Of a DNA stretch of 64,000 nt, positions 1 through 64,000 are shown in pieces. Within the stretch, counting starts at the first letter, position 1; each line of letters begins with the position of its first letter. The notes under the pieces were generated by a model that saw nothing but the letters and a program-made list of their open reading frames with translations, had not been told where the DNA came from and did not search any database. Position numbers and translations under genes: made by a program. Source of the stretch: Halovivax cerinus (GTDB lineage: Archaea > Halobacteriota > Halobacteria > Halobacteriales > Natrialbaceae); NCBI RefSeq assembly GCF_024498195.1, contig NZ_CP101824.1, positions 3,162,001 to 3,226,000 of the forward strand, in the 5' to 3' direction.

Positions 1-1
1 C

Positions 2-139
2 GGGGCGATCTTTCTCGTCGTCACGGACACGATCGCCCGATCGGGCCCCGTCGAGGTTCCGGTCGGTATCGTAACCGCGGCCGTCGGTGCACCGTTCTTC
101 CTCTTCCTGCTCGCTCGAAAGGAGGTGCACGCCCTGTGA
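2..139 (+). CDS. btuC: BtuC/FecCD-type permease, C-terminal end (partial)
   Basis: The frame is open from the window edge and ends in TGA at 137-139, giving 45 residues. It reads as a hydrophobic last helix ([18 protein letters not shown]) followed by a short basic tail. The GxPxFxxLL segment is the typical end of the FecCD/BtuC permease family. The stop overlaps the GTG start of the ATPase gene by the 4-bp GTGA arrangement, so the two are translationally coupled in one importer operon. Too short and too general to tell cobalamin from Fe-siderophore permeases on its own. Confidence 0.75.
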
Positions 140-1395
140 TCGACGTCGAGTCCCTCCGGGTGTCCTACGGCGAAGCGGTGGTATTCGACGACTTCGAAAC
201 CAGCGTACCCGGCGGAACGTTCGTCGGACTCGTGGGGCCCAACGGCGCCGGGAAATCGACGCTTCTCCGGACGATCAGCGGATCACTGTCTCCGGATTCG
301 GGTCGCATCACGATCGACGGAACGCCCGTCGAAACGCTGCGTTCGCGCGAACAGAGCCGGCTCGTCTCGGTCGTCCCCCAGGACACGTCGCCGGCGTTTT
401 CGTTCACCGTCGGGCACTTCGTCGAGATGGGACGAACACCCTACCGGTCACGGTTTTCGCCCCCAGACGAGACGGACCGTCGGCTCGTGGACGAGGCGCT
501 CGACCGAACGAACACGGCACGATTCGAATCCCGTGCGATCGACGAACTGAGCGGCGGCGAACGCCAGCGAGTCGTCCTCGCGCGTGCGCTCGCACAGGAT
601 ACGCCGGTGATTCTGCTCGACGAACCGACTGCGAGCCTCGACATCAACCATCAAGTCGAAATCCTCTCGCTCGTCGCGGATCTCGCCGCGTCCGGGAAGA
701 CGATCGTCGCTGCGATTCACGACCTGGACCTCGCCGCGCGGTTCTGTGACGAACTCCGCCTCCTCGCCGACGGATCGATCGTCGATCGGGGTCGACCGGA
801 CGCAGTCCTCGACGCAGAAACGGTCGAACGAGCGTTCGAAACCGAGGGCGTCGTCACGCGAAATTACGCGACTGGCACTCCATCGGTGACCGCACACCCC
901 TCGGACACCGATTCACCGGCGATACCCGACCGAGTGCACGTTCTCGGGACCGGGCCGGCGGCAGCGAGAGTACTCTCAATTCTCTCTAGGACGGACAGTG
1001 ACGTTTCGATCGGACCCGCCCCAGCCGGCGACGTGGCAGCTGTGACGGCGACCGAGCTGGGAGTGCGCAGTCACGACATTCAGGCGTTTGCCGGGGTAGA
1101 TGCCGACGGAATACGGACGCTTCGGATCGCGCTCCACGAGGCAGACGCGACTGTCGTTACGGATGATTGTGCGCTTCTCGACGATGACCGAGTACTGTCG
1201 GCTCTCTCAGAGCAGCCGACGATCGCTGTCGCGACGGCGGCGATCGGCGGAGATCGCCACAATTCGAACCCTGCGACCGGCCCGTTCGACAGAACGTCAG
1301 ATCCAGACTCTCTCCTCGAAACGCTGGCGACCATCGGTGCTCGAGAAGACGACGAGACGCGAGCGTCGCCGAACCCTCGATACCCACCTTTGTGA
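136..1395 (+). CDS. btuD: Cobalamin/Fe-siderophore ABC transporter ATPase BtuD with C-terminal extension
   Basis: ATP-binding subunit of a BtuCDF-type importer, acting at the inner face of the membrane with the permease ending at 139. Residues 1-250 are a complete ABC domain. Walker [10 protein letters not shown] is at about 34-42, the Q-loop PQD at 81-83, the LSGGE signature at 138-142, Walker B LLDEP at 160-164 and the switch His in AIHD. The GTG start at 136 overlaps the permease stop. Ordinary BtuD/FhuC proteins are about 250-270 residues; this one is 419. Residues about 265-419 form an extra domain containing [15 protein letters not shown], which looks like a nucleotide-binding or Rossmann-like strand-loop-helix. 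A long C-terminal domain is known in haloarchaeal BtuD proteins. Its function is not evident here. Confidence 0.85.
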
Positions 1396-2471
1396 CAATT
1401 CAAATATGATTGGCGGGACCAGATTCGCTGCTCGAACGATATAGCGATATACGATATACAAGACCGAGACGCGCCATCCGATGTTGTAGTATAGTGTCAT
1501 ATTTGGCAACGATCAGAGCGAAATTGGTAGGGAGACCACCAGCAACGAGACACCAGGACGACAGCGCGACGATCGGCTGTGATCGTGCATCACCGATCGT
1601 ACGCACGGATCGTTCGATAATCGGCTCGCCCCGGTTAGATACGCACCGACTTGCACACGAATCGGTCGATAGAGACCGATCGACGTGACTGGTCGGTATT
1701 TCGATGGTTCTACTGGCGAAGCGGTTCGCACCGCCTCTACAAACAGCTTCAGAGCTAGTCGAGTCGCAGCGACCGACCAGACGTACAGCAATTGCTCTCG
1801 AGAACCGCTCGATCCATTCACTGTATCACCACCTCCCGAGATAGATCCGCGAACCGGACTGCCGCATGACACAATCTCCGGTGGTGGTCGAACCCACCGA
1901 CGGTAGCTAACAGAGGCAGGCCGGGCAGAAACTGACAGGCACAGACTGTGACCTGCCCAACTCAGTACGGGCAGTCGGTACGAGTGACGATCCACCTAAT
2001 ACGGAGCGTAAATTGCTCTCACAGCGAGGGTGAGTACGGCTCTACGGAGGCCTCAGATCCTCGACCGGACGGTGAAGTGACCAGTGATCGACCGTACCGT
2101 CACGAGATCGACGAGGGCGATTCTGTAACAACGAGACCCACTATCACCGTAGTCTCGAACACCGCCCCTCCGCCCCACTCCCACGCCCCGGGTTGTGACG
2201 CAAGCGAATACCGTCTACCGAACTATCGATCGACGACCCACGTTTCGACACCGACACCCCAGGGGTCACGGCCTCGAAACACACCTCTAGATCATCCCGG
2301 TCGCCACCCTTCCGAGAGTAGCACGGTGGAGCCATATTTGTTTATTCTAGTACGAGTGACCAGAGGGGATTCTGATAGACACAGATACTTGTATAATGGA
2401 CTGAGTTACCCACCTGTAGTAGTCACATATCCTCAAATAAAGACCCTTATTTGGATACAGGGGCTAGATTC
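1396..2471. other. Gene-poor 1.1-kb intergenic stretch
   Basis: No convincing gene on either strand. The open frames here lack acidic haloarchaeal composition and family resemblance. The stretch is visibly more AT-rich than its neighbours, with clusters such as three GATATA-like motifs at about 1439-1462. Its right end carries the palindromic promoter of the recombinase operon. It may be regulatory or decayed accessory DNA. Confidence 0.5.
2434..2454 (+). promoter_or_regulatory. Palindromic operator overlapping the TATA box of the recombinase operon
   Basis: CAAATAA (2434-2440) and TTATTTG (2447-2453) form a perfect 7-bp inverted repeat with a 6-nt spacer. The right arm is also the best TATA-like element, about 20-25 nt before the ATG at 2472. 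A dimeric regulator binding here would block TBP. The first gene of the operon is itself a ribbon-helix-helix candidate, so autoregulation is plausible but inferred. Confidence 0.5.
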
Positions 2472-2915
2472 ATGAGTGTCCGGTTCGAACGACCGTCCAT
2501 GAGCAGTGACGATCGGGTTGCCGTGAAGACGTACGTGCCGCGCCATCAGAAGCGAGAGTGGGTGAGCCACGCAGAGCAACTCGACATGACGCAGAGCGAG
2601 TTCGTCCGAACGATGGTCCAGGCCGGACGCGCCGATATCGGCGTACCAGGAGCGACCGACGTCGAACCACTATCGGGCGAATCGTCCGATGACGCATCGG
2701 TATCGAACGAATCGGCAGTCGGTAGATCCGATTTCGGCGATCGAATCGTCGAGGTGTTGCGTCGACGCGGGGCGCTCGACTGGGACGAGCTCGTCTCCGC
2801 TCTGGTCGACGACGTCGAATCTGAACTCGACGACGCCCTGCAGTCGCTCCAGTCCGAAAATACGATCGTCTACAGCGGACGAAACGGCGGCTACACCCTG
2901 ACGAACGATGAGTGA
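2472..2915 (+). CDS. RHH-like/winged-helix haloarchaeal regulator (DUF5805-like)
   Basis: 147 residues from the ATG at 2472; an in-frame ATG at 2499 gives 138. The TATA element at 2447-2454 suits a leaderless start at 2472, while the conserved part of the protein begins after 2499. Residues about 15-50 (VAVKTYVPRHQ, then two helices ending SEFVRTMVQAG) look like a ribbon-helix-helix DNA-binding fold. A serine/acid linker follows. The C-terminal 65 residues (DRIVEVLRRRGALDWDELV onward, ending GGYTLTNDE) resemble a small winged helix. The end overlaps the recombinase start by 8 bp, so the two are co-transcribed. The pairing suggests a regulator or accessory factor of the recombinase. The family name is from memory; the function is inferred. 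Confidence 0.7.
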   Translation: MSVRFERPSMSSDDRVAVKTYVPRHQKREWVSHAEQLDMTQSEFVRTMVQAGRADIGVPGATDVEPLSGESSDDASVSNESAVGRSDFGDRIVEVLRRRGALDWDELVSALVDDVESELDDALQSLQSENTIVYSGRNGGYTLTNDE

Positions 2916-3921
2916 CACAGCGCACGATCCGATCGAGTACTTCCTCGAGGACATGACTCACCACGGGCGTAACGTTCGAACGTACGAGGCGTACGAACGC
3001 GTACTCGGGCAGTTCGAGACGTTTCTCACGACCGAACGAAACGCGTCGCCGGAGACGGCCACGTACAGAGACTGTATGGCCTGGGTCCACGACCTGCGGA
3101 GCCAGCACGCCGAGAGTACGATCGCGACGTACGCCTCCTATCTGAATCGATTTTACTCGTACCTGGAGCGGGTCGGGCGTCACGACGAGAATCCGATGGG
3201 GCTCGTGATCGAAGAGATGGACGAATCGATCGATACCAGCCCCGCGCGGCGAGACATCTCCCTCCCGGAGATGCAGGCGTTCGTGTCCGGTCTCGCGCAC
3301 CCGTTGCACCGGTCGATCGTGATCACGTTGTTGAAAACGGGGCTGCGATCCGGCGAACTCTGTAATCTCGATCTGTACGATCTCAATCTGAGCGGCGAGC
3401 AGTACTGGGACCCGCGTCCGCAGATCGACGGCCAGACCGGCTCACTGTACGTCTCTCCCGATCACACCTACGGAGAGCGAAGCGGCGGGGTCGAGCGGAC
3501 CGCCTCGAACAAGCGAAAACGTGAGACGATCGTTCCGATCGACGACGAACTCGAGGGAGCGCTCCGTCGCTGGCTCGCGATCCGACCCGATACACAATCT
3601 CGCGCCGAACCGGTCTTTTTGAGCACCGAGGATCGGTGGGGACGTCGCCTCACGCCGGATCACGTCCACCACATCGTCACTCGCTACACGCGTGAGGCCG
3701 GCTGGTATCGGTCCGGAGGTGGCGCCCGAGAAAACGTCACACCGCACTACTTTCGACACTTCTTCACCACACACCTCCGGGATCGGACGGGCGACCGCGG
3801 GATCGTAAAGTACCTTCGCGGCGATGTCGCCGACGATATCATCGACACCTACACTCACAACTGGGGTGATCGCGTCCGTTCGACGTATCTGGAACACATT
3901 TATTCGGTGGCCACGAGTTGA
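2908..3921 (+). CDS. xerC: Tyrosine site-specific recombinase (XerC/D-like integrase)
   Basis: 337 residues with both recombinase domains. An N-terminal SAM-like core-binding domain spans about 6-100, and the catalytic domain about 115-335. Catalytic residues seen are Arg147 in TGLRSGELC, HxxR at His280-Arg283 (HYFRH), His317 in THNWGD and Tyr327 in STYLEHI. Spacing and length match Xer/phage-type integrases. It overlaps the upstream RHH-like gene by 8 bp. No tRNA, att repeat or other mobile gene is seen beside it, so it may be a resident recombinase rather than an element integrase. The wide empty flanks (1.1 kb before, 0.76 kb after) are compatible with a decayed element too. Confidence 0.85.
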   Translation: MSDTAHDPIEYFLEDMTHHGRNVRTYEAYERVLGQFETFLTTERNASPETATYRDCMAWVHDLRSQHAESTIATYASYLNRFYSYLERVGRHDENPMGLVIEEMDESIDTSPARRDISLPEMQAFVSGLAHPLHRSIVITLLKTGLRSGELCNLDLYDLNLSGEQYWDPRPQIDGQTGSLYVSPDHTYGERSGGVERTASNKRKRETIVPIDDELEGALRRWLAIRPDTQSRAEPVFLSTEDRWGRRLTPDHVHHIVTRYTREAGWYRSGGGARENVTPHYFRHFFTTHLRDRTGDRGIVKYLRGDVADDIIDTYTHNWGDRVRSTYLEHIYSVATS

Positions 3922-4684
3922 TCCCGTCGCATACACGAACGGACACGCGGGGTGCAACGCCTGCCTATCGATCGACGGCCAGCACCGGATGGACGATCCG
4001 ATAGAGACGGGGATCGTTCGAATACCCGTTCATCGCACACGTACCGACGGTGCAGGAACGGCCGTGCCTCGAGGAATCGGTGGATCGTCCCGGACGGTGT
4101 CGTAACGGCCTTCACGACAGACCCAAGGAGAGGATCCCAAACCCACCGAAAGTGAGTCACTGTCGGTCGTCAACCGATGCTGAACACCGAATCCGGTTAC
4201 TCCTCGCCCTCTTGTTGGCGACGACCTCACCTATCTGGTGATGAGTACGCCAGGCGGCCGTGAACGGTTGCAAGATCGTGCGGTTAAACACGGAAAAACA
4301 CGAGTTCTGTACTACCCATCAGAATATTATAGTATTTTTCCAACTGCTTCTGCTGGACGAGTCCCAACACATAAATCGTATATTGCTATATAGAATGGCC
4401 ACGTGGTGCGAGCGCAATTCTCTTACTAATGAGTACAGTATGTCGCCAGACGAGTCGTGGGACAGGCGCGTACGCACGCGGCTAAGAACCCATGCCGGGA
4501 CTGAAAGAGACGAGACTGAACGACGCCGGCGAACGGCCCAGAACGAAGAGGCGGTACAGCGTTCACGGACCGTCTGAGACACGGTTAGCAACCTGACGGA
4601 AAATCGATCGAATGCGATGAATCGAATGAACCAAAACGAAAGTCTCATGCAGAGAATTCGACGACGATCGCTGACGAGTGGCGA
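3922..4684. other. Gene-poor intergenic stretch after the recombinase
   Basis: About 760 bp without a credible gene. The segment at about 4320-4440 is AT-rich and contains several TATA-like strings (TATTATAG, TATTGCTATATAG) but leads to no recognisable ORF. The 105-residue open frame at 4260-4577 has non-acidic, unpatterned composition and is not called. No tRNA-like or CRISPR-like structure is seen. Confidence 0.5.
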
Positions 4685-6106
4685 TTAGTCGTCGGAAAAC
4701 ATGGACCCGAGCTGGTCGCGCCACTCGATAATGTCGACGACGTCCGCGGACACGTCGTCCAGATCGTCTGCGAGCGAATCGACGGTTTCTGCGAGTTCGT
4801 CGACGTCGGTGGTGACGTCATCTACGTTAGATTCGATCGACTCCGCGCGGTCGTCCAGGTCAGAGACGGACGACTCGAGGCTCGACACCCTGTCGTCTAT
4901 CCCGTCGACCGCCTCGTCGTGAGACGACACGGTGGTCGTGAGGTCGGACAGATCGGATGAGACCGACGTCACCGAGGATTCGAGTTCGGCGACCATCGAA
5001 TCGAGGTCGTCGACAGCACTCGACGTCGAAGAGAGTGACGAGGTGAGGTCGTCGATCTCTGCGGCGTTGTCGTCAGCCGTCGCATCGATAGATTCGACCT
5101 CCGATCGGAGCGCCGACAGTTCGGTCGAGAGGTCGTCGATCAACTGCGCCCCCGAACCGTTGTCGTCGAGAAAGTCCTCCAGGGCGTTCGCGTAGGCCGC
5201 GACAGATTCGACGCGTTGTTGCAGATGGTTCAGGCGTGCGTCTGTAGAACCGGAAATGGCGTTTTCCGGTAGCGCATCGACGATCGTCTCCAGGTCAGAC
5301 TGATCGACGCGATCGGCTCGTAGTTCCGAAGCGAGCGCCGCAGAAATGGACTCAGTTGCAGAGTCCGCGGTGTCCACCCCGTCGTCACGGCTATCGGACG
5401 AATCATCCGCATCCGTAGTCACGGACGTGTCGTCGAAATCGTCGTCCACAGACGGCTGATCTCGGTCCCCGACATCGGATTCGGATTCGTCGTCACCCGG
5501 TTCTGTCTCCTCGGCGACGCGTTCCGCTGCGGCGTCGATATCGAGTTCGATCTCCGAGCTAGATTCGTCTTCCGAATCCGAACCTGAAGACTCGGCCGAG
5601 GGAGCACCCTCCGATTCGAGGCCTGGAACCGAATCGGCGTCACCGGAGAGAAGGCGCTTTACGGCATCTGCCCCCTCAGAGGATACCACTTCCTCGACCG
5701 ACTCGGAGACGTCGGCTGCCGTCGACTCGACGACGTCGTGCTCACTATACGCCTCGATCGACGGTTCTGTGAGAAACGCGGCCGGATCCAGTTCGTCGTC
5801 GAGGCGAATACCGTAGACGGTGACGAGAGACTCGTTCGGTTCGACGACGCCTTCGAACTGAACGCGGTGATCCTGGTAGGCGGTCCACTGATCGCTGTGA
5901 TACTCCGGGTGAAAACCGACGGCGTCCATCGGGAACGACTCGGGGATATCTTCTGTCAGACGAACCGCCGCCGGTTCGGGGCGGTCGGAACTGATCTCGA
6001 AACGGATCGCCGGAACCGGGAATTCGTCCGGGGCGTATCGCTTCGTTACGGTGACGTCGTCTCGATTCACCGTCACGATGTCTTCAGTGTCCGCACTCGA
6101 ACTCAT
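4685..6106 (-). CDS. Acidic protein with N-terminal beta domain and long C-terminal coiled coil
   Basis: 473 residues, start ATG at 6106. Residues 1-110 look like a folded beta-rich domain (VTVTKRYAPDEFPVPAIRFE, then RVQFEGVVEPNESLVTVYGI). Residues about 110-260 are a Ser/Asp/Glu-rich disordered linker. Residues about 290-465 are a continuous heptad-type coiled coil built of repeating SxxDDLxS units. The end is WRDQLGSMFSDD. No membrane segment or signal peptide is present. The architecture suggests a cytoplasmic scaffold or filament-associated protein conserved in haloarchaea. No catalytic motif is visible and I do not recognise a characterised homologue. Confidence 0.7.
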   Translation of the reverse strand: MSSSADTEDIVTVNRDDVTVTKRYAPDEFPVPAIRFEISSDRPEPAAVRLTEDIPESFPMDAVGFHPEYHSDQWTAYQDHRVQFEGVVEPNESLVTVYGIRLDDELDPAAFLTEPSIEAYSEHDVVESTAADVSESVEEVVSSEGADAVKRLLSGDADSVPGLESEGAPSAESSGSDSEDESSSEIELDIDAAAERVAEETEPGDDESESDVGDRDQPSVDDDFDDTSVTTDADDSSDSRDDGVDTADSATESISAALASELRADRVDQSDLETIVDALPENAISGSTDARLNHLQQRVESVAAYANALEDFLDDNGSGAQLIDDLSTELSALRSEVESIDATADDNAAEIDDLTSSLSSTSSAVDDLDSMVAELESSVTSVSSDLSDLTTTVSSHDEAVDGIDDRVSSLESSVSDLDDRAESIESNVDDVTTDVDELAETVDSLADDLDDVSADVVDIIEWRDQLGSMFSDD

Positions 6107-6393
6107 TACGGGACGATTACAGGAGCACGACCATAAATGAAGCGGGCGATTCGACGGGGCAGGGACGACGTTCTAGACCGTCGAAGCCGACTAGTGCACA
6201 GCATGGTCCACGTACGGAAGAACGGACGTTCGAACGGACGAATACTAGCGGAGGAACGGACGGGGGATGAGAGAGCGGGTGAGGGGGAGCGAGAGAAGGT
6301 GGATGAGGGTGAGAGAGAAGGTGAGATAGGGTGAAATAGAGTGAATGAACAAACAAATGAGAGTGAGAAACGGCGAACGCAACTCTCGTTCCG
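6107..6393. other. Polypurine intergenic tract
   Basis: On the + strand, positions about 6244-6370 are almost entirely A and G (runs such as GAGAGAGCGGGTGAGGGGGA and GAGAGAGAAGGTGAGATAGG). The minus strand, which is the sense strand for the genes on both sides, is therefore pyrimidine-rich with short T runs just after the UlaG-like stop. It may act as a terminator for that gene or form unusual DNA structure. Confidence 0.5.
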
Positions 6394-7224
6394 TCACAGA
6401 TCGATGCGGTCACCGATACGGGCGATTTCGAGGGTCCGAGGGTAGTCGAACGATCCGATGTGGTGTGACAACGCCGTCGGATCGGCCGTCAAACCGCGCC
6501 ACATGTCCCAGTGGGAGGGAAGCAGTCGGTCGAACCGGAGGTCGTTCGCGGCACGAACGATCTCGTTTTCGTCGTTGTACCATCTCGTTCGCTTCGGCTC
6601 CCGCGTCTGTTTGTCCGGGATCCGACCGACGGAGCCGAACGCGAGAATACCCAGGTCGATATCGTACGATCGACCGATTCGTTCGAACGCATCCGAGGGA
6701 CGCGAGTCGCCACCGTGAAAGATCGTGACGTCTCCGTGCTGGATGACGTAACTGACCGGCTCGTCGGCGTCAGGATCTGTCGCCGCTTCGACGGTTATCG
6801 TAACCGACCCCACGTCGAAGGTGTCGCCGACTGAGACCGATCGAATCTGAGATGGGTCCACGTTCCACTCGTCGGTCCATCGTTCCGATCGAGTAACCTC
6901 GACGCTCGCGTCGGGGCCGTAGAACGTCGAGGCGGTCTCGGCGAGAATCGGTGCCTGTGTCGGACCGTGTACGTGATCCGTGTGTTCGTGGGTCGCCAGG
7001 ATCGCGTCCATCCGAGTGACGTCAGTCGGATCGAACGGGACGGGAATCATCCTGACCGTCCGCGGAGGATCGCCGAGTCCAACGTACGGGTCGACCGAAA
7101 TCGTCGTGCCGTCCGCCGCCTTCAGTACGAACCCGTTACACCCCAGGTACCAGAGGGCTATGCCGTCGGGATCGGCCTCGGCGACGTCGCGTACCAGCCA
7201 GTCACCCCAGTCACTTTCGACCAT
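6394..7224 (-). CDS. UlaG-like MBL-fold metallohydrolase
   Basis: 276 residues in the metallo-beta-lactamase superfamily, nearest by pattern to UlaG (L-ascorbate-6-phosphate lactonase) and related haloarchaeal hydrolases. The metal-binding HxHxDH motif is seen as HEHTDHVHG at about residues 78-86. Further ligands are likely in FHGGDSRPS and near PSHWDMW. There is no signal peptide, so it is probably a cytoplasmic hydrolase. The substrate cannot be deduced; ascorbate metabolism is not known as a haloarchaeal pathway and no ula neighbours are present. It lies downstream of dph2 on the same strand, separated by the 22-bp tandem repeats, and may be expressed independently. Confidence 0.8.
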   Translation of the reverse strand: MVESDWGDWLVRDVAEADPDGIALWYLGCNGFVLKAADGTTISVDPYVGLGDPPRTVRMIPVPFDPTDVTRMDAILATHEHTDHVHGPTQAPILAETASTFYGPDASVEVTRSERWTDEWNVDPSQIRSVSVGDTFDVGSVTITVEAATDPDADEPVSYVIQHGDVTIFHGGDSRPSDAFERIGRSYDIDLGILAFGSVGRIPDKQTREPKRTRWYNDENEIVRAANDLRFDRLLPSHWDMWRGLTADPTALSHHIGSFDYPRTLEIARIGDRIDL

Positions 7225-7318
7225 GTACGACCGATGCGTGGAACCTGCGGGTAACAGTTGTGGTTCGTCGCAGGGACCGCCTCACCTACCATCGGAACCG
7301 ACGGTGCAGGGTCGCTTC

Positions 7319-7406
7319 ACCAAATCGCGTGGAAAATGTCACCAGATTCTATAGAAGATGTCTCCAGGTTCCGTGGAAGATGTCACCAGGTTCCGTGGAA
7401 GGTGTC
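7319..7406. repeat. Four 22-bp tandem repeats starting in the dph2 stop region
   Basis: Units are 7319-7340, 7341-7362, 7363-7384 and 7385-7406. On the minus strand each begins GACAxCTTC and ends TGGT or TGGA. The unit at 7385-7406 is the coding end of dph2 (DTFHGTW), and the TGA stop at 7383-7385 spans the unit junction. Units become less similar moving away from the gene, as expected of a tandem duplication of the gene end that has since decayed. Confidence 0.85.
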
Positions 7407-8447
7407 GAATCCGATATCCGAGAGCGGTTTGTTGCCGACGGCAGCGTCGTACTCCCCGGGTGTCAGCATCGGCTTGTGAAAGCGGGGACCATCGTCCGTC
7501 GTAATTCGAGGGCAGCCGGTGTTGACGAACGCGTCGACGTCGAAGTTCCTGAGTCGATCAGGCGTCACCTCGTCCAACGTAATCAGGTAGGCGTCGTCGT
7601 TGTCGTCCAGAATACGGTCGGCTTCCTCCCAGCGCCCCTGTCCGATCTTCGTACAGAAGATGACTCCCCAGGTTTCGGCGTCCATGGCCTTGTGGACGGA
7701 CGCGTAGCGCTGTTTGACGAATTTCTCCGTGTCCGCGACGGTGACGACGTTGTTTACCGGGTCTGCGATCACGACGCGCTTGTCGGGATGTTCCATCGCG
7801 AGTCCAAGCGGGTGGAACTTTCCACCGCCGACGTAGAGCACCTGGGCCGCATCAACGTCGGCGCTGGCGTAATTACACCCGAGAACCTGCCCCTCGTGAG
7901 TCAGTCGGTCGTCCCCACGCCGCGTCTCGACGTCGTACCCTTCCGCAGAGAGGGTCTCGCACATCTCGTCGAACCGATTCATGTGCTGGGCCGTCGTCAC
8001 GAGGCCGATCGATCCGTGCTCTGCAGGTGGTGCCAGTTCGTCGAGCGCCTCGTCGATGATCGGGAGAACGTCGACGTTCGAGAAGAGTGGGACGTAGATC
8101 ACCTTGTCCGTCTCCTTCATCGGCGAGTGACCGAAGTGAACGAACACGTCCGATCGCTTCATCAGGTAGGTATCGAGATCGCACGCGCCGTAACACGGCT
8201 GGCCGGAGATGAGAACCCGGACGTCGTCGGTCAGATCGCGCTCGGCGACGAGTTCACGGATGTCGTCCGCGACGCGGGGGGCTCGCCGTTTCAGTCCTTC
8301 GGGGAACTGTAACCCGACCGTGTCCGCGTCCCGCTCCTCGATTGCTTCGGCGATGCGGTCGAGTTCGTAATCCCACTCCCGGTCGTGTTTGAGACGCATC
8401 CCTGTATTTCGCAAGTCCCCCTCGCTGTACGACGACTCCTGGCTCAT
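7383..8447 (-). CDS. dph2: 2-(3-amino-3-carboxypropyl)histidine synthase Dph2
   Basis: 354 residues. It catalyses the first step of diphthamide synthesis on elongation factor 2, transferring the 3-amino-3-carboxypropyl group of SAM to a histidine by a non-canonical radical-SAM reaction. The three conserved cysteine sites that bind the 4Fe-4S cluster in archaeal Dph2 are visible: Cys85/Cys89 in GQPCYGACDLD, one in VLGCNYASAD and one in NTGCPRI. GLQFPEGLKRRAP near residue 45 is a family hallmark. The start ATG at 8447 fits the N-terminal extension common in haloarchaea. The C-terminal FDTFHGTW is encoded in the first of four 22-bp tandem units, and the stop codon is completed by the next unit. 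Confidence 0.93.
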   Translation of the reverse strand: MSQESSYSEGDLRNTGMRLKHDREWDYELDRIAEAIEERDADTVGLQFPEGLKRRAPRVADDIRELVAERDLTDDVRVLISGQPCYGACDLDTYLMKRSDVFVHFGHSPMKETDKVIYVPLFSNVDVLPIIDEALDELAPPAEHGSIGLVTTAQHMNRFDEMCETLSAEGYDVETRRGDDRLTHEGQVLGCNYASADVDAAQVLYVGGGKFHPLGLAMEHPDKRVVIADPVNNVVTVADTEKFVKQRYASVHKAMDAETWGVIFCTKIGQGRWEEADRILDDNDDAYLITLDEVTPDRLRNFDVDAFVNTGCPRITTDDGPRFHKPMLTPGEYDAAVGNKPLSDIGFDTFHGTW

Positions 8448-8671
8448 TGGCCTGAATACCCGCTACGAACGTAAAACCTCCACGTTTCACCGACCACGGG
8501 CCTCCGAGACGCCGGGACGAGCTCCGCCATCCAGCACTGCATGTAGTCGGGGAACCGCCCGAAACGACCTATCTTCGCATCGAGCGTCCACACCACCACT
8601 GGGCCCCGAGTACCTCGTTCCACACGGCCACCGGTCCTGTCAGCCCCACGTCTGACTGCCGTTCGTTCACT

Positions 8672-8680
8672 GATATAAAG
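8672..8680 (+). promoter_or_regulatory. TATA element upstream of the DUF7139-like gene
   Basis: GATATAAAG at 8672-8680 is a good haloarchaeal TATA box. The expected transcription start would be near 8703, leaving a leader of about 20 nt before the ATG at 8723. Confidence 0.5.
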
Positions 8681-8722
8681 GCGGGCAAAAAGTCATGGTA
8701 CTGGAGTCTAAAGCGAAGACCA

Positions 8723-9646
8723 ATGTCGACGACATCCGAAGGAAAACTGTTCGACCTCTATCGGTCGTATATCGGTGAACCCGATAGCGAGCGAGACGTC
8801 TACGTGGGATTCGGGCTATTCCTCTGTGGCATCGTTCTGGCGGGCGTCGCGCTCGCGCTGTTCGTCGTAGGGACACAGCACGCCTACCGGACGGAGTCAT
8901 TCTTCGCGTGGGTACAGCCCGCGTACGCGCTTGGGATGCTATCCCTCCCGGTCGTCATGCTCGGAATCGTGATCTTGCTCCCGTCCGAGCGGCGAGTCCT
9001 CGCGGTCTCCGTCGTCGGCGTCGCGATAACGATCGCTGCCACCGCCGGCTTCCTGTACGCGTATCCGGACGACTGGAACGGATGGGGGAACGACTACACG
9101 GTTCCCATCGTTACCGTATACGCCGTCGGGCTCGCCGGCATCTCGGCGTCGACTGGTGCCGCGTTGATCGCTCATTACCTCGACCTGGCGAGACAGATCG
9201 AGGTCACCGCGGATGACGACGACGAGACCGAACACTACACGGACGAGGAGATCTCTGCAGACATCGACGAGGCAATGGCCGACGTCGAACTCTCCTGGGG
9301 TGGCGTCGAGAGGTCAGATAACACCACGCTGACGTTCACGGACAACGAGTTCTCCGACGCGGAGATCGGGGACGTCGGCGTGACGAAAACGAGATCGTCT
9401 GGTGTCCAGTCGCAAGTTTCCGGGCTCAAAGGGATGAAACAGGGCGAGGCCAAGACCGCCACCTCGACCGGAACCGTCGACGATCAGACGGCGAAGTTAA
9501 AAGAACTACGCGAACAACAACGCGCCGATGACCTGGCGACCGCCGAACGAGGTGTCGCCGGTCGGGTCCGAGCACGGGTTACCCGCACCGGAGAGGCGAT
9601 TCGATCGAAGGCCGATGCCGTGCGGCGGCGGATTCGGCGAAATTAA
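8723..9646 (+). CDS. Four-helix membrane protein with basic cytoplasmic tail (DUF7139-like)
   Basis: 307 residues. Four hydrophobic helices are seen at about 27-50, 61-86, 90-114 and 124-152. A soluble region of about 150 residues follows, first acidic (DDDDETEHYTDEEISADIDE) and then strongly basic, ending RSKADAVRRRIRRN. Around 250-275 there is a short charged helix (KLKELREQQRADDL). No transporter or enzyme motif is recognised. It stands 96 bp upstream of salactin on the same strand, although salactin has its own TATA box. A membrane anchor or partner for the actin-like protein is a reasonable inference but unproven. The DUF name is from memory. Confidence 0.75.
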   Translation: MSTTSEGKLFDLYRSYIGEPDSERDVYVGFGLFLCGIVLAGVALALFVVGTQHAYRTESFFAWVQPAYALGMLSLPVVMLGIVILLPSERRVLAVSVVGVAITIAATAGFLYAYPDDWNGWGNDYTVPIVTVYAVGLAGISASTGAALIAHYLDLARQIEVTADDDDETEHYTDEEISADIDEAMADVELSWGGVERSDNTTLTFTDNEFSDAEIGDVGVTKTRSSGVQSQVSGLKGMKQGEAKTATSTGTVDDQTAKLKELREQQRADDLATAERGVAGRVRARVTRTGEAIRSKADAVRRRIRRN

Positions 9647-9712
9647 GCCGATTCTCTCGTCGACAATACGCCAGTATACTTTTCTATCAATTCGGGAATT
9701 TATTCACATAGA

Positions 9713-9720
9713 TTTATATT
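9713..9720 (+). promoter_or_regulatory. TATA box of the salactin gene
   Basis: TTTATATT lies 23-30 nt before the ATG at 9743 inside an AT-rich spacer. Transcription would begin at or next to the start codon, giving a leaderless mRNA typical of haloarchaea. Confidence 0.65.
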
Positions 9721-9742
9721 CCGTCAGTCGCCTTGGACACAT

Positions 9743-10777
9743 ATGGCGAAAGGCCTAGACGTCGGAACAATGAACATCCTGTCGGCACAGCAGGATGGTA
9801 ACGACACGGTATTCGTTCAGCAACGCAACTCGTTCGTCGAGATCGAGTACTCGGACATGGCAGAGCAGATGCTCTCGCGAAGCGAGGTCCTCCACATCCG
9901 AAAGGACGACAAGGTGTACGTCGTCGGCGACGACGCCCTGAACTTCGCGAACATCTTCAACAAGGAGACACGCCGACCGATGTCACAGGGAATCCTCTCC
10001 TCGGACGAGAAATCGGCGATCCCGATGATGAAACTCATCATCGAACAGGTCGTCGGCGAACCCGCGTACCCGGACGAGAAACTGTACTTCTCGACGCCGG
10101 CAGACCCGATCGACTCCGAGCTCTCGACGCTGTATCACCAGAAGACGATCGAATCCTTCCTCAACGACGTCGGGTACGACGCCGAACCCATCAACGAGGG
10201 GATGTCGGTCATCTACTCCGAGCTCGCCGACAACAACTTCACCGGCCTCGGTATCAGCTTCGGGGCCGGCATGACGAACGTCTGTCTGGCGTACTACGCC
10301 GTCCCGGTCATGAAGTTCTCCGTCGCCCGCGGCGGTGACTGGATCGACGAGCAGGCCGCGCGTGCGACCGGAACGCCGGTCGACAAGGTCACCTCTATCA
10401 AGGAGGACGACTTCGAACTCGACTTCACGACCGACGTCGGCGGCGTCGAGGGCGCGCTCTCGATCTACTACGAGAACCTCCTCGACTACGTCATCGAAAA
10501 GGTCGTCCAGGAAGTCGACGACGAGGACGTCGAAGAAGGGCTCGACATTCCGGTCGTGGTCACCGGCGGAACGTCCAGTCCGAGCGGCTTCGAGGCGCTC
10601 TTCCGCGACCACCTGGAGGACGCGAACATCCCATTCTCTATCAGCGGCGTCTCCCACGCCGACGAGCCCCTGTACAGCGTCGCTCGTGGTGGTCTGGTCG
10701 CCGCCCGATCCGACGAAGACATCGAACACGACGCTGCGGATGAAGACGAAGCCGAAGCGGCTGCGGCCAGCGAGTAA
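9743..10777 (+). CDS. Salactin, haloarchaeal actin/MreB-fold filament protein
   Basis: 344 residues with the actin-superfamily layout. The phosphate-1 loop lies in the N-terminal GLDVGTMNI, the phosphate-2 region in [15 protein letters not shown] (about 165-180), and the adenosine region in [14 protein letters not shown] (about 270). The sequence agrees with the family of Halobacterium salactin, a dynamically unstable actin homologue that forms filaments from the cell poles. The C-terminus is a short acidic tail ([21 protein letters not shown]). The upstream neighbour is a four-helix membrane protein. Transcription is probably leaderless from the TATA at 9713. Assignment to the family rests on recalled sequence pattern; the role here is by homology. 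Confidence 0.85.
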
Positions 10778-11009
10778 CCGCCGCATCACTCGTTTCAGGA
10801 CGGCTCCGCCAACGGCAGGCCGCCGTACGCAAGGGTCGTTCGACCGGTGTGAAACGGTTCTGGAAAGACTTCGATGTCGATCGATCGCCTCGATCAGGGT
10901 CACTACTCCCATCTACCGAGTCGAAACACTCGCTCGGTACGAGAGCTGACACGATTTACGCCAGTGTCCGCGGCCGATCAGGATCACCACCGGAGGCCCG
11001 GAGGCGACC

Positions 11010-11180
11010 CTACCGCTCGTAAAACCGTTCCATCGCCTCGTGCCAGGTCTCCCGCTCCTGCCACTCGGCTTCGTGCTCCACCGGGACGTCGGCGAATCCA
11101 CACCGACTGCACGCCACCGTCGTGGTCTCCGCGAGAGAGAGTCGCTCGAGTGGTGACTGGCACCGTGGACAGGTGTCCAT
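11010..11180 (-). CDS. Small zinc-ribbon protein
   Basis: 56 residues from the ATG at 11180. The longer ORF start at 11195 is less likely because a TATA-like AATTAAGA (about 11204-11211, minus strand) fits a leaderless start at 11180. Two CxxC knuckles, CPRC at 4-7 and CSRC at 24-27, make a rubredoxin-like zinc ribbon, followed by an acidic helix ending EAMERFYER. Such mini-proteins are abundant in haloarchaea; the function is unknown, and a role as transcription or assembly accessory is only a guess. Confidence 0.75.
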   Translation of the reverse strand: MDTCPRCQSPLERLSLAETTTVACSRCGFADVPVEHEAEWQERETWHEAMERFYER

Positions 11181-11319
11181 ATTTAGCCCTATCACTCAAT
11201 GATCTTAATTCTATGTGATTCGACCGACCCTCCATGCCGCTTCCATGTACTTCGGCCCACCTCACATTACTGTGAGGCATGTGCAAACATATTTGTATGC
11301 GGCCAGTGTATTGACTGGT

Positions 11320-11721
11320 ATGAGTACCACGAGCCGGACCGACGTCAGTTCGACGCTCGAGTCGTGTCGATCGGCGGACGTCACCCCAGTCGTGCTCGAG
11401 GCCGAGTCGCTCGAATCCACCGCGCCAACGTACCTGGCGACGCTGAAACGAACGTTCGCCGAAGAGGGCTTTCAGCCGGCGACAGTTACCGTCACGGCCC
11501 GATTCGACTCGACCTGTTCGATCGACACACAGTCCGAGATCGATCGCATCCGTGGGTACGTCCGTGCCGCCTCGTTCCTGGGCGCGAGTACAGTCTCGGT
11601 GACGACCGAATCCGTCGAGGACGTAGACACCGTCGAACCTGCACTCGAGGCGTGTGCCGAGCGTGCAAACCGCGAAGGGGTTCGGTTCGAGGTGGACGGC
11701 CCCGTCACCATCGCAGGATAA
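11320..11721 (+). CDS. Conserved haloarchaeal protein, TIM-barrel-fragment-like
   Basis: 133 residues from the ATG at 11320. This start is preferred over 11215 because ACATATTTGTAT at 11288-11299 is a TATA box about 25 nt ahead. The body alternates strand and helix (TPVVLEAESLE, ATVTVTARF, YVRAASFLGASTVSVTTE, ACAERANREGVRFEVDG), resembling part of the xylose-isomerase-like sugar-phosphate TIM barrel. It is far too short for the whole barrel and lacks evident metal ligands. It could be a stand-alone half-barrel or simply a coincidental fold likeness. Function unknown. Confidence 0.6.
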   Translation: MSTTSRTDVSSTLESCRSADVTPVVLEAESLESTAPTYLATLKRTFAEEGFQPATVTVTARFDSTCSIDTQSEIDRIRGYVRAASFLGASTVSVTTESVEDVDTVEPALEACAERANREGVRFEVDGPVTIAG

Positions 11722-11945
11722 CCGGTCCGGACGTCTCCCGGCGTGACACGAGAGACCTATTTGAGTACCCGACCCACCGTCGCGTCGTACGACGCATCGG
11801 TCGTCCGAGTCCGAACCCACTGTGGCCAGACCAACACCGCTTGCGTCACGACTGCCTGTCCCGCATATGTCAACGCCCGCTTCGCTCGCTCTGACGTCAC
11901 CGTCAGTCGAAACACACAGGGACATCGCCGGCGGAGTGACGGTCG

Positions 11946-12575
11946 ATGCCGTCACGGCGGACGCTCGCCGCAGCGCTGGAATCGGTCGCCGACTTTCGCG
12001 AGCCGCAGGTGTCACTCGAGCAGTACGTGACGCCACCGGAACTCGCCTCGCACGTCTGTCACCTCGCGGCGATGCGCGGCGATATCGCGGACCGGTGGGT
12101 CGTCGACCTCGGCTGTGGGACGGGTATGCTCGCGCTCGGTGCGAGGTACGTCGGCGCGACACGAATCGTCGGGATCGACGTCGACCGAACAGCACTGGAA
12201 ACCGCCGTCACGACGGAGCATCGGCTGTTCGATACGATGCGTATTCACTGGGTAACGGGTGACGCGACCACGCCACCGATCAGTCCGGGGACGGCGACCG
12301 TCGTCTCGAATCCGCCATTCGGTGCGCAGCGGGGGAATCGTCACGCAGACCGACGGTTCCTAGAGGCGATCAGTTCGATCGCCGACGTCTCGTATACGAT
12401 CCACAACGCCGGCAGTCTCGCGTTCGCCGAATCGTTCGCCGCCGATCACGGTGGAACCCTGACCGACGCCTTCGAATCCGAGATACCGATCGATCGTCGA
12501 TTCGACTTCCACACCGACGATCGGTCGACGATTCCGGTCGAGGTGTTCCGGATCGACTGGCGGGAGGTTGAATGA
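11946..12575 (+). CDS. METTL5-type SAM-dependent RNA/DNA adenine methyltransferase
   Basis: 209 residues. SAM-binding motif I is DLGCGTGMLALGA at 54-66, the acidic motif II loop is GIDVD at about 76-80, and catalytic motif IV is NPPFG at 122-126. NPPF is the signature of N6-adenine methyltransferases. The arrangement matches the archaeal METTL5 family, whose eukaryotic member makes m6A in small-subunit rRNA. SLEQYVTPPELA near residue 23 is a family hallmark. A likely role is rRNA methylation in the ribosome; the target adenosine cannot be read from the sequence. Confidence 0.85.
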   Translation: MPSRRTLAAALESVADFREPQVSLEQYVTPPELASHVCHLAAMRGDIADRWVVDLGCGTGMLALGARYVGATRIVGIDVDRTALETAVTTEHRLFDTMRIHWVTGDATTPPISPGTATVVSNPPFGAQRGNRHADRRFLEAISSIADVSYTIHNAGSLAFAESFAADHGGTLTDAFESEIPIDRRFDFHTDDRSTIPVEVFRIDWREVE

Positions 12576-12599
12576 GATGACGGGATCCGAGCGTCTCAA

Positions 12600-14366
12600 T
12601 CACTCGTCGTACTCACGTATAGCGACGACCGCTCGCGTCCCGTCAGACACGGCAACCAGGCGGTCATCTTCGTGAACGAGCGTGATATCCCCGTTCGTCG
12701 ATCGGTCGTCGGCCGCCGGAACGGGAACCGTCTCTGAGGACTCGTTCTCGCCCGCCATGTGAAGGACAAACGTCCCGTCTACCGACGCGAGCGTCATCGA
12801 CACCCCGTCGACCGCAACCGACGAGCGACGTGGTGGAGATTCGAACGCGAGCGACCGATCCGCGGACGGCGAGTCGAGCCAGACCTGATAGGTGGACTCG
12901 TTTCCGACGACGTCCCAGCCGGTGCGTTCGACCGAGACCGTCCGACGCCAGCCCGGTGCGCCGAGTTCGACGGAAGCGGACCCCGAGTGGGCGAGACGAT
13001 TCGCACTCACGGCGTTCGTCCAGAGCGATCGCTCGGTCGACCAGACGATCACACCGCTCACCGTCACCGACTCCGTCGACCCGTAGGCGTCGACCGGGAC
13101 GACGGAGACGAGTTCGTGTTCGACCGATTCGTCGTACGTGACGCCGTAGCCGTCGACGGACAGCGCCGGTTGAGTATCTGATGGGGCCGGGGAGACGGCA
13201 TTCAGCGCCAGTGCCGGGCCGGAAACGAGTGCCAGAACGACGACGAGCGCCACAGTTGCCGTCTCTCGTCTCGGGAGACTGTCGATACGACCGGCGAATC
13301 CGGCGCTGATAGCGGTCGAACGAACGGCCCTCCTGCCGACGTCGAATATCCGTCGGACTCGGTGCGTGTAACCCGTTCGCTCCGGGGTCGCACGATCCCG
13401 ATCGGTTCCAGTGACGGTGGTGTCACCGATCAGTGGCCGCTCGGAGTCGGTCACCGCGAGCGTCACGACGATCGACAGTACGAGAACCAGTGCGACGCCA
13501 GGTGCGCGAAACAGCACGTACCGCCCCTCGGCGCCGTACCAGTAGATTGCCCACATCGATTTCCCGAACGCGAACAGGACGACGGCGATCCAGAAACGGC
13601 CAGGTCTCGGGCGGCCGCGAGCCCGCGAGGAGACGGCGAGCGCGAGCAGTACTCCGGCGAGAAATCCGAGAGCGTGGGCCTGAATCGCGATCGTCGCCCA
13701 GCCGGGTGGCGCCGGTGGCGCAGCGTCGACGCCCGCCACCGTCACGGGCGACCGCATCGCTCGAATCACCGTCAGGAGAGCGCCGTGTGCCCCCAGACTG
13801 GCCACGACGGTGTGTATGGGATACGAGACCATGGCGAACCCGGCGAACGCGAACACGACACCCGAGAAGCCGATGACGGGACCGACAGCCAGGACGCTCG
13901 TCGCGAGCGCGACGAGACAGACCCCGAGCGGAAAGACGACGACCGCTCGAACGCGCGGATCGGCCCGGATCGAGGCGGATCCATCCGTACTGTGTCCCGG
14001 GTAGTGACCCCAGGCGTACTCCGCGATCGGAGCGAGGACGAGGGCGCCGGTCAGGTTACCGAGCAGGTGACCGAGGGACGCGTGCGCGAACGGAGCCGTC
14101 ACCATCCCGAGCGGATACCGGTACGACCAGGCTCGATACGGGATACTGACGGGATCGGTCGGTTCGGTGAGCCCGTCCTGAACGACGAAGTAGACGAAGA
14201 GGACGATACCGACGACGACGAGCGTTCCCCACGGTACGCCGAGGTACAGTCGATCCCGTGCCCGCTGGTGCCAGTCGGTCTCGCCGTCCAGGTGGTCGAC
14301 GCCTCGGATCGCGAGGGTGACCAGGACCACGAGGGAAAGCACCGTCACTGCCGTCGTCCAGCGCAT
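12600..14366 (-). CDS. Rhomboid intramembrane serine protease with extracellular C-terminal domain
   Basis: 588 residues. The protease core lies in the first 300. It has the rhomboid pattern HxxxxHxxxN (His95, His100, Asn104 in HASLGHLLGN), the nucleophile Ser168 in GFSG, and the catalytic His231 in HALGFLAG. At least six hydrophobic helices surround these. After a polar segment and another hydrophobic helix near 372-392 (TATVALVVVLALVSGPALAL), the last about 195 residues form a polar, beta-rich domain, probably on the cell surface. That makes it roughly twice the size of minimal rhomboids. The substrate is unknown; it may be the tail domain that selects surface proteins. Confidence 0.88.
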   Translation of the reverse strand: MRWTTAVTVLSLVVLVTLAIRGVDHLDGETDWHQRARDRLYLGVPWGTLVVVGIVLFVYFVVQDGLTEPTDPVSIPYRAWSYRYPLGMVTAPFAHASLGHLLGNLTGALVLAPIAEYAWGHYPGHSTDGSASIRADPRVRAVVVFPLGVCLVALATSVLAVGPVIGFSGVVFAFAGFAMVSYPIHTVVASLGAHGALLTVIRAMRSPVTVAGVDAAPPAPPGWATIAIQAHALGFLAGVLLALAVSSRARGRPRPGRFWIAVVLFAFGKSMWAIYWYGAEGRYVLFRAPGVALVLVLSIVVTLAVTDSERPLIGDTTVTGTDRDRATPERTGYTHRVRRIFDVGRRAVRSTAISAGFAGRIDSLPRRETATVALVVVLALVSGPALALNAVSPAPSDTQPALSVDGYGVTYDESVEHELVSVVPVDAYGSTESVTVSGVIVWSTERSLWTNAVSANRLAHSGSASVELGAPGWRRTVSVERTGWDVVGNESTYQVWLDSPSADRSLAFESPPRRSSVAVDGVSMTLASVDGTFVLHMAGENESSETVPVPAADDRSTNGDITLVHEDDRLVAVSDGTRAVVAIREYDE

Positions 14367-14529
14367 GTGCTGATGGAGTCACCGAACGGGCAAAGCGATT
14401 GTTCTTCCGACCGAACGAACCGTCCCACTCTCCGTCGGACGAGTACTCGCCGGTCCCCGGTGGCGTGACCGGCGGACACGAGCGAAGACCTTCGAAAGGT
14501 ACAAACAGCTAACTCGCCCAGTACACGCT

Positions 14530-14814
14530 ATGGAACTGCGGGTCACCGACCGAAGCGAGGAGGAACTCTCCATCGAGATCGCCGGGGAGGATCACACGTT
14601 CATGAACGTACTGAAGGGGAGCCTGCTCGAACACGACGACGTCAGCGCCGCCACCTACGACATCAACCCAGAGCAATCGGGCGGCCAGACGGATCCGATT
14701 CTCACCATAAAGACGGACGGATCGATCGAACCGCTAGACGCCCTCGAAGAGGCGGCCGCCGACATCCGGACGAAGGCCACGACGCTCCGTGACGCGTTCG
14801 AAGCCGCGGCCTGA
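14530..14814 (+). CDS. rpo11: DNA-directed RNA polymerase subunit L (Rpo11)
   Basis: 94 residues, the usual length of archaeal subunit L, which pairs with Rpo3 as the alpha-like assembly platform of RNA polymerase. The family core is clear: [34 protein letters not shown] and then PILTIKTDG. The preceding ATG at 14530 agrees with the conserved MELRV start. Convergent with hisF; two hairpins fill the 100-bp gap. Confidence 0.95.
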
Positions 14815-14827
14815 CGTCGCCGTAAAC

Positions 14828-14880
14828 TGACCGATCGATTGGTTCGGTCACTGTACCACCCTGATCGATAGACCGATCAG
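14828..14880. terminator. Pair of inverted repeats between convergent rpo11 and hisF
   Basis: TGACCGA (14828-14834) pairs with TCGGTCA (14844-14850), and CTGATCG (14861-14867) pairs with CGATCAG (14874-14880). Placed between two convergent genes they may end or stabilise both transcripts. No strong T tract follows, so the terminator role is tentative. Confidence 0.35.
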
Positions 14881-14914
14881 TGCACTCCCGAATCGGCGAT
14901 CGACCGCCCGATGA

Positions 14915-15754
14915 CTATCGTGTGGACCCGTCCGAGTCCGTCAGTCTGACCGGTACGTCACGTTCCGCCAGCGCTCGCTTCGTCTCCCGAATCGAGTACT
15001 CGTCGAAGTGGAAGATCGACGCGGCGAGCGCTGCGTCTGCGTCCGCCGCGACGAACACGTCGTACATGTCGTCGGGGCTGCCACAGCCCGACGAGGCGAT
15101 GACGGGCGTGTCGACGGCGTCCGTGACGGCCGACGTCAGCGGAAGATCGTAGCCATCTTTCGTCCCGTCGCGGTCGATAGAGTTCACGAACAGTTCTCCA
15201 GCACCCCGCCGTTCCGCCTCCTCGGCCCACTCCACGACGTCGATACCAGTCCCCTCGCGACCGCCGCGTTTGGTACACTCGAACCAGCACGACTCGCCGT
15301 CCGCCTCGACGTAGTGGGTTCCCTCATCGTCGTACCGACGCCGTGCGTCGATGCTGATGACGATGCACTGGCTGCCGAACGCCCGCGCGCCGTCGGTGAT
15401 CAGATCGGGGTCTTCGAGCGCCCCGCTGGTGATCGACACCTTGTCCGCACCGGCCCGGAGCGTCTCCCCGATATCCTCGACCGTGCGTATGCCGCCGCCG
15501 ACGGTGAGTGGAATAAACACCTCGTCGGCTACGGATTCGACGACGTCGAGCATCGTCTCCCGGCCGTCCGCGGAGGCGGTGATGTCGAGAAAGACGAACT
15601 CGTCGGCGCCCGCTTCGTTGTACTCGCGGGCCATCTCGACCGGGTCGCCCGTGTACTCCAGGTTCTCGAAGTTGACGCCAGTGTACACCGCCGCGTTTCC
15701 GTCCTCGTCGAGATCGACGTCGATGCAGGGAATAATTCGTTTGGTGAGTCCCAT
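14915..15754 (-). CDS. hisF: Imidazole glycerol phosphate synthase cyclase subunit HisF
   Basis: 279 residues from the ATG at 15754 ([15 protein letters not shown]). An in-frame upstream extension is not coding. HisF cyclises PRFAR with ammonia from HisH to make imidazole glycerol phosphate and AICAR in histidine biosynthesis. The catalytic aspartates are in IPCIDVD (Asp12) and SIDARRR. Phosphate-binding glycines are in TVGGGIRT and ASSGCGS. It has the haloarchaeal insertion after SIDA. No other his genes are adjacent, as is usual in haloarchaea where the pathway is scattered. Confidence 0.96.
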
Positions 15755-15885
15755 ACGGCTTCTATCGGGAGTTGGGGACGCGGGTAGTAAAGGAGTCCGG
15801 AGTGGCACGAGCCGTTCTCGCCACCAGGAGAACCCGATACAGGCGTCGGTGCCTCGACCCGTCCGGATCCGGACGGGCTGGCGAA

Positions 15886-17241
15886 TCAGTCGGTACGAAG
15901 CCGATCCCGGAACGTCTCGACGGCGTCCGGCAGGGCCGTCAGCTCCGCGCGCCTGAGTGCGTAGTCGCGGTATTCGTCGTCGAGCGAGACGCGCGTCTCC
16001 GGATCGTTGTCTGCGGCCCGCCGGACGGCCGCGTCGGTCCACTCGAGCGATTGTAGCCTCTCGGCACAGCGGAGCGCCCCGAGCGTCGGGCCAGTGACCG
16101 ATTCCCGAGCCGTCTCGGCGGCCAGGAGTGCGGCCGACCGTTCGGCCTCGATCTCCGATACGGACGCCGGCCACGCGAACGATCCACTTCGGACCCAGTC
16201 TCGAAACGTCTCGAACGCACGGTACCGCACCTCGAACTCGAGTGCACGGTAGAGCGCGGTTCCGAGCCGCCCCTCCACCGACGCCGTTTCCACGCCGTCG
16301 GCCGCATCGATGACCTCCCCGCCCGCTCGCCAGAGGGCGAATTCGAGACCCCGATCGTCGAGGTCGTCGACACCGACGGCCCCGTACCAGGTGTCGCCCA
16401 CCTGCTCGGGGAAATCGACCGTCTCGATCCGCTCCAACGAGCGGTCGATCACGTCCGAAAACGACGATTCCAGGGGGACGACGTCGGACTGGCCGGCCTC
16501 GTACCGGTCGATCAGGTGCGACCAGATCGATGCCGTCGCCGACGCACGTTCGACGTCGCCGGCAGCCTCCCCGAGATCGATGACGGTGTCGCCGAGGCCG
16601 GCGCGCCAATCGCCGAGGGTACGCTCTGCTCGACGGAGGTCGGCTTCGCGTTGACGGGCGACGAGCGCCGCACGGAGTGTTCCCTCCACCGTCTCTGGAC
16701 CGCGATAGTCGATCGCGTCGAGTTGCGTTCGAACCGTCCCGAGCACGTCGGTCCGTTCCGTTCGGAGGTCCGCAACGAGCGACTCGTGATCCAGTTCGAT
16801 CGCATCGTACGTCGTCCGCGAGTGGCGGGCAGCACCCCGTGCGTCGGACGTCTCGCGCAGGTGTCGGTACCTGGCGACATCGCTCGCGTCGCGACCGTCG
16901 ATGGCGTCGCGTCGATTCGAGGCGATCGATTCGCGGACGACGCCGTTCGGAACGTCCGCAACGGTGATCGGGTCCGGAATCTGCGCGAGGAGTTCGTCGA
17001 CGCGGTCGTGGGCGTCGGCTATCGACGCCGACGACGGCTCGATGGGGTCCGGCCACTCGATCGATGGCCCATCGGCAGACAGAACGGCGTCCACCGAATT
17101 CGCCGGGACGCGACCGTTCGAAGTACGCTCTCGCCAGGGAAGACGGTCGAGACAGCCCGCCAGCGACGTCCCGGCCCCACCGACAGAAGCTGCGGCGAGG
17201 AAGTCGCGTCGGGTCGGACGGAGCGTTCGATCGCCGGTCAT
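15886..17241 (-). CDS. Tat-exported lipoprotein of unknown function (larger of a pair)
   Basis: 451 residues. The N-terminus TRRDFLAAASVGGAGTSLAGCL carries a twin-arginine motif (TRRDFL) followed at once by a lipobox (LAGC). It should therefore be exported folded by Tat and lipid-anchored outside. The mature part is mostly helical and acidic, with many Arg/Glu-rich helices and no enzyme motif I recognise. Its ATG overlaps the TGA of the upstream lipoprotein gene by 4 bp, so the pair is translationally coupled and probably acts together at the cell surface. Confidence 0.75.
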   Translation of the reverse strand: MTGDRTLRPTRRDFLAAASVGGAGTSLAGCLDRLPWRERTSNGRVPANSVDAVLSADGPSIEWPDPIEPSSASIADAHDRVDELLAQIPDPITVADVPNGVVRESIASNRRDAIDGRDASDVARYRHLRETSDARGAARHSRTTYDAIELDHESLVADLRTERTDVLGTVRTQLDAIDYRGPETVEGTLRAALVARQREADLRRAERTLGDWRAGLGDTVIDLGEAAGDVERASATASIWSHLIDRYEAGQSDVVPLESSFSDVIDRSLERIETVDFPEQVGDTWYGAVGVDDLDDRGLEFALWRAGGEVIDAADGVETASVEGRLGTALYRALEFEVRYRAFETFRDWVRSGSFAWPASVSEIEAERSAALLAAETARESVTGPTLGALRCAERLQSLEWTDAAVRRAADNDPETRVSLDDEYRDYALRRAELTALPDAVETFRDRLRTD

Positions 17242-17906
17242 CGGGAATCTCCCTCGGTAGCTGACCGGTTCCCGGCGTGTGCAGCGTCGGAATCAGCGGA
17301 CCGACAGACCATACTCTCGGAACTGCCGCTGCTCGACGGCCGGTCCCGGTAGGGTCGAGCGACCCGGATGACGATCGCCTCCATCACGCGCTTGTCAGCC
17401 TCACATCGGGTCGTCGGCTCCTTCAACCAGCGACAGAGGTGAAACCGGAAATCGTCGTCGCGAGCCTCGACGCCCGTAAGCTCTCGGTAGTAGCAGTCGC
17501 CGATGGAACGCTGCTCCACGACGATCGATTCGGATTCAAAATCGGTCGCCGCGACGAACGACCGAAGGTCGGCCGCCGCCGTCTCGATTCGCAGCGTGTC
17601 CGCAGCTGCGTCGTCGAGGACGAAAAACGTGGAGTTCAGCCGGGCGTACGCCGAATCTGCCCCGCCGTTTGCGCTGTATTTCTCGGCTGCATCCTCGTCG
17701 GGGAAGACGAACTGGGAATCGGTCTCGGCCCGCGCGAACAGAACCTCGTACTCGTGTGTCGAGACGTCGGTCCCTCCCAGATCGACCGTCGATCGGTGCG
17801 ACGACGATTCGCGGAATTCAGTGCGGGAACAACCGGCCAGGGCGCCGGCGACGCACGCGCCTCCTGCCGCGAGTACGCCTCGTCGCGTCCAGTCTCCAGA
17901 GGGCAT
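17238..17906 (-). CDS. Tat-exported lipoprotein of unknown function (smaller of a pair)
   Basis: 222 residues from the ATG at 17906; the longer open frame upstream lacks the signal. MPSGDWTRRGVLAAGGACVA contains a twin-arginine signal and is followed by the lipobox LAGCS. The mature domain contains YEVLFARAETDSQFVFPDE and two cysteine-bearing stretches (GDCYYREL, FHLCRWL). It ends in a low-complexity Ser/Arg tail. The end overlaps the next lipoprotein start (ATGA). A helper or partner of that protein is likely. No known family is recognised. Confidence 0.7.
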   Translation of the reverse strand: MPSGDWTRRGVLAAGGACVAGALAGCSRTEFRESSSHRSTVDLGGTDVSTHEYEVLFARAETDSQFVFPDEDAAEKYSANGGADSAYARLNSTFFVLDDAAADTLRIETAAADLRSFVAATDFESESIVVEQRSIGDCYYRELTGVEARDDDFRFHLCRWLKEPTTRCEADKRVMEAIVIRVARPYRDRPSSSGSSESMVCRSADSDAAHAGNRSATEGDSR

Positions 17907-18045
17907 CTGTTCTCGGTAGCTACCCACCGAATAAATACTTGCTGTACGACACGAACGGGGAGGAACTGACGTCGACACCCGCAATCGGGTCGATCCGTGT
18001 GTCGGTGTAGACGGGTTTAAGGGGCTCTCCCGGGTACCATCTCGT

Positions 18046-18252
18046 ATGGCCGACGAAACGGAACGAGAGGATGCGGACGACGCGAAACGAGAGAATTCGG
18101 ACGACGCTGGATCGACATCCGATGACGCACAACACACGCCACGAGAGACGGCACCGATGAGCGACTTCGAGGCGAAAAACGCAGCGATCGGCGCGGCGAT
18201 ACTCGTCGTCGGACTCGGTGTGAGTATCGGCGTTCCCCTGTTCGTCCTGTAA
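18046..18252 (+). CDS. Small single-span membrane protein (DUF7550-like)
   Basis: 68 residues. The first 35 are highly acidic and low-complexity. RETAPMSDF follows, and then one hydrophobic helix (AAIGAAILVVGLGVSIGVPL) reaches almost to the C-terminus. The ETAPM motif before a single helix is a recurring pattern in tiny haloarchaeal membrane proteins. It could be a subunit or regulator of a membrane complex; nothing more can be said. Confidence 0.6.
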   Translation: MADETEREDADDAKRENSDDAGSTSDDAQHTPRETAPMSDFEAKNAAIGAAILVVGLGVSIGVPLFVL

Positions 18253-18260
18253 CGCGTCGG

Positions 18261-18473
18261 TCAGAAGACGTATTCGTCGTCGTGTCCCATCATTCCGTCG
18301 TCTTCGAATCCCGGTTCCTCCTCGTCCTGCGGACCGCTCGTTTTGTAGGCCTTTATCCCAGTCGAGAGCAAGTCTTCGACCGCCTCTTCCCGATTGACGA
18401 ACTCGCCGCGTTCGACCATCTGGGCGATCTGCATCTCTAGGTGTTCCGGGATCGTGAGCTCAACTTTCGGCAT
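18261..18473 (-). CDS. Small RHH-like protein (DUF7120-like)
   Basis: 70 residues from the ATG at 18473. The upstream in-frame ATG at 18500 is rejected because CTTAAATG (about 18499-18506, minus strand) is a TATA box placed for a leaderless start at 18473. PKVELTIPEHLEMQIAQMVE, followed by a helix and an acidic Gly-rich tail, gives strand-helix-helix of ribbon-helix-helix type (MPKVELTIPE as the strand). It may be a DNA-binding dimer, but the acidic tail is unusual. Confidence 0.7.
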   Translation of the reverse strand: MPKVELTIPEHLEMQIAQMVERGEFVNREEAVEDLLSTGIKAYKTSGPQDEEEPGFEDDGMMGHDDEYVF

Positions 18474-18709
18474 CTGATTCGGGTTTCGGTGGAGGGGCAT
18501 TTAAGTTTGACGGGGAACTTACACAGGTGGGAACGGACGCCTGACTGGTGAATGCGACAGTTTGGTGTACGATACGCGACACACCGACGAGCACCCCACC
18601 CGAACCGGGGCGTGGAGACGAATACAGGTGGGTCCACCGATCCCGGCTCCGTCCGGAACGAAGCCGACCTATCACGACTGACTGACGACCGAGCGTCGAC
18701 GATCGGTCG

Positions 18710-19006
18710 TCAGGCGTTCCCCATTACCGAGTCGATCGTCTGCTTGATCGAACGACCGGGTTCCGTTATCATCGACAGCCGGTTGTTCATCCGATGCTGC
18801 ATGAAGTAACTGGCGAACGCCAGGATCGTCGGCGGCCAGAGTCCGACGAAGAGTCCACGTTCTTTCTCCCCCTTGAGGAAGAAGTAGTACCACGAGAGTC
18901 CGACAGAGGCGGCGGCTGCCATGACCGCTGGCCCCATCGCTTCCGACCCGGCTTCGACGGGCTCCGTTGTCGTCGACTGATCGCGCATCAATTGTTTCGT
19001 TGCCAT
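18710..19006 (-). CDS. Small conserved membrane protein
   Basis: 98 residues from the ATG at 19006 (MATKQLMRDQ). Two hydrophobic helices are visible: AVMAAAASVGLSWYYFFLKG and FVGLWPPTILAFASYFMQHR. The C-terminal RSIKQTIDSVMGNA is amphipathic. Many haloarchaea have such a protein. No catalytic or transport motif is visible. Confidence 0.65.
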   Translation of the reverse strand: MATKQLMRDQSTTTEPVEAGSEAMGPAVMAAAASVGLSWYYFFLKGEKERGLFVGLWPPTILAFASYFMQHRMNNRLSMITEPGRSIKQTIDSVMGNA

Positions 19007-19283
19007 GCGAGAGCATCGGTCGGCCACGTCGCACTTGGTTATCCCCACCGTATCGGTTCGCCGACGATTGAGGGTCACGTCGTCGGACCGTTTCAGCGGG
19101 TTTCACGGGCCGTGGCGTGCCCGTAATCCCTCGTTAGCTCCCAGGTTCCGACGGCTTCAGTCACGCACGAAACGGATCACCCCGACGGTGCCAGATCGGA
19201 CGAGAATGGCTCCGATCGAGGGACGACGAGGGGTGGTCGGGTAAAACCACCACACCTACGGTCCCGACCACGTACGATATGGT

Positions 19284-19874
19284 ATGAAAGACGTCACCGA
19301 TCTCCACCGGGAGTTCGACGGTGAACGGCTTCCACCCGGCCAGCGGGAGACGACGGCCTTCCCCGTCCTCAGCAAAGGGGAGACGCCGGCAGTGAATCGC
19401 GACGAGTGGGAACTCTCTCTCACCGGAGCGGTAGCGTCGCCGCGGACACTCACCTGGGAGGAGTTTCGAGCACTTCCATCGGAGACCCAACGCCAGGACT
19501 TTCACTGCGTGACCGGCTGGAGTCGATTCGACTGCACGTTCACGGGTGTCACGTTTCCGACCCTCGCCTCGCTCGTCGGGGTCGACGACGACGCGGTCCA
19601 CGTCCTGTTCTCGGCCAGCGACGGGTACACCACCGACCTCCCGCTCGAAGACTGTCTGCGCGAGGAAGTCATGCTCGCGTGGGAGCTAGACGGTGAAACG
19701 CTGCCCGCCGACCACGGTGGGCCAGTGCGCGTCGTCACCCCACACCGGTACGCGTACAAGGGGGCGAAGTGGGTCGACGGAATCGAGTTTCTCACCGAGC
19801 CGGCGCTCGGTTTCTGGGAACGACGGGGGTACTCCGAGACGGCGAATCCCTGGAACGAGGAGCGATATAGTTAG
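19284..19874 (+). CDS. Sulfite-oxidase-fold molybdopterin oxidoreductase
   Basis: 196 residues matching the single molybdopterin-binding domain of the SUOX/YedY superfamily. The molybdenum-ligating cysteine is in DFHCVTGWS (about residue 74). Further cofactor-contact motifs are FSASDGYTTDLPLED, GPVRVVTPHRYAYKGAKWV and GFWERRGYS at the end. No Tat signal is visible, so it is probably cytoplasmic. It lies just upstream of menF but has no known link to menaquinone. The substrate (a sulfoxide or sulfite-like compound) is undetermined. Confidence 0.85.
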   Translation: MKDVTDLHREFDGERLPPGQRETTAFPVLSKGETPAVNRDEWELSLTGAVASPRTLTWEEFRALPSETQRQDFHCVTGWSRFDCTFTGVTFPTLASLVGVDDDAVHVLFSASDGYTTDLPLEDCLREEVMLAWELDGETLPADHGGPVRVVTPHRYAYKGAKWVDGIEFLTEPALGFWERRGYSETANPWNEERYS

Positions 19875-19906
19875 GCTGAAGGCAGTTCCCTCCCGATGAC
19901 CCTGCA

Positions 19907-21316
19907 ATGGTATCCGCCCCGGGTGGGCACACCGCGTCGTCGACGACCGAACGACCCGCACTCACGAGTCGAAGCCGCCGACTCGGGGACGGCTCGATAG
20001 CGGGCATCCTCGACACCGTCGACGACCACGGGCACTGCTGGTCGGCGCCCGACGGCCTCGAACTCGTCGGTCGAGGCGTCGCTACCGAGCTCACCGTCAC
20101 GCGACCGGATCGGATCGAACGCGTCCGCGACCGGGCCGCGGAACTCTTCGCCGGTATCGATCACGACGGACCGCCGGCGAGTCGACCTCGCGCCGTCGGC
20201 GGGTTCACCTTCCACGGCGCGCGCGAAGGGGGTTCTCCACCGAATCGGACCGACGAGACGTCGCGAGATCGAGTAGACGAGACCGCACCCGGTGCCCGGC
20301 GGGCGATGTGGCGTGGGTTCCCCCCGGCCAGGTTCGTCGTCCCGACCGTGCAAGTGACGGTCGACGATGGCGAGCGGTGGGTGACCGTCGTCGACCGGGA
20401 GGACGAGGTGGCCGACCGCCTCGGGGACGTCGTGTCCGCGCTCGAATCGGCGCCCCGTGACCGGACCGACGGTCCGACACCGACGATAGAGAACAGAGCA
20501 CGATCGACGACCACCGACGAGTGGCACCGACAGGTCGACGAAGCCGTCCACGCGATAGCGACGACCGACCTGGAAAAGATCGTCCTCGCCCAGGCACTGA
20601 CCGTGGATCTCGACCAGCCCGTCGATCCGATATCGACGCTCGGACGGCTGGGAGGACGCTACCCCGAGTGCTATCGATTCTCGTTCGACGGGACCGCCGG
20701 TGGAACCTTCTTCGGCGCACCCCCCGAACGGCTGATCGCGAAGCGGGGCGATCGATTCGAGACCGAAGCGCTCGCCGGTTCGGTTCCCCGGGGCGAAACG
20801 CCGGACGAGGACTCCGCCCACGCCGAACGGCTCCGCCACAGCGACAAACTCGACGCCGAACACGCGTTCGTCGTCGATGCAATTCGCTCTAACCTCGACC
20901 CAATCGCCGAGTCGCTCACCGTCGATACCCAGCAGATCAAGCGACTCGCGACGATACAGCACCTCCAAACGCCGATGTTCGGGCGACTCGACGGCGGCAC
21001 GCACGTCCTCGACGTCGTCGCTGCGCTCCACCCGACGCCGGCCGTCGGCGGCGTCCCGCAATCACGGGCATGTGAGAGTATCCGGTCGATCGAACCGATC
21101 GACCGCGGGTGGTACGCTGCCCCGATCGGCTGGTTCGACGCACACGGAGACGGTGAGTTCGCCGTCGGAATCAGATCCGGCGTGGCGAACGGGACGGCCC
21201 TCTCGGTGTTCGCCGGGAACGGGATCGTCGCCGGCAGCGACGCGGCCGAGGAGGCCGACGAGATCGAACTCAAGCTCCGCTCGATCATAGACGAGTTCGG
21301 GCGAGAAACCGCATGA
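19907..21316 (+). CDS. menF: Isochorismate synthase MenF
   Basis: 469 residues of the chorismate-binding family. It converts chorismate to isochorismate, the entry step to menaquinone. Hallmarks are KIVLAQALTVD, FETEALAGSVPRGETPDED, LQTPMFGRL, LHPTPAVGGVP and the C-terminal FAVGIRSGVANGTALSVFAGNGIVAGSD-type block with Mg-binding acidic residues. The start at 19907 is one of several possible ATGs. The stop overlaps the menD ATG (ATGA), so MenF and MenD, successive enzymes, are coupled. Confidence 0.92.
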   Translation: MVSAPGGHTASSTTERPALTSRSRRLGDGSIAGILDTVDDHGHCWSAPDGLELVGRGVATELTVTRPDRIERVRDRAAELFAGIDHDGPPASRPRAVGGFTFHGAREGGSPPNRTDETSRDRVDETAPGARRAMWRGFPPARFVVPTVQVTVDDGERWVTVVDREDEVADRLGDVVSALESAPRDRTDGPTPTIENRARSTTTDEWHRQVDEAVHAIATTDLEKIVLAQALTVDLDQPVDPISTLGRLGGRYPECYRFSFDGTAGGTFFGAPPERLIAKRGDRFETEALAGSVPRGETPDEDSAHAERLRHSDKLDAEHAFVVDAIRSNLDPIAESLTVDTQQIKRLATIQHLQTPMFGRLDGGTHVLDVVAALHPTPAVGGVPQSRACESIRSIEPIDRGWYAAPIGWFDAHGDGEFAVGIRSGVANGTALSVFAGNGIVAGSDAAEEADEIELKLRSIIDEFGRETA

Positions 21317-23094
21317 CAGACGTCAACCCGGCGACGCTGTGGGGGCGCACTATCGTTTCCGAACTGGCCGCGGGCGGGCTCGAACACGTCTGCATCGCCC
21401 CCGGAAGCCGGTCCACACCCCTCACCGCCGCGTTTGCGGCACACGAGGACGTCACTGTCCACTCACACCTGGACGAACGGTCGGCAGGCTTCTACGCCCT
21501 CGGCCGCGGTCGCCGGACGAGTGAGCCGACCGCACTCGTCTGTACCTCTGGGACCGCCGCTGCGAACGTCCACCCGGCCGTCATCGAGGCCGATACCGGC
21601 CGCGTGCCGCTGCTCGTACTCACCGCCGATCGGCCGGCAGAACTCGCAGACAGTGGAGCGAACCAGACCATCGACCAGACGAAGCTCTACGGCGATTCGG
21701 TTCGGTGGTACGCGCAGTTGCCCGAACCGGTCCCGAACGAGCGGACCCTCGCGAGCGTCCGAACGACGGTCGCCAGGGCGCTCGGACGCGCCTCCGACAC
21801 GCCGAGCGGACCCGTCCACCTGAACTGCCCGTTCGCCAAGCCGCTCGATCCGGATCCGACGGCGGAGCCGATCCCTCGCGAGCAGCTCGACCCGTTGCTC
21901 GAACAGTCCCGAAACGGCCCGTACGTTTCGACCACGAACGGAACGGTCTCGACGGACTCCGACACCGTGGACTCGCTCGTCGACGCGCTCGAAGACGCCG
22001 ACCGTCCGCTGTTCGTCGCCGGACCCGCAGATCCCGAGGCGCTCTCGAATCACGCCACCTGGCGGGATCCGCTCGTCGAGCTAGCGGAATCGATCGGGGC
22101 ACCCATCCTGGCAGACCCGCTCTCGGCCGTTCGATTCGGCCCCGGCGCGTCGTCTCCCACCGTGTGCGGCGGATACGACGCCTACGTAGACGCCCTCCCG
22201 GATCCGGATTGCGTCGTCCGAATCGGTGCCTCACCGACGTCGAAACGGCTCAGACGGGCACTCAAAGACGCGAACTGCCGTCAATTCGTCGTGGATCCGG
22301 CTGGATCGTGGCGCGAGGCGACGTTCAGCGCGACCGATCTGGTCGTCGCAGCTCCGTCGACGCTGCTCCCCGAACTCGCTACGCGTGTCGGTGCGAGGCA
22401 GGCGTCGACATCGGACGGCGACTGGTTGGGCCACTTCACGGACGCGGAGCGGACCGTCGACGAGGCGGTCGACCGACAGCGATCGGCCGACGCGCTCGCC
22501 TCGTCACCCGTCGAAGGGAGCGTTCTCGCCACGGTTCTCGAGCGAGCGCCTGACCCGTCGACCGTGTTCGTCTCGAACAGCATGCCGATCCGCGACGCCG
22601 ACCTGTTCGGACGGCCGCGCGAGGCGTCGCTCACCGTCCTGGCGAACCGGGGCGCAAGCGGTATCGACGGCATCGTTAGCACGGCACTCGGGGCAGGGAG
22701 TGCCACGGACGATCCGCTCACGCTCGTCACGGGTGATCTCGCGTTCTACCACGACAGCAACGGCCTCCTCGCACTCTCACGGTGTCCCGTCGACGCGACG
22801 ATCGTCCTCGTCCACAACGACGGGGGCGGCATCTTCCACAAACTCCCTATCGAAGCCCACGACCCACCCTTCACCGCACAGTTCAAGACGCCACACGGGC
22901 TCGACTTCGAACCGTTCGGCTCGGTGTACGGGTTCGACTACGTCAGTGCAGACCCAGAGACGTTCGAACGGACGTACGCAAATGCCGTCTCGACCGACGG
23001 AACGACGGTCGTCGCCGTCCACTTCGACGCGGCGTCGAGTCACCGACGGCGGGAAACCCTGCTCGATACGGTGACGTCCCGCGTCTCGGAGTGA
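21313..23094 (+). CDS. menD: SEPHCHC synthase MenD
   Basis: 593 residues. It is the ThDP-dependent enzyme joining 2-oxoglutarate to isochorismate to form 2-succinyl-5-enolpyruvyl-6-hydroxy-3-cyclohexene-1-carboxylate. The N-terminal Pyr domain has CIAPGSRSTPLT, LDERSAGFYALG and VCTSGTAAANVHPAV. The C-terminal PP domain has NRGASGIDG and the ThDP/Mg motif GDLAFYHDSNGLL, followed by NDGGGIFH. Length is normal. It starts inside the menF stop codon and is convergent with the J-domain gene downstream. Confidence 0.95.
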   Translation: MTDVNPATLWGRTIVSELAAGGLEHVCIAPGSRSTPLTAAFAAHEDVTVHSHLDERSAGFYALGRGRRTSEPTALVCTSGTAAANVHPAVIEADTGRVPLLVLTADRPAELADSGANQTIDQTKLYGDSVRWYAQLPEPVPNERTLASVRTTVARALGRASDTPSGPVHLNCPFAKPLDPDPTAEPIPREQLDPLLEQSRNGPYVSTTNGTVSTDSDTVDSLVDALEDADRPLFVAGPADPEALSNHATWRDPLVELAESIGAPILADPLSAVRFGPGASSPTVCGGYDAYVDALPDPDCVVRIGASPTSKRLRRALKDANCRQFVVDPAGSWREATFSATDLVVAAPSTLLPELATRVGARQASTSDGDWLGHFTDAERTVDEAVDRQRSADALASSPVEGSVLATVLERAPDPSTVFVSNSMPIRDADLFGRPREASLTVLANRGASGIDGIVSTALGAGSATDDPLTLVTGDLAFYHDSNGLLALSRCPVDATIVLVHNDGGGIFHKLPIEAHDPPFTAQFKTPHGLDFEPFGSVYGFDYVSADPETFERTYANAVSTDGTTVVAVHFDAASSHRRRETLLDTVTSRVSE

Positions 23095-23187
23095 GAGTCG
23101 ACGACTCGTGGCCGAGGACGATCACCATGAAGGCTCGATGTCCCGCGCCACCGGGCACGGATGCCAGGAACCTGCACTGATCACCGA

Positions 23188-24177
23188 TCAGTGCGTCAAC
23201 ACCCACCATACCGCGAGCGCGTACCCGAACGGAATCCAGAATCCGCCCAGAACACCGAGGGCCAGCGGCGACAGGGGTGAGACGGGGCGACCGATCGCGA
23301 ACCAGGCCGACGCCAGGAGGCTCAGGCTCCCGAACACGCAAAGCGCGACTCGCGGCGTCGTCAGGAGATATCCGATCACGAGGAGGGTACAGGCGCCGAT
23401 ACACAGGTTGACGGGCCACGGGAAGACCGGCGTGATCGTCCCGTAGACCAGGACCGGATAGATGGCGGCGATACCGGCCCCCACGACGATCGTCGAGCCG
23501 TCGAGTGGTCTGAACGGACGCTTGAGTTCGACCTCGTCGTCCCACTGTGTCACGACGTACCCGGATCGACCCGATCCGGTCCCGGCGGTCGACCCGTGCG
23601 CCCACGGGTCACGACCGGCCCGTTGACGATAGCTCGACTCTCGCCTGCCGCCCGAGCCGGTGGAACGCGCGAACCCGGATCGCGACCCCTGTCGAGTTCC
23701 ATTCCCGAACGACGATCCCGAATCGCCCACGGATCCCGATCCACCGGTGTCCGTTCGCCACCGTTCTCGACGTGCGCGGTCACGACGTGCGCGATGACGA
23801 GCGTGATGGCTCGGTCCCGATGGGTCGGCGGTCGACGCGCGATCCCGGGATGCGTACCGCTCCCACCACCCCTCGTCCGGCCAGCCACGGTCGGTCCCGA
23901 CGGGTTCGTCACCGGAATCGTCGTTCGCGGCCGACCGGGACGCGTCGCTCCCGGACGCGACGTACCCATCGTGCCCGAGTCGATCGTACCGGGCCCGCTC
24001 CAATTCGTCCGTGAGGACGTCGGCGGCGGTCGTCACTCGTGAGAATCGTTCGGCCGCGTCGGGGGCGTCGTTGTGGTCCGGATGGGTCTCTAGGACACGC
24101 TCGCGGTAGGCGCGTTCGATCACCGCGACCGAGGCGTCCGGATCGACGCCGAGTACATCGTAGTAAGTCTCGCCCAT
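23188..24177 (-). CDS. Membrane-anchored J-domain protein
   Basis: 329 residues from the ATG at 24177 (MGETYYDVLG); the longer reading frame adds an unlikely basic leader. The N-terminal 70 residues are a complete J domain with the essential HPD in THPDHND, so it should stimulate an Hsp70 (DnaK). A middle Gly/Ser/Arg-rich segment of about 110 residues follows. The last about 105 residues contain four hydrophobic helices. It lacks the zinc fingers and substrate domain of DnaJ, so it is a type III J-protein tethered to the membrane. It sits inverted between menD and menB. Confidence 0.85.
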   Translation of the reverse strand: MGETYYDVLGVDPDASVAVIERAYRERVLETHPDHNDAPDAAERFSRVTTAADVLTDELERARYDRLGHDGYVASGSDASRSAANDDSGDEPVGTDRGWPDEGWWERYASRDRASTADPSGPSHHARHRARRDRARRERWRTDTGGSGSVGDSGSSFGNGTRQGSRSGFARSTGSGGRRESSYRQRAGRDPWAHGSTAGTGSGRSGYVVTQWDDEVELKRPFRPLDGSTIVVGAGIAAIYPVLVYGTITPVFPWPVNLCIGACTLLVIGYLLTTPRVALCVFGSLSLLASAWFAIGRPVSPLSPLALGVLGGFWIPFGYALAVWWVLTH

Positions 24178-24364
24178 CCGTTTCCGCTTCGTACCGAGGC
24201 AGACGTAAAAAATCAATCGCAACGGCAGTCAATTTTGCATTCCGAAACCCAGGGAGGTAGAACATTCCGGATTTCGTCACCCCGATCGACGACAGGACCG
24301 ACTCTGACATAACGTCGAAACCGTCACGGGAACCTATTTGGGTCGGACGCCGAAGAAGACGGTA

Positions 24365-25252
<888 letters not shown>

Positions 25253-25312
25253 CCGGCAGCAGCGTGCACCGTCACGTGGGTGAGAGTCGACCACGACCCA
25301 GCGCCCGATAAC

Positions 25313-25509
25313 GGATCGACGGTCCCGTGTACAGAGGACCGAATCGGATCGACGGTCCCGTGTACAGACGACCGAATCGGATCGACGGTCCCGTGTACAG
25401 ACGACCGAATCGGATCGACGATCACGGGTACAGACGATCGACTTCGGATCGACGATCACGGGTACAGACGATCGAATTCGGATCGACGGTCACGCGAACG
25501 GATGGTCGA
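25313..25509. repeat. Tandem 33/34-bp repeats between menB and menA
   Basis: Units start with GGATCGACG at 25313, 25346, 25379, 25412 and 25446, with a partial unit from 25480. The first three are 33 bp and nearly identical; the next two are 34 bp and share different substitutions (ATCACGGGTACAGACGATCG). No unique spacers separate the units, so this is not a CRISPR array. The gap from 25253 to 25652 holds no credible gene besides. Confidence 0.9.
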
Positions 25510-25652
25510 AAACCCATCACCGACGGCGCGAGACACCGGTCGAAAACCGATGTCGATCACGGACAAAACGAACGAGCGACCGACGCGCGACCGAGCGTCG
25601 ATCCGACCGCAATGCCAACGTTGACACTCTCGGGGAACAACAGTATCGAGTA

Positions 25653-26588
25653 ATGACGACGGTCGAGCCGAACGTCTCTCGAAGCCGTGCGTGGCTGATG
25701 GCGGCCCGTCCACAGACGCTCCCCGCCGCGATCGCGCCTGTCGTCGTGGGGACGGGACTGGCCCTCCACGATCACGTCTTCGCCCTGGTTCCGGCGCTGT
25801 TCGCCGCTCTCGGGGCCGCACTCATCCAGATCGGTACGAACTTCGCCAACGACTACTACGACGCCAAACACGGCGCGGACACGGACGACCGCGAAGGGTT
25901 CACCCGCGTCACACAGACGGGCCTCATCCCGCCGGGACAGGTGAAACGAGCGGCGGTGACTACCTTCGCTCTCGCCATCCTCGCCGGCGTCTACCTGGTC
26001 TTCGTGGGCGGACTCCCGATCGTCGTGATCGGACTCTCGGGCGTCCTGTTCGGCTGGGCGTACACCGGCGGTCCCTACCCCCTCGGCTACCACGGTCTCG
26101 GCGACCTATTCGTGTTCGTGTACTTCGGCCTGGTCGCCGTCGCCGGCACGTACTACGTCCAGGCCGCCAGTCACGTCGTCGAGGGATTCCCCCTGACTCT
26201 TCCCCCAGACGCGATCACGACGGACTCGCTTCTGGCCGGCGTCCCGATCGGGGCGCTCGCGACAGCCATACTCGTCGTGAATAACCTCCGGGACGTCGAC
26301 ACGGACGCCGAAACCGGGAAGCGAACGCTCGCCGTGCGCTTCGGACGACGATTCACCAAGCTCCAGTGGACCGCACTCGTCGCCGTCGCCTACCTCGTGC
26401 CGATCGGACTCTGGACCGATCCTCACCTCGGCGCTGCCGTCCTGCTCCCACTCCTGACGATTCCACACGCCCTGCTGGTCGGTCGACTCGTCTGGCAGGA
26501 GGTGGACCTCAACTTCGCCCTCGAACGAACGGGAATGCTACTCACGCTGTACGCGCTCACCTTCGCCGGAGGACTGATTCTCTCGTGA
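25653..26588 (+). CDS. menA: 1,4-dihydroxy-2-naphthoate polyprenyltransferase MenA
   Basis: 311 residues, UbiA superfamily. It attaches the polyprenyl chain to DHNA in the membrane, giving demethylmenaquinone. The first Asp-rich motif is NDYYDAKHGAD at 66-76 and the second is NNLRDVDTDAETGKRTLAVRFG at about 210-231. Eight to nine hydrophobic helices are apparent. The stop overlaps the GTG start of menC (GTGA). Confidence 0.94.
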   Translation: MTTVEPNVSRSRAWLMAARPQTLPAAIAPVVVGTGLALHDHVFALVPALFAALGAALIQIGTNFANDYYDAKHGADTDDREGFTRVTQTGLIPPGQVKRAAVTTFALAILAGVYLVFVGGLPIVVIGLSGVLFGWAYTGGPYPLGYHGLGDLFVFVYFGLVAVAGTYYVQAASHVVEGFPLTLPPDAITTDSLLAGVPIGALATAILVVNNLRDVDTDAETGKRTLAVRFGRRFTKLQWTALVAVAYLVPIGLWTDPHLGAAVLLPLLTIPHALLVGRLVWQEVDLNFALERTGMLLTLYALTFAGGLILS

Positions 26589-27628
26589 GCCTCGACGTGA
26601 CGTACCGATCGTTTCGCTGTCCGCTCGATCGCCCCCTCCAGACGGCCGACGGAACGATAGACGAACGAGCCGGGTTCTTGATCCGGCTCACGGACGGGAC
26701 GGACACAGGCTACGGGGAATCCACGCCGCTCGCCGGGTGGACGGAATCACTCGACGAATGCCGCGAGGCACTCGACGACGCCGTAGACGCCCAGTCCAAC
26801 GGCCACGCCGCCGTACTCGACGCCGTCGACCACACCGCCGCCGATCGACACGGCATCTCGCTGGCGCTTGCGGACCTGGCCGCGACGCGTGACGCGAACC
26901 CACTGTATCGGGACCTCGGCGCCCTGGAACGAGTACCGCGCATTCCGGTCAACGCGACGATCGGCGACGGCGACGCCGACGAGACGGTCGACGCCGTCGA
27001 CCGAGCCGTCGACGACGGATTCCAGTGCTGCAAGCTCAAGGTCGGGCGGCGATCGGTCGCGGACGACGTCGAACGGGTCCGGCGCGTCAGGGAGACGTTC
27101 GGGGACGATCTCGACCTTCGCGTCGACGCGAACGGCGCCTGGACCTTCGACGAAGCCGAACGAGCGCTCGACGGGCTGAACGATCTCGACGTCTCGATCC
27201 TCGAACAACCTCTGCCAGCCGGCGCGCTCTCGGGACTCGCGGAGTTGCGCGGCAACGGTGTCGCGATCGCCGTCGACGAGGGCCTACTCGAACACGGCGT
27301 CGACGCCATCGAATCCGCGCACGCGGCCGACGTCTACGTCCTCAAGCCCATGGCGCTCGGCGGTGTCGACGTCGCCCGGCAGGTCGCCGCCTGGGTCGGC
27401 GAATCCGACCGGTCGGTGATCGTGACCACGACGATCGACGCCGTCGTCGCTCGAACCGCGGCCGTCCACCTCGCTGCGGCGATCCCGAACGTCCTCGCCT
27501 CCGGTGTCGCGACCGGGGACAGACTGGCCGAGGACCTCGCACGCGACCCCGTCTTCATCGACGGCGGAACAGCCGTGATACCACAAACGAAGGGATTAGG
27601 CGTCGAAAACGTCTGGGACGAACCGTGA
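26585..27628 (+). CDS. menC: o-Succinylbenzoate synthase MenC
   Basis: 347 residues with a GTG start at 26585 overlapping the menA stop; a longer open frame upstream runs through menA and is not real. It is an enolase-superfamily enzyme dehydrating SHCHC to o-succinylbenzoate. The catalytic Lys pair is represented by KLKVGRR. Metal ligands lie in LRVDANGAW, the SILEQPLP strand and AVDEG, and the second lysine in VYVLKPMALGG. GTG start and GTGA overlaps on both sides indicate tight coupling menA-menC-menE. Confidence 0.93.
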   Translation: MSLDVTYRSFRCPLDRPLQTADGTIDERAGFLIRLTDGTDTGYGESTPLAGWTESLDECREALDDAVDAQSNGHAAVLDAVDHTAADRHGISLALADLAATRDANPLYRDLGALERVPRIPVNATIGDGDADETVDAVDRAVDDGFQCCKLKVGRRSVADDVERVRRVRETFGDDLDLRVDANGAWTFDEAERALDGLNDLDVSILEQPLPAGALSGLAELRGNGVAIAVDEGLLEHGVDAIESAHAADVYVLKPMALGGVDVARQVAAWVGESDRSVIVTTTIDAVVARTAAVHLAAAIPNVLASGVATGDRLAEDLARDPVFIDGGTAVIPQTKGLGVENVWDEP

Positions 27629-29151
27629 CGCCGACGGACTGGCCCACGACCGACCTCTGTCGACTGCGCGCGACCACCACGCCGAATCGAACGGCCCTCG
27701 TCGACGCCGACGACGGTCGCCGGTGGACGTACCGGGAACTCGACGACGTAGTGACGACGCTCGCGGGTCGCCTCGACGTCGAGACGGATGCTCGGGTCGG
27801 AACGCTCCTGTCTACGGGGCCGCGACTCGTCACGACGGCGTTCGCCGTCGCCCGACTCGGGGGGACGCTGGTACTCTTGCCACCCGACGAATCGAACGAC
27901 TCCCTCGTCGAGAAAGCCTCGCAGGCGTCACTGGACGGGCTCGTCACCGCCACTGAGACAGATCCGCTCGGCGAATCACTCGCGTCACGCTGTGACGTCG
28001 ACCGTATCGTCACGCTACACGACGTTCCGACCGCGCCGGGTGACGGAGCGAGCCGCCGCGACGATCCGTCGGACGCGACGGGGACGGCGACGATGGACGC
28101 CGCCGAGCTCGGGCCTGACCACACGCAGGTCGTCGTCTTCACCTCCGGAACGACCGGGACACCCAAAGGGGTCAGAGTGACGACATCGAATCTCCGGTCG
28201 AGCGCGGTCGCGTCTGCGTTCCGCCTCGGCGTCGATCCGGACGACCGGTGGCTGGTCCCGCTCCCGCAACACCACATGGGCGGATTTGCCCCGGTCGTCA
28301 GATCGGCGCTGTACGGAACGACGCTCGTCACGACGCGGTCGACGGAACCGCACGAGATAGCCCGGATCGTCGAGGACATCCGATGTACGGGCACATCGGT
28401 CGTTCCGACGATGGTTCGGTCCCTCCTCGAGTGGGGGTGGGACCCGCCGTCGCACCTCCGGTTCGTCCTCACTGGCGGTGCACCGACGCCATCGGAGCTC
28501 GTAACGGCGTGTGGAGACGCCGGGATTCCGATCTGTCCGAGTTACGGTGCGAGCGAGACCGCCTCACAGATCGCGACAGCGACACCGGACCAGGCTCGAC
28601 GGCGTCCCGACAGCGTCGGACACCCACTCGTCGGCACGAGTATCGAACTAGTCGGCGAGGACGGCACCCCCGTCGACCAGGGTGAAACGGGTGAGGTGAT
28701 CGTCTCGGGCCCGACGGTCTCCCCAGGATACCTGGATCCGGCACAGACGGCGGCTGCGTTCGAGGACGGTCGGTTCCGAACGGGCGATCTCGGTCACCTG
28801 GACGACGGTGCTCTCTACGTCACCGGCCGTCGGAGCGATCGGATCGTCACCGGCGGCGAGACGGTCGATCCGACCGAAGTCGCCCACACGCTGTGTGAAC
28901 ACCGGTCGGTCACGGACGCAGCCGTCGTCGGCCTTCGAGACGACCGCTGGGGCGAACGAGTTGGCGCAGCCATCGTCCTCGATTCCGACGCTGGCGACGT
29001 CGATCGGGCGGCGCTCGAACGGTTCTGCGACGACCGGTTCGCGCCCCACAAACGGCCGCGTACGATCGCCTTCGTCGATACCCTCCCGAGAACGGACTCG
29101 GGAACCGTCGACAGGAACGCCGTCCGGACGCGACTGGAGACGGATCGGTAA
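27625..29151 (+). CDS. menE: o-Succinylbenzoate-CoA ligase MenE
   Basis: 508 residues with a GTG start at 27625 inside the menC stop. An adenylate-forming enzyme that activates o-succinylbenzoate to its CoA ester. Motifs: the P-loop FTSGTTGTPKGV at about 175-186, SYGASETASQ, the hinge TGDLGHLDDGALYVTGRRSDRI and a C-terminal catalytic region where the usual PRTxSGKxxR reads PRTDSGTVDRNAVR. The expected catalytic Lys of that motif is Thr here, which deserves a check. It completes the men set in this window. Confidence 0.9.
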   Translation: MTPTDWPTTDLCRLRATTTPNRTALVDADDGRRWTYRELDDVVTTLAGRLDVETDARVGTLLSTGPRLVTTAFAVARLGGTLVLLPPDESNDSLVEKASQASLDGLVTATETDPLGESLASRCDVDRIVTLHDVPTAPGDGASRRDDPSDATGTATMDAAELGPDHTQVVVFTSGTTGTPKGVRVTTSNLRSSAVASAFRLGVDPDDRWLVPLPQHHMGGFAPVVRSALYGTTLVTTRSTEPHEIARIVEDIRCTGTSVVPTMVRSLLEWGWDPPSHLRFVLTGGAPTPSELVTACGDAGIPICPSYGASETASQIATATPDQARRRPDSVGHPLVGTSIELVGEDGTPVDQGETGEVIVSGPTVSPGYLDPAQTAAAFEDGRFRTGDLGHLDDGALYVTGRRSDRIVTGGETVDPTEVAHTLCEHRSVTDAAVVGLRDDRWGERVGAAIVLDSDAGDVDRAALERFCDDRFAPHKRPRTIAFVDTLPRTDSGTVDRNAVRTRLETDR

Positions 29152-29333
29152 CTGCTCGTACGACGGTTTCCCGGACGGGGACGGAAACGTATCTGGAGAC
29201 GGCACGCTGTCTCCCGGATACGAGAACGTGTGAAACCACACCGAGTGGACAGCGACGGCACGATCGAGAGGCGGGACGGAACTGATGGCTACAGAGCGGC
29301 GGGTGACGAACGCACGAGATTCTCCGGTCGGTC

Positions 29334-29909
29334 CTAGTTCTCAGACTGAAGGTCCTGGAACGCACCGACGAAATCGTCGTGGGACTGCATGTCGGAGACG
29401 CTCGCGTCGACTTCCGACCGGAGTTCGTCGACGCGGTCGATCAACTCCTGGTACTCGTCGTTGTTCTCGAGTTCACGCTCGGCCTTCTCAGACTCGAGGA
29501 GCGCCTTCTTCGAGACCAGCGAGTAGTACTCCTGAATGTCGGATTCGTACGCTGATCGACTCGTGACCTGGTCGATCATCGTGAGTAGTTCCTCCTTCGA
29601 CACAGGCTTGACGAGATAATCGTCGAATCCCATTTCGATTATGTCGAAGTCGGGATCGACGGCGGTTACCATGACGACGCGACAGTCGTATCCAGCGTCA
29701 CGGAGCGCTTCGAGAACTTCGTCACCGGAGAGACCCGGCATCCGCCTGTCGAGCAGGACGATCTCGACGGAGTCACTCATCTTCGAGAGGGCCTCGTCGC
29801 CGTCGTACGCGGTTTCGACGGGGCGCTCGGTACCGATCCAGGCTGCAAAGAGATCCGCCAGTCTGGCCTCGTCGTCGACGACGAGTACTTCCGGCTCCTC
29901 GTCACTCAT
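29334..29909 (-). CDS. HalX-domain response regulator
   Basis: 191 residues. An N-terminal receiver domain (1-115) has the acidic pair VDDE (11-14), phospho-acceptor Asp54 in VLLDRRMPG, a Thr in VMVTAVDP and Lys in YLVKPVS. A C-terminal HalX domain (about 120-185) is a helical, coiled segment typical of haloarchaeal regulators. There is no classical DNA-binding domain. No histidine kinase is adjacent, so the partner kinase is orphaned from this locus. Confidence 0.92.
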   Translation of the reverse strand: MSDEEPEVLVVDDEARLADLFAAWIGTERPVETAYDGDEALSKMSDSVEIVLLDRRMPGLSGDEVLEALRDAGYDCRVVMVTAVDPDFDIIEMGFDDYLVKPVSKEELLTMIDQVTSRSAYESDIQEYYSLVSKKALLESEKAERELENNDEYQELIDRVDELRSEVDASVSDMQSHDDFVGAFQDLQSEN

Positions 29910-30286
29910 CGACCAACACCTCCCACTCGGTCACGATCGATTCGACCACATGCCCGAATGGGTTCACTCCGTGATAAATCTCGCGACCAGTTATCATATT
30001 TCCAATATTATATTTCCAATGGTTGCTTCGGCCGTTGCGAACGGACAGGCCGGACCGAACGCACCGGCCACACCGACGCGGTTTCTTGCCCACAGATGCT
30101 GATGGGGATGCACGCCCGCTCTGGACGGAGTAATCGGACGATACTCGAGTTCTATCCGGTTCGATGACACGTTTCGATAGCCACCTCGGAACGTGACACC
30201 ACGGCGAGCCCAGGATACAGGTAGCGTTCATACATGTGAATCGCAGCTTCTCAGAATTACACGTCGGAGACGACACCGTACCGCCC
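29910..30286. other. Intergenic stretch of about 380 bp
   Basis: Holds the upstream region of the HalX gene. An AT-rich palindromic string lies at about 29993-30020 (ATATTTCCAATATTATATTTCCAAT), with ATATTTCCAAT and TATATTTCCAAT in direct repeat 15 bp apart, where promoter or operator elements are likely. No gene or structured RNA is recognised. Confidence 0.45.
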
Positions 30287-32260
30287 TTACTGGCCCTCGA
30301 ATTCCGGATCGCGGTCGGACTGGAACGCGGAGAGCCCCTCCCAGAGGTCGTCCGTCGTAAAGAGATGCCCGAAGGAACTGGACTCGACTTCGAGGCCAGC
30401 GTCGACGCCGTCGCGACCGGCGAGCATCGCGCGCTTGGTGAATTTCATCGCGATCGGCGGGCCGGCTGCGAGGTCACGTGCCAGTTCCCACGCCCGCTCC
30501 TCGAACTCGTCGGTCGGGACGACCTCGTTTACGAACCCGTAGTCGGCCATCGTCTCCGGATCGTAATCGTTGCGCGCGGTGAAGATGATCTCCTTGGCTC
30601 GGCCTTCGCCGACGATGCGCGGCAGGCGCTGGGTACCGCCCCAGCCTGGGAGGAGCCCGAGATTGTGCTCCGGTTGACCGAACTGCGAGCGCTCGCTGGC
30701 GATGCGCATGTCTGCGCAGGCCGATAGCTCCATGCCGCCGCCGAGGCAGTAGCCGTCGATCGCGGCGAGGACGGGAACCGGAATCTCCTCGAAGCGTCCG
30801 AAAACGCGCTGACCGAGCCGCGACAGATCGGCCGCTTCGATACCGCTCCCAGCCGCCGCGGTCGAGGCGTCGAACCCGGCCGAGAACGCACGGTCACCAT
30901 CACCAGTGAGGAGGATCGCGCGAACGGCGTCGTCCTCGACGAGTGTGTCGACGGCGTCGTCGATCTCTTCGATCATGTCCGTCGTGATCGTGTTCATCCG
31001 GTGTGCTCGGTCGATGGCGAGGTGTCCGACCGAGTCCTGGACAGTGACCGCGATCGAGTCGTAGTCGTAGCCGTCTGCGTCCTCGGATCCGACCGATTCG
31101 TAGAACTGGCCGTCCTCGACGAAGTCGGCGAACGCGTCGGACGGTTCGTGACGGGCGGCCCCGCTATCCTCGTGAGCCGTTTCGAGCGCGTCGTACAACG
31201 CCTCGAGCCCGCGGTCGTCGGCCATCTTGGCCGGACCGTCCGGGAAGCCGGCGCCGAGTTGCATCGCACGATCGATCGCGTCCGGCCCCGCGACGTCGTC
31301 GTCGATCAGCTGGGCGACCTCGTCGGCCATGACGGCCAACAGGCGGTCCTCGATCCACTCGGCACCGGCGTCGGTCGGGATCTCGACGCCCTCGCCGTCC
31401 TCGTAATCGTAGACACCTTTGCCGGTCTTCTTTCCGAGTTCGCCCGCCTCGACCTTCTCCTCGGTCATCGGGCACGGCTCGTAGGCCTCACCCAGCGTCT
31501 CGTGCATGTACTCCTGCACGTGGAGGCCCACGTCGAGACCGACCTGATCCGTGAGTTCGAACAACCCCATCGGGAGGCCCATGTCGTAGCTCGCCGTGGA
31601 GTCGACCTCCTCGACGGTGGCTTCGTCCTCGTAGACCATCCACGCCGCCTCGTTCATCAGCGGAACGAGCACGCGGTTGACGATGAAGCCGGGTGAATCC
31701 TTGTGGACGCGGACGGGTGTCTTCCCGAAGTCCTCGGCCAGGGATCCGATCGCATCGAGCGTCTCGTCGGACGAGTGCGCGCCCGAGATGACCTCGACGA
31801 GTTGCATGCGCACCGGCGGGTTGAAGAAGTGCATCCCACAGAACTGCGCCGGTCGATCGGTCACCTCCGACAGCTCAGTGATCGAGAGACTGGACGTGTT
31901 CGTCGCGAAGATGGCGCGATCGGGGGCGTGCGCCTCGACGTCCTGGTACACCTCCGTCTTGATGTCCATCTTCTCCGGAACGGCCTCGATGACGACGTCG
32001 GCGTCGCCGACCGCCTCGCCCACGTCGACGAGCGGCGTGATCCGGTCGAGCGCCTCGTCGGCGTCGTCGTCGGAGATCTGCTCACGCTCTGCCAGTTTCC
32101 CGAGCGACCACTCGATCTGATCGTAGCCGTCCTGGACGAACTCTTCGTTGACGTCACGCATGGTCACGTCGTAGCCGGCCAGTGCCGCTACCTCCGCGAT
32201 TCCGTGGCCCATGTTGCCAGCCCCGAGAACTGCGACGGTGTTGATGTCGTCTACGTCCAT
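30287..32260 (-). CDS. Fused 3-hydroxyacyl-CoA dehydrogenase / enoyl-CoA hydratase
   Basis: 657 residues from the ATG at 32260 (MDVDDINTVAVLGAG). Residues 1-385 are the NAD-dependent 3-hydroxyacyl-CoA dehydrogenase. They include the dinucleotide fold VAVLGAGNMGHGIAE and SSLSITELSE, the substrate/catalytic region GMHFFNPPVRMQLVE and the C-terminal domain VNRVLVPLMNEAAWM. Residues about 400-657 are a crotonase-fold enoyl-CoA hydratase with FSAGFDAS, AAIDGYCLGGGMELSACADMRIAS and the glutamate region PEHNLGLLPGWGGTQRLPR. The order HADH-ECH is the reverse of bacterial FadB. It is divergent from an acyl-CoA dehydrogenase gene, so both belong to beta-oxidation. Confidence 0.94.
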   Translation of the reverse strand: MDVDDINTVAVLGAGNMGHGIAEVAALAGYDVTMRDVNEEFVQDGYDQIEWSLGKLAEREQISDDDADEALDRITPLVDVGEAVGDADVVIEAVPEKMDIKTEVYQDVEAHAPDRAIFATNTSSLSITELSEVTDRPAQFCGMHFFNPPVRMQLVEVISGAHSSDETLDAIGSLAEDFGKTPVRVHKDSPGFIVNRVLVPLMNEAAWMVYEDEATVEEVDSTASYDMGLPMGLFELTDQVGLDVGLHVQEYMHETLGEAYEPCPMTEEKVEAGELGKKTGKGVYDYEDGEGVEIPTDAGAEWIEDRLLAVMADEVAQLIDDDVAGPDAIDRAMQLGAGFPDGPAKMADDRGLEALYDALETAHEDSGAARHEPSDAFADFVEDGQFYESVGSEDADGYDYDSIAVTVQDSVGHLAIDRAHRMNTITTDMIEEIDDAVDTLVEDDAVRAILLTGDGDRAFSAGFDASTAAAGSGIEAADLSRLGQRVFGRFEEIPVPVLAAIDGYCLGGGMELSACADMRIASERSQFGQPEHNLGLLPGWGGTQRLPRIVGEGRAKEIIFTARNDYDPETMADYGFVNEVVPTDEFEERAWELARDLAAGPPIAMKFTKRAMLAGRDGVDAGLEVESSSFGHLFTTDDLWEGLSAFQSDRDPEFEGQ

Positions 32261-32375
32261 GTCAATATATGCGACGTGATCCCGTTTCAACGTTTCCCTC
32301 CGGGACGCCGAAAACGCCGTTTCAGTTTACTTCGGGTTACAAAACACTTTACGGCTATGGCGTCGTGTCACACAC

Positions 32376-33530
32376 ATGGACTTCGAACTCACCGACGAGC
32401 AGAAACAGCTTCGCGAGGAGGTTCGACGCTTCGCGGAGAACGAGATCGCCCCCGTCGCCGAGGAGTACGACGTCGAAGAGAAGTACCCCCACGAGATAAT
32501 CGAGAAGGCTGCCGACATGGGCCTGCTCGGTCCACACATCCCCATCGAGTACGGCGGCGCGGGCTACGGCTCACTCGAGGTCGCCATGATCGTCGAAGAG
32601 CTGTTCGCCGTCGACGCCGGCATCGGCCTCTCGCTCATCTCGACATCGTTCGGCTGTGAGGCCATCATCGCCTTCGGCACCGACGAGCAGAAAGAACGGT
32701 TCCTCGAACCCGTCGCTGCCGGCGAGGCCATCACCGGCGCCGCTATCTCAGAACCGGACACCGGCTCCGACGTCTCTTCCGTCTCCACGCGCGCGGAGAA
32801 GGACGGAGACGAGTGGGTCCTCAACGGCAACAAGATGTGGATTACGAACGGCTCCGTCGGCGACTACTTCGTCGTTCTCGCCGAGACCAACCCCGACGCC
32901 GAAGGGCGCTACAACGGATTCTCCCAGATCGTCGTCGAATCCGACCGTGACGGCTTCGAAGCCGAGAAGATCACTGGCAAACTGGGCATTCGTGCCTCCG
33001 ACACCGCCGAACTCATCTTCGACGATGTCCGCGTCCCCGAAGAGAACCTCATCGGCACACGCGACGCCGCGTTCATGCAACAGATGCAGTTCTTCGACGA
33101 GACACGTACCGCCGTCGCCGCCCAGGGCGTCGGCATCGCGAAGGGCGCGCTCGAGGCCGCCAGCGAGTACGCCCAGGACCGCGAGCAGTTCGGCCGGCCG
33201 ATCTCGGACTTCCAGGCCATCCAGCACAAACTCGCCGACATGGCCACCGAGACCGAGGCCGCGCGCAACCTCACCTACAAGGCCGCCTGGAAGGTCGACC
33301 AGGGCGAAGACATCACGCAACTGGCCTCCATGGCCAAGGAGTTCGCCTCACGCGTCGCCGTCGACGCCGCCAACGAGGCCGTCCAGATCCACGGCGGCGC
33401 CGGCTTCGTCAACGACTTCCCCGTCGAACGCTTCTACCGCGACGCCAAGATCACCCAGATCTACGAAGGAACCACCGAGATCCAGAAGAACATCATCGCG
33501 CGCGAGCTGCTGGGCAAGGGCGCGTTCTAG
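32376..33530 (+). CDS. acd: Acyl-CoA dehydrogenase
   Basis: 384 residues, full length for the FAD acyl-CoA dehydrogenase family. It has the FAD-contact motif [14 protein letters not shown], then WITNG, the [20 protein letters not shown] block and the C-terminal [19 protein letters not shown] with the catalytic base Glu in YEGTTE. It oxidises acyl-CoA to enoyl-CoA with electrons passed to ETF. A TATA-like CTTTACGG (about 32346) precedes the ATG at 32376. Codon usage is unusually C-ending, suggesting high expression. Divergent from the HADH/ECH gene. Confidence 0.95.
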
Positions 33531-33554
33531 AACCGAACTTTTTCTCTGCGCTCT

Positions 33555-33592
33555 GGCGGAACGTGCGCCAGCAATGCTGGCGACGTTCCGCC
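33555..33592. terminator. Long hairpin after acd
   Basis: GGCGGAACGT-G-CGCCAGC pairs with GCTGGCGACGTTCCGCC around a 3-nt AAT loop: 17 paired bases with one bulged G. It begins 25 nt after the acd stop and follows a CTTTTTCTCT tract, the likely archaeal termination signal. It may stabilise the 3' end of an abundant mRNA. Confidence 0.55.
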
Positions 33593-33637
33593 GACGCTCG
33601 GAAAAACTTCGATGAAAAGCACTCCTCCCTCCCCGAC

Positions 33638-33696
33638 AGCCGCGCTTCGCGCGGCTTCTCGGTCAGTCGTCGGCCCGCTCGCAGCCTGACGGCTGC
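33638..33696. repeat. Two further palindromes downstream of acd
   Basis: AGCCGCGC-TTC-GCGCGGCT (33638-33656) and GCAGCC-TGAC-GGCTGC (33681-33696) are perfect hairpins following the one at 33555. The 33531-33786 gap holds nothing else identifiable. Their form is like REP-type palindromes found after haloarchaeal genes. Confidence 0.55.
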
Positions 33697-33786
33697 TCGC
33701 GGTTATCCATTCCAACCCGGCCAGCCTTCCCCCCGGGTCGCACACCCTCACTACCGTTCAGGTGCGCTCACGGTCTTAGAAGTCGG

Positions 33787-34257
33787 TCACGAGTCGCTGT
33801 CGGAATCCGTATCTCCATCGCCGCTGTCCGAATCCGTATCTCCATCGCCGCTGTCCGAATCCGAATCACCATCATCGCCATCCGAGTCTGCATCCCCGTC
33901 GCCGCTGTCCGAATCCGTATCGCCGTCCTCAACAGAGGCCCGAGCGGGTGGGTTCGATTGGGTCGTTGCAGTGGCGCGTTCGGCCGACTTCGGATCCGAT
34001 CGGCGGGCGCGGCTCGCGGAACGCTCGTCGGGTTCGAAGTCCCGTTCGGCCGGTGTGGACCAGCCGATCGAGAAGAGGACGATCGGCGGGAGGACGTACG
34101 ACGCGATGGCCAGGAGCGCGAACAACGAGTCCACGAAGACGAGGATTCCGAAAATAGCGAGGAGTGCAACCGAAAGGGCGTGGATCGGTGTCTCCACGTA
34201 CCGTCGATAGAACTGCCAGAAATCCCGAAGGGTCCCGCCACCGGTGCTCGTCGTCAC
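33787..34257 (-). CDS. Small membrane protein with Asp/Ser/Gly repeat tail
   Basis: 156 residues. The N-terminal part carries two hydrophobic helices (HALSVALLAIFGILVFVDSL and LLAIASYVLPPIVLFSIG). An Arg/Ser-rich segment follows. The last about 45 residues are a near-pure repeat of GDGDTDSDS encoded by a 27-bp DNA repeat (33796-33930). The DxDxDG-like spacing resembles Ca-binding repeats, but it may be only low complexity grown by replication slippage. Function unknown. Confidence 0.65.
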   Translation of the reverse strand: MTTSTGGGTLRDFWQFYRRYVETPIHALSVALLAIFGILVFVDSLFALLAIASYVLPPIVLFSIGWSTPAERDFEPDERSASRARRSDPKSAERATATTQSNPPARASVEDGDTDSDSGDGDADSDGDDGDSDSDSGDGDTDSDSGDGDTDSDSDS

Positions 34258-34350
34258 ACCCTGTGTACGCTCCGAGGACTGAATTCGTTTCGGGTGCCCC
34301 GGATGCGGGAGTCGATCCGGCCGTCCATCCGACGATCGGTGGAGAGGCGC

Positions 34351-35664
34351 TCAATCGTCGCTCGGAACCGGGCCCGACTGGTCCACGTGTTCGCCAACCC
34401 AGGACCCCCTGTCGAAGTCGATCGCGTCGTTCCACGAGGCGACGAGGGTCGTCACCGCGAGATCGCCGCTAATATTCGTCATCGTTCGGAGTCTGTCGAG
34501 GATCGGGTCGACGCCGGCGACGAACGCGACGACGGCGAGTGGGAGGCCGAGCTGGGTCAACACCATCGTGAGCATGATGAGGCCGGCCCCCGGAACGCCA
34601 GCGGCGCCGATACTCGCCAGCACGGCGATGGCGACGACGGTGACCTGTTCGCCGAGGGTCAGGGAGACGCCAGCCAGGTTCGCCGCGAAGATCGCTGCGA
34701 CGCCCTGGTACAGCGCGGTCCCGTCCATGTTGATCGTCGCCCCGAGCGGGAGCGAAAAGCCGTAGACGGACTCGTCGATGTGGAAGTTCTCGTCGGCGTT
34801 CGACATCGTGACCGGAAGTGTGCCGCTGCTCGATCGGATGCTCAACGCCGTGATCAGTGCCTCTTTGGCACCGGCGAGGAAGGCAACGGGGGACTGCCCG
34901 ACCAGCACGAGAATAATCGCACCGAGGTGGACGAGCACCACGTGCAACGCCACGGCGAGCGCCAGCGTCACGATGAGGACGGCGAAGGTCGTGACGGCTT
35001 CCACGCCAGCCTCCGCGAAGACCGCAGCCATCAGGGCAAAGACACCGATCACCCCGTACTCCATGACGCCCCAGACGATCTTGAACATCGCTTCGGCACC
35101 CGCCTCGGCAACGTTGAAGATCGTTTCGACCCCTGCGCTGACTCGACCGTCGTCGGTGGCGTCTCCCACCATCGCCAACGCCAGGCCGAAGACGATGACG
35201 AAGAAGATCGTCGGAAGGATCTCCGCGTTCGCCATCGCACCGATCGGGTTCTCTGGAACGATACCAAGGAGCACCTCTTCGAACGGTGGCGGTGACTGGG
35301 TCTCGGCTTCGCCAGCCGAGAGTTCCAGCCCCGTTCCAGGGTTGATCGCATTCGCGATCGAGAGCCCGATGAACACGGCGGCGGCCGACGTGAGCAAATA
35401 CAGACCGACGACCTGTCCGCCGATCCGACCGAGTTTCGACGGTGTGAGGCCCCTGATCCCCATCAGGAGGGTGAACACGATGACCGGGAGGACGATCATA
35501 CTCAGGAGTCGCACGAAGAGATCACCGAGCGGCAGGAGTCGTGTCGCCGGCGCGCCGACCACGAGACCGACGATCGAGCCGAGGACGAACGCAGCCCCGA
35601 TTCGGTACACGATGGGAATCGACCGATACCGCGACCACGTCGCGAACAGTGTGGAACGTGACAT
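34351..35664 (-). CDS. Dicarboxylate/amino acid:cation symporter (DAACS, GltP/DctA type)
   Basis: 437 residues, the normal size. Imports glutamate/aspartate or C4-dicarboxylates with H+ or Na+. Family motifs are the serine-rich hairpin SIRSSSGTLPVTM (about 295-307), MDGTALYQGVAAIFAANLAG in TM7, and GVPGAGLIMLTMVL in the second hairpin, followed by VDPILDRLRTMTNISGDL with the substrate-binding Asp/Arg/Asn. About eight hydrophobic helices are apparent. Substrate cannot be decided by eye. Confidence 0.93.
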   Translation of the reverse strand: MSRSTLFATWSRYRSIPIVYRIGAAFVLGSIVGLVVGAPATRLLPLGDLFVRLLSMIVLPVIVFTLLMGIRGLTPSKLGRIGGQVVGLYLLTSAAAVFIGLSIANAINPGTGLELSAGEAETQSPPPFEEVLLGIVPENPIGAMANAEILPTIFFVIVFGLALAMVGDATDDGRVSAGVETIFNVAEAGAEAMFKIVWGVMEYGVIGVFALMAAVFAEAGVEAVTTFAVLIVTLALAVALHVVLVHLGAIILVLVGQSPVAFLAGAKEALITALSIRSSSGTLPVTMSNADENFHIDESVYGFSLPLGATINMDGTALYQGVAAIFAANLAGVSLTLGEQVTVVAIAVLASIGAAGVPGAGLIMLTMVLTQLGLPLAVVAFVAGVDPILDRLRTMTNISGDLAVTTLVASWNDAIDFDRGSWVGEHVDQSGPVPSDD

Positions 35665-35795
35665 TGCGTCCTCGGCTCAGCGCATTCCGCGGAGTGTGTT
35701 ATATACCACCATACGTCGCAGTTGGTGAAAACGACCTGCGGCCGAATTCGGCGTCGACCCGTCCGGACCCGAGCGCCGCGAATAGTGTCTCTGCG

Positions 35796-36446
35796 ATGGG
35801 GAGAATCGAAAGGTACGTACCCGACAGGCCCGTTCGGCTGGCACCCAGAATGTTCACCGACGAGGCTCACGACGTGTTGCGAACCGATCCGGTGATGGCA
35901 GAACTCGTCGAGACCTACGATCCGTACACGGAAACGGAGTGGGACGAGTTCGAGCGCCTCTGCGTCTCGATCATCAACCAGCAGCTCTCGACCGCGAGTG
36001 CGAACGCGATCAGAGAGCGAGTGTACGAGGTTCTCGACGGCGAGATAACGCCGGATCGCGTGCTCTCGGCCGCGGATCAGCCGCTGTTGGACGCCGGCCT
36101 CTCGGGAACGAAAGTCGAGTACCTGCGCAACGCCGCCCGCGCGTTCGACGAGAACGATCTCACCCGCTCGGGCCTGGCCACCCACTCGAACGACGAGGTC
36201 GTCGACAGACTGACGGAGATCAAGGGAATCGGCGAGTGGACGGCGGAGATGTACCTCCTGTTCGTCCTCGAACGGCCCGACGTCCTCCCGCTTGGTGATC
36301 TCGCGATTCGTAACGGCATCCAGCAGTTGTACGGTGACGGGGATGAGATGACGCGCGCGGAGATGCGGACCGTCGCGGATCCCTGGCGCCCGTATCGATC
36401 CGTCGGGACGCGATACATCTGGGCCGCCTACGAAGACGACGACTGA
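35796..36446 (+). CDS. alkA: AlkA-type DNA-3-methyladenine glycosylase
   Basis: 216 residues from the ATG at 35796, or 198 from the ATG at 35850 (MFTDEAHDVL). The latter matches the usual start of the domain. The HhH-GPD fold is clear: FERLCVSIINQQLSTASANA, hairpin-helix-hairpin in LTEIKGIGEWTAEMYLLFVL, and the catalytic Asp in PLGDLAIRNGIQ. WRPYRSVGTRYIWAAYE closes the domain. It removes alkylated bases in base-excision repair. Shorter than E. coli AlkA because the N-terminal beta domain is absent. Confidence 0.9.
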   Translation: MGRIERYVPDRPVRLAPRMFTDEAHDVLRTDPVMAELVETYDPYTETEWDEFERLCVSIINQQLSTASANAIRERVYEVLDGEITPDRVLSAADQPLLDAGLSGTKVEYLRNAARAFDENDLTRSGLATHSNDEVVDRLTEIKGIGEWTAEMYLLFVLERPDVLPLGDLAIRNGIQQLYGDGDEMTRAEMRTVADPWRPYRSVGTRYIWAAYEDDD

Positions 36447-36542
36447 GATTGCCTGCAATCGGCCAGCGGAGACCAAGGAGTCGTCCCATCCCGCTGGAAC
36501 GCGGGTGAGGTTTTACGGTACCCGAACACATCCGTCCGAACG

Positions 36543-38639
36543 ATGGGACGGTTCTCAGGGCTGTTCAGGCCCGATCGAGTCGGTATCGTCGGTGCGACGG
36601 ATCGCGAGGGATCCGTCGGACGATCGCTCGTGACGAACCTCGACGAACACTTCGACGGCGAGATCGTCCCGATCAACCCCGGCCGGGACACGGTGCTCGG
36701 GTACGACTGTTATCCGGACGTCGCGAGCGCACCGTCGATAGACCTCGGCGTCGTCGTCGTCCCACCGTCGGCCGTTCTCGACGCGGTCCGGGACCTCGGC
36801 GAAGCGGGGACGACGAACGTCGTGGTCATCACGGCCGGCTTCGGCGAGAGTGGGAGCGAGGGAGCGAGACGCGAGCGAGAACTACGTGCGGTCGCCGAGG
36901 AGTACGACATCGACCTCGTCGGGCCGAACAGCCTGGGCGTCATGTCGACGCCTGCAGGCCTCAACGCCACGTTCGGACCCGACATCGCCCGGGAAGGGTC
37001 GATCTCCTTTATGAGCCAATCGGGGGCGTTCATCACGGCAGTCCTCGACTGGGCGAACGAGGAGGGCATCTCGTTTCGCCACGTCGTCTCCGTCGGGAAC
37101 AAGGCCGTCCTCGACGAGGTCGACTTCCTCCGCGCGTGGGACGAAGACGAGGGTACCGACGTCATCGTCGGCTACCTCGAAGGGATCGAAGACGGCCAGG
37201 CCTTCGTACAGGCGGCCCGCGAAGTGACGTCGGAGACGCCGGTCGTCCTCGTGAAATCGGGCCGGACAGACGCTGGCGCACAGGCCGCCTCCTCGCACAC
37301 GGGCGCCATCGCCGGCAGTGAGGAGGCCTACGAGGCCGGCCTCGATCAGGCGGGCGTGATTCGCGCGTCCACGGTCGAGGAACTGTTCGACTACGCCCGC
37401 GGCCTCTCGGGGCTCTCGACGCTCGAGTCCGAGGGCGTCGCGATCGTCACGAACGCCGGCGGGCCGGGCGTCCTGACGACCGATGCCGTCGGCGACTCCT
37501 CGCTCGAGCTGGCGTCGTTCGACGACGACACCATCGAGGTCCTCACAGCGGCGATGCCCGAGGAGGCGGCCGTCTACAACCCGATCGACGTGATCGGCGA
37601 CGCGGACGTCGACCGGTTCCGGACGGCGCTCGAACGGGCGCTGGCCGACCCGAACGTCGGGAGCGCGATCGTCGTCTCGGCCCCCACGGCAGTGCTCGCG
37701 TACGAAGATCTGGCAGAGATGGTTCTCGACGTGCGCGACTCGTACGAGACACCGATCGTGACCTGTCTGATGGGCGGCTCGCGAGTCGATACGGCGGAGG
37801 GAATCCTGCGCGACGCCGGTGTGCCGAACTACTTCGACCCCTCACGGGCGGTGGCCGGCCTCGACGCACTGGCTCGACACGACGAGATCACCGGTCGTGC
37901 GGCGGACGACCCGACCGCGTACGACGTCGACAGGGAGCGCGCCCGATCGATCCTCGAACGCGCTGCGGACCGGACGGACAACCGCCTCGGTGTCGAATCG
38001 ATGGACCTCCTCGACGCGTACGGCATTCCGACGCCGACGTCAGCAATCGTCGACGATCCGGTCCGGGCCCGAGACGTCGCCGACGACATCGACGGCGACG
38101 TGGTGATGAAGATCGTCAGCCCCGACATCTCACACAAGTCGGACATCGGCGGCGTGGCCGTCGGCGTCCCGACCGAAGAGGTCGAAGACACCTACGAGGA
38201 CCTCGTCGCTCGCGCGCGAAACTACCAGCCCAACGCGTCGATCCTCGGCGTGCAGGTTCAGGAGATGGTGGACCTCGACGCTGCGACGGAGACCATCGTC
38301 GGGATGAACCGCGACCCGCAGTTCGGTCCGCTGTTACTGTTCGGTCTGGGCGGTATCTTCGTCGAAATCCTGGAGGATACGTCGATCCGCGTCGCCCCCA
38401 TCGGGGAGACGGAAGCCCGGAGCATGGTCGACGAGATCACGGCAGCACCGCTGTTGCGCGGGGCTCGCGGACGGGAACCCGCGGATATCGACGCCATCGT
38501 TGAGACGCTAGGACGACTCTCGCAACTGGTCACCGACTTCCCCGCGCTGGTGGAACTGGACGTCAACCCGCTCGTCGCCGGCCCGGACGGCGTGCAGGCG
38601 ATCGACCTCAGGGCAACCGTCGACACGGAGGACCTATGA
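36543..38639 (+). CDS. Acetate-CoA ligase (ADP-forming), fused alpha-beta
   Basis: 698 residues combining both subunits. Residues 1-460 are the alpha part (CoA-binding GIVGATDREGSVGRSL at 14-29, catalytic His252 in SHTGAIAG). Residues about 470-698 are the ATP-grasp beta part (MKIVSPDISHKSDIGGVAVG, then the second phosphohistidine-loop region). It converts acetyl-CoA, ADP and Pi to acetate, CoA and ATP, the usual haloarchaeal route for acetate formation. The stop overlaps the ATG of the DRTGG/BioD-like gene, so the two are coupled. Confidence 0.93.
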   Translation: MGRFSGLFRPDRVGIVGATDREGSVGRSLVTNLDEHFDGEIVPINPGRDTVLGYDCYPDVASAPSIDLGVVVVPPSAVLDAVRDLGEAGTTNVVVITAGFGESGSEGARRERELRAVAEEYDIDLVGPNSLGVMSTPAGLNATFGPDIAREGSISFMSQSGAFITAVLDWANEEGISFRHVVSVGNKAVLDEVDFLRAWDEDEGTDVIVGYLEGIEDGQAFVQAAREVTSETPVVLVKSGRTDAGAQAASSHTGAIAGSEEAYEAGLDQAGVIRASTVEELFDYARGLSGLSTLESEGVAIVTNAGGPGVLTTDAVGDSSLELASFDDDTIEVLTAAMPEEAAVYNPIDVIGDADVDRFRTALERALADPNVGSAIVVSAPTAVLAYEDLAEMVLDVRDSYETPIVTCLMGGSRVDTAEGILRDAGVPNYFDPSRAVAGLDALARHDEITGRAADDPTAYDVDRERARSILERAADRTDNRLGVESMDLLDAYGIPTPTSAIVDDPVRARDVADDIDGDVVMKIVSPDISHKSDIGGVAVGVPTEEVEDTYEDLVARARNYQPNASILGVQVQEMVDLDAATETIVGMNRDPQFGPLLLFGLGGIFVEILEDTSIRVAPIGETEARSMVDEITAAPLLRGARGREPADIDAIVETLGRLSQLVTDFPALVELDVNPLVAGPDGVQAIDLRATVDTEDL

Positions 38640-39889
38640 CTGATACCGACACGACAGCCGAGCGAACGGCACGGGGCACCGCACCGAACGGAGAGACCGA
38701 CGCGCGAACGAACGACGCGACGGATCGATCGAGCGATACGGACCGCGACGAAGCGATGGACGGACCGGACGACACACGACCCGACGACGCGACCGCTCGA
38801 CAGACCGGCGTACGACCGGACGGCGGAGCGGAGACGCTGCTGATCGTCTCGCTCGAAGAGAGTACTGGCAAGACGGCGATCACGCTGGCGCTGGCCCAGC
38901 TCGCGTCTGACAACGGTGAGCGCGTCGGGTACATGAAGCCGAAGGGGACCCGACTGCAGAGTAACGTCGGGAAGACGCTCGACGCCGATCCCCTGCTGGC
39001 GAAGGAACTGCTCGGCATCGACGCTGACGTGTCGACGCTCGAACCGATCGTCTACTCGCCGACGTTCGTCGAACAGGCCATCCGTGGTCGGGAAACCCCC
39101 GAGAACCTCCGCGAGCGCGTCCGCGAGGCGTTCGACGAACTCGCCGGCGAGACGGACCGAATGGTCGTCGAAGGCGCCGGCGAGTACACGGTCGGGGAGA
39201 TCGTCGACCTCACGGACGCCGACGTCGCAGACCTGCTCGACGCCCGCGTCGTGCTCGTGGCCCCGTACGAGCGTCCCGGCGACGTCGACGACGTGCTCGC
39301 GGCCCGACGCGCGTTCGGCGATCGGCTGACCGGCGTGATCTTCAACGACGTCGGTGACGCGGCGTACGACGACCTCGAGACTGACGTGGTTCCGTTCCTC
39401 GAAGGGCGCGACGTTCCCGTCTACGGGATCGTGCCACGAGTGCAGGAACTCTCCGGCGTGACGGTCGCCGATCTGGCCGACGAACTCGGCGCGTCCGTCC
39501 TCGTCGAGGAGGGAAGCGACCGATACGTCGAGCGGTTCTCCGTCGCGGCGATGGGTGCAGACAGCGCGCTCAGATACTTCAGGCGAACCAGAGACGCTGC
39601 CGTCATCACTGGAGGTGACCGGGCAGACGTCCAGGCCGCAGCGCTCGAGGCGTCCGGCATCCGCTGTCTCGTCCTGACCGGCGGGCACCATCCCTCGGGC
39701 CGCATCCTCGGCACGGCGACCGAACGGTCGGTGCCCGTCCTGTCTGTGCAGTCGGACACGTTGACCACGGTCGAGCGCACGGAGTCGATCGTTCGAGGCG
39801 GGCGCACACAGGACGAGGCAACCGTCGAACGGATGCGCGAACTGCTCACCGATCACGCCGCCGTCGCGGAGCTCCTCGGAACCGAGTGA
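38636..39889 (+). CDS. BioD-like P-loop / DRTGG-domain protein (phosphotransacetylase-family)
   Basis: 417 residues. The first 60 are a low-complexity Thr/Asp/Arg stretch. Residues 65-270 are a dethiobiotin-synthetase-like P-loop domain (EESTGKTAITLALAQL; VEGAGEYTVGEIVDL). The last about 150 residues form a DRTGG-like domain (ALRYFRRTRDAAVITGGDR, LVLTGGHHPS). The same modules occupy the N-terminal half of large bacterial Pta, but the catalytic PTA_PTB domain is missing. Translational coupling to the ADP-forming acetyl-CoA synthetase suggests a regulatory or sensing role in acetate metabolism (inference). Confidence 0.85.
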   Translation: MTDTDTTAERTARGTAPNGETDARTNDATDRSSDTDRDEAMDGPDDTRPDDATARQTGVRPDGGAETLLIVSLEESTGKTAITLALAQLASDNGERVGYMKPKGTRLQSNVGKTLDADPLLAKELLGIDADVSTLEPIVYSPTFVEQAIRGRETPENLRERVREAFDELAGETDRMVVEGAGEYTVGEIVDLTDADVADLLDARVVLVAPYERPGDVDDVLAARRAFGDRLTGVIFNDVGDAAYDDLETDVVPFLEGRDVPVYGIVPRVQELSGVTVADLADELGASVLVEEGSDRYVERFSVAAMGADSALRYFRRTRDAAVITGGDRADVQAAALEASGIRCLVLTGGHHPSGRILGTATERSVPVLSVQSDTLTTVERTESIVRGGRTQDEATVERMRELLTDHAAVAELLGTE

Positions 39890-39934
39890 GCCACCCCGGT
39901 GTCGGCGGTCGGCAGCGGGGACGAGCGTATCCAA

Positions 39935-40384
39935 TCAGTCGTCCGTCGGAACCTCCTTTCGACCGGACAGTGAGTCGGGAACGAGTAGATAGTGCTGGAA
40001 GGAGATTTCCCGCCGCGGGCGATCGAACACGTCGACGATCGGGATCTCGATCGCCCACATCCCCTGGATGGCGTCCGAGGCGTACGGCATCTCGGAGACG
40101 TCCGTCAAGCGACCGGTCGCGACGACGCTTCGCCACCCGCCGTCTGCCTCCTCGTGGACGACGTACGAGACGGGTTCGTCGACGAGGCCGTCCTTGCGGC
40201 TCCCGGGGGGAAACGAGAGGTTGAAGTAGAACGCCCTGTCGGTCGCGTTGTACCCGTAGGAGACCGGGATCGAGGCGGGCGGTTCGTCGTCTTCCGTCCC
40301 AAAGGAGATGACCCCCGTCCCCCCGCGCCCGAGGAAGTCGTCGATCTCTTCGTCGGTCAGCTGGACCCATCGAAGCCCTTGCAT
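39935..40384 (-). CDS. Pyridoxamine 5'-phosphate oxidase-fold flavin-binding protein
   Basis: 149 residues from the ATG at 40384; TATTTTCC (about 40409-40416, minus strand) is positioned for a leaderless start there. A split-barrel domain is seen: MQGLRWVQLTDEEIDDFLG, GVISFGTEDDEPPASIPVSYGY, FYFNLSFPPGSRK and VVATGRLTDVSE. Such haloarchaeal proteins bind FMN or F420, or act as stress-related reductases. The specific activity is not known. Confidence 0.85.
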   Translation of the reverse strand: MQGLRWVQLTDEEIDDFLGRGGTGVISFGTEDDEPPASIPVSYGYNATDRAFYFNLSFPPGSRKDGLVDEPVSYVVHEEADGGWRSVVATGRLTDVSEMPYASDAIQGMWAIEIPIVDVFDRPRREISFQHYLLVPDSLSGRKEVPTDD

Positions 40385-40520
40385 GTGACTCCCCACCACA
40401 CACAGATGGAAAATACCGGTCTACCAGATTCCGACGAAGACAGTAACACTGCGGTCTGCCGCGGAGTGGACCCCCATTTCATTGTCTCGTCGGTAGACAG
40501 GGGAACTCAGTACGAAGCCG

Positions 40521-43115
40521 ATGGACGATCCACCGCACGCGCACCCAACGGAGCAGGTTCTCGACGCGCTGGAGACGGACATCGCTGGACTGTCCACCGA
40601 CGAGGCCCACCGCCGACTCGAAGCGTACGGCGAGAACGACATCGTTCGGACGGGCGGCCGATCGCCGCTCGACATCTTTCTCGTCCAGTTCGACAGCGTG
40701 CTGATCTGGGTCCTGCTGTTCGCGGCCCTTCTCTCTACGTGGGCCGGACAGACCGTCGACGCAGTGTTGATCGTGATCATCGTCGGTGCCAACGGCGTCT
40801 TCGGGTTCGTCCAGGACTACCGCGCTGAACGCAGCTTAGAGTCACTGCGGGAGCTGGCGGCCCCGACGGCGACCGTCCGGCGGGACGGCGAATCGAGCGA
40901 GATCGAGGCGACCGAACTCGTCCCCGGCGACGTGATCGTCCTGCGGAGCGGCGACGTCGTGCCCGCAGACGCCCGCATCGTCTCGGAGACAGACCTGACG
41001 GTCGACGAGGCGGCGCTCACGGGCGAGAGCGTCCCGGTTTCGAAGGCGACGACCGTAGTCGAGGCGGACACGCCGCTGGCCGAGCGCACGGGCATGGTCT
41101 ACAAGGCAACGAGCGTCACCCGCGGGAAGGGCGAGGCCGTCGTGACCGCCACCGGCATGGAGACGGCGGTCGGCGACATCGCCGCAGAACTCGCCGGCAC
41201 GGCGGAGACCGAGACGCCGCTGCAGTCGGAACTCGACGACCTGGGGCGAACCCTGGGGATCGGAATCTTCCTCCTGTCGGCGCTGGTCGCGCCCCTGTTG
41301 ATCCTCAGGGGCACCAGCGCGGTCCAGTCCGCGCTCACCGCCGTCTCGCTCGCCGTCGCCGCGATTCCGGAAGGCTTGCCCGCCGTCGTGACGCTGACGC
41401 TCGCGCTCGGCGTTCGGCGGATGGCCGACGAGAACGCGCTGGTCAGGCGGCTTCCGGCGGTCGAAGCGCTCGGCTCCGTCGACGTCATCTGCACGGACAA
41501 GACGGGGACGCTCACCAGAGGCGAGATGACGGTGCGTCGCCTCTGGGTGAACGACGCCGTCGTCGACGTCGACGAGGTGACACAGGGGAACGGATCAACG
41601 GGAACACACGACGTGACCGACCGCGAAGCACTGCTGGTGCGAATCGGGGCGCTCTGCAACGACGCCACCGCGGAGGCGGGCGACCCGACCGAGCGGGCGC
41701 TCGTCGAGGCCGCCGATCGTCGTGGCCTGGACGTCGAGGCACTCCGGGCCGACCATCCCCGGACCGACGAGATCCCGTTTTCCTCCGATCGCAAGTGGAT
41801 GGGGACCGTGCACGACGACGTCGGCTACGTGAAAGGAGCCCCGGAGGTCGTCGTGGAGAACTGCGATCGGGTGCTGACGGCCGAGGGAGCAAAGACGCTT
41901 ACCGACGCGGACCGCGACCAGATCGCGTCGCGAGTGACGGCGTTCGCAGACGACGCGCTCCGGGTCCTCGGAATGGCTGTGGTGGAACAAGCTGCAGACG
42001 CTGACGACCTCCGCGACGGCCTCACGTTCGTCGGGCTGGTCGGCATGATCGACCCGGCGCGGGAGGAAGTCGCCGACGCTATCGCGGCCACCGAGCGCGC
42101 CGGTATCGACGTCAAGATGGTGACCGGTGACAACGTCCGGACGGCGACGGCGATCGGCGAGACGCTCGGGTTCGGGTCGACCGGCCTCGAGGGTCGCGAA
42201 ATCGAATCGATGACCGACGACGAGCTTCGAGCGCGGGTCGATCACGTCGACGTGTTCGCTCGCACGTCACCGGAACACAAGGTCCGCATCCTGCGCGCGC
42301 TGCAAGATGGCGGCCACCGGGTCGCGATGACCGGCGACGGCGTCAACGACGCGCCGGCGCTGAAGAACGCCGACGTCGGCGTCGCGATGGGGGTTCGCGG
42401 CACCGACGTCGCCAGACAGTCCGCGGATGTCGTCCTACTCGACGACAACTACGCGACGATCGAGCGCGCAGTCGAGCGGGGACGGGCTATCTTCGACAAC
42501 GTCTGGAAATTCGTCGCCTACCTCCTGAGCGCCAACGTCGCGGAAGTGGCGATCGTTTTCCTCGCCTCCCTGTACGGGTACCTATTGCTTCCTGCCGTGC
42601 AACTTCTGTGGATCAACCTACTGACCGACGGATTACCGGCACTGGCGCTCGGCGCCGATCCCGGCAGCGAGGACGTGATGGATCGTCCGCCGCGGGGCGC
42701 CGATCGCGGCATCGTCGACCGGGAGATGTTGGGGGTGATCGGGGGCACCGGGGCCGTGACCACGGTCGTCATGCTGGGGCTGACGGGCTACACCCTCGAT
42801 GGCACCGAATCGGTCTCGGCCTACGCGATGACGATGGTGTTCACCGCGTTCGTCGTCGTCGAGTTCGAGAAGCTGTACGTCATCCGGTGGCTCCGCGAGA
42901 CCCCCACGTTCTCGAACCCGTGGCTCGTCGGAGCGATCGCGGCGTCGCTGCTCGGCCAGCTCGCCGTCCTCTACACGCCCCTGAATCAGTACTTCGGAAC
43001 GGTACCCCTGGCACTCGCGGACTGGGCGATCATCGGTTCGGTTCTCGGTCTCTGTCTGGTCGGGCACGCCGCCGTCGCCATAGTAGTCGCACGCTGGCGG
43101 CGGACGACCGACTGA
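40521..43115 (+). CDS. P2A-type cation-transporting ATPase (Ca2+-like)
   Basis: 864 residues with the complete P-type ATPase plan: actuator loop TGES at 167-170, phosphorylated Asp326 in [14 protein letters not shown] in the nucleotide domain and the hinge [13 protein letters not shown]. The M4 motif [18 protein letters not shown] and M6 [16 protein letters not shown] follow SERCA/PMR1-type Ca2+ pumps. Ca2+ export is the best guess, though Na+ or Mn2+ pumps share these motifs. The short N-terminus has no metal-binding CxxC. It stands alone; no regulator is adjacent. Confidence 0.92.
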
Positions 43116-43203
43116 GTGCGTCAGCTGCTCGATCTGACGCGGCGGCCACGCGACCGTCGATCCGGCGCAGACCGCGCCTTCACCGCGGAACGGAGGCCAC
43201 CAG

Positions 43204-43213
43204 CCTTTATAGG
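43204..43213 (+). promoter_or_regulatory. TATA element upstream of the UbiB-family gene
   Basis: CCTTTATAGG at 43204-43213 is a clean TATA box. Transcription should start near 43236, giving a leader of about 40 nt to the ATG at 43275. Confidence 0.5.
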
Positions 43214-43274
43214 ACAGGTGTTCGAAAACTGAAATAGGTATCGGCCCGGATGACCAACCCGCCACCAGTGTGAA

Positions 43275-44837
43275 ATGATCGGATACTATCGCCGGTATTT
43301 GCAGGTCCTCGTCCGGTTTCTTCCCTTCGTCCTGGCGTTCCTCCGCGACAAGCGGCGGTTCGTGCTGGTCGGGCACCCGAGGGGTGTCGACGATGAAACC
43401 CACCGGCAGAGAGCCGAGCGGATCCGGAACACGATGTTGGATCTCGGCCCGGCGTTCGTCAAGGTGGGACAGGTGCTCTCGACGCGGCCGGATATCGTGC
43501 CGCCGACGTACGCCGACGTCCTCGGGACGCTGCAAGACGAAGTTCCCGAAGGCGCAAGCGGCGATCCGCGGTCCGTCCTGGACGACGAGCTCGGCGACGA
43601 GCTCGATCTGTCGACGATCGAACCGGTCGCCGGTGGGTCACTCGCCTTCGTGTACGCGGCGATCCACGGCGGCGAGCGAATCGCGTTGAAGGTTCGCCGG
43701 CCCGATATGAAATCCCAGATAGAGCGGGATCTGCGCGTCGTTCGCGGCCTACTCCCCCTGATACGTCTCTTCGCCGACGAGCGCCAGCGGTACTCGGTCC
43801 GGAACGCGGCCGACGATTTCGAGTCGATCATCCTGGACGAACTCGACTTCGAACGGGAGCGCGAGATCATGGTCGAGATCGGCGAGAACTTCGCGGACGA
43901 CGACCGAGTGGTCGTTCCCGACGTCTACGCCGACCTTTCCTCGGAGCGCGTACTCGCGATGGAGCACCTGACCGGCCGGCGGGTCACTGACGACGACGCG
44001 CTGGCGGACGTCGACGTCGATCCGCACGAGCTGGCGACGCGGATCACCTCGGTGTACCTGAAGATGGGGCTGGTCGACGGCACGTTCCACGCCGACCCGC
44101 ATCCGGGAAATCTCGCCGTCACGGACGAGGGGCGACTGCTCATCTACGACTTCGGCATGAGCGATCGGCTTTCCACCGCCACGCAGGGAGACATCGTCGG
44201 GCTCTACCGCGCGCTCGTCCAGCGCGACGTCGAGGCCCTCGTCGACGCGCTGATCGCGCTCGACGTGCTCGAACGTGACGTCAATCGAGCCGAGGTCCGA
44301 CGGGTTCTCGAACTCGTCATCGAGACCCTGGAAGGACACTCGACGGTTACCTGGCGGCGTATCATCACCGAGCTGACGTCGAACCTCCGGGACTTTCCGT
44401 TCCGCCTCCCGCCGAACGTGATGTTGCTCGTCCGGGCCGGGACCGTCGGGGAAGGCGTCTGCCGACAGCTCGACCCGGAGTTCGACTTCCTGGCCGCCGT
44501 TCGATCGTTCCTCGTCGAAGAGAACCTCATCGAGAGCGAACTCCAGGCAATCCTCTCGGAGATCCGGACCGACGTACGCCGGTCGCTGCCCGCGCTCTCG
44601 CGGCTTCCCGCTCGCGTCGATCGAACGGCCCAGCGGCTCGAACGCGGCGAGCTCGTCGTCCGAACCGACCCCGTAGACGACCGCGGCACCGGGGATCGCG
44701 ACCTCGGGTACGCCGTGCTGGCGAGTGCGCTACTTGTGGCCGCGTCGATCCTGGCGTTTCACGACCGGCCGTACGAAATCCCCGCGCTGGCGATCGCGTC
44801 CGCGTTCTTCCTGCGATATCTCGTCGGTAGCCGCTGA
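43275..44837 (+). CDS. UbiB/AarF/ABC1-family atypical kinase
   Basis: 520 residues. The family-specific KxGQ motif is GPAFVKVGQVLSTRPDIVP at about 59-77. The nucleotide loop is AGGSLAFVYAA rather than the common AAASIAQVH. Catalytic-loop and metal motifs are FHADPHPGNLAV and YDFGMSD. Two hydrophobic helices near the C-terminus (about 480-515) should anchor it in the membrane. Homologues support quinone or lipid metabolism; here menaquinone metabolism is plausible but unproven, as the men genes are about 14 kb away. Confidence 0.9.
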   Translation: MIGYYRRYLQVLVRFLPFVLAFLRDKRRFVLVGHPRGVDDETHRQRAERIRNTMLDLGPAFVKVGQVLSTRPDIVPPTYADVLGTLQDEVPEGASGDPRSVLDDELGDELDLSTIEPVAGGSLAFVYAAIHGGERIALKVRRPDMKSQIERDLRVVRGLLPLIRLFADERQRYSVRNAADDFESIILDELDFEREREIMVEIGENFADDDRVVVPDVYADLSSERVLAMEHLTGRRVTDDDALADVDVDPHELATRITSVYLKMGLVDGTFHADPHPGNLAVTDEGRLLIYDFGMSDRLSTATQGDIVGLYRALVQRDVEALVDALIALDVLERDVNRAEVRRVLELVIETLEGHSTVTWRRIITELTSNLRDFPFRLPPNVMLLVRAGTVGEGVCRQLDPEFDFLAAVRSFLVEENLIESELQAILSEIRTDVRRSLPALSRLPARVDRTAQRLERGELVVRTDPVDDRGTGDRDLGYAVLASALLVAASILAFHDRPYEIPALAIASAFFLRYLVGSR

Positions 44838-45004
44838 GAACGACGTCGGTCGGTAGCTAGAACGCGACGGCTCCGGGATACGGGCGTCGCGTTCGCGACA
44901 GACGCGTCCGACGGGATTCGATCCGGCGGAGGGTCCCACGTCGCGGGAACCACACTCGGGCTCTATGCGATTGAGGATCGTAAGTACTGGTGGAGGGAGT
45001 AGAA

Positions 45005-46057
45005 ATGAAAGCATTCGTCATGCAAGAAGTAGGAGAAACTGGATTCACGGAGAAAGAACCGCCCGAAGCGGGACCGACAGACGCCGTCATCCGGCCGACG
45101 AAGGGGCTGGTCTGTACTTCGGACGTCCACACCGTTCACGGTGCAATCGGCGAGCGAGAGAACCTGACGCTCGGACACGAGGTCGTGGGCGTCGTCGAGG
45201 AAGTCGGCGATCAGGTCGCGAAGTTCGAGCCGGGCGATCGGGTCGCCGTCGGCGCCATCACCCCCGACTGGGGGTCCGCCGCCGCCCAGGACGATCACCC
45301 GTCACAGTCGAACGAGGCCCTCGGCGGGTGGAAGTACGCGAACGTGAAGGACGGAACCTTCGCCGACTACGCCCACGTGAACGAGGCCGACGCGAACATG
45401 GCCCACATCCCCGACGGCGTGAGCGACGAGGAAGCGGTCTACGTCACGGACATGATGAGTACTGGGTTCATGGGCGCGGAGAACGCCGAGATTCCGGTCG
45501 GTGGAACGGTCGCCGTGTTCGCGCAGGGGCCGGTCGGGTTGATGGCCACGAAAGGCGCGGCGCTTCAGGGCGCCGGGCACATCATCGCCGTCGAGACGGT
45601 CCAGAACAGACAGGAACTCGCGCGAACCTACGGTGCCGACGACGTCGTCGACTTCGCCGAGGGCGACCCAGTCGAACAGATCATGGACCTCACCGACGGC
45701 GAGGGCGTGGACGCGGCCGTCGAGGCGCTCGGAACGAGCGGGACCTTCGAGCAGTGCGTCGAGGTGACCAAGGCCGGCGGCACGATCTCGAACACGGGGT
45801 ACCACGGCGAAGGCGAGTACGTCAACATTCCCCGGGAGGCCTGGGGCGTCGGCATGGCCGAGAAGGATATCGTCACCGGCCTCTGTCCCGGTGGCCGGCT
45901 CAGACTCCAGCGGTTGCTTCGTCTGCTCGATCGCGACCGCGTGGATCCGACGCACATGACCACGCACGAGTTCCCGTTCGACGAGATCGACGAGGCGTTC
46001 CGGCTGATGGAGACGAAGGAGGACGACATCATCAAACCGCTCATCCACTTCGAGTAG
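45005..46057 (+). CDS. adh: Zinc-dependent alcohol dehydrogenase (TbADH-like)
   Basis: 350 residues from the ATG at 45005, which has a good Shine-Dalgarno sequence (GGAGGG, 9 nt ahead). That is notable because many genes here are leaderless. Zn ligands match the NADP-dependent secondary alcohol dehydrogenase family: Cys in LVCTSDVHTVHG, His in TLGHEVVG and Asp in VTDMMSTGF. The cofactor fold is VAVFAQGPVGLMATKGAAL. It oxidises secondary or short-chain alcohols. It begins in a region with no other genes in the operon. Confidence 0.9.
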   Translation: MKAFVMQEVGETGFTEKEPPEAGPTDAVIRPTKGLVCTSDVHTVHGAIGERENLTLGHEVVGVVEEVGDQVAKFEPGDRVAVGAITPDWGSAAAQDDHPSQSNEALGGWKYANVKDGTFADYAHVNEADANMAHIPDGVSDEEAVYVTDMMSTGFMGAENAEIPVGGTVAVFAQGPVGLMATKGAALQGAGHIIAVETVQNRQELARTYGADDVVDFAEGDPVEQIMDLTDGEGVDAAVEALGTSGTFEQCVEVTKAGGTISNTGYHGEGEYVNIPREAWGVGMAEKDIVTGLCPGGRLRLQRLLRLLDRDRVDPTHMTTHEFPFDEIDEAFRLMETKEDDIIKPLIHFE

Positions 46058-46146
46058 GGGTCGACACCCGCGACGGCGAGCAGCCGTCGCGCGGATCACG
46101 CCGTTTCGGGTACCGCGACGCCGATCGGCGGGTCGGGACGGGGAGA

Positions 46147-47220
46147 TCAGTGGGCGACGGCTGCACCGGTTGCGACGTGATCGCCTTCGCTCGCGACGTA
46201 GGCCGCGAGATCGAGCAGCTGTCGAGAGAAGCCGTACTCGTTGTCGTACCAGACCAGTATCTTCAGCATGTCGTCGTCGACGACCATCAGCGACTCCAGA
46301 TCGACGTAGGACGGGATCGGTAACCCGACCACGTCCTGCGAGACGATCTCGTCGTCGGTGTATCCGAGCACCCCCGCGAGTCTCCCGTCGGCCGCCGTTC
46401 GGACCGCGTCGGCGACGTCGGCTTCGGTGACGTCGGTTTCGAGATTGAGTGTGAGGTCAGAGATGGAGCCATCCGGGACCGGGACGCGCATCGCGCGCCC
46501 GTCGAACGTGCCCTCGAGTTCGGGCAAGATCTCGGTGGTGGCGATCGCAGCACCCGTCGTCGTCGGGACGATGTTCTCGGCGGCCGCCCGGCCGCGACGA
46601 CGCTTCTCGAGCGGTCCGTCGACCAGCCCCTGGCTCCCGGTGTAGGCGTGGACCGTCAACAACAGTCCGGAGTCGATCCCGAACGCCTCGTCCAGCGTTT
46701 TCATGACAGGGGCGACGGAGTTCGTCGTGCAGGAGGCGTTCGAAACGATAGCCTCGCCGTCGTACGTCTCGTGATTGACCCCGTAGACGAACATCGGAAC
46801 CGGTTCGTCGCCCTTCGGCGGCGCCGAGATGAGGACCTGATCGGCGCCGGCTTCGAGGTGCTGGGACGCCTCGTCGCGAGTTCGAAACAGGCCGGTTGCC
46901 TCGAGGACGACGGACACATCGACGGCGTCCCACGGAATTTCGGACGGATCGGGTTCGGAGTACAACTGGATCTCCTGTGACCCGACGTACATGGTATCAC
47001 CCTCGCGGAAAACCCCGTCGAGACGCCCGTGAACCGAGTCGTACTGGAGGAGGTACGCCATATCGTCGTCGTCCATCACGTCGTTGACCGCTACCACGTC
47101 GAGATCGTCGTGCTCGAGCGAGGCACGGAGCACGCTTCGACCGATGCGCCCGAAGCCGTTGATGCCGATTCGAAGCGGTTCGCTGGACTCTCCGCGACTG
47201 TCGTTCGTACTGGCGCCCAT
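46147..47220 (-). CDS. gap: Type I glyceraldehyde-3-phosphate dehydrogenase
   Basis: 357 residues. Cofactor motif INGFGRIGRSVLR at 20-32, active-site Cys164 in SNASCTTNS with its His partner in VHAYTGSQ, and the conserved WYDNEYGFSRQLLDL near the end. The N-terminus has a 15-residue extension common in haloarchaea. This bacterial-type enzyme differs from the archaeal type II enzyme; in haloarchaea type I serves glycolysis with semi-phosphorylative Entner-Doudoroff intermediates. Codon usage is normal for the window. Confidence 0.95.
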   Translation of the reverse strand: MGASTNDSRGESSEPLRIGINGFGRIGRSVLRASLEHDDLDVVAVNDVMDDDDMAYLLQYDSVHGRLDGVFREGDTMYVGSQEIQLYSEPDPSEIPWDAVDVSVVLEATGLFRTRDEASQHLEAGADQVLISAPPKGDEPVPMFVYGVNHETYDGEAIVSNASCTTNSVAPVMKTLDEAFGIDSGLLLTVHAYTGSQGLVDGPLEKRRRGRAAAENIVPTTTGAAIATTEILPELEGTFDGRAMRVPVPDGSISDLTLNLETDVTEADVADAVRTAADGRLAGVLGYTDDEIVSQDVVGLPIPSYVDLESLMVVDDDMLKILVWYDNEYGFSRQLLDLAAYVASEGDHVATGAAVAH

Positions 47221-47476
47221 GCTCGGTCGGACATCGCCACCGAGTAAGTTTGTTGGCCCTAAAACCGTCTACTCGGAGAGTTTCAGGCCCAAAAGAGCGT
47301 CTCCGGTACGAGCACCCGGCAGGACTCACTGGAGAGATCGTGCAAGGCACGCGGTGTCCCTGGCGTCACCGACCGCCAGAGATCGAATCGATACCCGGAA
47401 CGGGCGTCCGATCGAACCCAAACTGGAGCGACACCAGCCCCGTATCGTCGAGACAAGAGAAAATAACTGGCCGACA

Positions 47477-47542
47477 ATCCACCGTTACCGGCGGTGTGAC
47501 CCACAATTACTCGCGGTTTGGTCCACGGTTACCCGCGAACTG
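47477..47542. repeat. Three 22-bp tandem repeats upstream of the ba3 oxidase promoter
   Basis: Units 47477-47498, 47499-47520 and 47521-47542 share CCAC..TTAC..GCG in register (14-16 of 22 positions identical in each pair). They end 32 bp before the TATA box at 47574. Direct repeats at two helical turns suggest co-operative binding of a regulator. The surrounding gap 47221-47605 has no gene. Confidence 0.65.
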
Positions 47543-47573
47543 TCTCCGTCTGTCCGTCGCGCACCACTGGTGA

Positions 47574-47580
47574 TTTAATA
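47574..47580 (+). promoter_or_regulatory. TATA box of the ba3 oxidase operon
   Basis: TTTAATA lies 26-32 nt before the ATG at 47606, so a leaderless transcript is expected. Tandem 22-bp repeats stand just upstream. Confidence 0.55.
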
Positions 47581-47605
47581 CACAGAAGGTGGGCAGCGAT
47601 AGGAC

Positions 47606-47779
47606 ATGAGTCGGTCCGGCGCGACGCGAACGATCGATCACGACGAGTTCGATCCGATCGGGACGCTCGCACTCGTGGTGCTCTACTTCGTGGTCCTCAC
47701 GGTGATGTGGCTGTTCACCTACTTCGTCGAGTTTCTCGGAAACGGACCGACGGTCATCGACTGGCTCGTATTCGGATAA
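47606..47779 (+). CDS. cbaD: Small membrane subunit of ba3-type oxidase (CbaD-like)
   Basis: 57 residues, beginning MSRSGATRTIDHDEFDPIGT, followed by one hydrophobic helix (LALVVLYFVVLTVMWLFTYF) and ending WLVFG. Its position immediately before subunit II (12 bp) matches small accessory subunits of the haloarchaeal cba operon and subunit IIa of thermophilic ba3 oxidases. The symbol follows Natronomonas usage from memory; the gene is certain in outline but its exact name less so. Confidence 0.75.
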   Translation: MSRSGATRTIDHDEFDPIGTLALVVLYFVVLTVMWLFTYFVEFLGNGPTVIDWLVFG

Positions 47780-47791
47780 CGGTGATCACAC

Positions 47792-48616
47792 ATGCGCATT
47801 CACACGTACGAGAAACTGTGGCTCGCCGGTTCGTTCGTCCTGATCGTGGGGTTCATCGTGACGATCACGTACGGGTCGGTCGGCCTCGGGATCACGATGA
47901 TCGACGACGAAGCCAACACCGTTACGCCCGACGAAATCGGGTCAGACGACCGATTCAGCGACCCTCGGGTCGAGCAGGTCGGCGAAGACGAGTACGAGGT
48001 GTACGTCGTCGCGATGACGTTCATCTTTCAACCCGACCCGATAGAGGTGCCGGCCAGCTCAGAGGTGACGTTCTACGTGACGAGTCGCGACGTGATCCAC
48101 GGCTTCGAGGTAGCCGGAACCAACATCAACTCGATGGCCATCCCCGGACAGGTGGCGGAACTGACGGTCGAGTTCGACGAACCCGGGACGTACGGCATCG
48201 TCTGCAACGAGTACTGCGGGCCACAGCACCACACGATGGAGGGATCGCTGGTGGTGACGCCCGAATCGGAGTTCTCGCAGACGGAACTCGAAGTGAACGC
48301 GCCGGAGGAAGTCGCTCAGGGAGACGAGATCGACCTCACGGCCACCGTCTCCAACGGATTGCTCGAAGCACGCGAGTCGACGGTGAACGTTACCATCGGC
48401 TCACAGACGACCGAACAGTCGATCACCGTCGACGGAGAGAGTAGCGAGAACGTGTCGGTCACCGTCGACAGCGACGAACTGGGATCGGGTGAGCACGACT
48501 GGACGGTCAGCGTCGACGATCAGGACGAGTCCGGAACCATCGCAGTCGGGAACGAGTCGGCGACGAGCGAATCCGTTCCGATTCGGGAGCCCGATCGTGG
48601 AGGGTCCCCACCATGA
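47792..48616 (+). CDS. cbaB: ba3-type cytochrome c oxidase subunit II with CARDB-like extension
   Basis: 274 residues. One N-terminal membrane helix (about 10-33) anchors a cupredoxin domain (about 65-160). CuA ligands are visible: His103 in VIHGFEVAG and Cys138, Cys142, His146/147 and Met149 in CNEYCGPQHHTM. Electrons pass from here to subunit I. After residue 165 a further about 110 residues form a beta domain (GDEIDLTATVSNGLLEARES; SITVDGESSENVSVTVDS; GEHDWTVSVDDQ) resembling CARDB/Ig-like adhesion modules. Typical CbaB ends near the cupredoxin, so this is a fusion. The stop overlaps subunit I by ATGA. Confidence 0.93.
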   Translation: MRIHTYEKLWLAGSFVLIVGFIVTITYGSVGLGITMIDDEANTVTPDEIGSDDRFSDPRVEQVGEDEYEVYVVAMTFIFQPDPIEVPASSEVTFYVTSRDVIHGFEVAGTNINSMAIPGQVAELTVEFDEPGTYGIVCNEYCGPQHHTMEGSLVVTPESEFSQTELEVNAPEEVAQGDEIDLTATVSNGLLEARESTVNVTIGSQTTEQSITVDGESSENVSVTVDSDELGSGEHDWTVSVDDQDESGTIAVGNESATSESVPIREPDRGGSPP

Positions 48617-50367
48617 CGCGCCTCTTCGTCGACGAGTATCCGGGACAGGCACGACTCGTCCGGGCGGCGTTTCTGAACTCGTTCATCGCACTCGGACTGG
48701 GGGCGACGTTCGGGCTCGTTCAGGCGTTCCACCGGACCGATATCTATCGCTTTCTACCGTCACCCGATTACTATACGGTGCTGACCGGACACGGCGTCTT
48801 CCTCGTCATCTCGTTCGTGATCTTCTTTCTCGTCGGACTCTTTCACTGGGCGATAACGGACAGTCTCGGCCAGCGACCGACCCGCGCCTGGCTGAGCTGG
48901 GGCTGGTACGGACTGATGTCGCTCGGGACGCTCATCATCGCCGCGTCGATTCTCGGCGGGTTCTTCGAGGAACCGCCGGAGGTGCTCGGGGCACCGTTGA
49001 GCGCGGACGTGCTCTTTACGTTCTACGCCCCGCTCCAGGCCAATCCCCTGTTCTATCTGGGACTGATCGTGTTCTTCGCAGGAACCTGGCTCGCCGGTGC
49101 CGACTGGTTTCGGACGTGGCTGACCTGGAAAGGGGACAATCCCGGTAAGCGAATCCCGCTTCCGGCCTTCATGGTCCTGACGACGATGATAATGTGGTAT
49201 CTCGGTTCGATCGGCGTCATCGTCTCGCTGATCGCCTTCATCGTGCCATGGTCATTCGAGGTGATCCCCGGTGTAAACCCGTTGCTGACCCGGACGCTGT
49301 TCTGGTTCTTCGGGCACATGGTCGTCTACTTCTGGGTGTTGCCGGCGTACCTGCTCTGGTACAACGTCCTTCCCACGCTCTCGGGCGGACGGTTGTTCAG
49401 CGATCCGCTCGCACGAGTCGTGTTCATCCTGTTCGTGCTGCTCTCGACGCCGGTCGGCATCCACCACCAGTACATGGACCCCGGCATCGCGGAAGGGTTC
49501 AAGTTCGTCGCGATGACCAACACGATGTTTCTGTTGCTGCCGAGTCTTCTGACGGCGTTCACCGTCGTCGCGAGCATGGAACACGGGGCTCGCCAGCGCG
49601 GCGGGGAGGGAACGTTCGGCTGGATACGTGCGTTGCCCTGGAGAGAGCCCGCGTTTACCGGCATGGCGCTCGCGGGCGCGGTCTTCGCCTTCGGTGGCTT
49701 CACCGGCATCGTCAACGCCGGCATGAACATCAACTACCTCGTCCACAACACGCTGTGGATCCCCGGACACATCCACACGCAGGTGGGGACGGCGACTGCA
49801 CTCTCGCTCATGGCCGGCTCCTACTGGCTCGTCCCCCAGCTCACCGGAAACCGCCTCGTCGGCCGGCGTATCGCGCTGATCCAGGTCGTCACCTGGTTCC
49901 TCGGCATCGTGTTCATGACGAACGCGATGTACCGATCGGGACTGTTCGGCGTCCCCCGACGGACCGCAGAGCCACAGTACAGCTTCGAGTACGACGTCGG
50001 TATCGGGTCGATGGGCGAACTGAACGCCCAGATCGCCCTCGGTGGAACCCTGCTCTTCGTCGCCACGGTACTGTTCCTCGGCGTCATGCTGCTCACCGTT
50101 CTCAATCGAGACAGCGAACCGCTGGTGGACGGGACGATTCCGCCCGCACTGTCCGGACCCGAGGATTCGCCGCGGATCCTCGACAATCTGAAGTTGTGGG
50201 CGGCTATCGCAATCGTCCTGCTCGTCCTCGCCTATGCCCTCCCGCTCGCGAGCATCATCCAGCAAGGAGGACTGCACGGACAGGACATCAGGCCCTACCC
50301 GGTCGTTCTCGCCCTCGTCGACGCCGTACAACACGCCGGAACGACCCTCGGAGTGGCCATCTACTGA
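48613..50367 (+). CDS. cbaA: ba3-type cytochrome c oxidase subunit I
   Basis: 584 residues with about 13 hydrophobic helices. Haem and CuB ligands are His in LTGHGVFLVISF, HMVVYFWVLPAYLLWY, GIHHQYMDPG (double His) and HNTLWIPGHIHTQVG. This last block is the B-family (ba3) pattern in place of the A-family HDTYYVVAHFHYV. It reduces O2 to water and pumps protons in the cell membrane. It shares bases with both neighbours (ATGA at the start, TGATG at the end), showing coupling of cbaBA-X. Confidence 0.95.
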   Translation: MTRLFVDEYPGQARLVRAAFLNSFIALGLGATFGLVQAFHRTDIYRFLPSPDYYTVLTGHGVFLVISFVIFFLVGLFHWAITDSLGQRPTRAWLSWGWYGLMSLGTLIIAASILGGFFEEPPEVLGAPLSADVLFTFYAPLQANPLFYLGLIVFFAGTWLAGADWFRTWLTWKGDNPGKRIPLPAFMVLTTMIMWYLGSIGVIVSLIAFIVPWSFEVIPGVNPLLTRTLFWFFGHMVVYFWVLPAYLLWYNVLPTLSGGRLFSDPLARVVFILFVLLSTPVGIHHQYMDPGIAEGFKFVAMTNTMFLLLPSLLTAFTVVASMEHGARQRGGEGTFGWIRALPWREPAFTGMALAGAVFAFGGFTGIVNAGMNINYLVHNTLWIPGHIHTQVGTATALSLMAGSYWLVPQLTGNRLVGRRIALIQVVTWFLGIVFMTNAMYRSGLFGVPRRTAEPQYSFEYDVGIGSMGELNAQIALGGTLLFVATVLFLGVMLLTVLNRDSEPLVDGTIPPALSGPEDSPRILDNLKLWAAIAIVLLVLAYALPLASIIQQGGLHGQDIRPYPVVLALVDAVQHAGTTLGVAIY

Positions 50368-50549
50368 TGCGGACCACCCCAGCGAAGCTATTGATCGTCA
50401 GTGCACTCCTCCTCGTCTTTCTCGTCGAGGGACGGACGGTTCTCGGGTTCTTCGACGTCTACGTCAGCCCGCTCGAAACCGTCATCGTCGGCCTCCTCGT
50501 GTTCGCCGTGCTTCTCGGCTGGGCGGTCGCGCCGCGCCGCGGCGAGTGA
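50367..50549 (+). CDS. Small two-helix oxidase-cluster protein (CbaX/CbaE-like)
   Basis: 60 residues with a start ATG at 50367 overlapping the cbaA stop (TGATG). Two hydrophobic helices (AKLLIVSALLLVFLVEG and ETVIVGLLVFAVLLGWAVA) and a basic end. Small proteins of this form follow cbaA in haloarchaeal ba3 clusters. It may stabilise the complex. The name is uncertain. Confidence 0.7.
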   Translation: MRTTPAKLLIVSALLLVFLVEGRTVLGFFDVYVSPLETVIVGLLVFAVLLGWAVAPRRGE

Positions 50550-50622
50550 CACCATCGGAGACGAGCGAGACCCGGCGAACGGAGGGCAGGACTTCACGGT
50601 CCGGGACAGCCTACGACGAGCC

Positions 50623-50817
50623 GTGTTCGAATCGCTCACCCCACGGGCGACGCTCGTCCTGGCGTTACTCGCGCTCGTCCCGACGATCGTCTGGACGGTC
50701 ACCAGGTCCGGGCTCGGCGGCGCCATCGCGTCCATCAACGTGGTCCTCATCGCGGCATCGTTGTACATCGCGTTTTCTCCGATCGACGTCTCGAATCGCA
50801 CGACCCGCCACACCTGA
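50623..50817 (+). CDS. Oxidase-cluster membrane protein, start uncertain
   Basis: 64 residues from GTG at 50623. Two helices are seen: TLVLALLALVPTIVWTVTRS and AIASINVVLIAASLYIAFSPID. Coding-like sequence in this frame (QDFTVRDSLRRAVFESL) begins about 30 bp earlier, at about 50590, but no ATG, GTG or TTG codon is found there. GTG at 50546 is in another frame. Either the start is at 50623, a rare start is used, or a small indel broke the N-terminus. It belongs to the haloarchaeal cox-cluster protein type. Confidence 0.55.
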   Translation: MFESLTPRATLVLALLALVPTIVWTVTRSGLGGAIASINVVLIAASLYIAFSPIDVSNRTTRHT

Positions 50818-50939
50818 TGAGCCAGTCGACCCACCCGAACGCCGATCGGGGACCGACCATCAGATCGGCGATCCCGCGACACCCCGCGGAATCACGATCT
50901 GCCCCAGCATTAAGCGCACTCGGGTGGTAGCGATCCACC

Positions 50940-51233
50940 GTGACGGCCCCGATCCGACGACTCGTGCTCGACGTACTGAAGCCACACCAACCGGATATCG
51001 TCGAGTTTACACGCGCAGTCGCCGACCACGCGTCCGTCGACGCCGTCAACGCCGTGCTCGTCGAGACCGACCGGGAAGTCGAAACGGTCAAACTGACGAT
51101 CAGGGGTGCTGCCGTCGACGCGTCCGCAACCGAAGACGCGATCGACACGCTAGGCGGGTCGATCCACTCGATCGACGAAGTCGTCTGCGGCGAAGCGCTC
51201 ACCGAACAGAGTCCGACGCCGCAAGATCGGTGA
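50940..51233 (+). CDS. DUF211-family protein
   Basis: 97 residues with GTG start at 50940. APIRRLVLDVLKPHQPDIVEF, VNAVLVETDREVETVKLTIRG and DTLGGSIHSIDEVVCGE are the three blocks of the DUF211 ferredoxin-like fold found widely in archaea, where homologues bind Ca2+ or are co-located with ion transporters. Just downstream lies a VIT1/CCC1 transporter (37-bp gap), a neighbour pair seen in other haloarchaea. Confidence 0.85.
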   Translation: MTAPIRRLVLDVLKPHQPDIVEFTRAVADHASVDAVNAVLVETDREVETVKLTIRGAAVDASATEDAIDTLGGSIHSIDEVVCGEALTEQSPTPQDR

Positions 51234-51270
51234 GTCGCCGGTCGCCCTGGACCCACGCACTCGCGTACCC

Positions 51271-51843
51271 GTGATCGAACGAATTCGTGATCTGCTCGCC
51301 ACGGGCGACGTGGCGTCGATCTCCCGACGATACTTCATCTCGAACGGGTTCGACGGTACCCTGACCAGCATCGGCATCGTCGTCGGCGCCTACCTGTCGG
51401 GGGTGACGGACGGCTACACCGTGGTTCAGATCGGCCTGGGTGCAGCCGTGGGGCTGGGGACGTCCGGCGTCTGGAGCGTCTGGGAGATCGAACGGGCGGA
51501 AAAACAGGCGGAGATCCTGTCCATCGAGCGTGCGATGCTCACCGATCTCACGAACACGGAGGTCCAGCGGGATCAGGTGGCGGCTCGAAAAATCAACGCG
51601 ATCGCAAGCGGCATCGGCCCGATCGTCGGTATACTCTGTCCGCTCGTCCCGTTCCTGTTTCACGGGTCGCTCGTCACGCTCCTCGAGGCGACGCTGCTCG
51701 CCATCGGAATCGGCGTCGGGGTGTTGTTCGCGTTCGGGGCGTACCTGGGTTCGATCTCGAAACAGAACTGGGTCGTCGCCGGAATTCGAATGGGGCTGGC
51801 GGGATTCGTCGTGGCGATACTCAATCTCTTCCTGCCGGGGTGA
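51271..51843 (+). CDS. VIT1/CCC1-family metal transporter
   Basis: 190 residues with GTG start at 51271. ISRRYFISNGFDGTLTSIGIVVGAYLSG corresponds to TM1 with the conserved D of the family (FDGTLTSIG). Further helices lie at IGLGAAVGLGTSGVWSVWE, AIASGIGPIVGILCPLVPFL, TLLEATLLAIGIGVGVLFAFGAYLG and WVVAGIRMGLAGFVVAILNL. A glutamate-rich segment between TM2 and TM3 (EIERAEKQAEILSIERAML) matches the metal-binding loop. It exports Fe2+/Mn2+ in homologues. Likely co-transcribed with DUF211. Confidence 0.85.
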   Translation: MIERIRDLLATGDVASISRRYFISNGFDGTLTSIGIVVGAYLSGVTDGYTVVQIGLGAAVGLGTSGVWSVWEIERAEKQAEILSIERAMLTDLTNTEVQRDQVAARKINAIASGIGPIVGILCPLVPFLFHGSLVTLLEATLLAIGIGVGVLFAFGAYLGSISKQNWVVAGIRMGLAGFVVAILNLFLPG

Positions 51844-51940
51844 GCGACAGGTCGCCGTCGACGGGCGGCGAGACGGGGACGGCGATCAACGGACCCGATC
51901 GGCCGGACTCGCGACACCAGCCCGTCGGGACACCACCCGT

Positions 51941-53275
51941 TCACTCCTCTTCGTACGTATCGTCGCCGTCCGTCCGCCGGGCGACGTCGACGCGATAGTG
52001 TTTCAGGATGTCGCGGCCGAGGATCACGGGGTACTCCATGTGACTGCGGTCCTCGACGCTCGCGGTCACCGTGTGCTGGTTGCCGCCGACGCCGACGACC
52101 ACGTCGACGACCGGCCGGCTCCGACTCCCCTTGGAACTGCCAGTCTTGACTTTCGCGATGGACTTGATCGGTCCGGCGCCGATGTCGGCGGCGAGGCTCG
52201 TGTCGATGCTCGTCCGTTTGGCGCCGGTGTCGGACTTGGCGACGACCGACTCGGAGCCACGTGTGCCGGTGAGGACGATCTCTTCCGTGTAACCGATGTC
52301 GCTCGGAACCCGCTCTTCGGCGACAGGCTCCGGCGGGAGGAAGGACGGTCGGGAGTCGTCGAGCGTCCGTGCGAGGCGTTCGACGTCCTCGTCGTCGACC
52401 TCGCCACCGACGCGCTCGATCGCAAGTTTCGCGATGTAGGGCGCGGGACTCACGCCCGTGGCCTCGAACAGCCCCTTGAATCCGGCCGTGGGGTTCACCT
52501 CGAGGACGTACCAGCCGTCTTCGCTCTCGACGACGTCGACGCCGGCGTAGTCGAGCCCGACCGCCTCGGTCGAGTCGAGCGCGATGTCTCGAACCGCCGG
52601 CGGGAGGTCGTCGGTCGCGTCTTCGACCGATCCGCCGAGGGCGACGTTGGTACGCCAGTCGTTCTCCGGGGCGTAGCGGTACATCGCGCCGACGATCTCG
52701 TCGCCGACGACGTAGATCCGAATGTCGCGGTGTCGGTCCGCGTCCCGTTCGATGAGTTCCTGGAGGAACGCGTACCGGTTCCCCACCTTCGGGTTGACCC
52801 GCTCCTCGCGACCCACCTTCCAGGTCCCGCCGCCGTGGGTACCGATCGCCGTCTTGTAGACGGCCTCCTCTCCGAAGTCGGCGCGGGCCTCGTTGAGTCG
52901 GTCGCTCGACAGCGAGAGCAGGACGTCGGGGACCGGGACCTCGTGGCCGGCGAGGGCGACGGCCGTCGAGAGCTTGTGCAACGCCGTCATGGACGCGACT
53001 GGCGTGTTCAACGTCGGAACCAGCCGTGACAGCGTGTTGATCAGCCCGAGCGCTTCGCACGGCTGTTCGGTGTTCGAGAGTAACAACCGATTCGCGATCA
53101 CGTCGACGGCGGGCTCCAGGCTGACTCGACCGTCTTCGACCCCGATCGTCGTGTTGTCCGCACGCAACCACTGCGGACGGTGCCCGAGGTCATCGACCGC
53201 GTTACAGATTGCCTTCGTCTCTTTGCTCGTGTGGAGGCTCAAAACACCGACTGTGACGGGTTCTTCCGTGCTCAT
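51941..53275 (-). CDS. rimK: RimK-like ATP-grasp ligase fused to aspartyl-protease-like RimB domain
   Basis: 444 residues. Residues 1-290 are an ATP-grasp ligase of the RimK family: VYKTAIGTHGGGTWKVG (about 139-155), QELIERDADRHRDIRIYVVG, and Mg-ligand motif LEVNPTAGFKG at 258-268. Residues about 330-430 form a retropepsin-like domain with DTGA at 349-352 (SDTGAKRTSIDT) and VILGRDILKHY (417-427), as in the RimB/ATP-dependent zinc-protease-like family. RimK ligases add glutamate or other amino acids to carboxyls; the paired protease-like domain may remove them. Substrate unknown. Confidence 0.88.
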   Translation of the reverse strand: MSTEEPVTVGVLSLHTSKETKAICNAVDDLGHRPQWLRADNTTIGVEDGRVSLEPAVDVIANRLLLSNTEQPCEALGLINTLSRLVPTLNTPVASMTALHKLSTAVALAGHEVPVPDVLLSLSSDRLNEARADFGEEAVYKTAIGTHGGGTWKVGREERVNPKVGNRYAFLQELIERDADRHRDIRIYVVGDEIVGAMYRYAPENDWRTNVALGGSVEDATDDLPPAVRDIALDSTEAVGLDYAGVDVVESEDGWYVLEVNPTAGFKGLFEATGVSPAPYIAKLAIERVGGEVDDEDVERLARTLDDSRPSFLPPEPVAEERVPSDIGYTEEIVLTGTRGSESVVAKSDTGAKRTSIDTSLAADIGAGPIKSIAKVKTGSSKGSRSRPVVDVVVGVGGNQHTVTASVEDRSHMEYPVILGRDILKHYRVDVARRTDGDDTYEEE

Positions 53276-53398
53276 ATCGAAGAATCACGTCGCCGTGAGA
53301 AAAGGATTGTTACCAGTCTCGACCCGCGGAGACGCGTCGATCGGCGGCACGACGGTCGTCGCTGCGAGTTCGAAAATCCGGTGACGGGGCGTCGCCCC

Positions 53399-54868
53399 TC
53401 ACCCGAGTGTGGTCCGGATCGTTCCGAGTTCGATCACCCCGCTAGCGACCGCCAGGAGCGCCCACGCGAGGACGCCGATCGTCACGGCGAAGACGAGGAG
53501 CGGGATCGTCGTGATCGGCGGCGTGACGACAACGACGGTCGCGGCCATCACGCCGGTAATCGAGAGGACGCGTCCGGCCTCGACCGCCAGCGAGCGATAC
53601 CGGAGTGACAGTTCGTCGTGAACGACGTAGAGGGTGACCGAGACGTAGACGGCGTGCGTGACGACCGTCGCAACGGCCGCGCCGACCACGCCGAACGCCG
53701 GAATCAGGAGGAGGTTGAGGCCGAAGTTGCCGACCGACGTCACCCCCTTCGCGATGGCCCGCTCGCGAGCGCGTCCGAGGTAATCCAGCCCGTCGCTCGT
53801 CAGATTCGTGATCGTCTGAAGGACGACGAAGACGCTGAGTAACTGTAGCAGCGTCGCGGCGGTCGCGTACTCTGCCCCGAAGACGAGTACCACGAACGGT
53901 TCCGCGACAATTACGAGTCCGACCGCAGCCGGGACGTACAACGCCAGCGCGTTCGACAGTGCCGTCTCGTAGAGGGCCCTGGCGCCGTCGACGTCGCCGC
54001 CCGCCTTCCCCTCGCCGAAGTTTGGCGAGATGACGAATCCCAGCGACTCCGCCGGCGCGAGGACGAAGTCTGTGATCTGCTTTGCGAGCGTGTAGAACGC
54101 GACGGCCGTCGAGTTCAAGAAGACGCCGACGAGAACGATGTCGATCTGTTTGTCGAGGACGTTCGCTCCGCGGGTGGCGGTGAGCGGGACGCTGTACTCG
54201 AGGAGGCGACGAGAGAGTCCGTCGTCCATCTCGGTCGCTGGCTCGTACGCCGAGTAGACGGACAGGTACACCGCCGTCAGTCCGACCACGGCGGCGATCG
54301 CGTAGCCAACGACGTACCCGAAGAAGGCTCCGAGGGCGCCGAAGCCCGCGACGACGAAGACGACGGCGAAGACGAGCCTGCTCGCTCCACCAACCGCTCT
54401 GACGCCGGCACTGTAGACCAGCCGATTCGACCCCTGAAAGACGACCTCGGGGAAGACGCCGAAAGACTTCGCGACGACGAGAAGAACACCCGCTGTCAGG
54501 AAGGGTGCGGCAGCCGGTTCCCCCAGTGCGGCGGCGAGCGGCCGCGCTCCGATCAGCAAGAGCCCGGCCACGACCGAGACGGCGACCAGTTTGTACCCGA
54601 TCACGTAGCGGATCACGTGCGGAATCTGGCGCGGGTCCGTCTCGCCGTACTCGGCGACGTACCGGGCGGCCGACTTGCCGAAGCCGAGGTCAGCCCCCAG
54701 CTGGACGACGGCGAGGATGCCGATCGTCCAGAACAGGAGTCCGTACTCGTCCGGGTCGAGAAAGTACCCGGCGAGCAGATACATCAACAGCGCGCTCGAG
54801 AGCATGTAAACGGCTCGCGCCGCGAGCGTCGCCGTGAACCCTCGAACGATGTGGCCAGCGGAGCGCAT
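53399..54868 (-). CDS. Oligosaccharide/lipid flippase (MOP superfamily)
   Basis: 489 residues with about 14 hydrophobic helices, matching the polysaccharide flippase (Wzx/RfbX) plan. Distinctive segments are GFTATLAARAVYMLSSALLMYLLAGYFLDPDEYGLLF at the N-terminus and TRGANVLDKQIDIVLVGVF in the middle. In haloarchaea such proteins move dolichol-linked glycans across the membrane for S-layer N-glycosylation (AglR-like). No glycosyltransferase lies next to it, so the glycan pathway cannot be named. Confidence 0.9.
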   Translation of the reverse strand: MRSAGHIVRGFTATLAARAVYMLSSALLMYLLAGYFLDPDEYGLLFWTIGILAVVQLGADLGFGKSAARYVAEYGETDPRQIPHVIRYVIGYKLVAVSVVAGLLLIGARPLAAALGEPAAAPFLTAGVLLVVAKSFGVFPEVVFQGSNRLVYSAGVRAVGGASRLVFAVVFVVAGFGALGAFFGYVVGYAIAAVVGLTAVYLSVYSAYEPATEMDDGLSRRLLEYSVPLTATRGANVLDKQIDIVLVGVFLNSTAVAFYTLAKQITDFVLAPAESLGFVISPNFGEGKAGGDVDGARALYETALSNALALYVPAAVGLVIVAEPFVVLVFGAEYATAATLLQLLSVFVVLQTITNLTSDGLDYLGRARERAIAKGVTSVGNFGLNLLLIPAFGVVGAAVATVVTHAVYVSVTLYVVHDELSLRYRSLAVEAGRVLSITGVMAATVVVVTPPITTIPLLVFAVTIGVLAWALLAVASGVIELGTIRTTLG

Positions 54869-55293
54869 TGTGAGGAGCAGACGACGCGTCGCCGTCCCGT
54901 CGTCCGGGCGCGTCCACTGCGGATCGAGGGATTGTTATCCACCCCAATCACCGGTCAGGCGAGCCGTACGGGTACCGCACAGCGGCTGTAGCGAGAGTGG
55001 ATACCGACCGGCGTGCGAATCGAACGGGGATCGGGATACCTCTGTGAGAGGGTGTGGGACCGGTCAGACCGGGACCTGCGACGGGTCCCCCGGTCGAACG
55101 ATCGGAATCGATCCGTCTCGAGTCGACGGAACCCGTGACTGCGACACCGACGCGACTCACGATCGTCGAGGCGACGAACGATTCGCAGCAGCCGGTCACA
55201 GGGACGACGAGAGATGCGCAGCGGCCGTTCACAGAGACGACGAGAGATACGCAGCGGCCGGTCACAGGGACGGCGAGAGAGGGCCGCGGCCGG
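54869..55293. other. Intergenic region between flippase and GNAT genes
   Basis: Shared 425-bp gap upstream of the flippase (whose promoter lies here) and downstream of the GNAT gene. The right part is filled by the 33-bp tandem repeats at 55174-55304. No gene is recognised. Confidence 0.45.
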
Positions 55294-55304
55294 TCACAGG
55301 TACG
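55174..55304. repeat. Tandem 33-bp repeats spanning the stop codon of the GNAT gene
   Basis: Units are 55174-55206, 55207-55239, 55240-55272 (33 bp) and 55273-55304 (32 bp). Each contains GGTCACAGG or GTTCACAGAG, and the last includes the minus-strand TGA stop at 55294-55296 of the acetyltransferase. The copies next to the gene are most alike, so the array looks like expansion of the gene end. Confidence 0.85.
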
Positions 55305-56046
55305 ACGCGTCCCACCGCGTCGCCTTCCGTTTGTTGCCACAGACGTTACACTCGATCCGCCCCATCGCGTCCATCGCGTTGTCCACCGTGTCGCAGTTGC
55401 CGCAGAACCAGCCGTACCGTTCGGTCTCGTCGGTCGACTCGTAGGCGCTGTAGAAGGGAGCCTTCGAGCCGCGCGCGGCTTCCCCGTAGCTGACGAACAC
55501 GCTGGTGCCGTCGTCGAGTTCGCGCTCCTCGATCGCGCGCCACTCGGCGTCGGCGTCCGCGGCCTCGACGTACACGTTCTCGGTGTAGGTGTCCGATCCG
55601 ATCGTGATGGAACGGGTGCCGGCGCGTTCGAACCCGTGTTCCTCGTAGAATCGGTTACCGCCTTCGTTCCCCTCCAGGACGAACCCCCTGATTCCCTCCG
55701 CGCCGGCGTCGAGCAACGCCTCTCGGGTTCTAGTGAGCAATCGGGACCCCAGCCCGGCGCCGCGCTCGTCCGGGCGAACGTGCAGCCAGTGAACGTTCCC
55801 GACCGTCTCGCCGTCACCGACGACCTCCGATTGACTGAATCCGGCCGGCTGATCGTTCTCTGCGAGCAGAATTACCGTGTCGTCACTCTCGACGAGATCG
55901 CTCGTGGCCTCGTCGCTGTACCACTGTTCGAGCGCGTCCTGGATCGTCTCCTCGGAGAGGAAGGACGTGTACGACGCGGTCACCGACTCGCGGGCCATCG
56001 ATCGGATCGCCTCGACATCCGCGGCGGTCGCCTCGCGAAAGTTCAT
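55294..56046 (-). CDS. GNAT N-acetyltransferase with C-terminal zinc-finger domain (DUF5816-like)
   Basis: 250 residues from the ATG at 56046 (MNFREATAADVEAI). The acetyl-CoA motif is LHVRPDERGAGLGSRLL (about 92-108) with the family Q/RxxGxG pattern, followed by GFVLEGNEGGNRFYEEHGFE. After residue 170 a second domain contains CGNCDTVDNAMDAMGRIECNVCG, a four-cysteine zinc site of the DUF5816 type. The last codons lie within the 33-bp tandem array. Substrate is unknown. Confidence 0.88.
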   Translation of the reverse strand: MNFREATAADVEAIRSMARESVTASYTSFLSEETIQDALEQWYSDEATSDLVESDDTVILLAENDQPAGFSQSEVVGDGETVGNVHWLHVRPDERGAGLGSRLLTRTREALLDAGAEGIRGFVLEGNEGGNRFYEEHGFERAGTRSITIGSDTYTENVYVEAADADAEWRAIEERELDDGTSVFVSYGEAARGSKAPFYSAYESTDETERYGWFCGNCDTVDNAMDAMGRIECNVCGNKRKATRWDASYL

Positions 56047-56300
56047 GGTCGATCGAATAACAGCCACGTACAAAACTGTCGCCCCCGAAACGCATCGAAC
56101 GAGGGACGTCGGGCCGGTACCGGGATCCGTCGGTCACCCGTCGGTGTCGACGGTACCCAATGCACGCGGTATTCGGGCCCACATGGGTTCGATCGATCCC
56201 ACAAACGCCGATCGGTGGCCCACGAGGGTGCACCGAGTCGGTTCGCTGTCCGGCGGTCCGGGTAGCACGATTTATACGCGTGCCGCCGCATTGACGGGAT

Positions 56301-57371
56301 ATGGCCGATGTGGAGGCGGGAGCGGCGGAGCCGGAACCGTTCACGTACGACGACGTGCGCGTCGAACCCGGCGAGTCCCGCAACGAACGGTACCGGATCA
56401 GCGAGACGTACCTCGGCGATCCGATCCGCGTCCCGGTCACCATCATCAACGGCACTCGGCCGGGGCCGACGGTGTTCCTCTCGGCCGCGGCTCACGGCGA
56501 CGAACTCAACGGTATCGAAGTCGTCCGCGAAGTCGCACACGACTGGGATCACGCGGACCTCCACGGAACGCTCGTCTGTCTCCCGGTGTTGAACGTTCCA
56601 GGCTTTCTCGCCCAGGAGCGGTACCTGCCGATCTACGACAGGGACCTGAACCGATCGTTTCCCGGACACGGCGAGTCGACGAGCGCGAAGCGAATGGCCC
56701 ACCGGCTGTTCTCGGCGTTCGTCGAACCCTGCGACTACGGACTCGACTTTCACACGTCGACGCGCGGCCGGACGAACATGCTCCACGTCCGCGCAGACAC
56801 GACGAATCCGGCGGTCGAACGGCTCTCGCACGCCTTCAGTTCGAACGTGATCATCGACGGGGATGGACCGGAGGGATCACTCCGTCGGGAGGCGACGGAC
56901 GCCGGCGTTCCCACGATCACGATCGAGATGGGCGAGGCCCACCGGTTCCAGCGCGACCTCATCGATCAGGCGCTGACGGGCGTCGCGAGCGTCCTCGCAG
57001 AAGTGGGCTGCCATCCTGACTCGTCCGTCCACTGGCCGGGCTGGCGGACCGTCATCACCGATTCCAGTGAAAAAACCTGGTTGCGCGCGGACGCGGGTGG
57101 AATCGTCGACATGAAACTCGGACGGGGCGAACTCGTCCACGAAGGTGACGTGATCTGTACGATCACCGATCCGTTCAAGGAGGCCGACGACAGCGTCTCA
57201 GTCGAGGCCCCGTTCACCGGGTTGATCGTCGGCGTGCTCGAGAACCCGGTCGTCTACCCCGGCAATCCCCTCTGTCACCTCGTCGCCCTCGACGACGACA
57301 CGCTCCGCGCGCTCGAACGCGAACTGTCGGCGTCACTCTCGCTCTTCGGCGGACCCGACGACGGGGCGTGA
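56301..57371 (+). CDS. Succinylglutamate desuccinylase/aspartoacylase-family hydrolase
   Basis: 356 residues. Zinc ligands of the AstE/AspA M14 carboxypeptidase-like fold are visible: AAHGDELNGIE (HxxE) and LDFHTSTRG (second His). The catalytic Glu is in TITIEMGE. The C-terminal about 90 residues (WLRADAGGIVDMKLGRGELV) are a biotinyl-lipoyl-like domain. Such proteins often occur near RimK-like ligases; here a RimK gene is 3 kb away with a flippase and GNAT gene between. It would release an acyl or amino acid group from an N-acylated compound; substrate unknown. Confidence 0.85.
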   Translation: MADVEAGAAEPEPFTYDDVRVEPGESRNERYRISETYLGDPIRVPVTIINGTRPGPTVFLSAAAHGDELNGIEVVREVAHDWDHADLHGTLVCLPVLNVPGFLAQERYLPIYDRDLNRSFPGHGESTSAKRMAHRLFSAFVEPCDYGLDFHTSTRGRTNMLHVRADTTNPAVERLSHAFSSNVIIDGDGPEGSLRREATDAGVPTITIEMGEAHRFQRDLIDQALTGVASVLAEVGCHPDSSVHWPGWRTVITDSSEKTWLRADAGGIVDMKLGRGELVHEGDVICTITDPFKEADDSVSVEAPFTGLIVGVLENPVVYPGNPLCHLVALDDDTLRALERELSASLSLFGGPDDGA

Positions 57372-57532
57372 GGCGACGGTCGACCCACAGCCGACGCGGT
57401 CCTCGCACCCGTACTCACTCGCCACTCGGTAGTTAGAGCGCCACTCCAATACCTTATGATTCCGGCAACCTTGGGACCGACAGACGGAAAGTAACTACTA
57501 TACCACCGGGGTTCGACGCATCTGGTGAGAGT

Positions 57533-57958
57533 ATGAGCGATTCTTACAACCGCGGGCTGATCGAGGACTTCGGTCGGTGGCGGGAGTTCGCGCCCGGCAT
57601 GTGGGCGTGGATCCTCCACAAGTTCACCGGCTGGATCCTGATCGGCTACCTGTTCACCCACATCGCGGTGTTGAGCACGGCGCTCGGCGCCGCCGGAAAC
57701 ACGGCCGCCATCGAGGCTGGTGACGACGTCTACACGACGACGCTGCAAGGACTCGAGGGGCTCTTCCTCGTCCGAATCCTCGAAGTCGGCCTGCTCGCCG
57801 TCGCCGTCTTCCACATCTTAAACGGCGTCCGGTTGCTCATGATCGACCTCGGGATCGGACTCGAGTCACAGGACAAGAGCTTCTACGTGTCCCTGGTCGT
57901 CACGGCGGCGATCACCGTCGCGAGCGTCCCGACGTTCATGACGGGGGTGGGCGTCTGA
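57533..57958 (+). CDS. sdhC: Succinate dehydrogenase cytochrome b556 subunit (SdhC)
   Basis: 141 residues with three hydrophobic helices ([65 protein letters not shown]). It anchors the complex, binds quinone and probably ligates haem through His in LFTHIAVLS. The stop overlaps the sdhD ATG (TGATG). First gene of the complex II operon sdhCDBA; a TATA-like element CTATACC near 57495 precedes it. Confidence 0.92.
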
Positions 57959-58323
57959 TGGCGGAGCGCTACTCCAGTTTCACCCCCGGCGGCACCGGCT
58001 GGCTCCTCCAGCGCGTGACGGCGGCGTTCCTCGTCCTGACACTCGCATTTCACTTCTTCCTGCTTCACTTCGTCAATCACGCCTACGAGATCGAGTTCGC
58101 CGGAACGCAGATGCGCATGGAGAACCTCGGGTACATGCTGACGATGATCATGTTCCTGTGGGCGGCGGCGTTCCACGGCGTCAACGGAGTCTACAACGCG
58201 CTGGTCAACCAGGGACTCACCGGCACGCCGAAACGAGTCGTCCTCGGTATCTTGAGTCTCGCCGGTATCGCACTGGTCGTCCAGGGGACGTACGTCGCAC
58301 TCGTAATGGGAGGAATACTCTAA
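57958..58323 (+). CDS. sdhD: Succinate dehydrogenase membrane anchor subunit (SdhD)
   Basis: 121 residues with three hydrophobic helices (LLQRVTAAFLVLTLAFHFFLLHFVNH; LTMIMFLWAAAFHGVNGVYNALVNQG; VVLGILSLAGIALVVQGTYVALV). FHGVNGVYNAL is the haem/quinone-ligating motif of archaeal SdhD. It overlaps sdhC by one base and sdhB by one base (TAATG), giving a tightly packed operon. Confidence 0.92.
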   Translation: MAERYSSFTPGGTGWLLQRVTAAFLVLTLAFHFFLLHFVNHAYEIEFAGTQMRMENLGYMLTMIMFLWAAAFHGVNGVYNALVNQGLTGTPKRVVLGILSLAGIALVVQGTYVALVMGGIL

Positions 58324-59216
58324 TGAGTACGCAACAGGAACAGCCGCCGGAGACGGACGACACGAGCACAGAAACCGTCGAATCATCGACCGACGCCGGA
58401 CCTGCTCCGCAGGACCGTCGCATGGAGGAAAAGGCCGATCGGCGCGCCCGGAGAGAGCGAACGGCAGACGAGATCGACGCGGGAACGGAGACCGTTCACC
58501 TGAAGGTATTCAGGTACGACCCGGAGGTCGCCGAGAAGCAAGAACCGCGCTTCGACGACTTCCACGTCCCATTCGAAAAGGGGATGACCGTCCTCGACGC
58601 GTTGATCTACGCGCGAGACGAGTTCGATCCATCGCTGACCTTCCGTCACTCCTGTCGACAGGCGGTCTGTGGATCGGACGCGTTCTTCGTCAACGGACGC
58701 CAGCGCCTCGGCTGTCAGACACAGATTTCTGATCTCGATGGTCCGGTGCGCGTCGAGCCGCTCCCACACCAGGACGTCGTCAAGGACCTGGTCGTCGACA
58801 TGGGGCACTTCTACGAGCAGATGCACGCGGTCGAACCGTACTTCCAGGAGGAAGAGGACCTCCCGGACGGCGACCTGGAAGAGCAGTTCCAGACCCGGGA
58901 GAACCGCGAGAAGGTAAAGATGTCCACGCGCTGTATCTGGTGTGGCGCGTGTATGTCCTCGTGCAACATCGCGGCGGGCGACAACGAGTACCTCGGCCCG
59001 GCGGCGATCAACAAGGCCTACCGCTTCGCCATGGACGACCGCGAGGGCGAGGAACTCAAAGAGCATCGACTGCGCATCTTAGAGCAAGAACACGGCGTCT
59101 GGCGCTGTCAGACGCAGTTCTCTTGCACCGAGGTGTGTCCGAAAGACATCCCCCTCACCGAGCACATTCAGGAACTCAAGCGTGAGGCGGTCAAGAAGAA
59201 CCTGAAATTCTGGTAA
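58323..59216 (+). CDS. sdhB: Succinate dehydrogenase iron-sulfur subunit (SdhB)
   Basis: 297 residues; ATG at 58323 shares a base with the sdhD stop. After a 50-residue acidic N-terminal extension, the 2Fe-2S domain has SCRQAVCGSDAFFVNGRQRL followed by GC. The C-terminal domain binds 4Fe-4S through CIWCGACMSSCNIA, and the remaining cluster through CQTQFSCTEVCPKDIPL. It passes electrons from flavin in SdhA to the quinone site. Note CRQAVC, where most have CRxGIC. The haloarchaeal N-terminal extension is long but acidic, as in relatives. Confidence 0.95.
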   Translation: MSTQQEQPPETDDTSTETVESSTDAGPAPQDRRMEEKADRRARRERTADEIDAGTETVHLKVFRYDPEVAEKQEPRFDDFHVPFEKGMTVLDALIYARDEFDPSLTFRHSCRQAVCGSDAFFVNGRQRLGCQTQISDLDGPVRVEPLPHQDVVKDLVVDMGHFYEQMHAVEPYFQEEEDLPDGDLEEQFQTRENREKVKMSTRCIWCGACMSSCNIAAGDNEYLGPAAINKAYRFAMDDREGEELKEHRLRILEQEHGVWRCQTQFSCTEVCPKDIPLTEHIQELKREAVKKNLKFW

Positions 59217-59218
59217 CC

Positions 59219-61069
59219 ATGTACGAACACGACGTCATCGTAGTTGGCGCCGGCGGCGCCGGGCTCCGCGCGGCGATCGCTGCACACGAAGCCGGAGCGG
59301 ACGTGGCGATGGTCACGAAACTCCACCCCGTCCGCAGCCACACGGGCGCAGCCGAGGGCGGCATCAACGCAGCGATCCGCGAGGGCGACGACTGGGAACT
59401 ACACGCCTACGACACCATGAAGGGGTCGGACTACCTCGGTGACGCGCCGGCGATCGAGACGCTGGCACAGGATTCGCCCGAGGACACGATCACCCTAGAA
59501 CACTGGGGGATGCCGTTCTCCCGGGAGGAAGACGGTACCGTCTCCCAGCGACCGTTCGGCGGATTGTCTTTCCCCCGCACAACCTACGCCGGTGCCGAGA
59601 CCGGTCACCACCTGCTGCACACGATGTACGAGCAGGTCGTCAAGCGTGGGATCCAGGTCTACGACGAGTGGTACGTGATGAACCTCGCCGTGACCGACGA
59701 ACCCGATCCGAACGACCGCTCCTGCCACGGCGTCGTCGCCTACGACGTCCAGTCGGGACAGATTCAGGGCTTCAAAGCGAACGACGGAGTCATCCTCGCG
59801 ACTGGCGGTCCAGGTCAGGCCTTCGACCACACGACGAACGCCGTCTCCTGTACCGGCGACGGCCAGGCGATGTCCTACCGCGCGGGCGTCCCGCTGGAGG
59901 ACATGGAGTTCGTCCAGTTCCACCCGACGACCCTGCCCAGCACGGGCGTCCTCATCTCCGAAGGTGTTCGCGGCGAAGGTGGTATCCTCTACAACGAGGA
60001 CGGCGAGCGCTTCATGTTCGAACACGGCTACGCCAACAACGACGGCGAGTTGGCCTCGCGGGACGTCGTCTCGCGGGCGGAGCTCACCGAGGTCAACGAG
60101 GGCCGCGGCGTCGAAGACGAGTACGTCCACCTTGACATGCGCCACCTCGGCGAAGAGCGCATCGTGGATCGGCTCGAGAACATTCTGCACCTCGCGGAAG
60201 ACTTCGAGGGCGTCGACGGCCTCGTCGAACCGATGCCGGTCAAACCCGGCCAGCACTACGAGATGGGCGGCATCGAGACCGACGAGAACGGTGCGACCTG
60301 CGTCGACGGCCTCTACGCCGCCGGCGAGTGCGCGTGTGTCTCCGTTCACGGAGCGAACAGACTCGGCGGGAACGCGCTGCCCGAACTCATCGTCTTCGGC
60401 AAGCGCGCCGGCCGCCACGCCGCGGGTGAGGAGCTTGGAACGGCCGAAATTCGGACGGGCTACGGCGACGACGTCGAAGACGAGACCGACGTCGGTGCCC
60501 CCGTTGAGCCGGGGCTCGCGGGCATCGACGAGACGAGTCCCGCAGGCGGTGTCGCGGCCGACGGCAGTGGCAAGGCGACGGCGACCGACGCCGTCCTGGA
60601 GCAAGCAGTCGAGGCCGAACGCGCCCGCGTGGACTATCTGATGGACAACGACGACGGCGTAAACCACGCCGACATCCGTTCGAAGCTCCAAACGGCCATG
60701 ACGGACTACGTCAACGTCTTCCGGACGGAAGACGGGGTCAAGAAGGCCCTCGAGATCATCCGCGAGTGTCGCGAAGCGTACCAGCACGTCGGCGTCTCGG
60801 ACCCATCCCGGACGTTCAACACGGACCTCCAGATGACCTACGAGACGCGGAATCTGATCGACGTCGCCGAGACCATCGCGCTCGGCGCACTCGTACGCAA
60901 CGAGTTCCGTGGCGCCCACTGGCGTCAGGAGAACCAGATCCGTGACGACGAGAACTGGCTCAAACACACGATGATCACCTGGGACGACGGCGAGCCGTCG
61001 ATCTGGTACCGACCGGTCATCCTCGACGGCGAGGACAAGACCTACGAACCCAAGGTGCGCAGCTACTGA
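59219..61069 (+). CDS. sdhA: Succinate dehydrogenase flavoprotein subunit (SdhA)
   Basis: 616 residues. FAD fold VIVVGAGGAGLRAAI at 7-21, covalent FAD attachment site His41 in VRSHTGAAEGGINA, the active-site Thr/Glu/Arg region VQFHPTTLPSTGVLISEGVRGEGG, and HGANRLGGNALPELIVFG with the catalytic Arg region. An acidic insert (about 415-455, with ETDVGAPVEPG) is typical of haloarchaea. It oxidises succinate to fumarate; fourth gene of the operon, 2 bp after sdhB. Confidence 0.96.
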   Translation: MYEHDVIVVGAGGAGLRAAIAAHEAGADVAMVTKLHPVRSHTGAAEGGINAAIREGDDWELHAYDTMKGSDYLGDAPAIETLAQDSPEDTITLEHWGMPFSREEDGTVSQRPFGGLSFPRTTYAGAETGHHLLHTMYEQVVKRGIQVYDEWYVMNLAVTDEPDPNDRSCHGVVAYDVQSGQIQGFKANDGVILATGGPGQAFDHTTNAVSCTGDGQAMSYRAGVPLEDMEFVQFHPTTLPSTGVLISEGVRGEGGILYNEDGERFMFEHGYANNDGELASRDVVSRAELTEVNEGRGVEDEYVHLDMRHLGEERIVDRLENILHLAEDFEGVDGLVEPMPVKPGQHYEMGGIETDENGATCVDGLYAAGECACVSVHGANRLGGNALPELIVFGKRAGRHAAGEELGTAEIRTGYGDDVEDETDVGAPVEPGLAGIDETSPAGGVAADGSGKATATDAVLEQAVEAERARVDYLMDNDDGVNHADIRSKLQTAMTDYVNVFRTEDGVKKALEIIRECREAYQHVGVSDPSRTFNTDLQMTYETRNLIDVAETIALGALVRNEFRGAHWRQENQIRDDENWLKHTMITWDDGEPSIWYRPVILDGEDKTYEPKVRSY

Positions 61070-61289
61070 CCGCCGACACCACGACCGGTCTCGACGAAGT
61101 ACCGATCGCTCTCGGACGATACCTCACAGGACGATACCTCACAACTCTGATCTCTCGCTAACTCACGCTCCGAGTTCACCGACGTTCGAGAGCAGTCCCT
61201 TCGGGTCACGGTCGAGCGTCGACTCCTCCCGGAACCGCGTCGGTGTTGTGACGGCCCGCTCGACCCAGTGGGTGTCGGGCCGACACCGT

Positions 61290-61484
61290 TTACAGTCCGA
61301 GCGCCTCTAGCAGGTCGACGCTCACACCAGCGGTGTCGACGAGTTTGTACCCGAGGAAGAGTCCCACGATTCCGAGCAAACCGGGCAACTCCGGCGGAGC
61401 CGGGATCGGGATCGAGAGAAACCGGAAGAATCCACCGGTGAGCACGCCCGTCAGCAGCGCCAGTACGGCGAGTTGGGTCGACAT
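61290..61484 (-). CDS. XapX-domain membrane protein
   Basis: 64 residues from the ATG at 61484, hidden in a longer spurious frame. Two hydrophobic helices (LAVLALLTGVLTGGFFRFL and LPGLLGIVGLFLGYKLVD) are joined by IPIPAPPELPG. This helix-PIPxPP-helix pattern is the XapX domain. Function is unknown in any organism I know of. Confidence 0.85.
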   Translation of the reverse strand: MSTQLAVLALLTGVLTGGFFRFLSIPIPAPPELPGLLGIVGLFLGYKLVDTAGVSVDLLEALGL

Positions 61485-61624
61485 CGAGTCCACAATCGAA
61501 GACCGGCGGGAAAAGTGATGCGACGGGTCGGCGCCCACCGTCGGTGACAGGTCGTGGTCGGACGATGAGTCGGTCGTGGACGGTCGATGCGTCGGCCGCG
61601 TCGATCGCGGACGACCGGCCGGAG

Positions 61625-62434
61625 TTAGAGTTCGATACGCTCGACGAGTTGTTCTCGGTTCTCGTTGGTGTTGACCGCGACGATACGGACGTGCTCTTCG
61701 AGCATGGACCGCTCGAGTTTGGCTTTCAGGAGATTGTCGACCTGATAGACGCCTGCGGCGTTCGTCATTTCGATCTCGACCAGGACTGGTCGAGAATCCC
61801 CCTCGTGGAGGGATACTCGACTGATGGCCTGGCTGGAGAGCGTGTTGATCCCGCGACCGCCCTGCTCGTACGGGATGCGAGATCGGCCCCGTTCCATGTC
61901 CAGTGCGTCTGCGACGCGAATTACGCCAGCTTCGAGCGTCAGGGGATCGACTGGTGTGTGGTGACAGAGGATCGCGTGGAGGATCTCTCCTTTCATCCTG
62001 ACCGCGTCGGCGACGTCGTAAAACTCCGGGAGAATGCGATCGAGAACGTCGGACGCGAGCGGAACCGAGTAGAAGGGGTGGCGATCGCGATGGACCACGT
62101 GTCCCACGTCGTGTAACGACGCGGCGAGGGCGATGATCACGGGTTCGTCGGCCTCGTCCAGGCCCTGTTGCGTGGCGCCGTTGAACGGCACCGAACTGGC
62201 CTTCAGCAGGTCGTAGAGGCAGAGCGCCCGGTTGCGGACGATCTCGATGTGCTTCGGGCCGTGATCGTTGTAACGCATCCGGTCGACGGCGTTGACGTTC
62301 TGGGCCTCGAGGAGGGTCTGTATCTCGACGTCTCCGTCGACGAATTCGAGAACAGTATTCACCCGTTCGTCGGGAAAGGCGTGATCGGCGTCGGGATCGT
62401 AGACACGGTGTCCGTTTGCCGGCTGCTCGCTCAT
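61625..62434 (-). CDS. HD-domain phosphohydrolase
   Basis: 269 residues from the ATG at 62434; a longer frame upstream is not used. Metal-binding histidines and the HD pair are seen: GPKHIEIVRNRAL, SLHDVGHVVHRDRH (HD at about 109-110) and ILCHHTPVDPLTLEAGVIRVADALDMERGRSRI. It is an HD superfamily nucleotide or phosphate ester hydrolase of a family widespread in archaea. No signal peptide. Substrate unknown. Confidence 0.88.
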   Translation of the reverse strand: MSEQPANGHRVYDPDADHAFPDERVNTVLEFVDGDVEIQTLLEAQNVNAVDRMRYNDHGPKHIEIVRNRALCLYDLLKASSVPFNGATQQGLDEADEPVIIALAASLHDVGHVVHRDRHPFYSVPLASDVLDRILPEFYDVADAVRMKGEILHAILCHHTPVDPLTLEAGVIRVADALDMERGRSRIPYEQGGRGINTLSSQAISRVSLHEGDSRPVLVEIEMTNAAGVYQVDNLLKAKLERSMLEEHVRIVAVNTNENREQLVERIEL

Positions 62435-62721
62435 AGTGGACGCTCGGTGGGGACAGCCAAAAGGACTCCGCACGACATTCGCGACATGAGACGGCACCCG
62501 ACCGAGGTGATCGTTGGAGCTCTCGGCGAGGCGGTTCGTGACACGAGAAGACTGCGGACGCGAACGGAGTTCGAGCGGCGGAGAGAAACGACCCCGTCGT
62601 CGCGCGAAGAGACGAGCCCAAATTCGGTAACAAATAAGTACGAACGCCGACGCATCTATCGTTCGCCGGGTCGACTTCTCCAAAAAGGTTATAATTGCCA
62701 GTCGGTAAGGATCGGATAGAG

Positions 62722-63012
62722 ATGGCACCCGAAATCATCCCGCTGTTCGGCATTCCCATGGGACCGGAGCTCGTCGTCATCCTGTTCCTGGCGATACTGC
62801 TCTTCGGCGCGAACAAGATCCCGAAACTCGCACGATCCACCGGCGAAGCGATGGGCGAATTCCAGAAAGGGCGTGAAAAGGTCGAGACGGAACTCGAAGA
62901 GATGCGAGATACCGGCGACTTCGACGACACGTCGAGCGACAACGACGAGTTCGTCGACACCGAACCGGTGACCGCAGAGGAGACCACCGAGACCGAGACG
63001 GACTCCGCATAA
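62722..63012 (+). CDS. tatA: Sec-independent translocase subunit TatA
   Basis: 96 residues. A single membrane helix (GPELVVILFLAILLFG, about 14-29) is followed by the amphipathic helix KIPKLARSTGEAMGEFQKGR and an acidic tail. GPELVVILFLAILLFGANKIP is the classic TatA hinge (glycine then amphipathic helix). ATG at 62722 is preferred over 62695. TatA forms the pore that exports folded, twin-arginine substrates such as the two lipoproteins at 15886-17906. No tatC is adjacent. Confidence 0.93.
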   Translation: MAPEIIPLFGIPMGPELVVILFLAILLFGANKIPKLARSTGEAMGEFQKGREKVETELEEMRDTGDFDDTSSDNDEFVDTEPVTAEETTETETDSA

Positions 63013-63026
63013 CTCGATTTTCGACG

Positions 63027-63099
63027 GGACGTGTGGCCTAGCGGAGAGGGCAGGAGGTTCCTAACCTTCTGATCACGGGTTCGAATCCCGTCACGTCCG
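63027..63099 (+). tRNA. tRNA-Arg (CCU anticodon)
   Basis: A full cloverleaf can be folded. Acceptor GGACGTG pairs with CACGTCC and has discriminator G at 63099. The D stem is GCC/GGC. The anticodon stem GGAGG/CCTTC has loop TTCCTAA, giving anticodon CCU that reads AGG (Arg). The T stem ACGGG/CCCGT holds the loop TTCGAAT. No intron; CCA is not encoded. The 3' end from 63078 on begins the 129-bp repeat. Confidence 0.93.
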
Positions 63100-63406
63100 T
63101 TTCCTGCGAGCGATAGCGAGCAGTGAAACCGTCATTGTGGGATTCGAAGCCTGCCAGTCGCAGCGCGCACAGTGAGCGACGCGAACGAGCACGACCGTCT
63201 GGATTCGGTTCGAATCCCGTCACGTCCGTTTCCTGCGAGCGATAGCGAGCAGTGAAACCGTCATTGTGGGATTCGAAGCCTGCCAGTCGCAGCGCGCACA
63301 GTGAGCGACGCGAACGAGCACGACCGTCTGGATTCGGTTCGAATCCCGTCACGTCCGTTTCCTGCGAGCGATAGCGAGCAGTGAAACCGTCATTGTGGGA
63401 TTCGAA
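63078..63406. repeat. 129-bp direct repeats carrying the 3' end of tRNA-Arg (candidate att sites)
   Basis: Copies start at 63078, 63207 and 63336 (period 129); the third ends at 63406 after 71 bp. Each starts with the 22-bp T-arm/acceptor sequence of the tRNA (GGTTCGAATCCCGTCACGTC, then CG). The copies are identical by eye over the compared region. tRNA 3' ends are usual integration sites, so these may be nested att sites or remnants of integration events. Confidence 0.85.
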
Positions 63407-63669
63407 CTCGACAGGGAACGCGTTCCACCGATGGCTGCTACCAGGCGGCGGGTTGGCTGGAACGATTTCGGAGGGTAGTACCACTCGGTGCCCAGAATCT
63501 CCCATTCACGATCCGATCTGGGGAGAGATGGGGTAACACGATGGGTCGGACACTACGGGCTGGTGAATCGATGGCGAGTCGAGGGACGGGTCGGAGCGAA
63601 CGATGAGATTATCAGGACCGATAATCTACGGATGAAACTTTTTAGGGGTGAGTTCTTTGGAAGGCGTTG
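63407..63669. other. Upstream region of the probable secretion ATPase
   Basis: No gene. It contains the palindrome GATTATC-N6-GATAATC at 63607-63626 and a TATA-like CTTTTTAGG at 63638-63646, about 24-32 nt before the start codon. The GC content drops here compared with the flanking genes. Confidence 0.5.
63607..63626 (+). promoter_or_regulatory. GATTATC-N6-GATAATC palindrome
   Basis: Perfect 7-bp inverted repeat with a 6-nt spacer, 11 bp upstream of the TATA-like element at 63638. Position and symmetry fit a binding site for a dimeric regulator, probably at or near the BRE. Confidence 0.5.
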
Positions 63670-64000
63670 ATGGCTATTGACGAGGGCGACCACGCCGGCG
63701 GGGGGGAATTTTCTGATGGGACGCCGTCAGATTCGACGCCGGGTGGTGACGAAACGAGTGGGCCCACGAGCGGAGCCGATGTCCGTGTCGGCCGGTACAC
63801 CTGGAAGGAGTTCATGGCCGAGCACGGCCACGAAGACGAAGTGAAGGCGCTCTATCCCGATGATCGCGAGGTGAGCGGCCGACTCGGGCTCGACGCGGAC
63901 AAGACGGCCGCTACGCCAAGTGGCGACGATTGGCAGGGCGTCGACTTCGATCCGGAATCGTACCTGGGCTTTCACCCTGATGAGCTCGACGAACGAATCA
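63670..64000 (+). CDS. Probable type II/IV secretion (pilus) ATPase, N-terminal part
   Basis: Open from the ATG at 63670 to the window end: 110 residues, the start of a longer protein. A Gly/Ser/Asp-rich leader of about 40 residues is followed by VRVGRYTWKEFMAEHGHEDEVKALYP and, near the end, FDPESYLGFHPDELDERI. The YTWKEF...LYP...DPxxYLGFxPDEL pattern matches my memory of N-terminal domains of haloarchaeal GspE/PilB-type ATPases. The P-loop is beyond the window, so this call is tentative. Confidence 0.45.
   Translation, partial: MAIDEGDHAGGGEFSDGTPSDSTPGGDETSGPTSGADVRVGRYTWKEFMAEHGHEDEVKALYPDDREVSGRLGLDADKTAATPSGDDWQGVDFDPESYLGFHPDELDERI

Follow-up and report, generated by a model that had tools for sequence, protein, structure and literature searches.

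In bacteria, BIME/REP and REPIN arrays are composed of alternating repeats with conserved hairpin modules between them, and they change by local duplication and exchange. The attC arrays of integrons are built from units of about 130 bp that have dyad symmetry and fold in a strand-specific manner. To our knowledge, no known tRNA trailer repeats tRNA ends or shares cassettes. In Haloferax volcanii, hairpin-assisted termination has been documented, including a hairpin terminator that was tested in Haloferax, and two 3’ ends were reported downstream of a tRNA-Pro gene (PMC7237163). Partial duplications of tRNA genes were, in the literature that we searched, tied solely to prophages and ICEs (PMC3119063, PMC9897764). 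This search covered open-access literature, and it yielded no description of arrays of the kind reported here.

We analyzed a tandem repeat behind the tRNA-Arg(CCU) gene of Halovivax cerinus, which is located in a stretch of 64,000 nucleotides that is called the window throughout; positions refer to the window unless a contig is named. The repeat unit consists of the 22-nt end of tRNA-Arg(CCU), termed X, and a spacer of 107 nt, and the following features were assigned:

63027..63099, plus strand: tRNA-Arg(CCU), the anchor of the array (ARAGORN; RF00005)
63078..63099, plus strand: X1, the final 22 nt of the tRNA, which span position 53 through the discriminator base (boundary determined from 160 arrays)
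63100..63138, plus strand: hairpin A1 and linker (TTTCCTGCGAGCGATAGCGAGCAGTGAAA...), with a GA/GA tip and a GATA loop (sequence, unit parsing)
63139..63149, plus strand: x’1, an inverted copy of the T-loop and T-stem (GGGATTCGAAG; inverted repeat I2)
63150..63206, plus strand: B1, a hairpin cassette (CCTGCCAGTCGC...CGTCTGGATTC type) that other tRNA genes share (comparison of B hairpins)
63207..63228, plus strand: X2, an exact copy of the tRNA 3’ end (repeat alignment)
63229..63267, plus strand: hairpin A2, with the same sequence as A1 (repeat alignment)
63268..63278, plus strand: x’2, an inverted T-arm copy (repeat alignment)
63279..63335, plus strand: B2, with the same sequence as B1 (repeat alignment)
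63336..63357, plus strand: X3, an exact copy of the tRNA 3’ end (repeat alignment)
63358..63406, plus strand: partial last unit with A3 and x’3, after which the identity stops (repeat alignment, TRF)

The first-pass annotation had described a 129-bp tandem repeat that regenerates the 3’ end of the tRNA, with a phase beginning at the T-loop/T-stem, followed by a potential secretion or pilus ATPase gene, and had proposed an alignment of the three copies. The description was confirmed. Over their 129 nt, units 63078-63206 and 63207-63335 match at every position, and the third copy, which starts at 63336, is exact up to 63406 and divergent beyond. The 22-nt tRNA end thus recurs exactly twice, far above chance, and the repeat phase starts at tRNA position 53, immediately before the T-loop. 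TRF reported positions 63078-63406 with a period of 129, 2.6 copies and 100% matches. The locus has the identical head-to-tail units of a simple tandem repeat, but in other arrays neighbouring spacers mostly differ. The gene 3’ of the array, at about 63667, encodes a PilB3-like type II/IV secretion ATPase (PF00437, E 8.6e-31; PF23989), and the gene 5’ of the tRNA is tatA (PF02416). An antisense open reading frame of 155 aa with 43-aa repeats (FESHNDGFTARYRSQETDVTGFEPNPDGRARSRRSLCALRLAG) runs across the array on the minus strand (63038-63505). It exists because 129 is divisible by three, and annotation pipelines that report it as a gene are probably wrong.

When the whole 3.9-Mb genome was searched with the array, ten places were found, and all of them except the query were situated just 3’ of another tRNA gene. 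Spacer matches were observed at the genes for tRNA-Gly(TCC), Lys(TTT), Arg(TCT), Leu(TAA) and Asp(GTC), as well as, by coordinates, Lys(CTT) and Glu(TTC). Each of these tRNAs precedes copies of its own 3’ end, never of the Arg end. The first-pass annotation had considered that the spacer might recur throughout the genome as repetitive DNA unlinked to tRNA genes; the recurrence is real, but it is confined to the flanks of tRNA genes. Accordingly, dispersal away from the anchor in the style of REP, BIME or REPIN sequences was not found, as every match in the own genome was adjacent to a tRNA. Using a threshold of at most 4 mismatches, a tRNA’s own last 22 nt recurred 78-157 nt downstream in 24 of 41 tRNA genes, 15 times exactly. 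Upstream of the tRNA, the own end recurred at 0 of the 41 genes (best match 6 mismatches), and the ends of foreign tRNAs fitted the downstream flanks in 3% of the comparisons. Two further arrays, at tRNA-Thr and tRNA-Tyr, have been displaced by integrated elements, such that at least 26 of the 41 tRNA genes have arrays.

Parsing of units from this genome and its relatives revealed the fixed order X - A - x’ - B - X. X extends from tRNA position 53 to the discriminator base, and right outside these 22 nt the identity to the tRNA was at background level in 160 arrays. Hairpin A begins immediately 3’ of X. Next comes x’, which repeats the T-loop and the 3’ strand of the T-stem of the local tRNA in inverted form and does not cover the acceptor strand, and then B, a second, apical hairpin of about 25-57 nt. 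X and x’ therefore alternate in orientation around the hairpins A and B, which is a layout of the REP/BIME/REPIN type. The sequence of x’ tracks its own tRNA, odd T-loops included (GGGAATTGAA at Gly-CCC), and its better fit to its own tRNA than to other tRNAs was reached in 0 of 20000 permutations. In its core, x’ agreed with the upstream rather than the downstream X by 59 to 17, but the flanking base gave the opposite, 2 to 16, so that neither X is clearly favored. We regard the anatomy and the distribution of these tRNA-anchored arrays as practically certain.

The hairpins were analyzed for signs of a conserved structure. In 200 parsed units, the tRNA-sense strand folded better than its complement by 154 to 44 for hairpin A and by 142 to 57 for hairpin B (p below 1e-10). 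Opposed GA/GA tips, which correspond to tandem sheared G.A pairs, were present in 98 of the 276 A hairpins and in 73 of the 276 B hairpins; their antisense counterpart TC/TC was observed 2 and 0 times, and dinucleotide shuffles yielded 1.8 and 0.9, respectively. The pair beside the GA step was A-T in 48 and G-C in 38 cases (together 86 of 96), versus G.T in 4 and A.C in 6, and the stem positions of hairpin A employ several pair types. The hairpin stems show compensatory change and a strand-specific structure. In the helix of x’ and X, changes that keep a G.U pair (A to G opposite T) were found in 30 of 741 cases, versus 6 of 692 for pair-breaking changes (T to C opposite A; p 1.2e-4), and both changes belong to the same double-strand mutation class. 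The stems of hairpin A lacked such a wobble preference (25 G.T and 25 A.C), which is compatible with folding of single-stranded DNA or with conservation at the sequence level; RNA is the likelier folded molecule. The acceptor part of X carried no signature of RNA pairing (C to T 2.7%, G to A 2.8%), and the idea that it pairs with the 5’ strand of the tRNA in RNA was dropped due to the missing wobble bias. Its identity to the tRNA therefore stems from duplication, conversion or recognition at the DNA level. Among the Rfam covariance models, the tRNA family alone reached its gathering score. A kink-turn/L7Ae site and a BHB splice motif were compared by eye, and neither fits clearly.

The two hairpins differ in how widely they are shared. 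For 76% of the B hairpins, a B with at least 80% identity was found at another tRNA type in another genome, and for 26% the identity was at least 90%; in the same comparison, only 20% of the A hairpins reached the 80% level. For example, an identical 40-nt B is present at tRNA-Glu in Halovivax cerinus and at tRNA-Ser of another species. The B cassettes are a small set that is common to tRNA types, genomes and families. The border between the shared B and the local X and x’ is a near-universal T-arm sequence (GGTTCRAATCC). Within arrays, unit blocks duplicate in alternating order, and the copy nearest to the tRNA is the most faithful one, with copy 1 beating copy 2 by 35 to 5 (p 1.4e-6), a polarity for which leader-proximal growth, conversion from the tRNA and selection would look alike.

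The arrays are not confined to one species. The first-pass annotation had suggested a comparison of the locus in related haloarchaea. Across 30 genomes from the same family, one to three copies of X mostly follow tRNA-Arg(CCU), with A and B sequences that differ. The signature GGATTTGAA-N28-58-GGTTCAAATCC was detected in 41 of the 53 genomes sampled from the order (haloarchaea) and in 0 of 242 genomes of the phylum outside the order, and a control with the reversed pattern gave 0. Of the 80 loci among the matches listed for the named GTDB collection, 64 were haloarchaeal and included the genera Halorubrum, Haloferax, Haloarcula, Halobacterium, Natrinema, Natrialba and others. For 61 of these 64 loci, a same-strand tRNA lies less than 1 kb upstream, and contig ends cut the remaining 3. 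Among the tRNA genes counted, arrays were present at 18 of 39 in genome G047 and at 11 of 21 in G058. The counts of this analysis are not independent, because they include related units and part of the loci had been picked by the signature itself. One haloarchaeon (G045, family f10, a one-contig genome; loci L355-L374) had arrays at 0 of 20 sampled tRNA genes and represents a natural absence.

The arrays stand at the 3’ ends of tRNA transcription units, behind the last tRNA of a cluster. Between adjacent tRNAs an array was found in 0 of 19 cases, versus 199 of 313 otherwise, a contrast that is in part due to ascertainment because many loci were chosen for their arrays. In Haloterrigena salina (L163, 5783-6700) and at L395-L400, tandem tRNA-Asp genes, often 11-49 nt apart, have an array behind the last gene only.

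Arrays were also observed outside the haloarchaea. In a Woesearchaeota genome (G337), they were found at 6 of 23 sampled tRNAs plus tRNA-Ser, with an unchanged order of parts, different hairpin sequences and three units at tRNA-Pro. The exact signature is rare in this phylum (4 of 279 genomes); one of the four matches (L426) reads as an ordinary tRNA, and another one, at tRNA-Leu (L428), clearly has the X-A-x’-B-X architecture. The same architecture was seen at the DPANN loci L107, L147 and L428, and L107 additionally has the haloarchaeal hairpin motif GAACGAGCGCAGCGAAGTGA. The DPANN arrays may reflect transfer, mis-binning or deep ancestry. Inspection of 80 pattern matches in IMG/VR revealed the haloarchaeal cassette in none of them. 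Judging from its sequence, the commonest class (...GGATTCGAAATCC...) appears to represent phage tRNA-Ser(CGA) genes, of which it covers the anticodon arm and the long variable arm; other matches read as tRNA palindromes of the Bifidobacterium type. Near-perfect palindromes of tRNA 3’-halves (CCGTGGACCTCTGG...CCAGAGGTCCACGGTTCAAATCC) were noted at L121, L124, L235, L247, L261, L263, L280 and L290, in Bifidobacterium genomes and in IMG/VR contigs of similar composition; these are possibly attachment sites.

On balance, we favor the view that the arrays form a genome-wide and haloarchaea-wide family of structured repeats, which are anchored to tRNA 3’ ends, change by duplication and exchange of B, and may serve as structured 3’ trailers. 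For the evolutionary part, local duplication plus exchange of B cassettes is reasonably probable. Local duplication would create copies of X together with the flank A, and these copies would be renewed from the tRNA-proximal side. The B cassettes would pass between arrays by recombination within the T-arm sequence GGTTCRAATCC, as the patterns of sharing, rather than comparisons of close strains, suggest. Exchange within such a nearly universal sequence would account for B being shared and for X, x’ and A being local. A role as trailer RNA is more tentative. The x’-B-X hairpins may act as structured 3’ trailers in read-through transcripts of the tRNA and influence termination, trailer stability or processing. 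Since the folding strand is the tRNA-sense strand, they would most likely act in RNA, and the hairpin termination and the tRNA-Pro 3’ ends of Haloferax volcanii (PMC7237163) make a trailer role plausible. It is quite conceivable, though short of probable, that about half of the tRNA genes in these archaea carry tRNA-specific structured trailers, each built from a copy of the 3’ end of its tRNA, the inverted complement of that end and swappable hairpins, which act on termination, 3’ processing or tRNA fragments, or that the arrays are a mobile hairpin cassette bound to tRNA ends.

Several other explanations were weighed. The x’-B-X part could be a small non-autonomous hairpin element of single-stranded DNA, similar to REPIN/BIME or IS200/IS605-derived elements, that homes to T-arms and is copied by a transposase acting in trans. 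The scattering of B cassettes over tRNA types and families, the strand-specific folding, the stems without G.U preference and the apparently tRNA-proximal growth would all be in line with such an element. However, X and x’ always match the local tRNA, and a moving element would not carry them; in addition, the unit matches in the genome all adjoin tRNA genes, and neither the spacer nor the unit had a match in plasmid or phage collections. We consider this explanation unlikely.

The arrays could also be functionless and have arisen neutrally by replication slippage and correction of quasi-palindromes. The identity of units 1 and 2 at tRNA-Arg(CCU), the alternating order in which unit blocks are duplicated, and the viability of the array-free haloarchaeon G045 are consistent with this possibility, but slippage would not give conserved GA/GA tips, compensatory changes and B cassettes that are shared across families, which makes a purely neutral origin improbable.

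The remaining alternatives involve integration, and it is important how integrated elements and arrays are arranged. The Halovivax cerinus genome has nine matches to PF00589, and none of them is located less than 1 kb from an array that still adjoins its tRNA. One integrase gene of this family lies within the window, at about 3307-3861, with no tRNA nearby. At four array-less tRNAs, an integrase gene is present 10-30 kb downstream. At tRNA-Thr(CGT) (G000:C1, about 2522900-2534400; L417), an integrated element of 11.3 kb with an integrase has displaced an exact copy of X and A-x’-B-X to a position behind attR. Its att core comprises 29 bp and extends 6 nt farther upstream than X. At tRNA-Tyr (G000:C1, about 2067300-2085700; L419), an integrase-bearing integrated element of about 18 kb is followed by a 13-bp att copy and then by A-x’-B-X2. 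The inner flank of this element resembles the hairpin-A flank of tRNA-Tyr, and the element may have picked up a host trailer. Because the mobile elements enter between the tRNA and the array, the arrays are older, resident features of the host, and we are highly confident that they are not integration scars.

This arrangement also bears on the proposal that the extra tRNA ends are decoy or spare attB sites, which divert integrases or repair the tRNA after excision. X covers the T-loop target of integrases and is nearly exact at the DNA level, including the acceptor part that lacks an RNA-pairing bias. Nevertheless, in both informative cases the element had integrated into the tRNA itself, upstream of the array, and a decoy gives hairpin B and x’ no role, so that we regard the proposal as rather implausible.

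The first-pass annotation had raised the possibility of stacked att sites, i.e. remnants of serial integration and excision. The 22-nt core from the T-loop to the discriminator base does resemble the att cores of tRNAs, and integrated elements of Halovivax cerinus do use such tRNA ends. However, the arrays are present at at least 26 of 41 tRNAs, with the own ends of each; the real att cores comprise 29 and 13 bp instead of 22, and their elements sit upstream of the array; PF00589 genes are missing within 1 kb of the tRNA-adjoining arrays; and the spacers are gene-free and consist of an inverted T-arm and shared hairpins. The att-remnant reading is thus largely refuted and very improbable. The other option of that annotation, a tandem duplication that keeps an att-like site, fared better in that local duplication preserves the stretch from the T-loop to the 3’ end and the 22-bp core is an integrase-type target. 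CRISPR-like insertion by Cas1 or a casposase, in which the tRNA body would play the part of the leader and X that of the repeat being duplicated, would explain the leader-proximal polarity and the repeat-insert-repeat layout, and a casposase recognises a TCAAATC motif beside tRNA-Pro (PMC6614799), but this reading is mostly refuted, with hardly any probability left, because Cas1 (PF01867) is missing from the array-rich genomes G047, G218 and G337, while the array-free G045 has two copies, and, moreover, casposon duplications are 14-15 bp long (PMC6614799) and the inserts contain a tRNA-specific x’.

In the sampled haloarchaea that have arrays, structured repeats anchored to tRNA 3’ ends stand behind roughly every second tRNA gene, and they have no Rfam family. 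They reveal either a general layer of archaeal tRNA-gene biology or a new lifestyle of sequences on tRNA genes. For annotation, they represent two traps: a copy of a tRNA end in an array-bearing genome need not be the att site of a mobile element, and the arrays themselves can be mistaken for protein-coding ORFs.

A comparison with described systems revealed partial similarities in each case. The arrays share the repeat-spacer-repeat layout, with the best copy beside the leader, with CRISPR and serial casposon insertions (PMC6614799), but their repeat is a locus-specific tRNA end, their spacers are shared hairpins, and Cas1 is not needed. Like the partial tRNA duplications at att sites (PMC9897764, PMC3119063), they contain copies of the tRNA 3’ end downstream of an intact tRNA; in contrast to those, the copies are about 100 bp and not kilobases apart, the unit lacks an integrase and has a 22-nt core, inverted T-arms and shared hairpins are present, and about half of the tRNA genes are affected. 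With integron attC sites they have in common a unit length of about 130 bp, a dyad symmetry and a folding that depends on the strand, whereas they lack cassette genes and their ends are tRNA-specific. As in pre-tRNA 3’ trailers and archaeal terminator hairpins, hairpins are located directly 3’ of tRNA genes, but, unlike known trailers, the arrays are without an Rfam family, repeat the tRNA ends and share cassettes. Finally, they resemble BIME, REP and REPIN arrays in that the repeat orientation alternates around hairpin modules; instead of a REP sequence, however, the alternating element is the T-arm and 3’ end of each individual tRNA, and the arrays are fixed to the 3’ flanks of tRNA genes.
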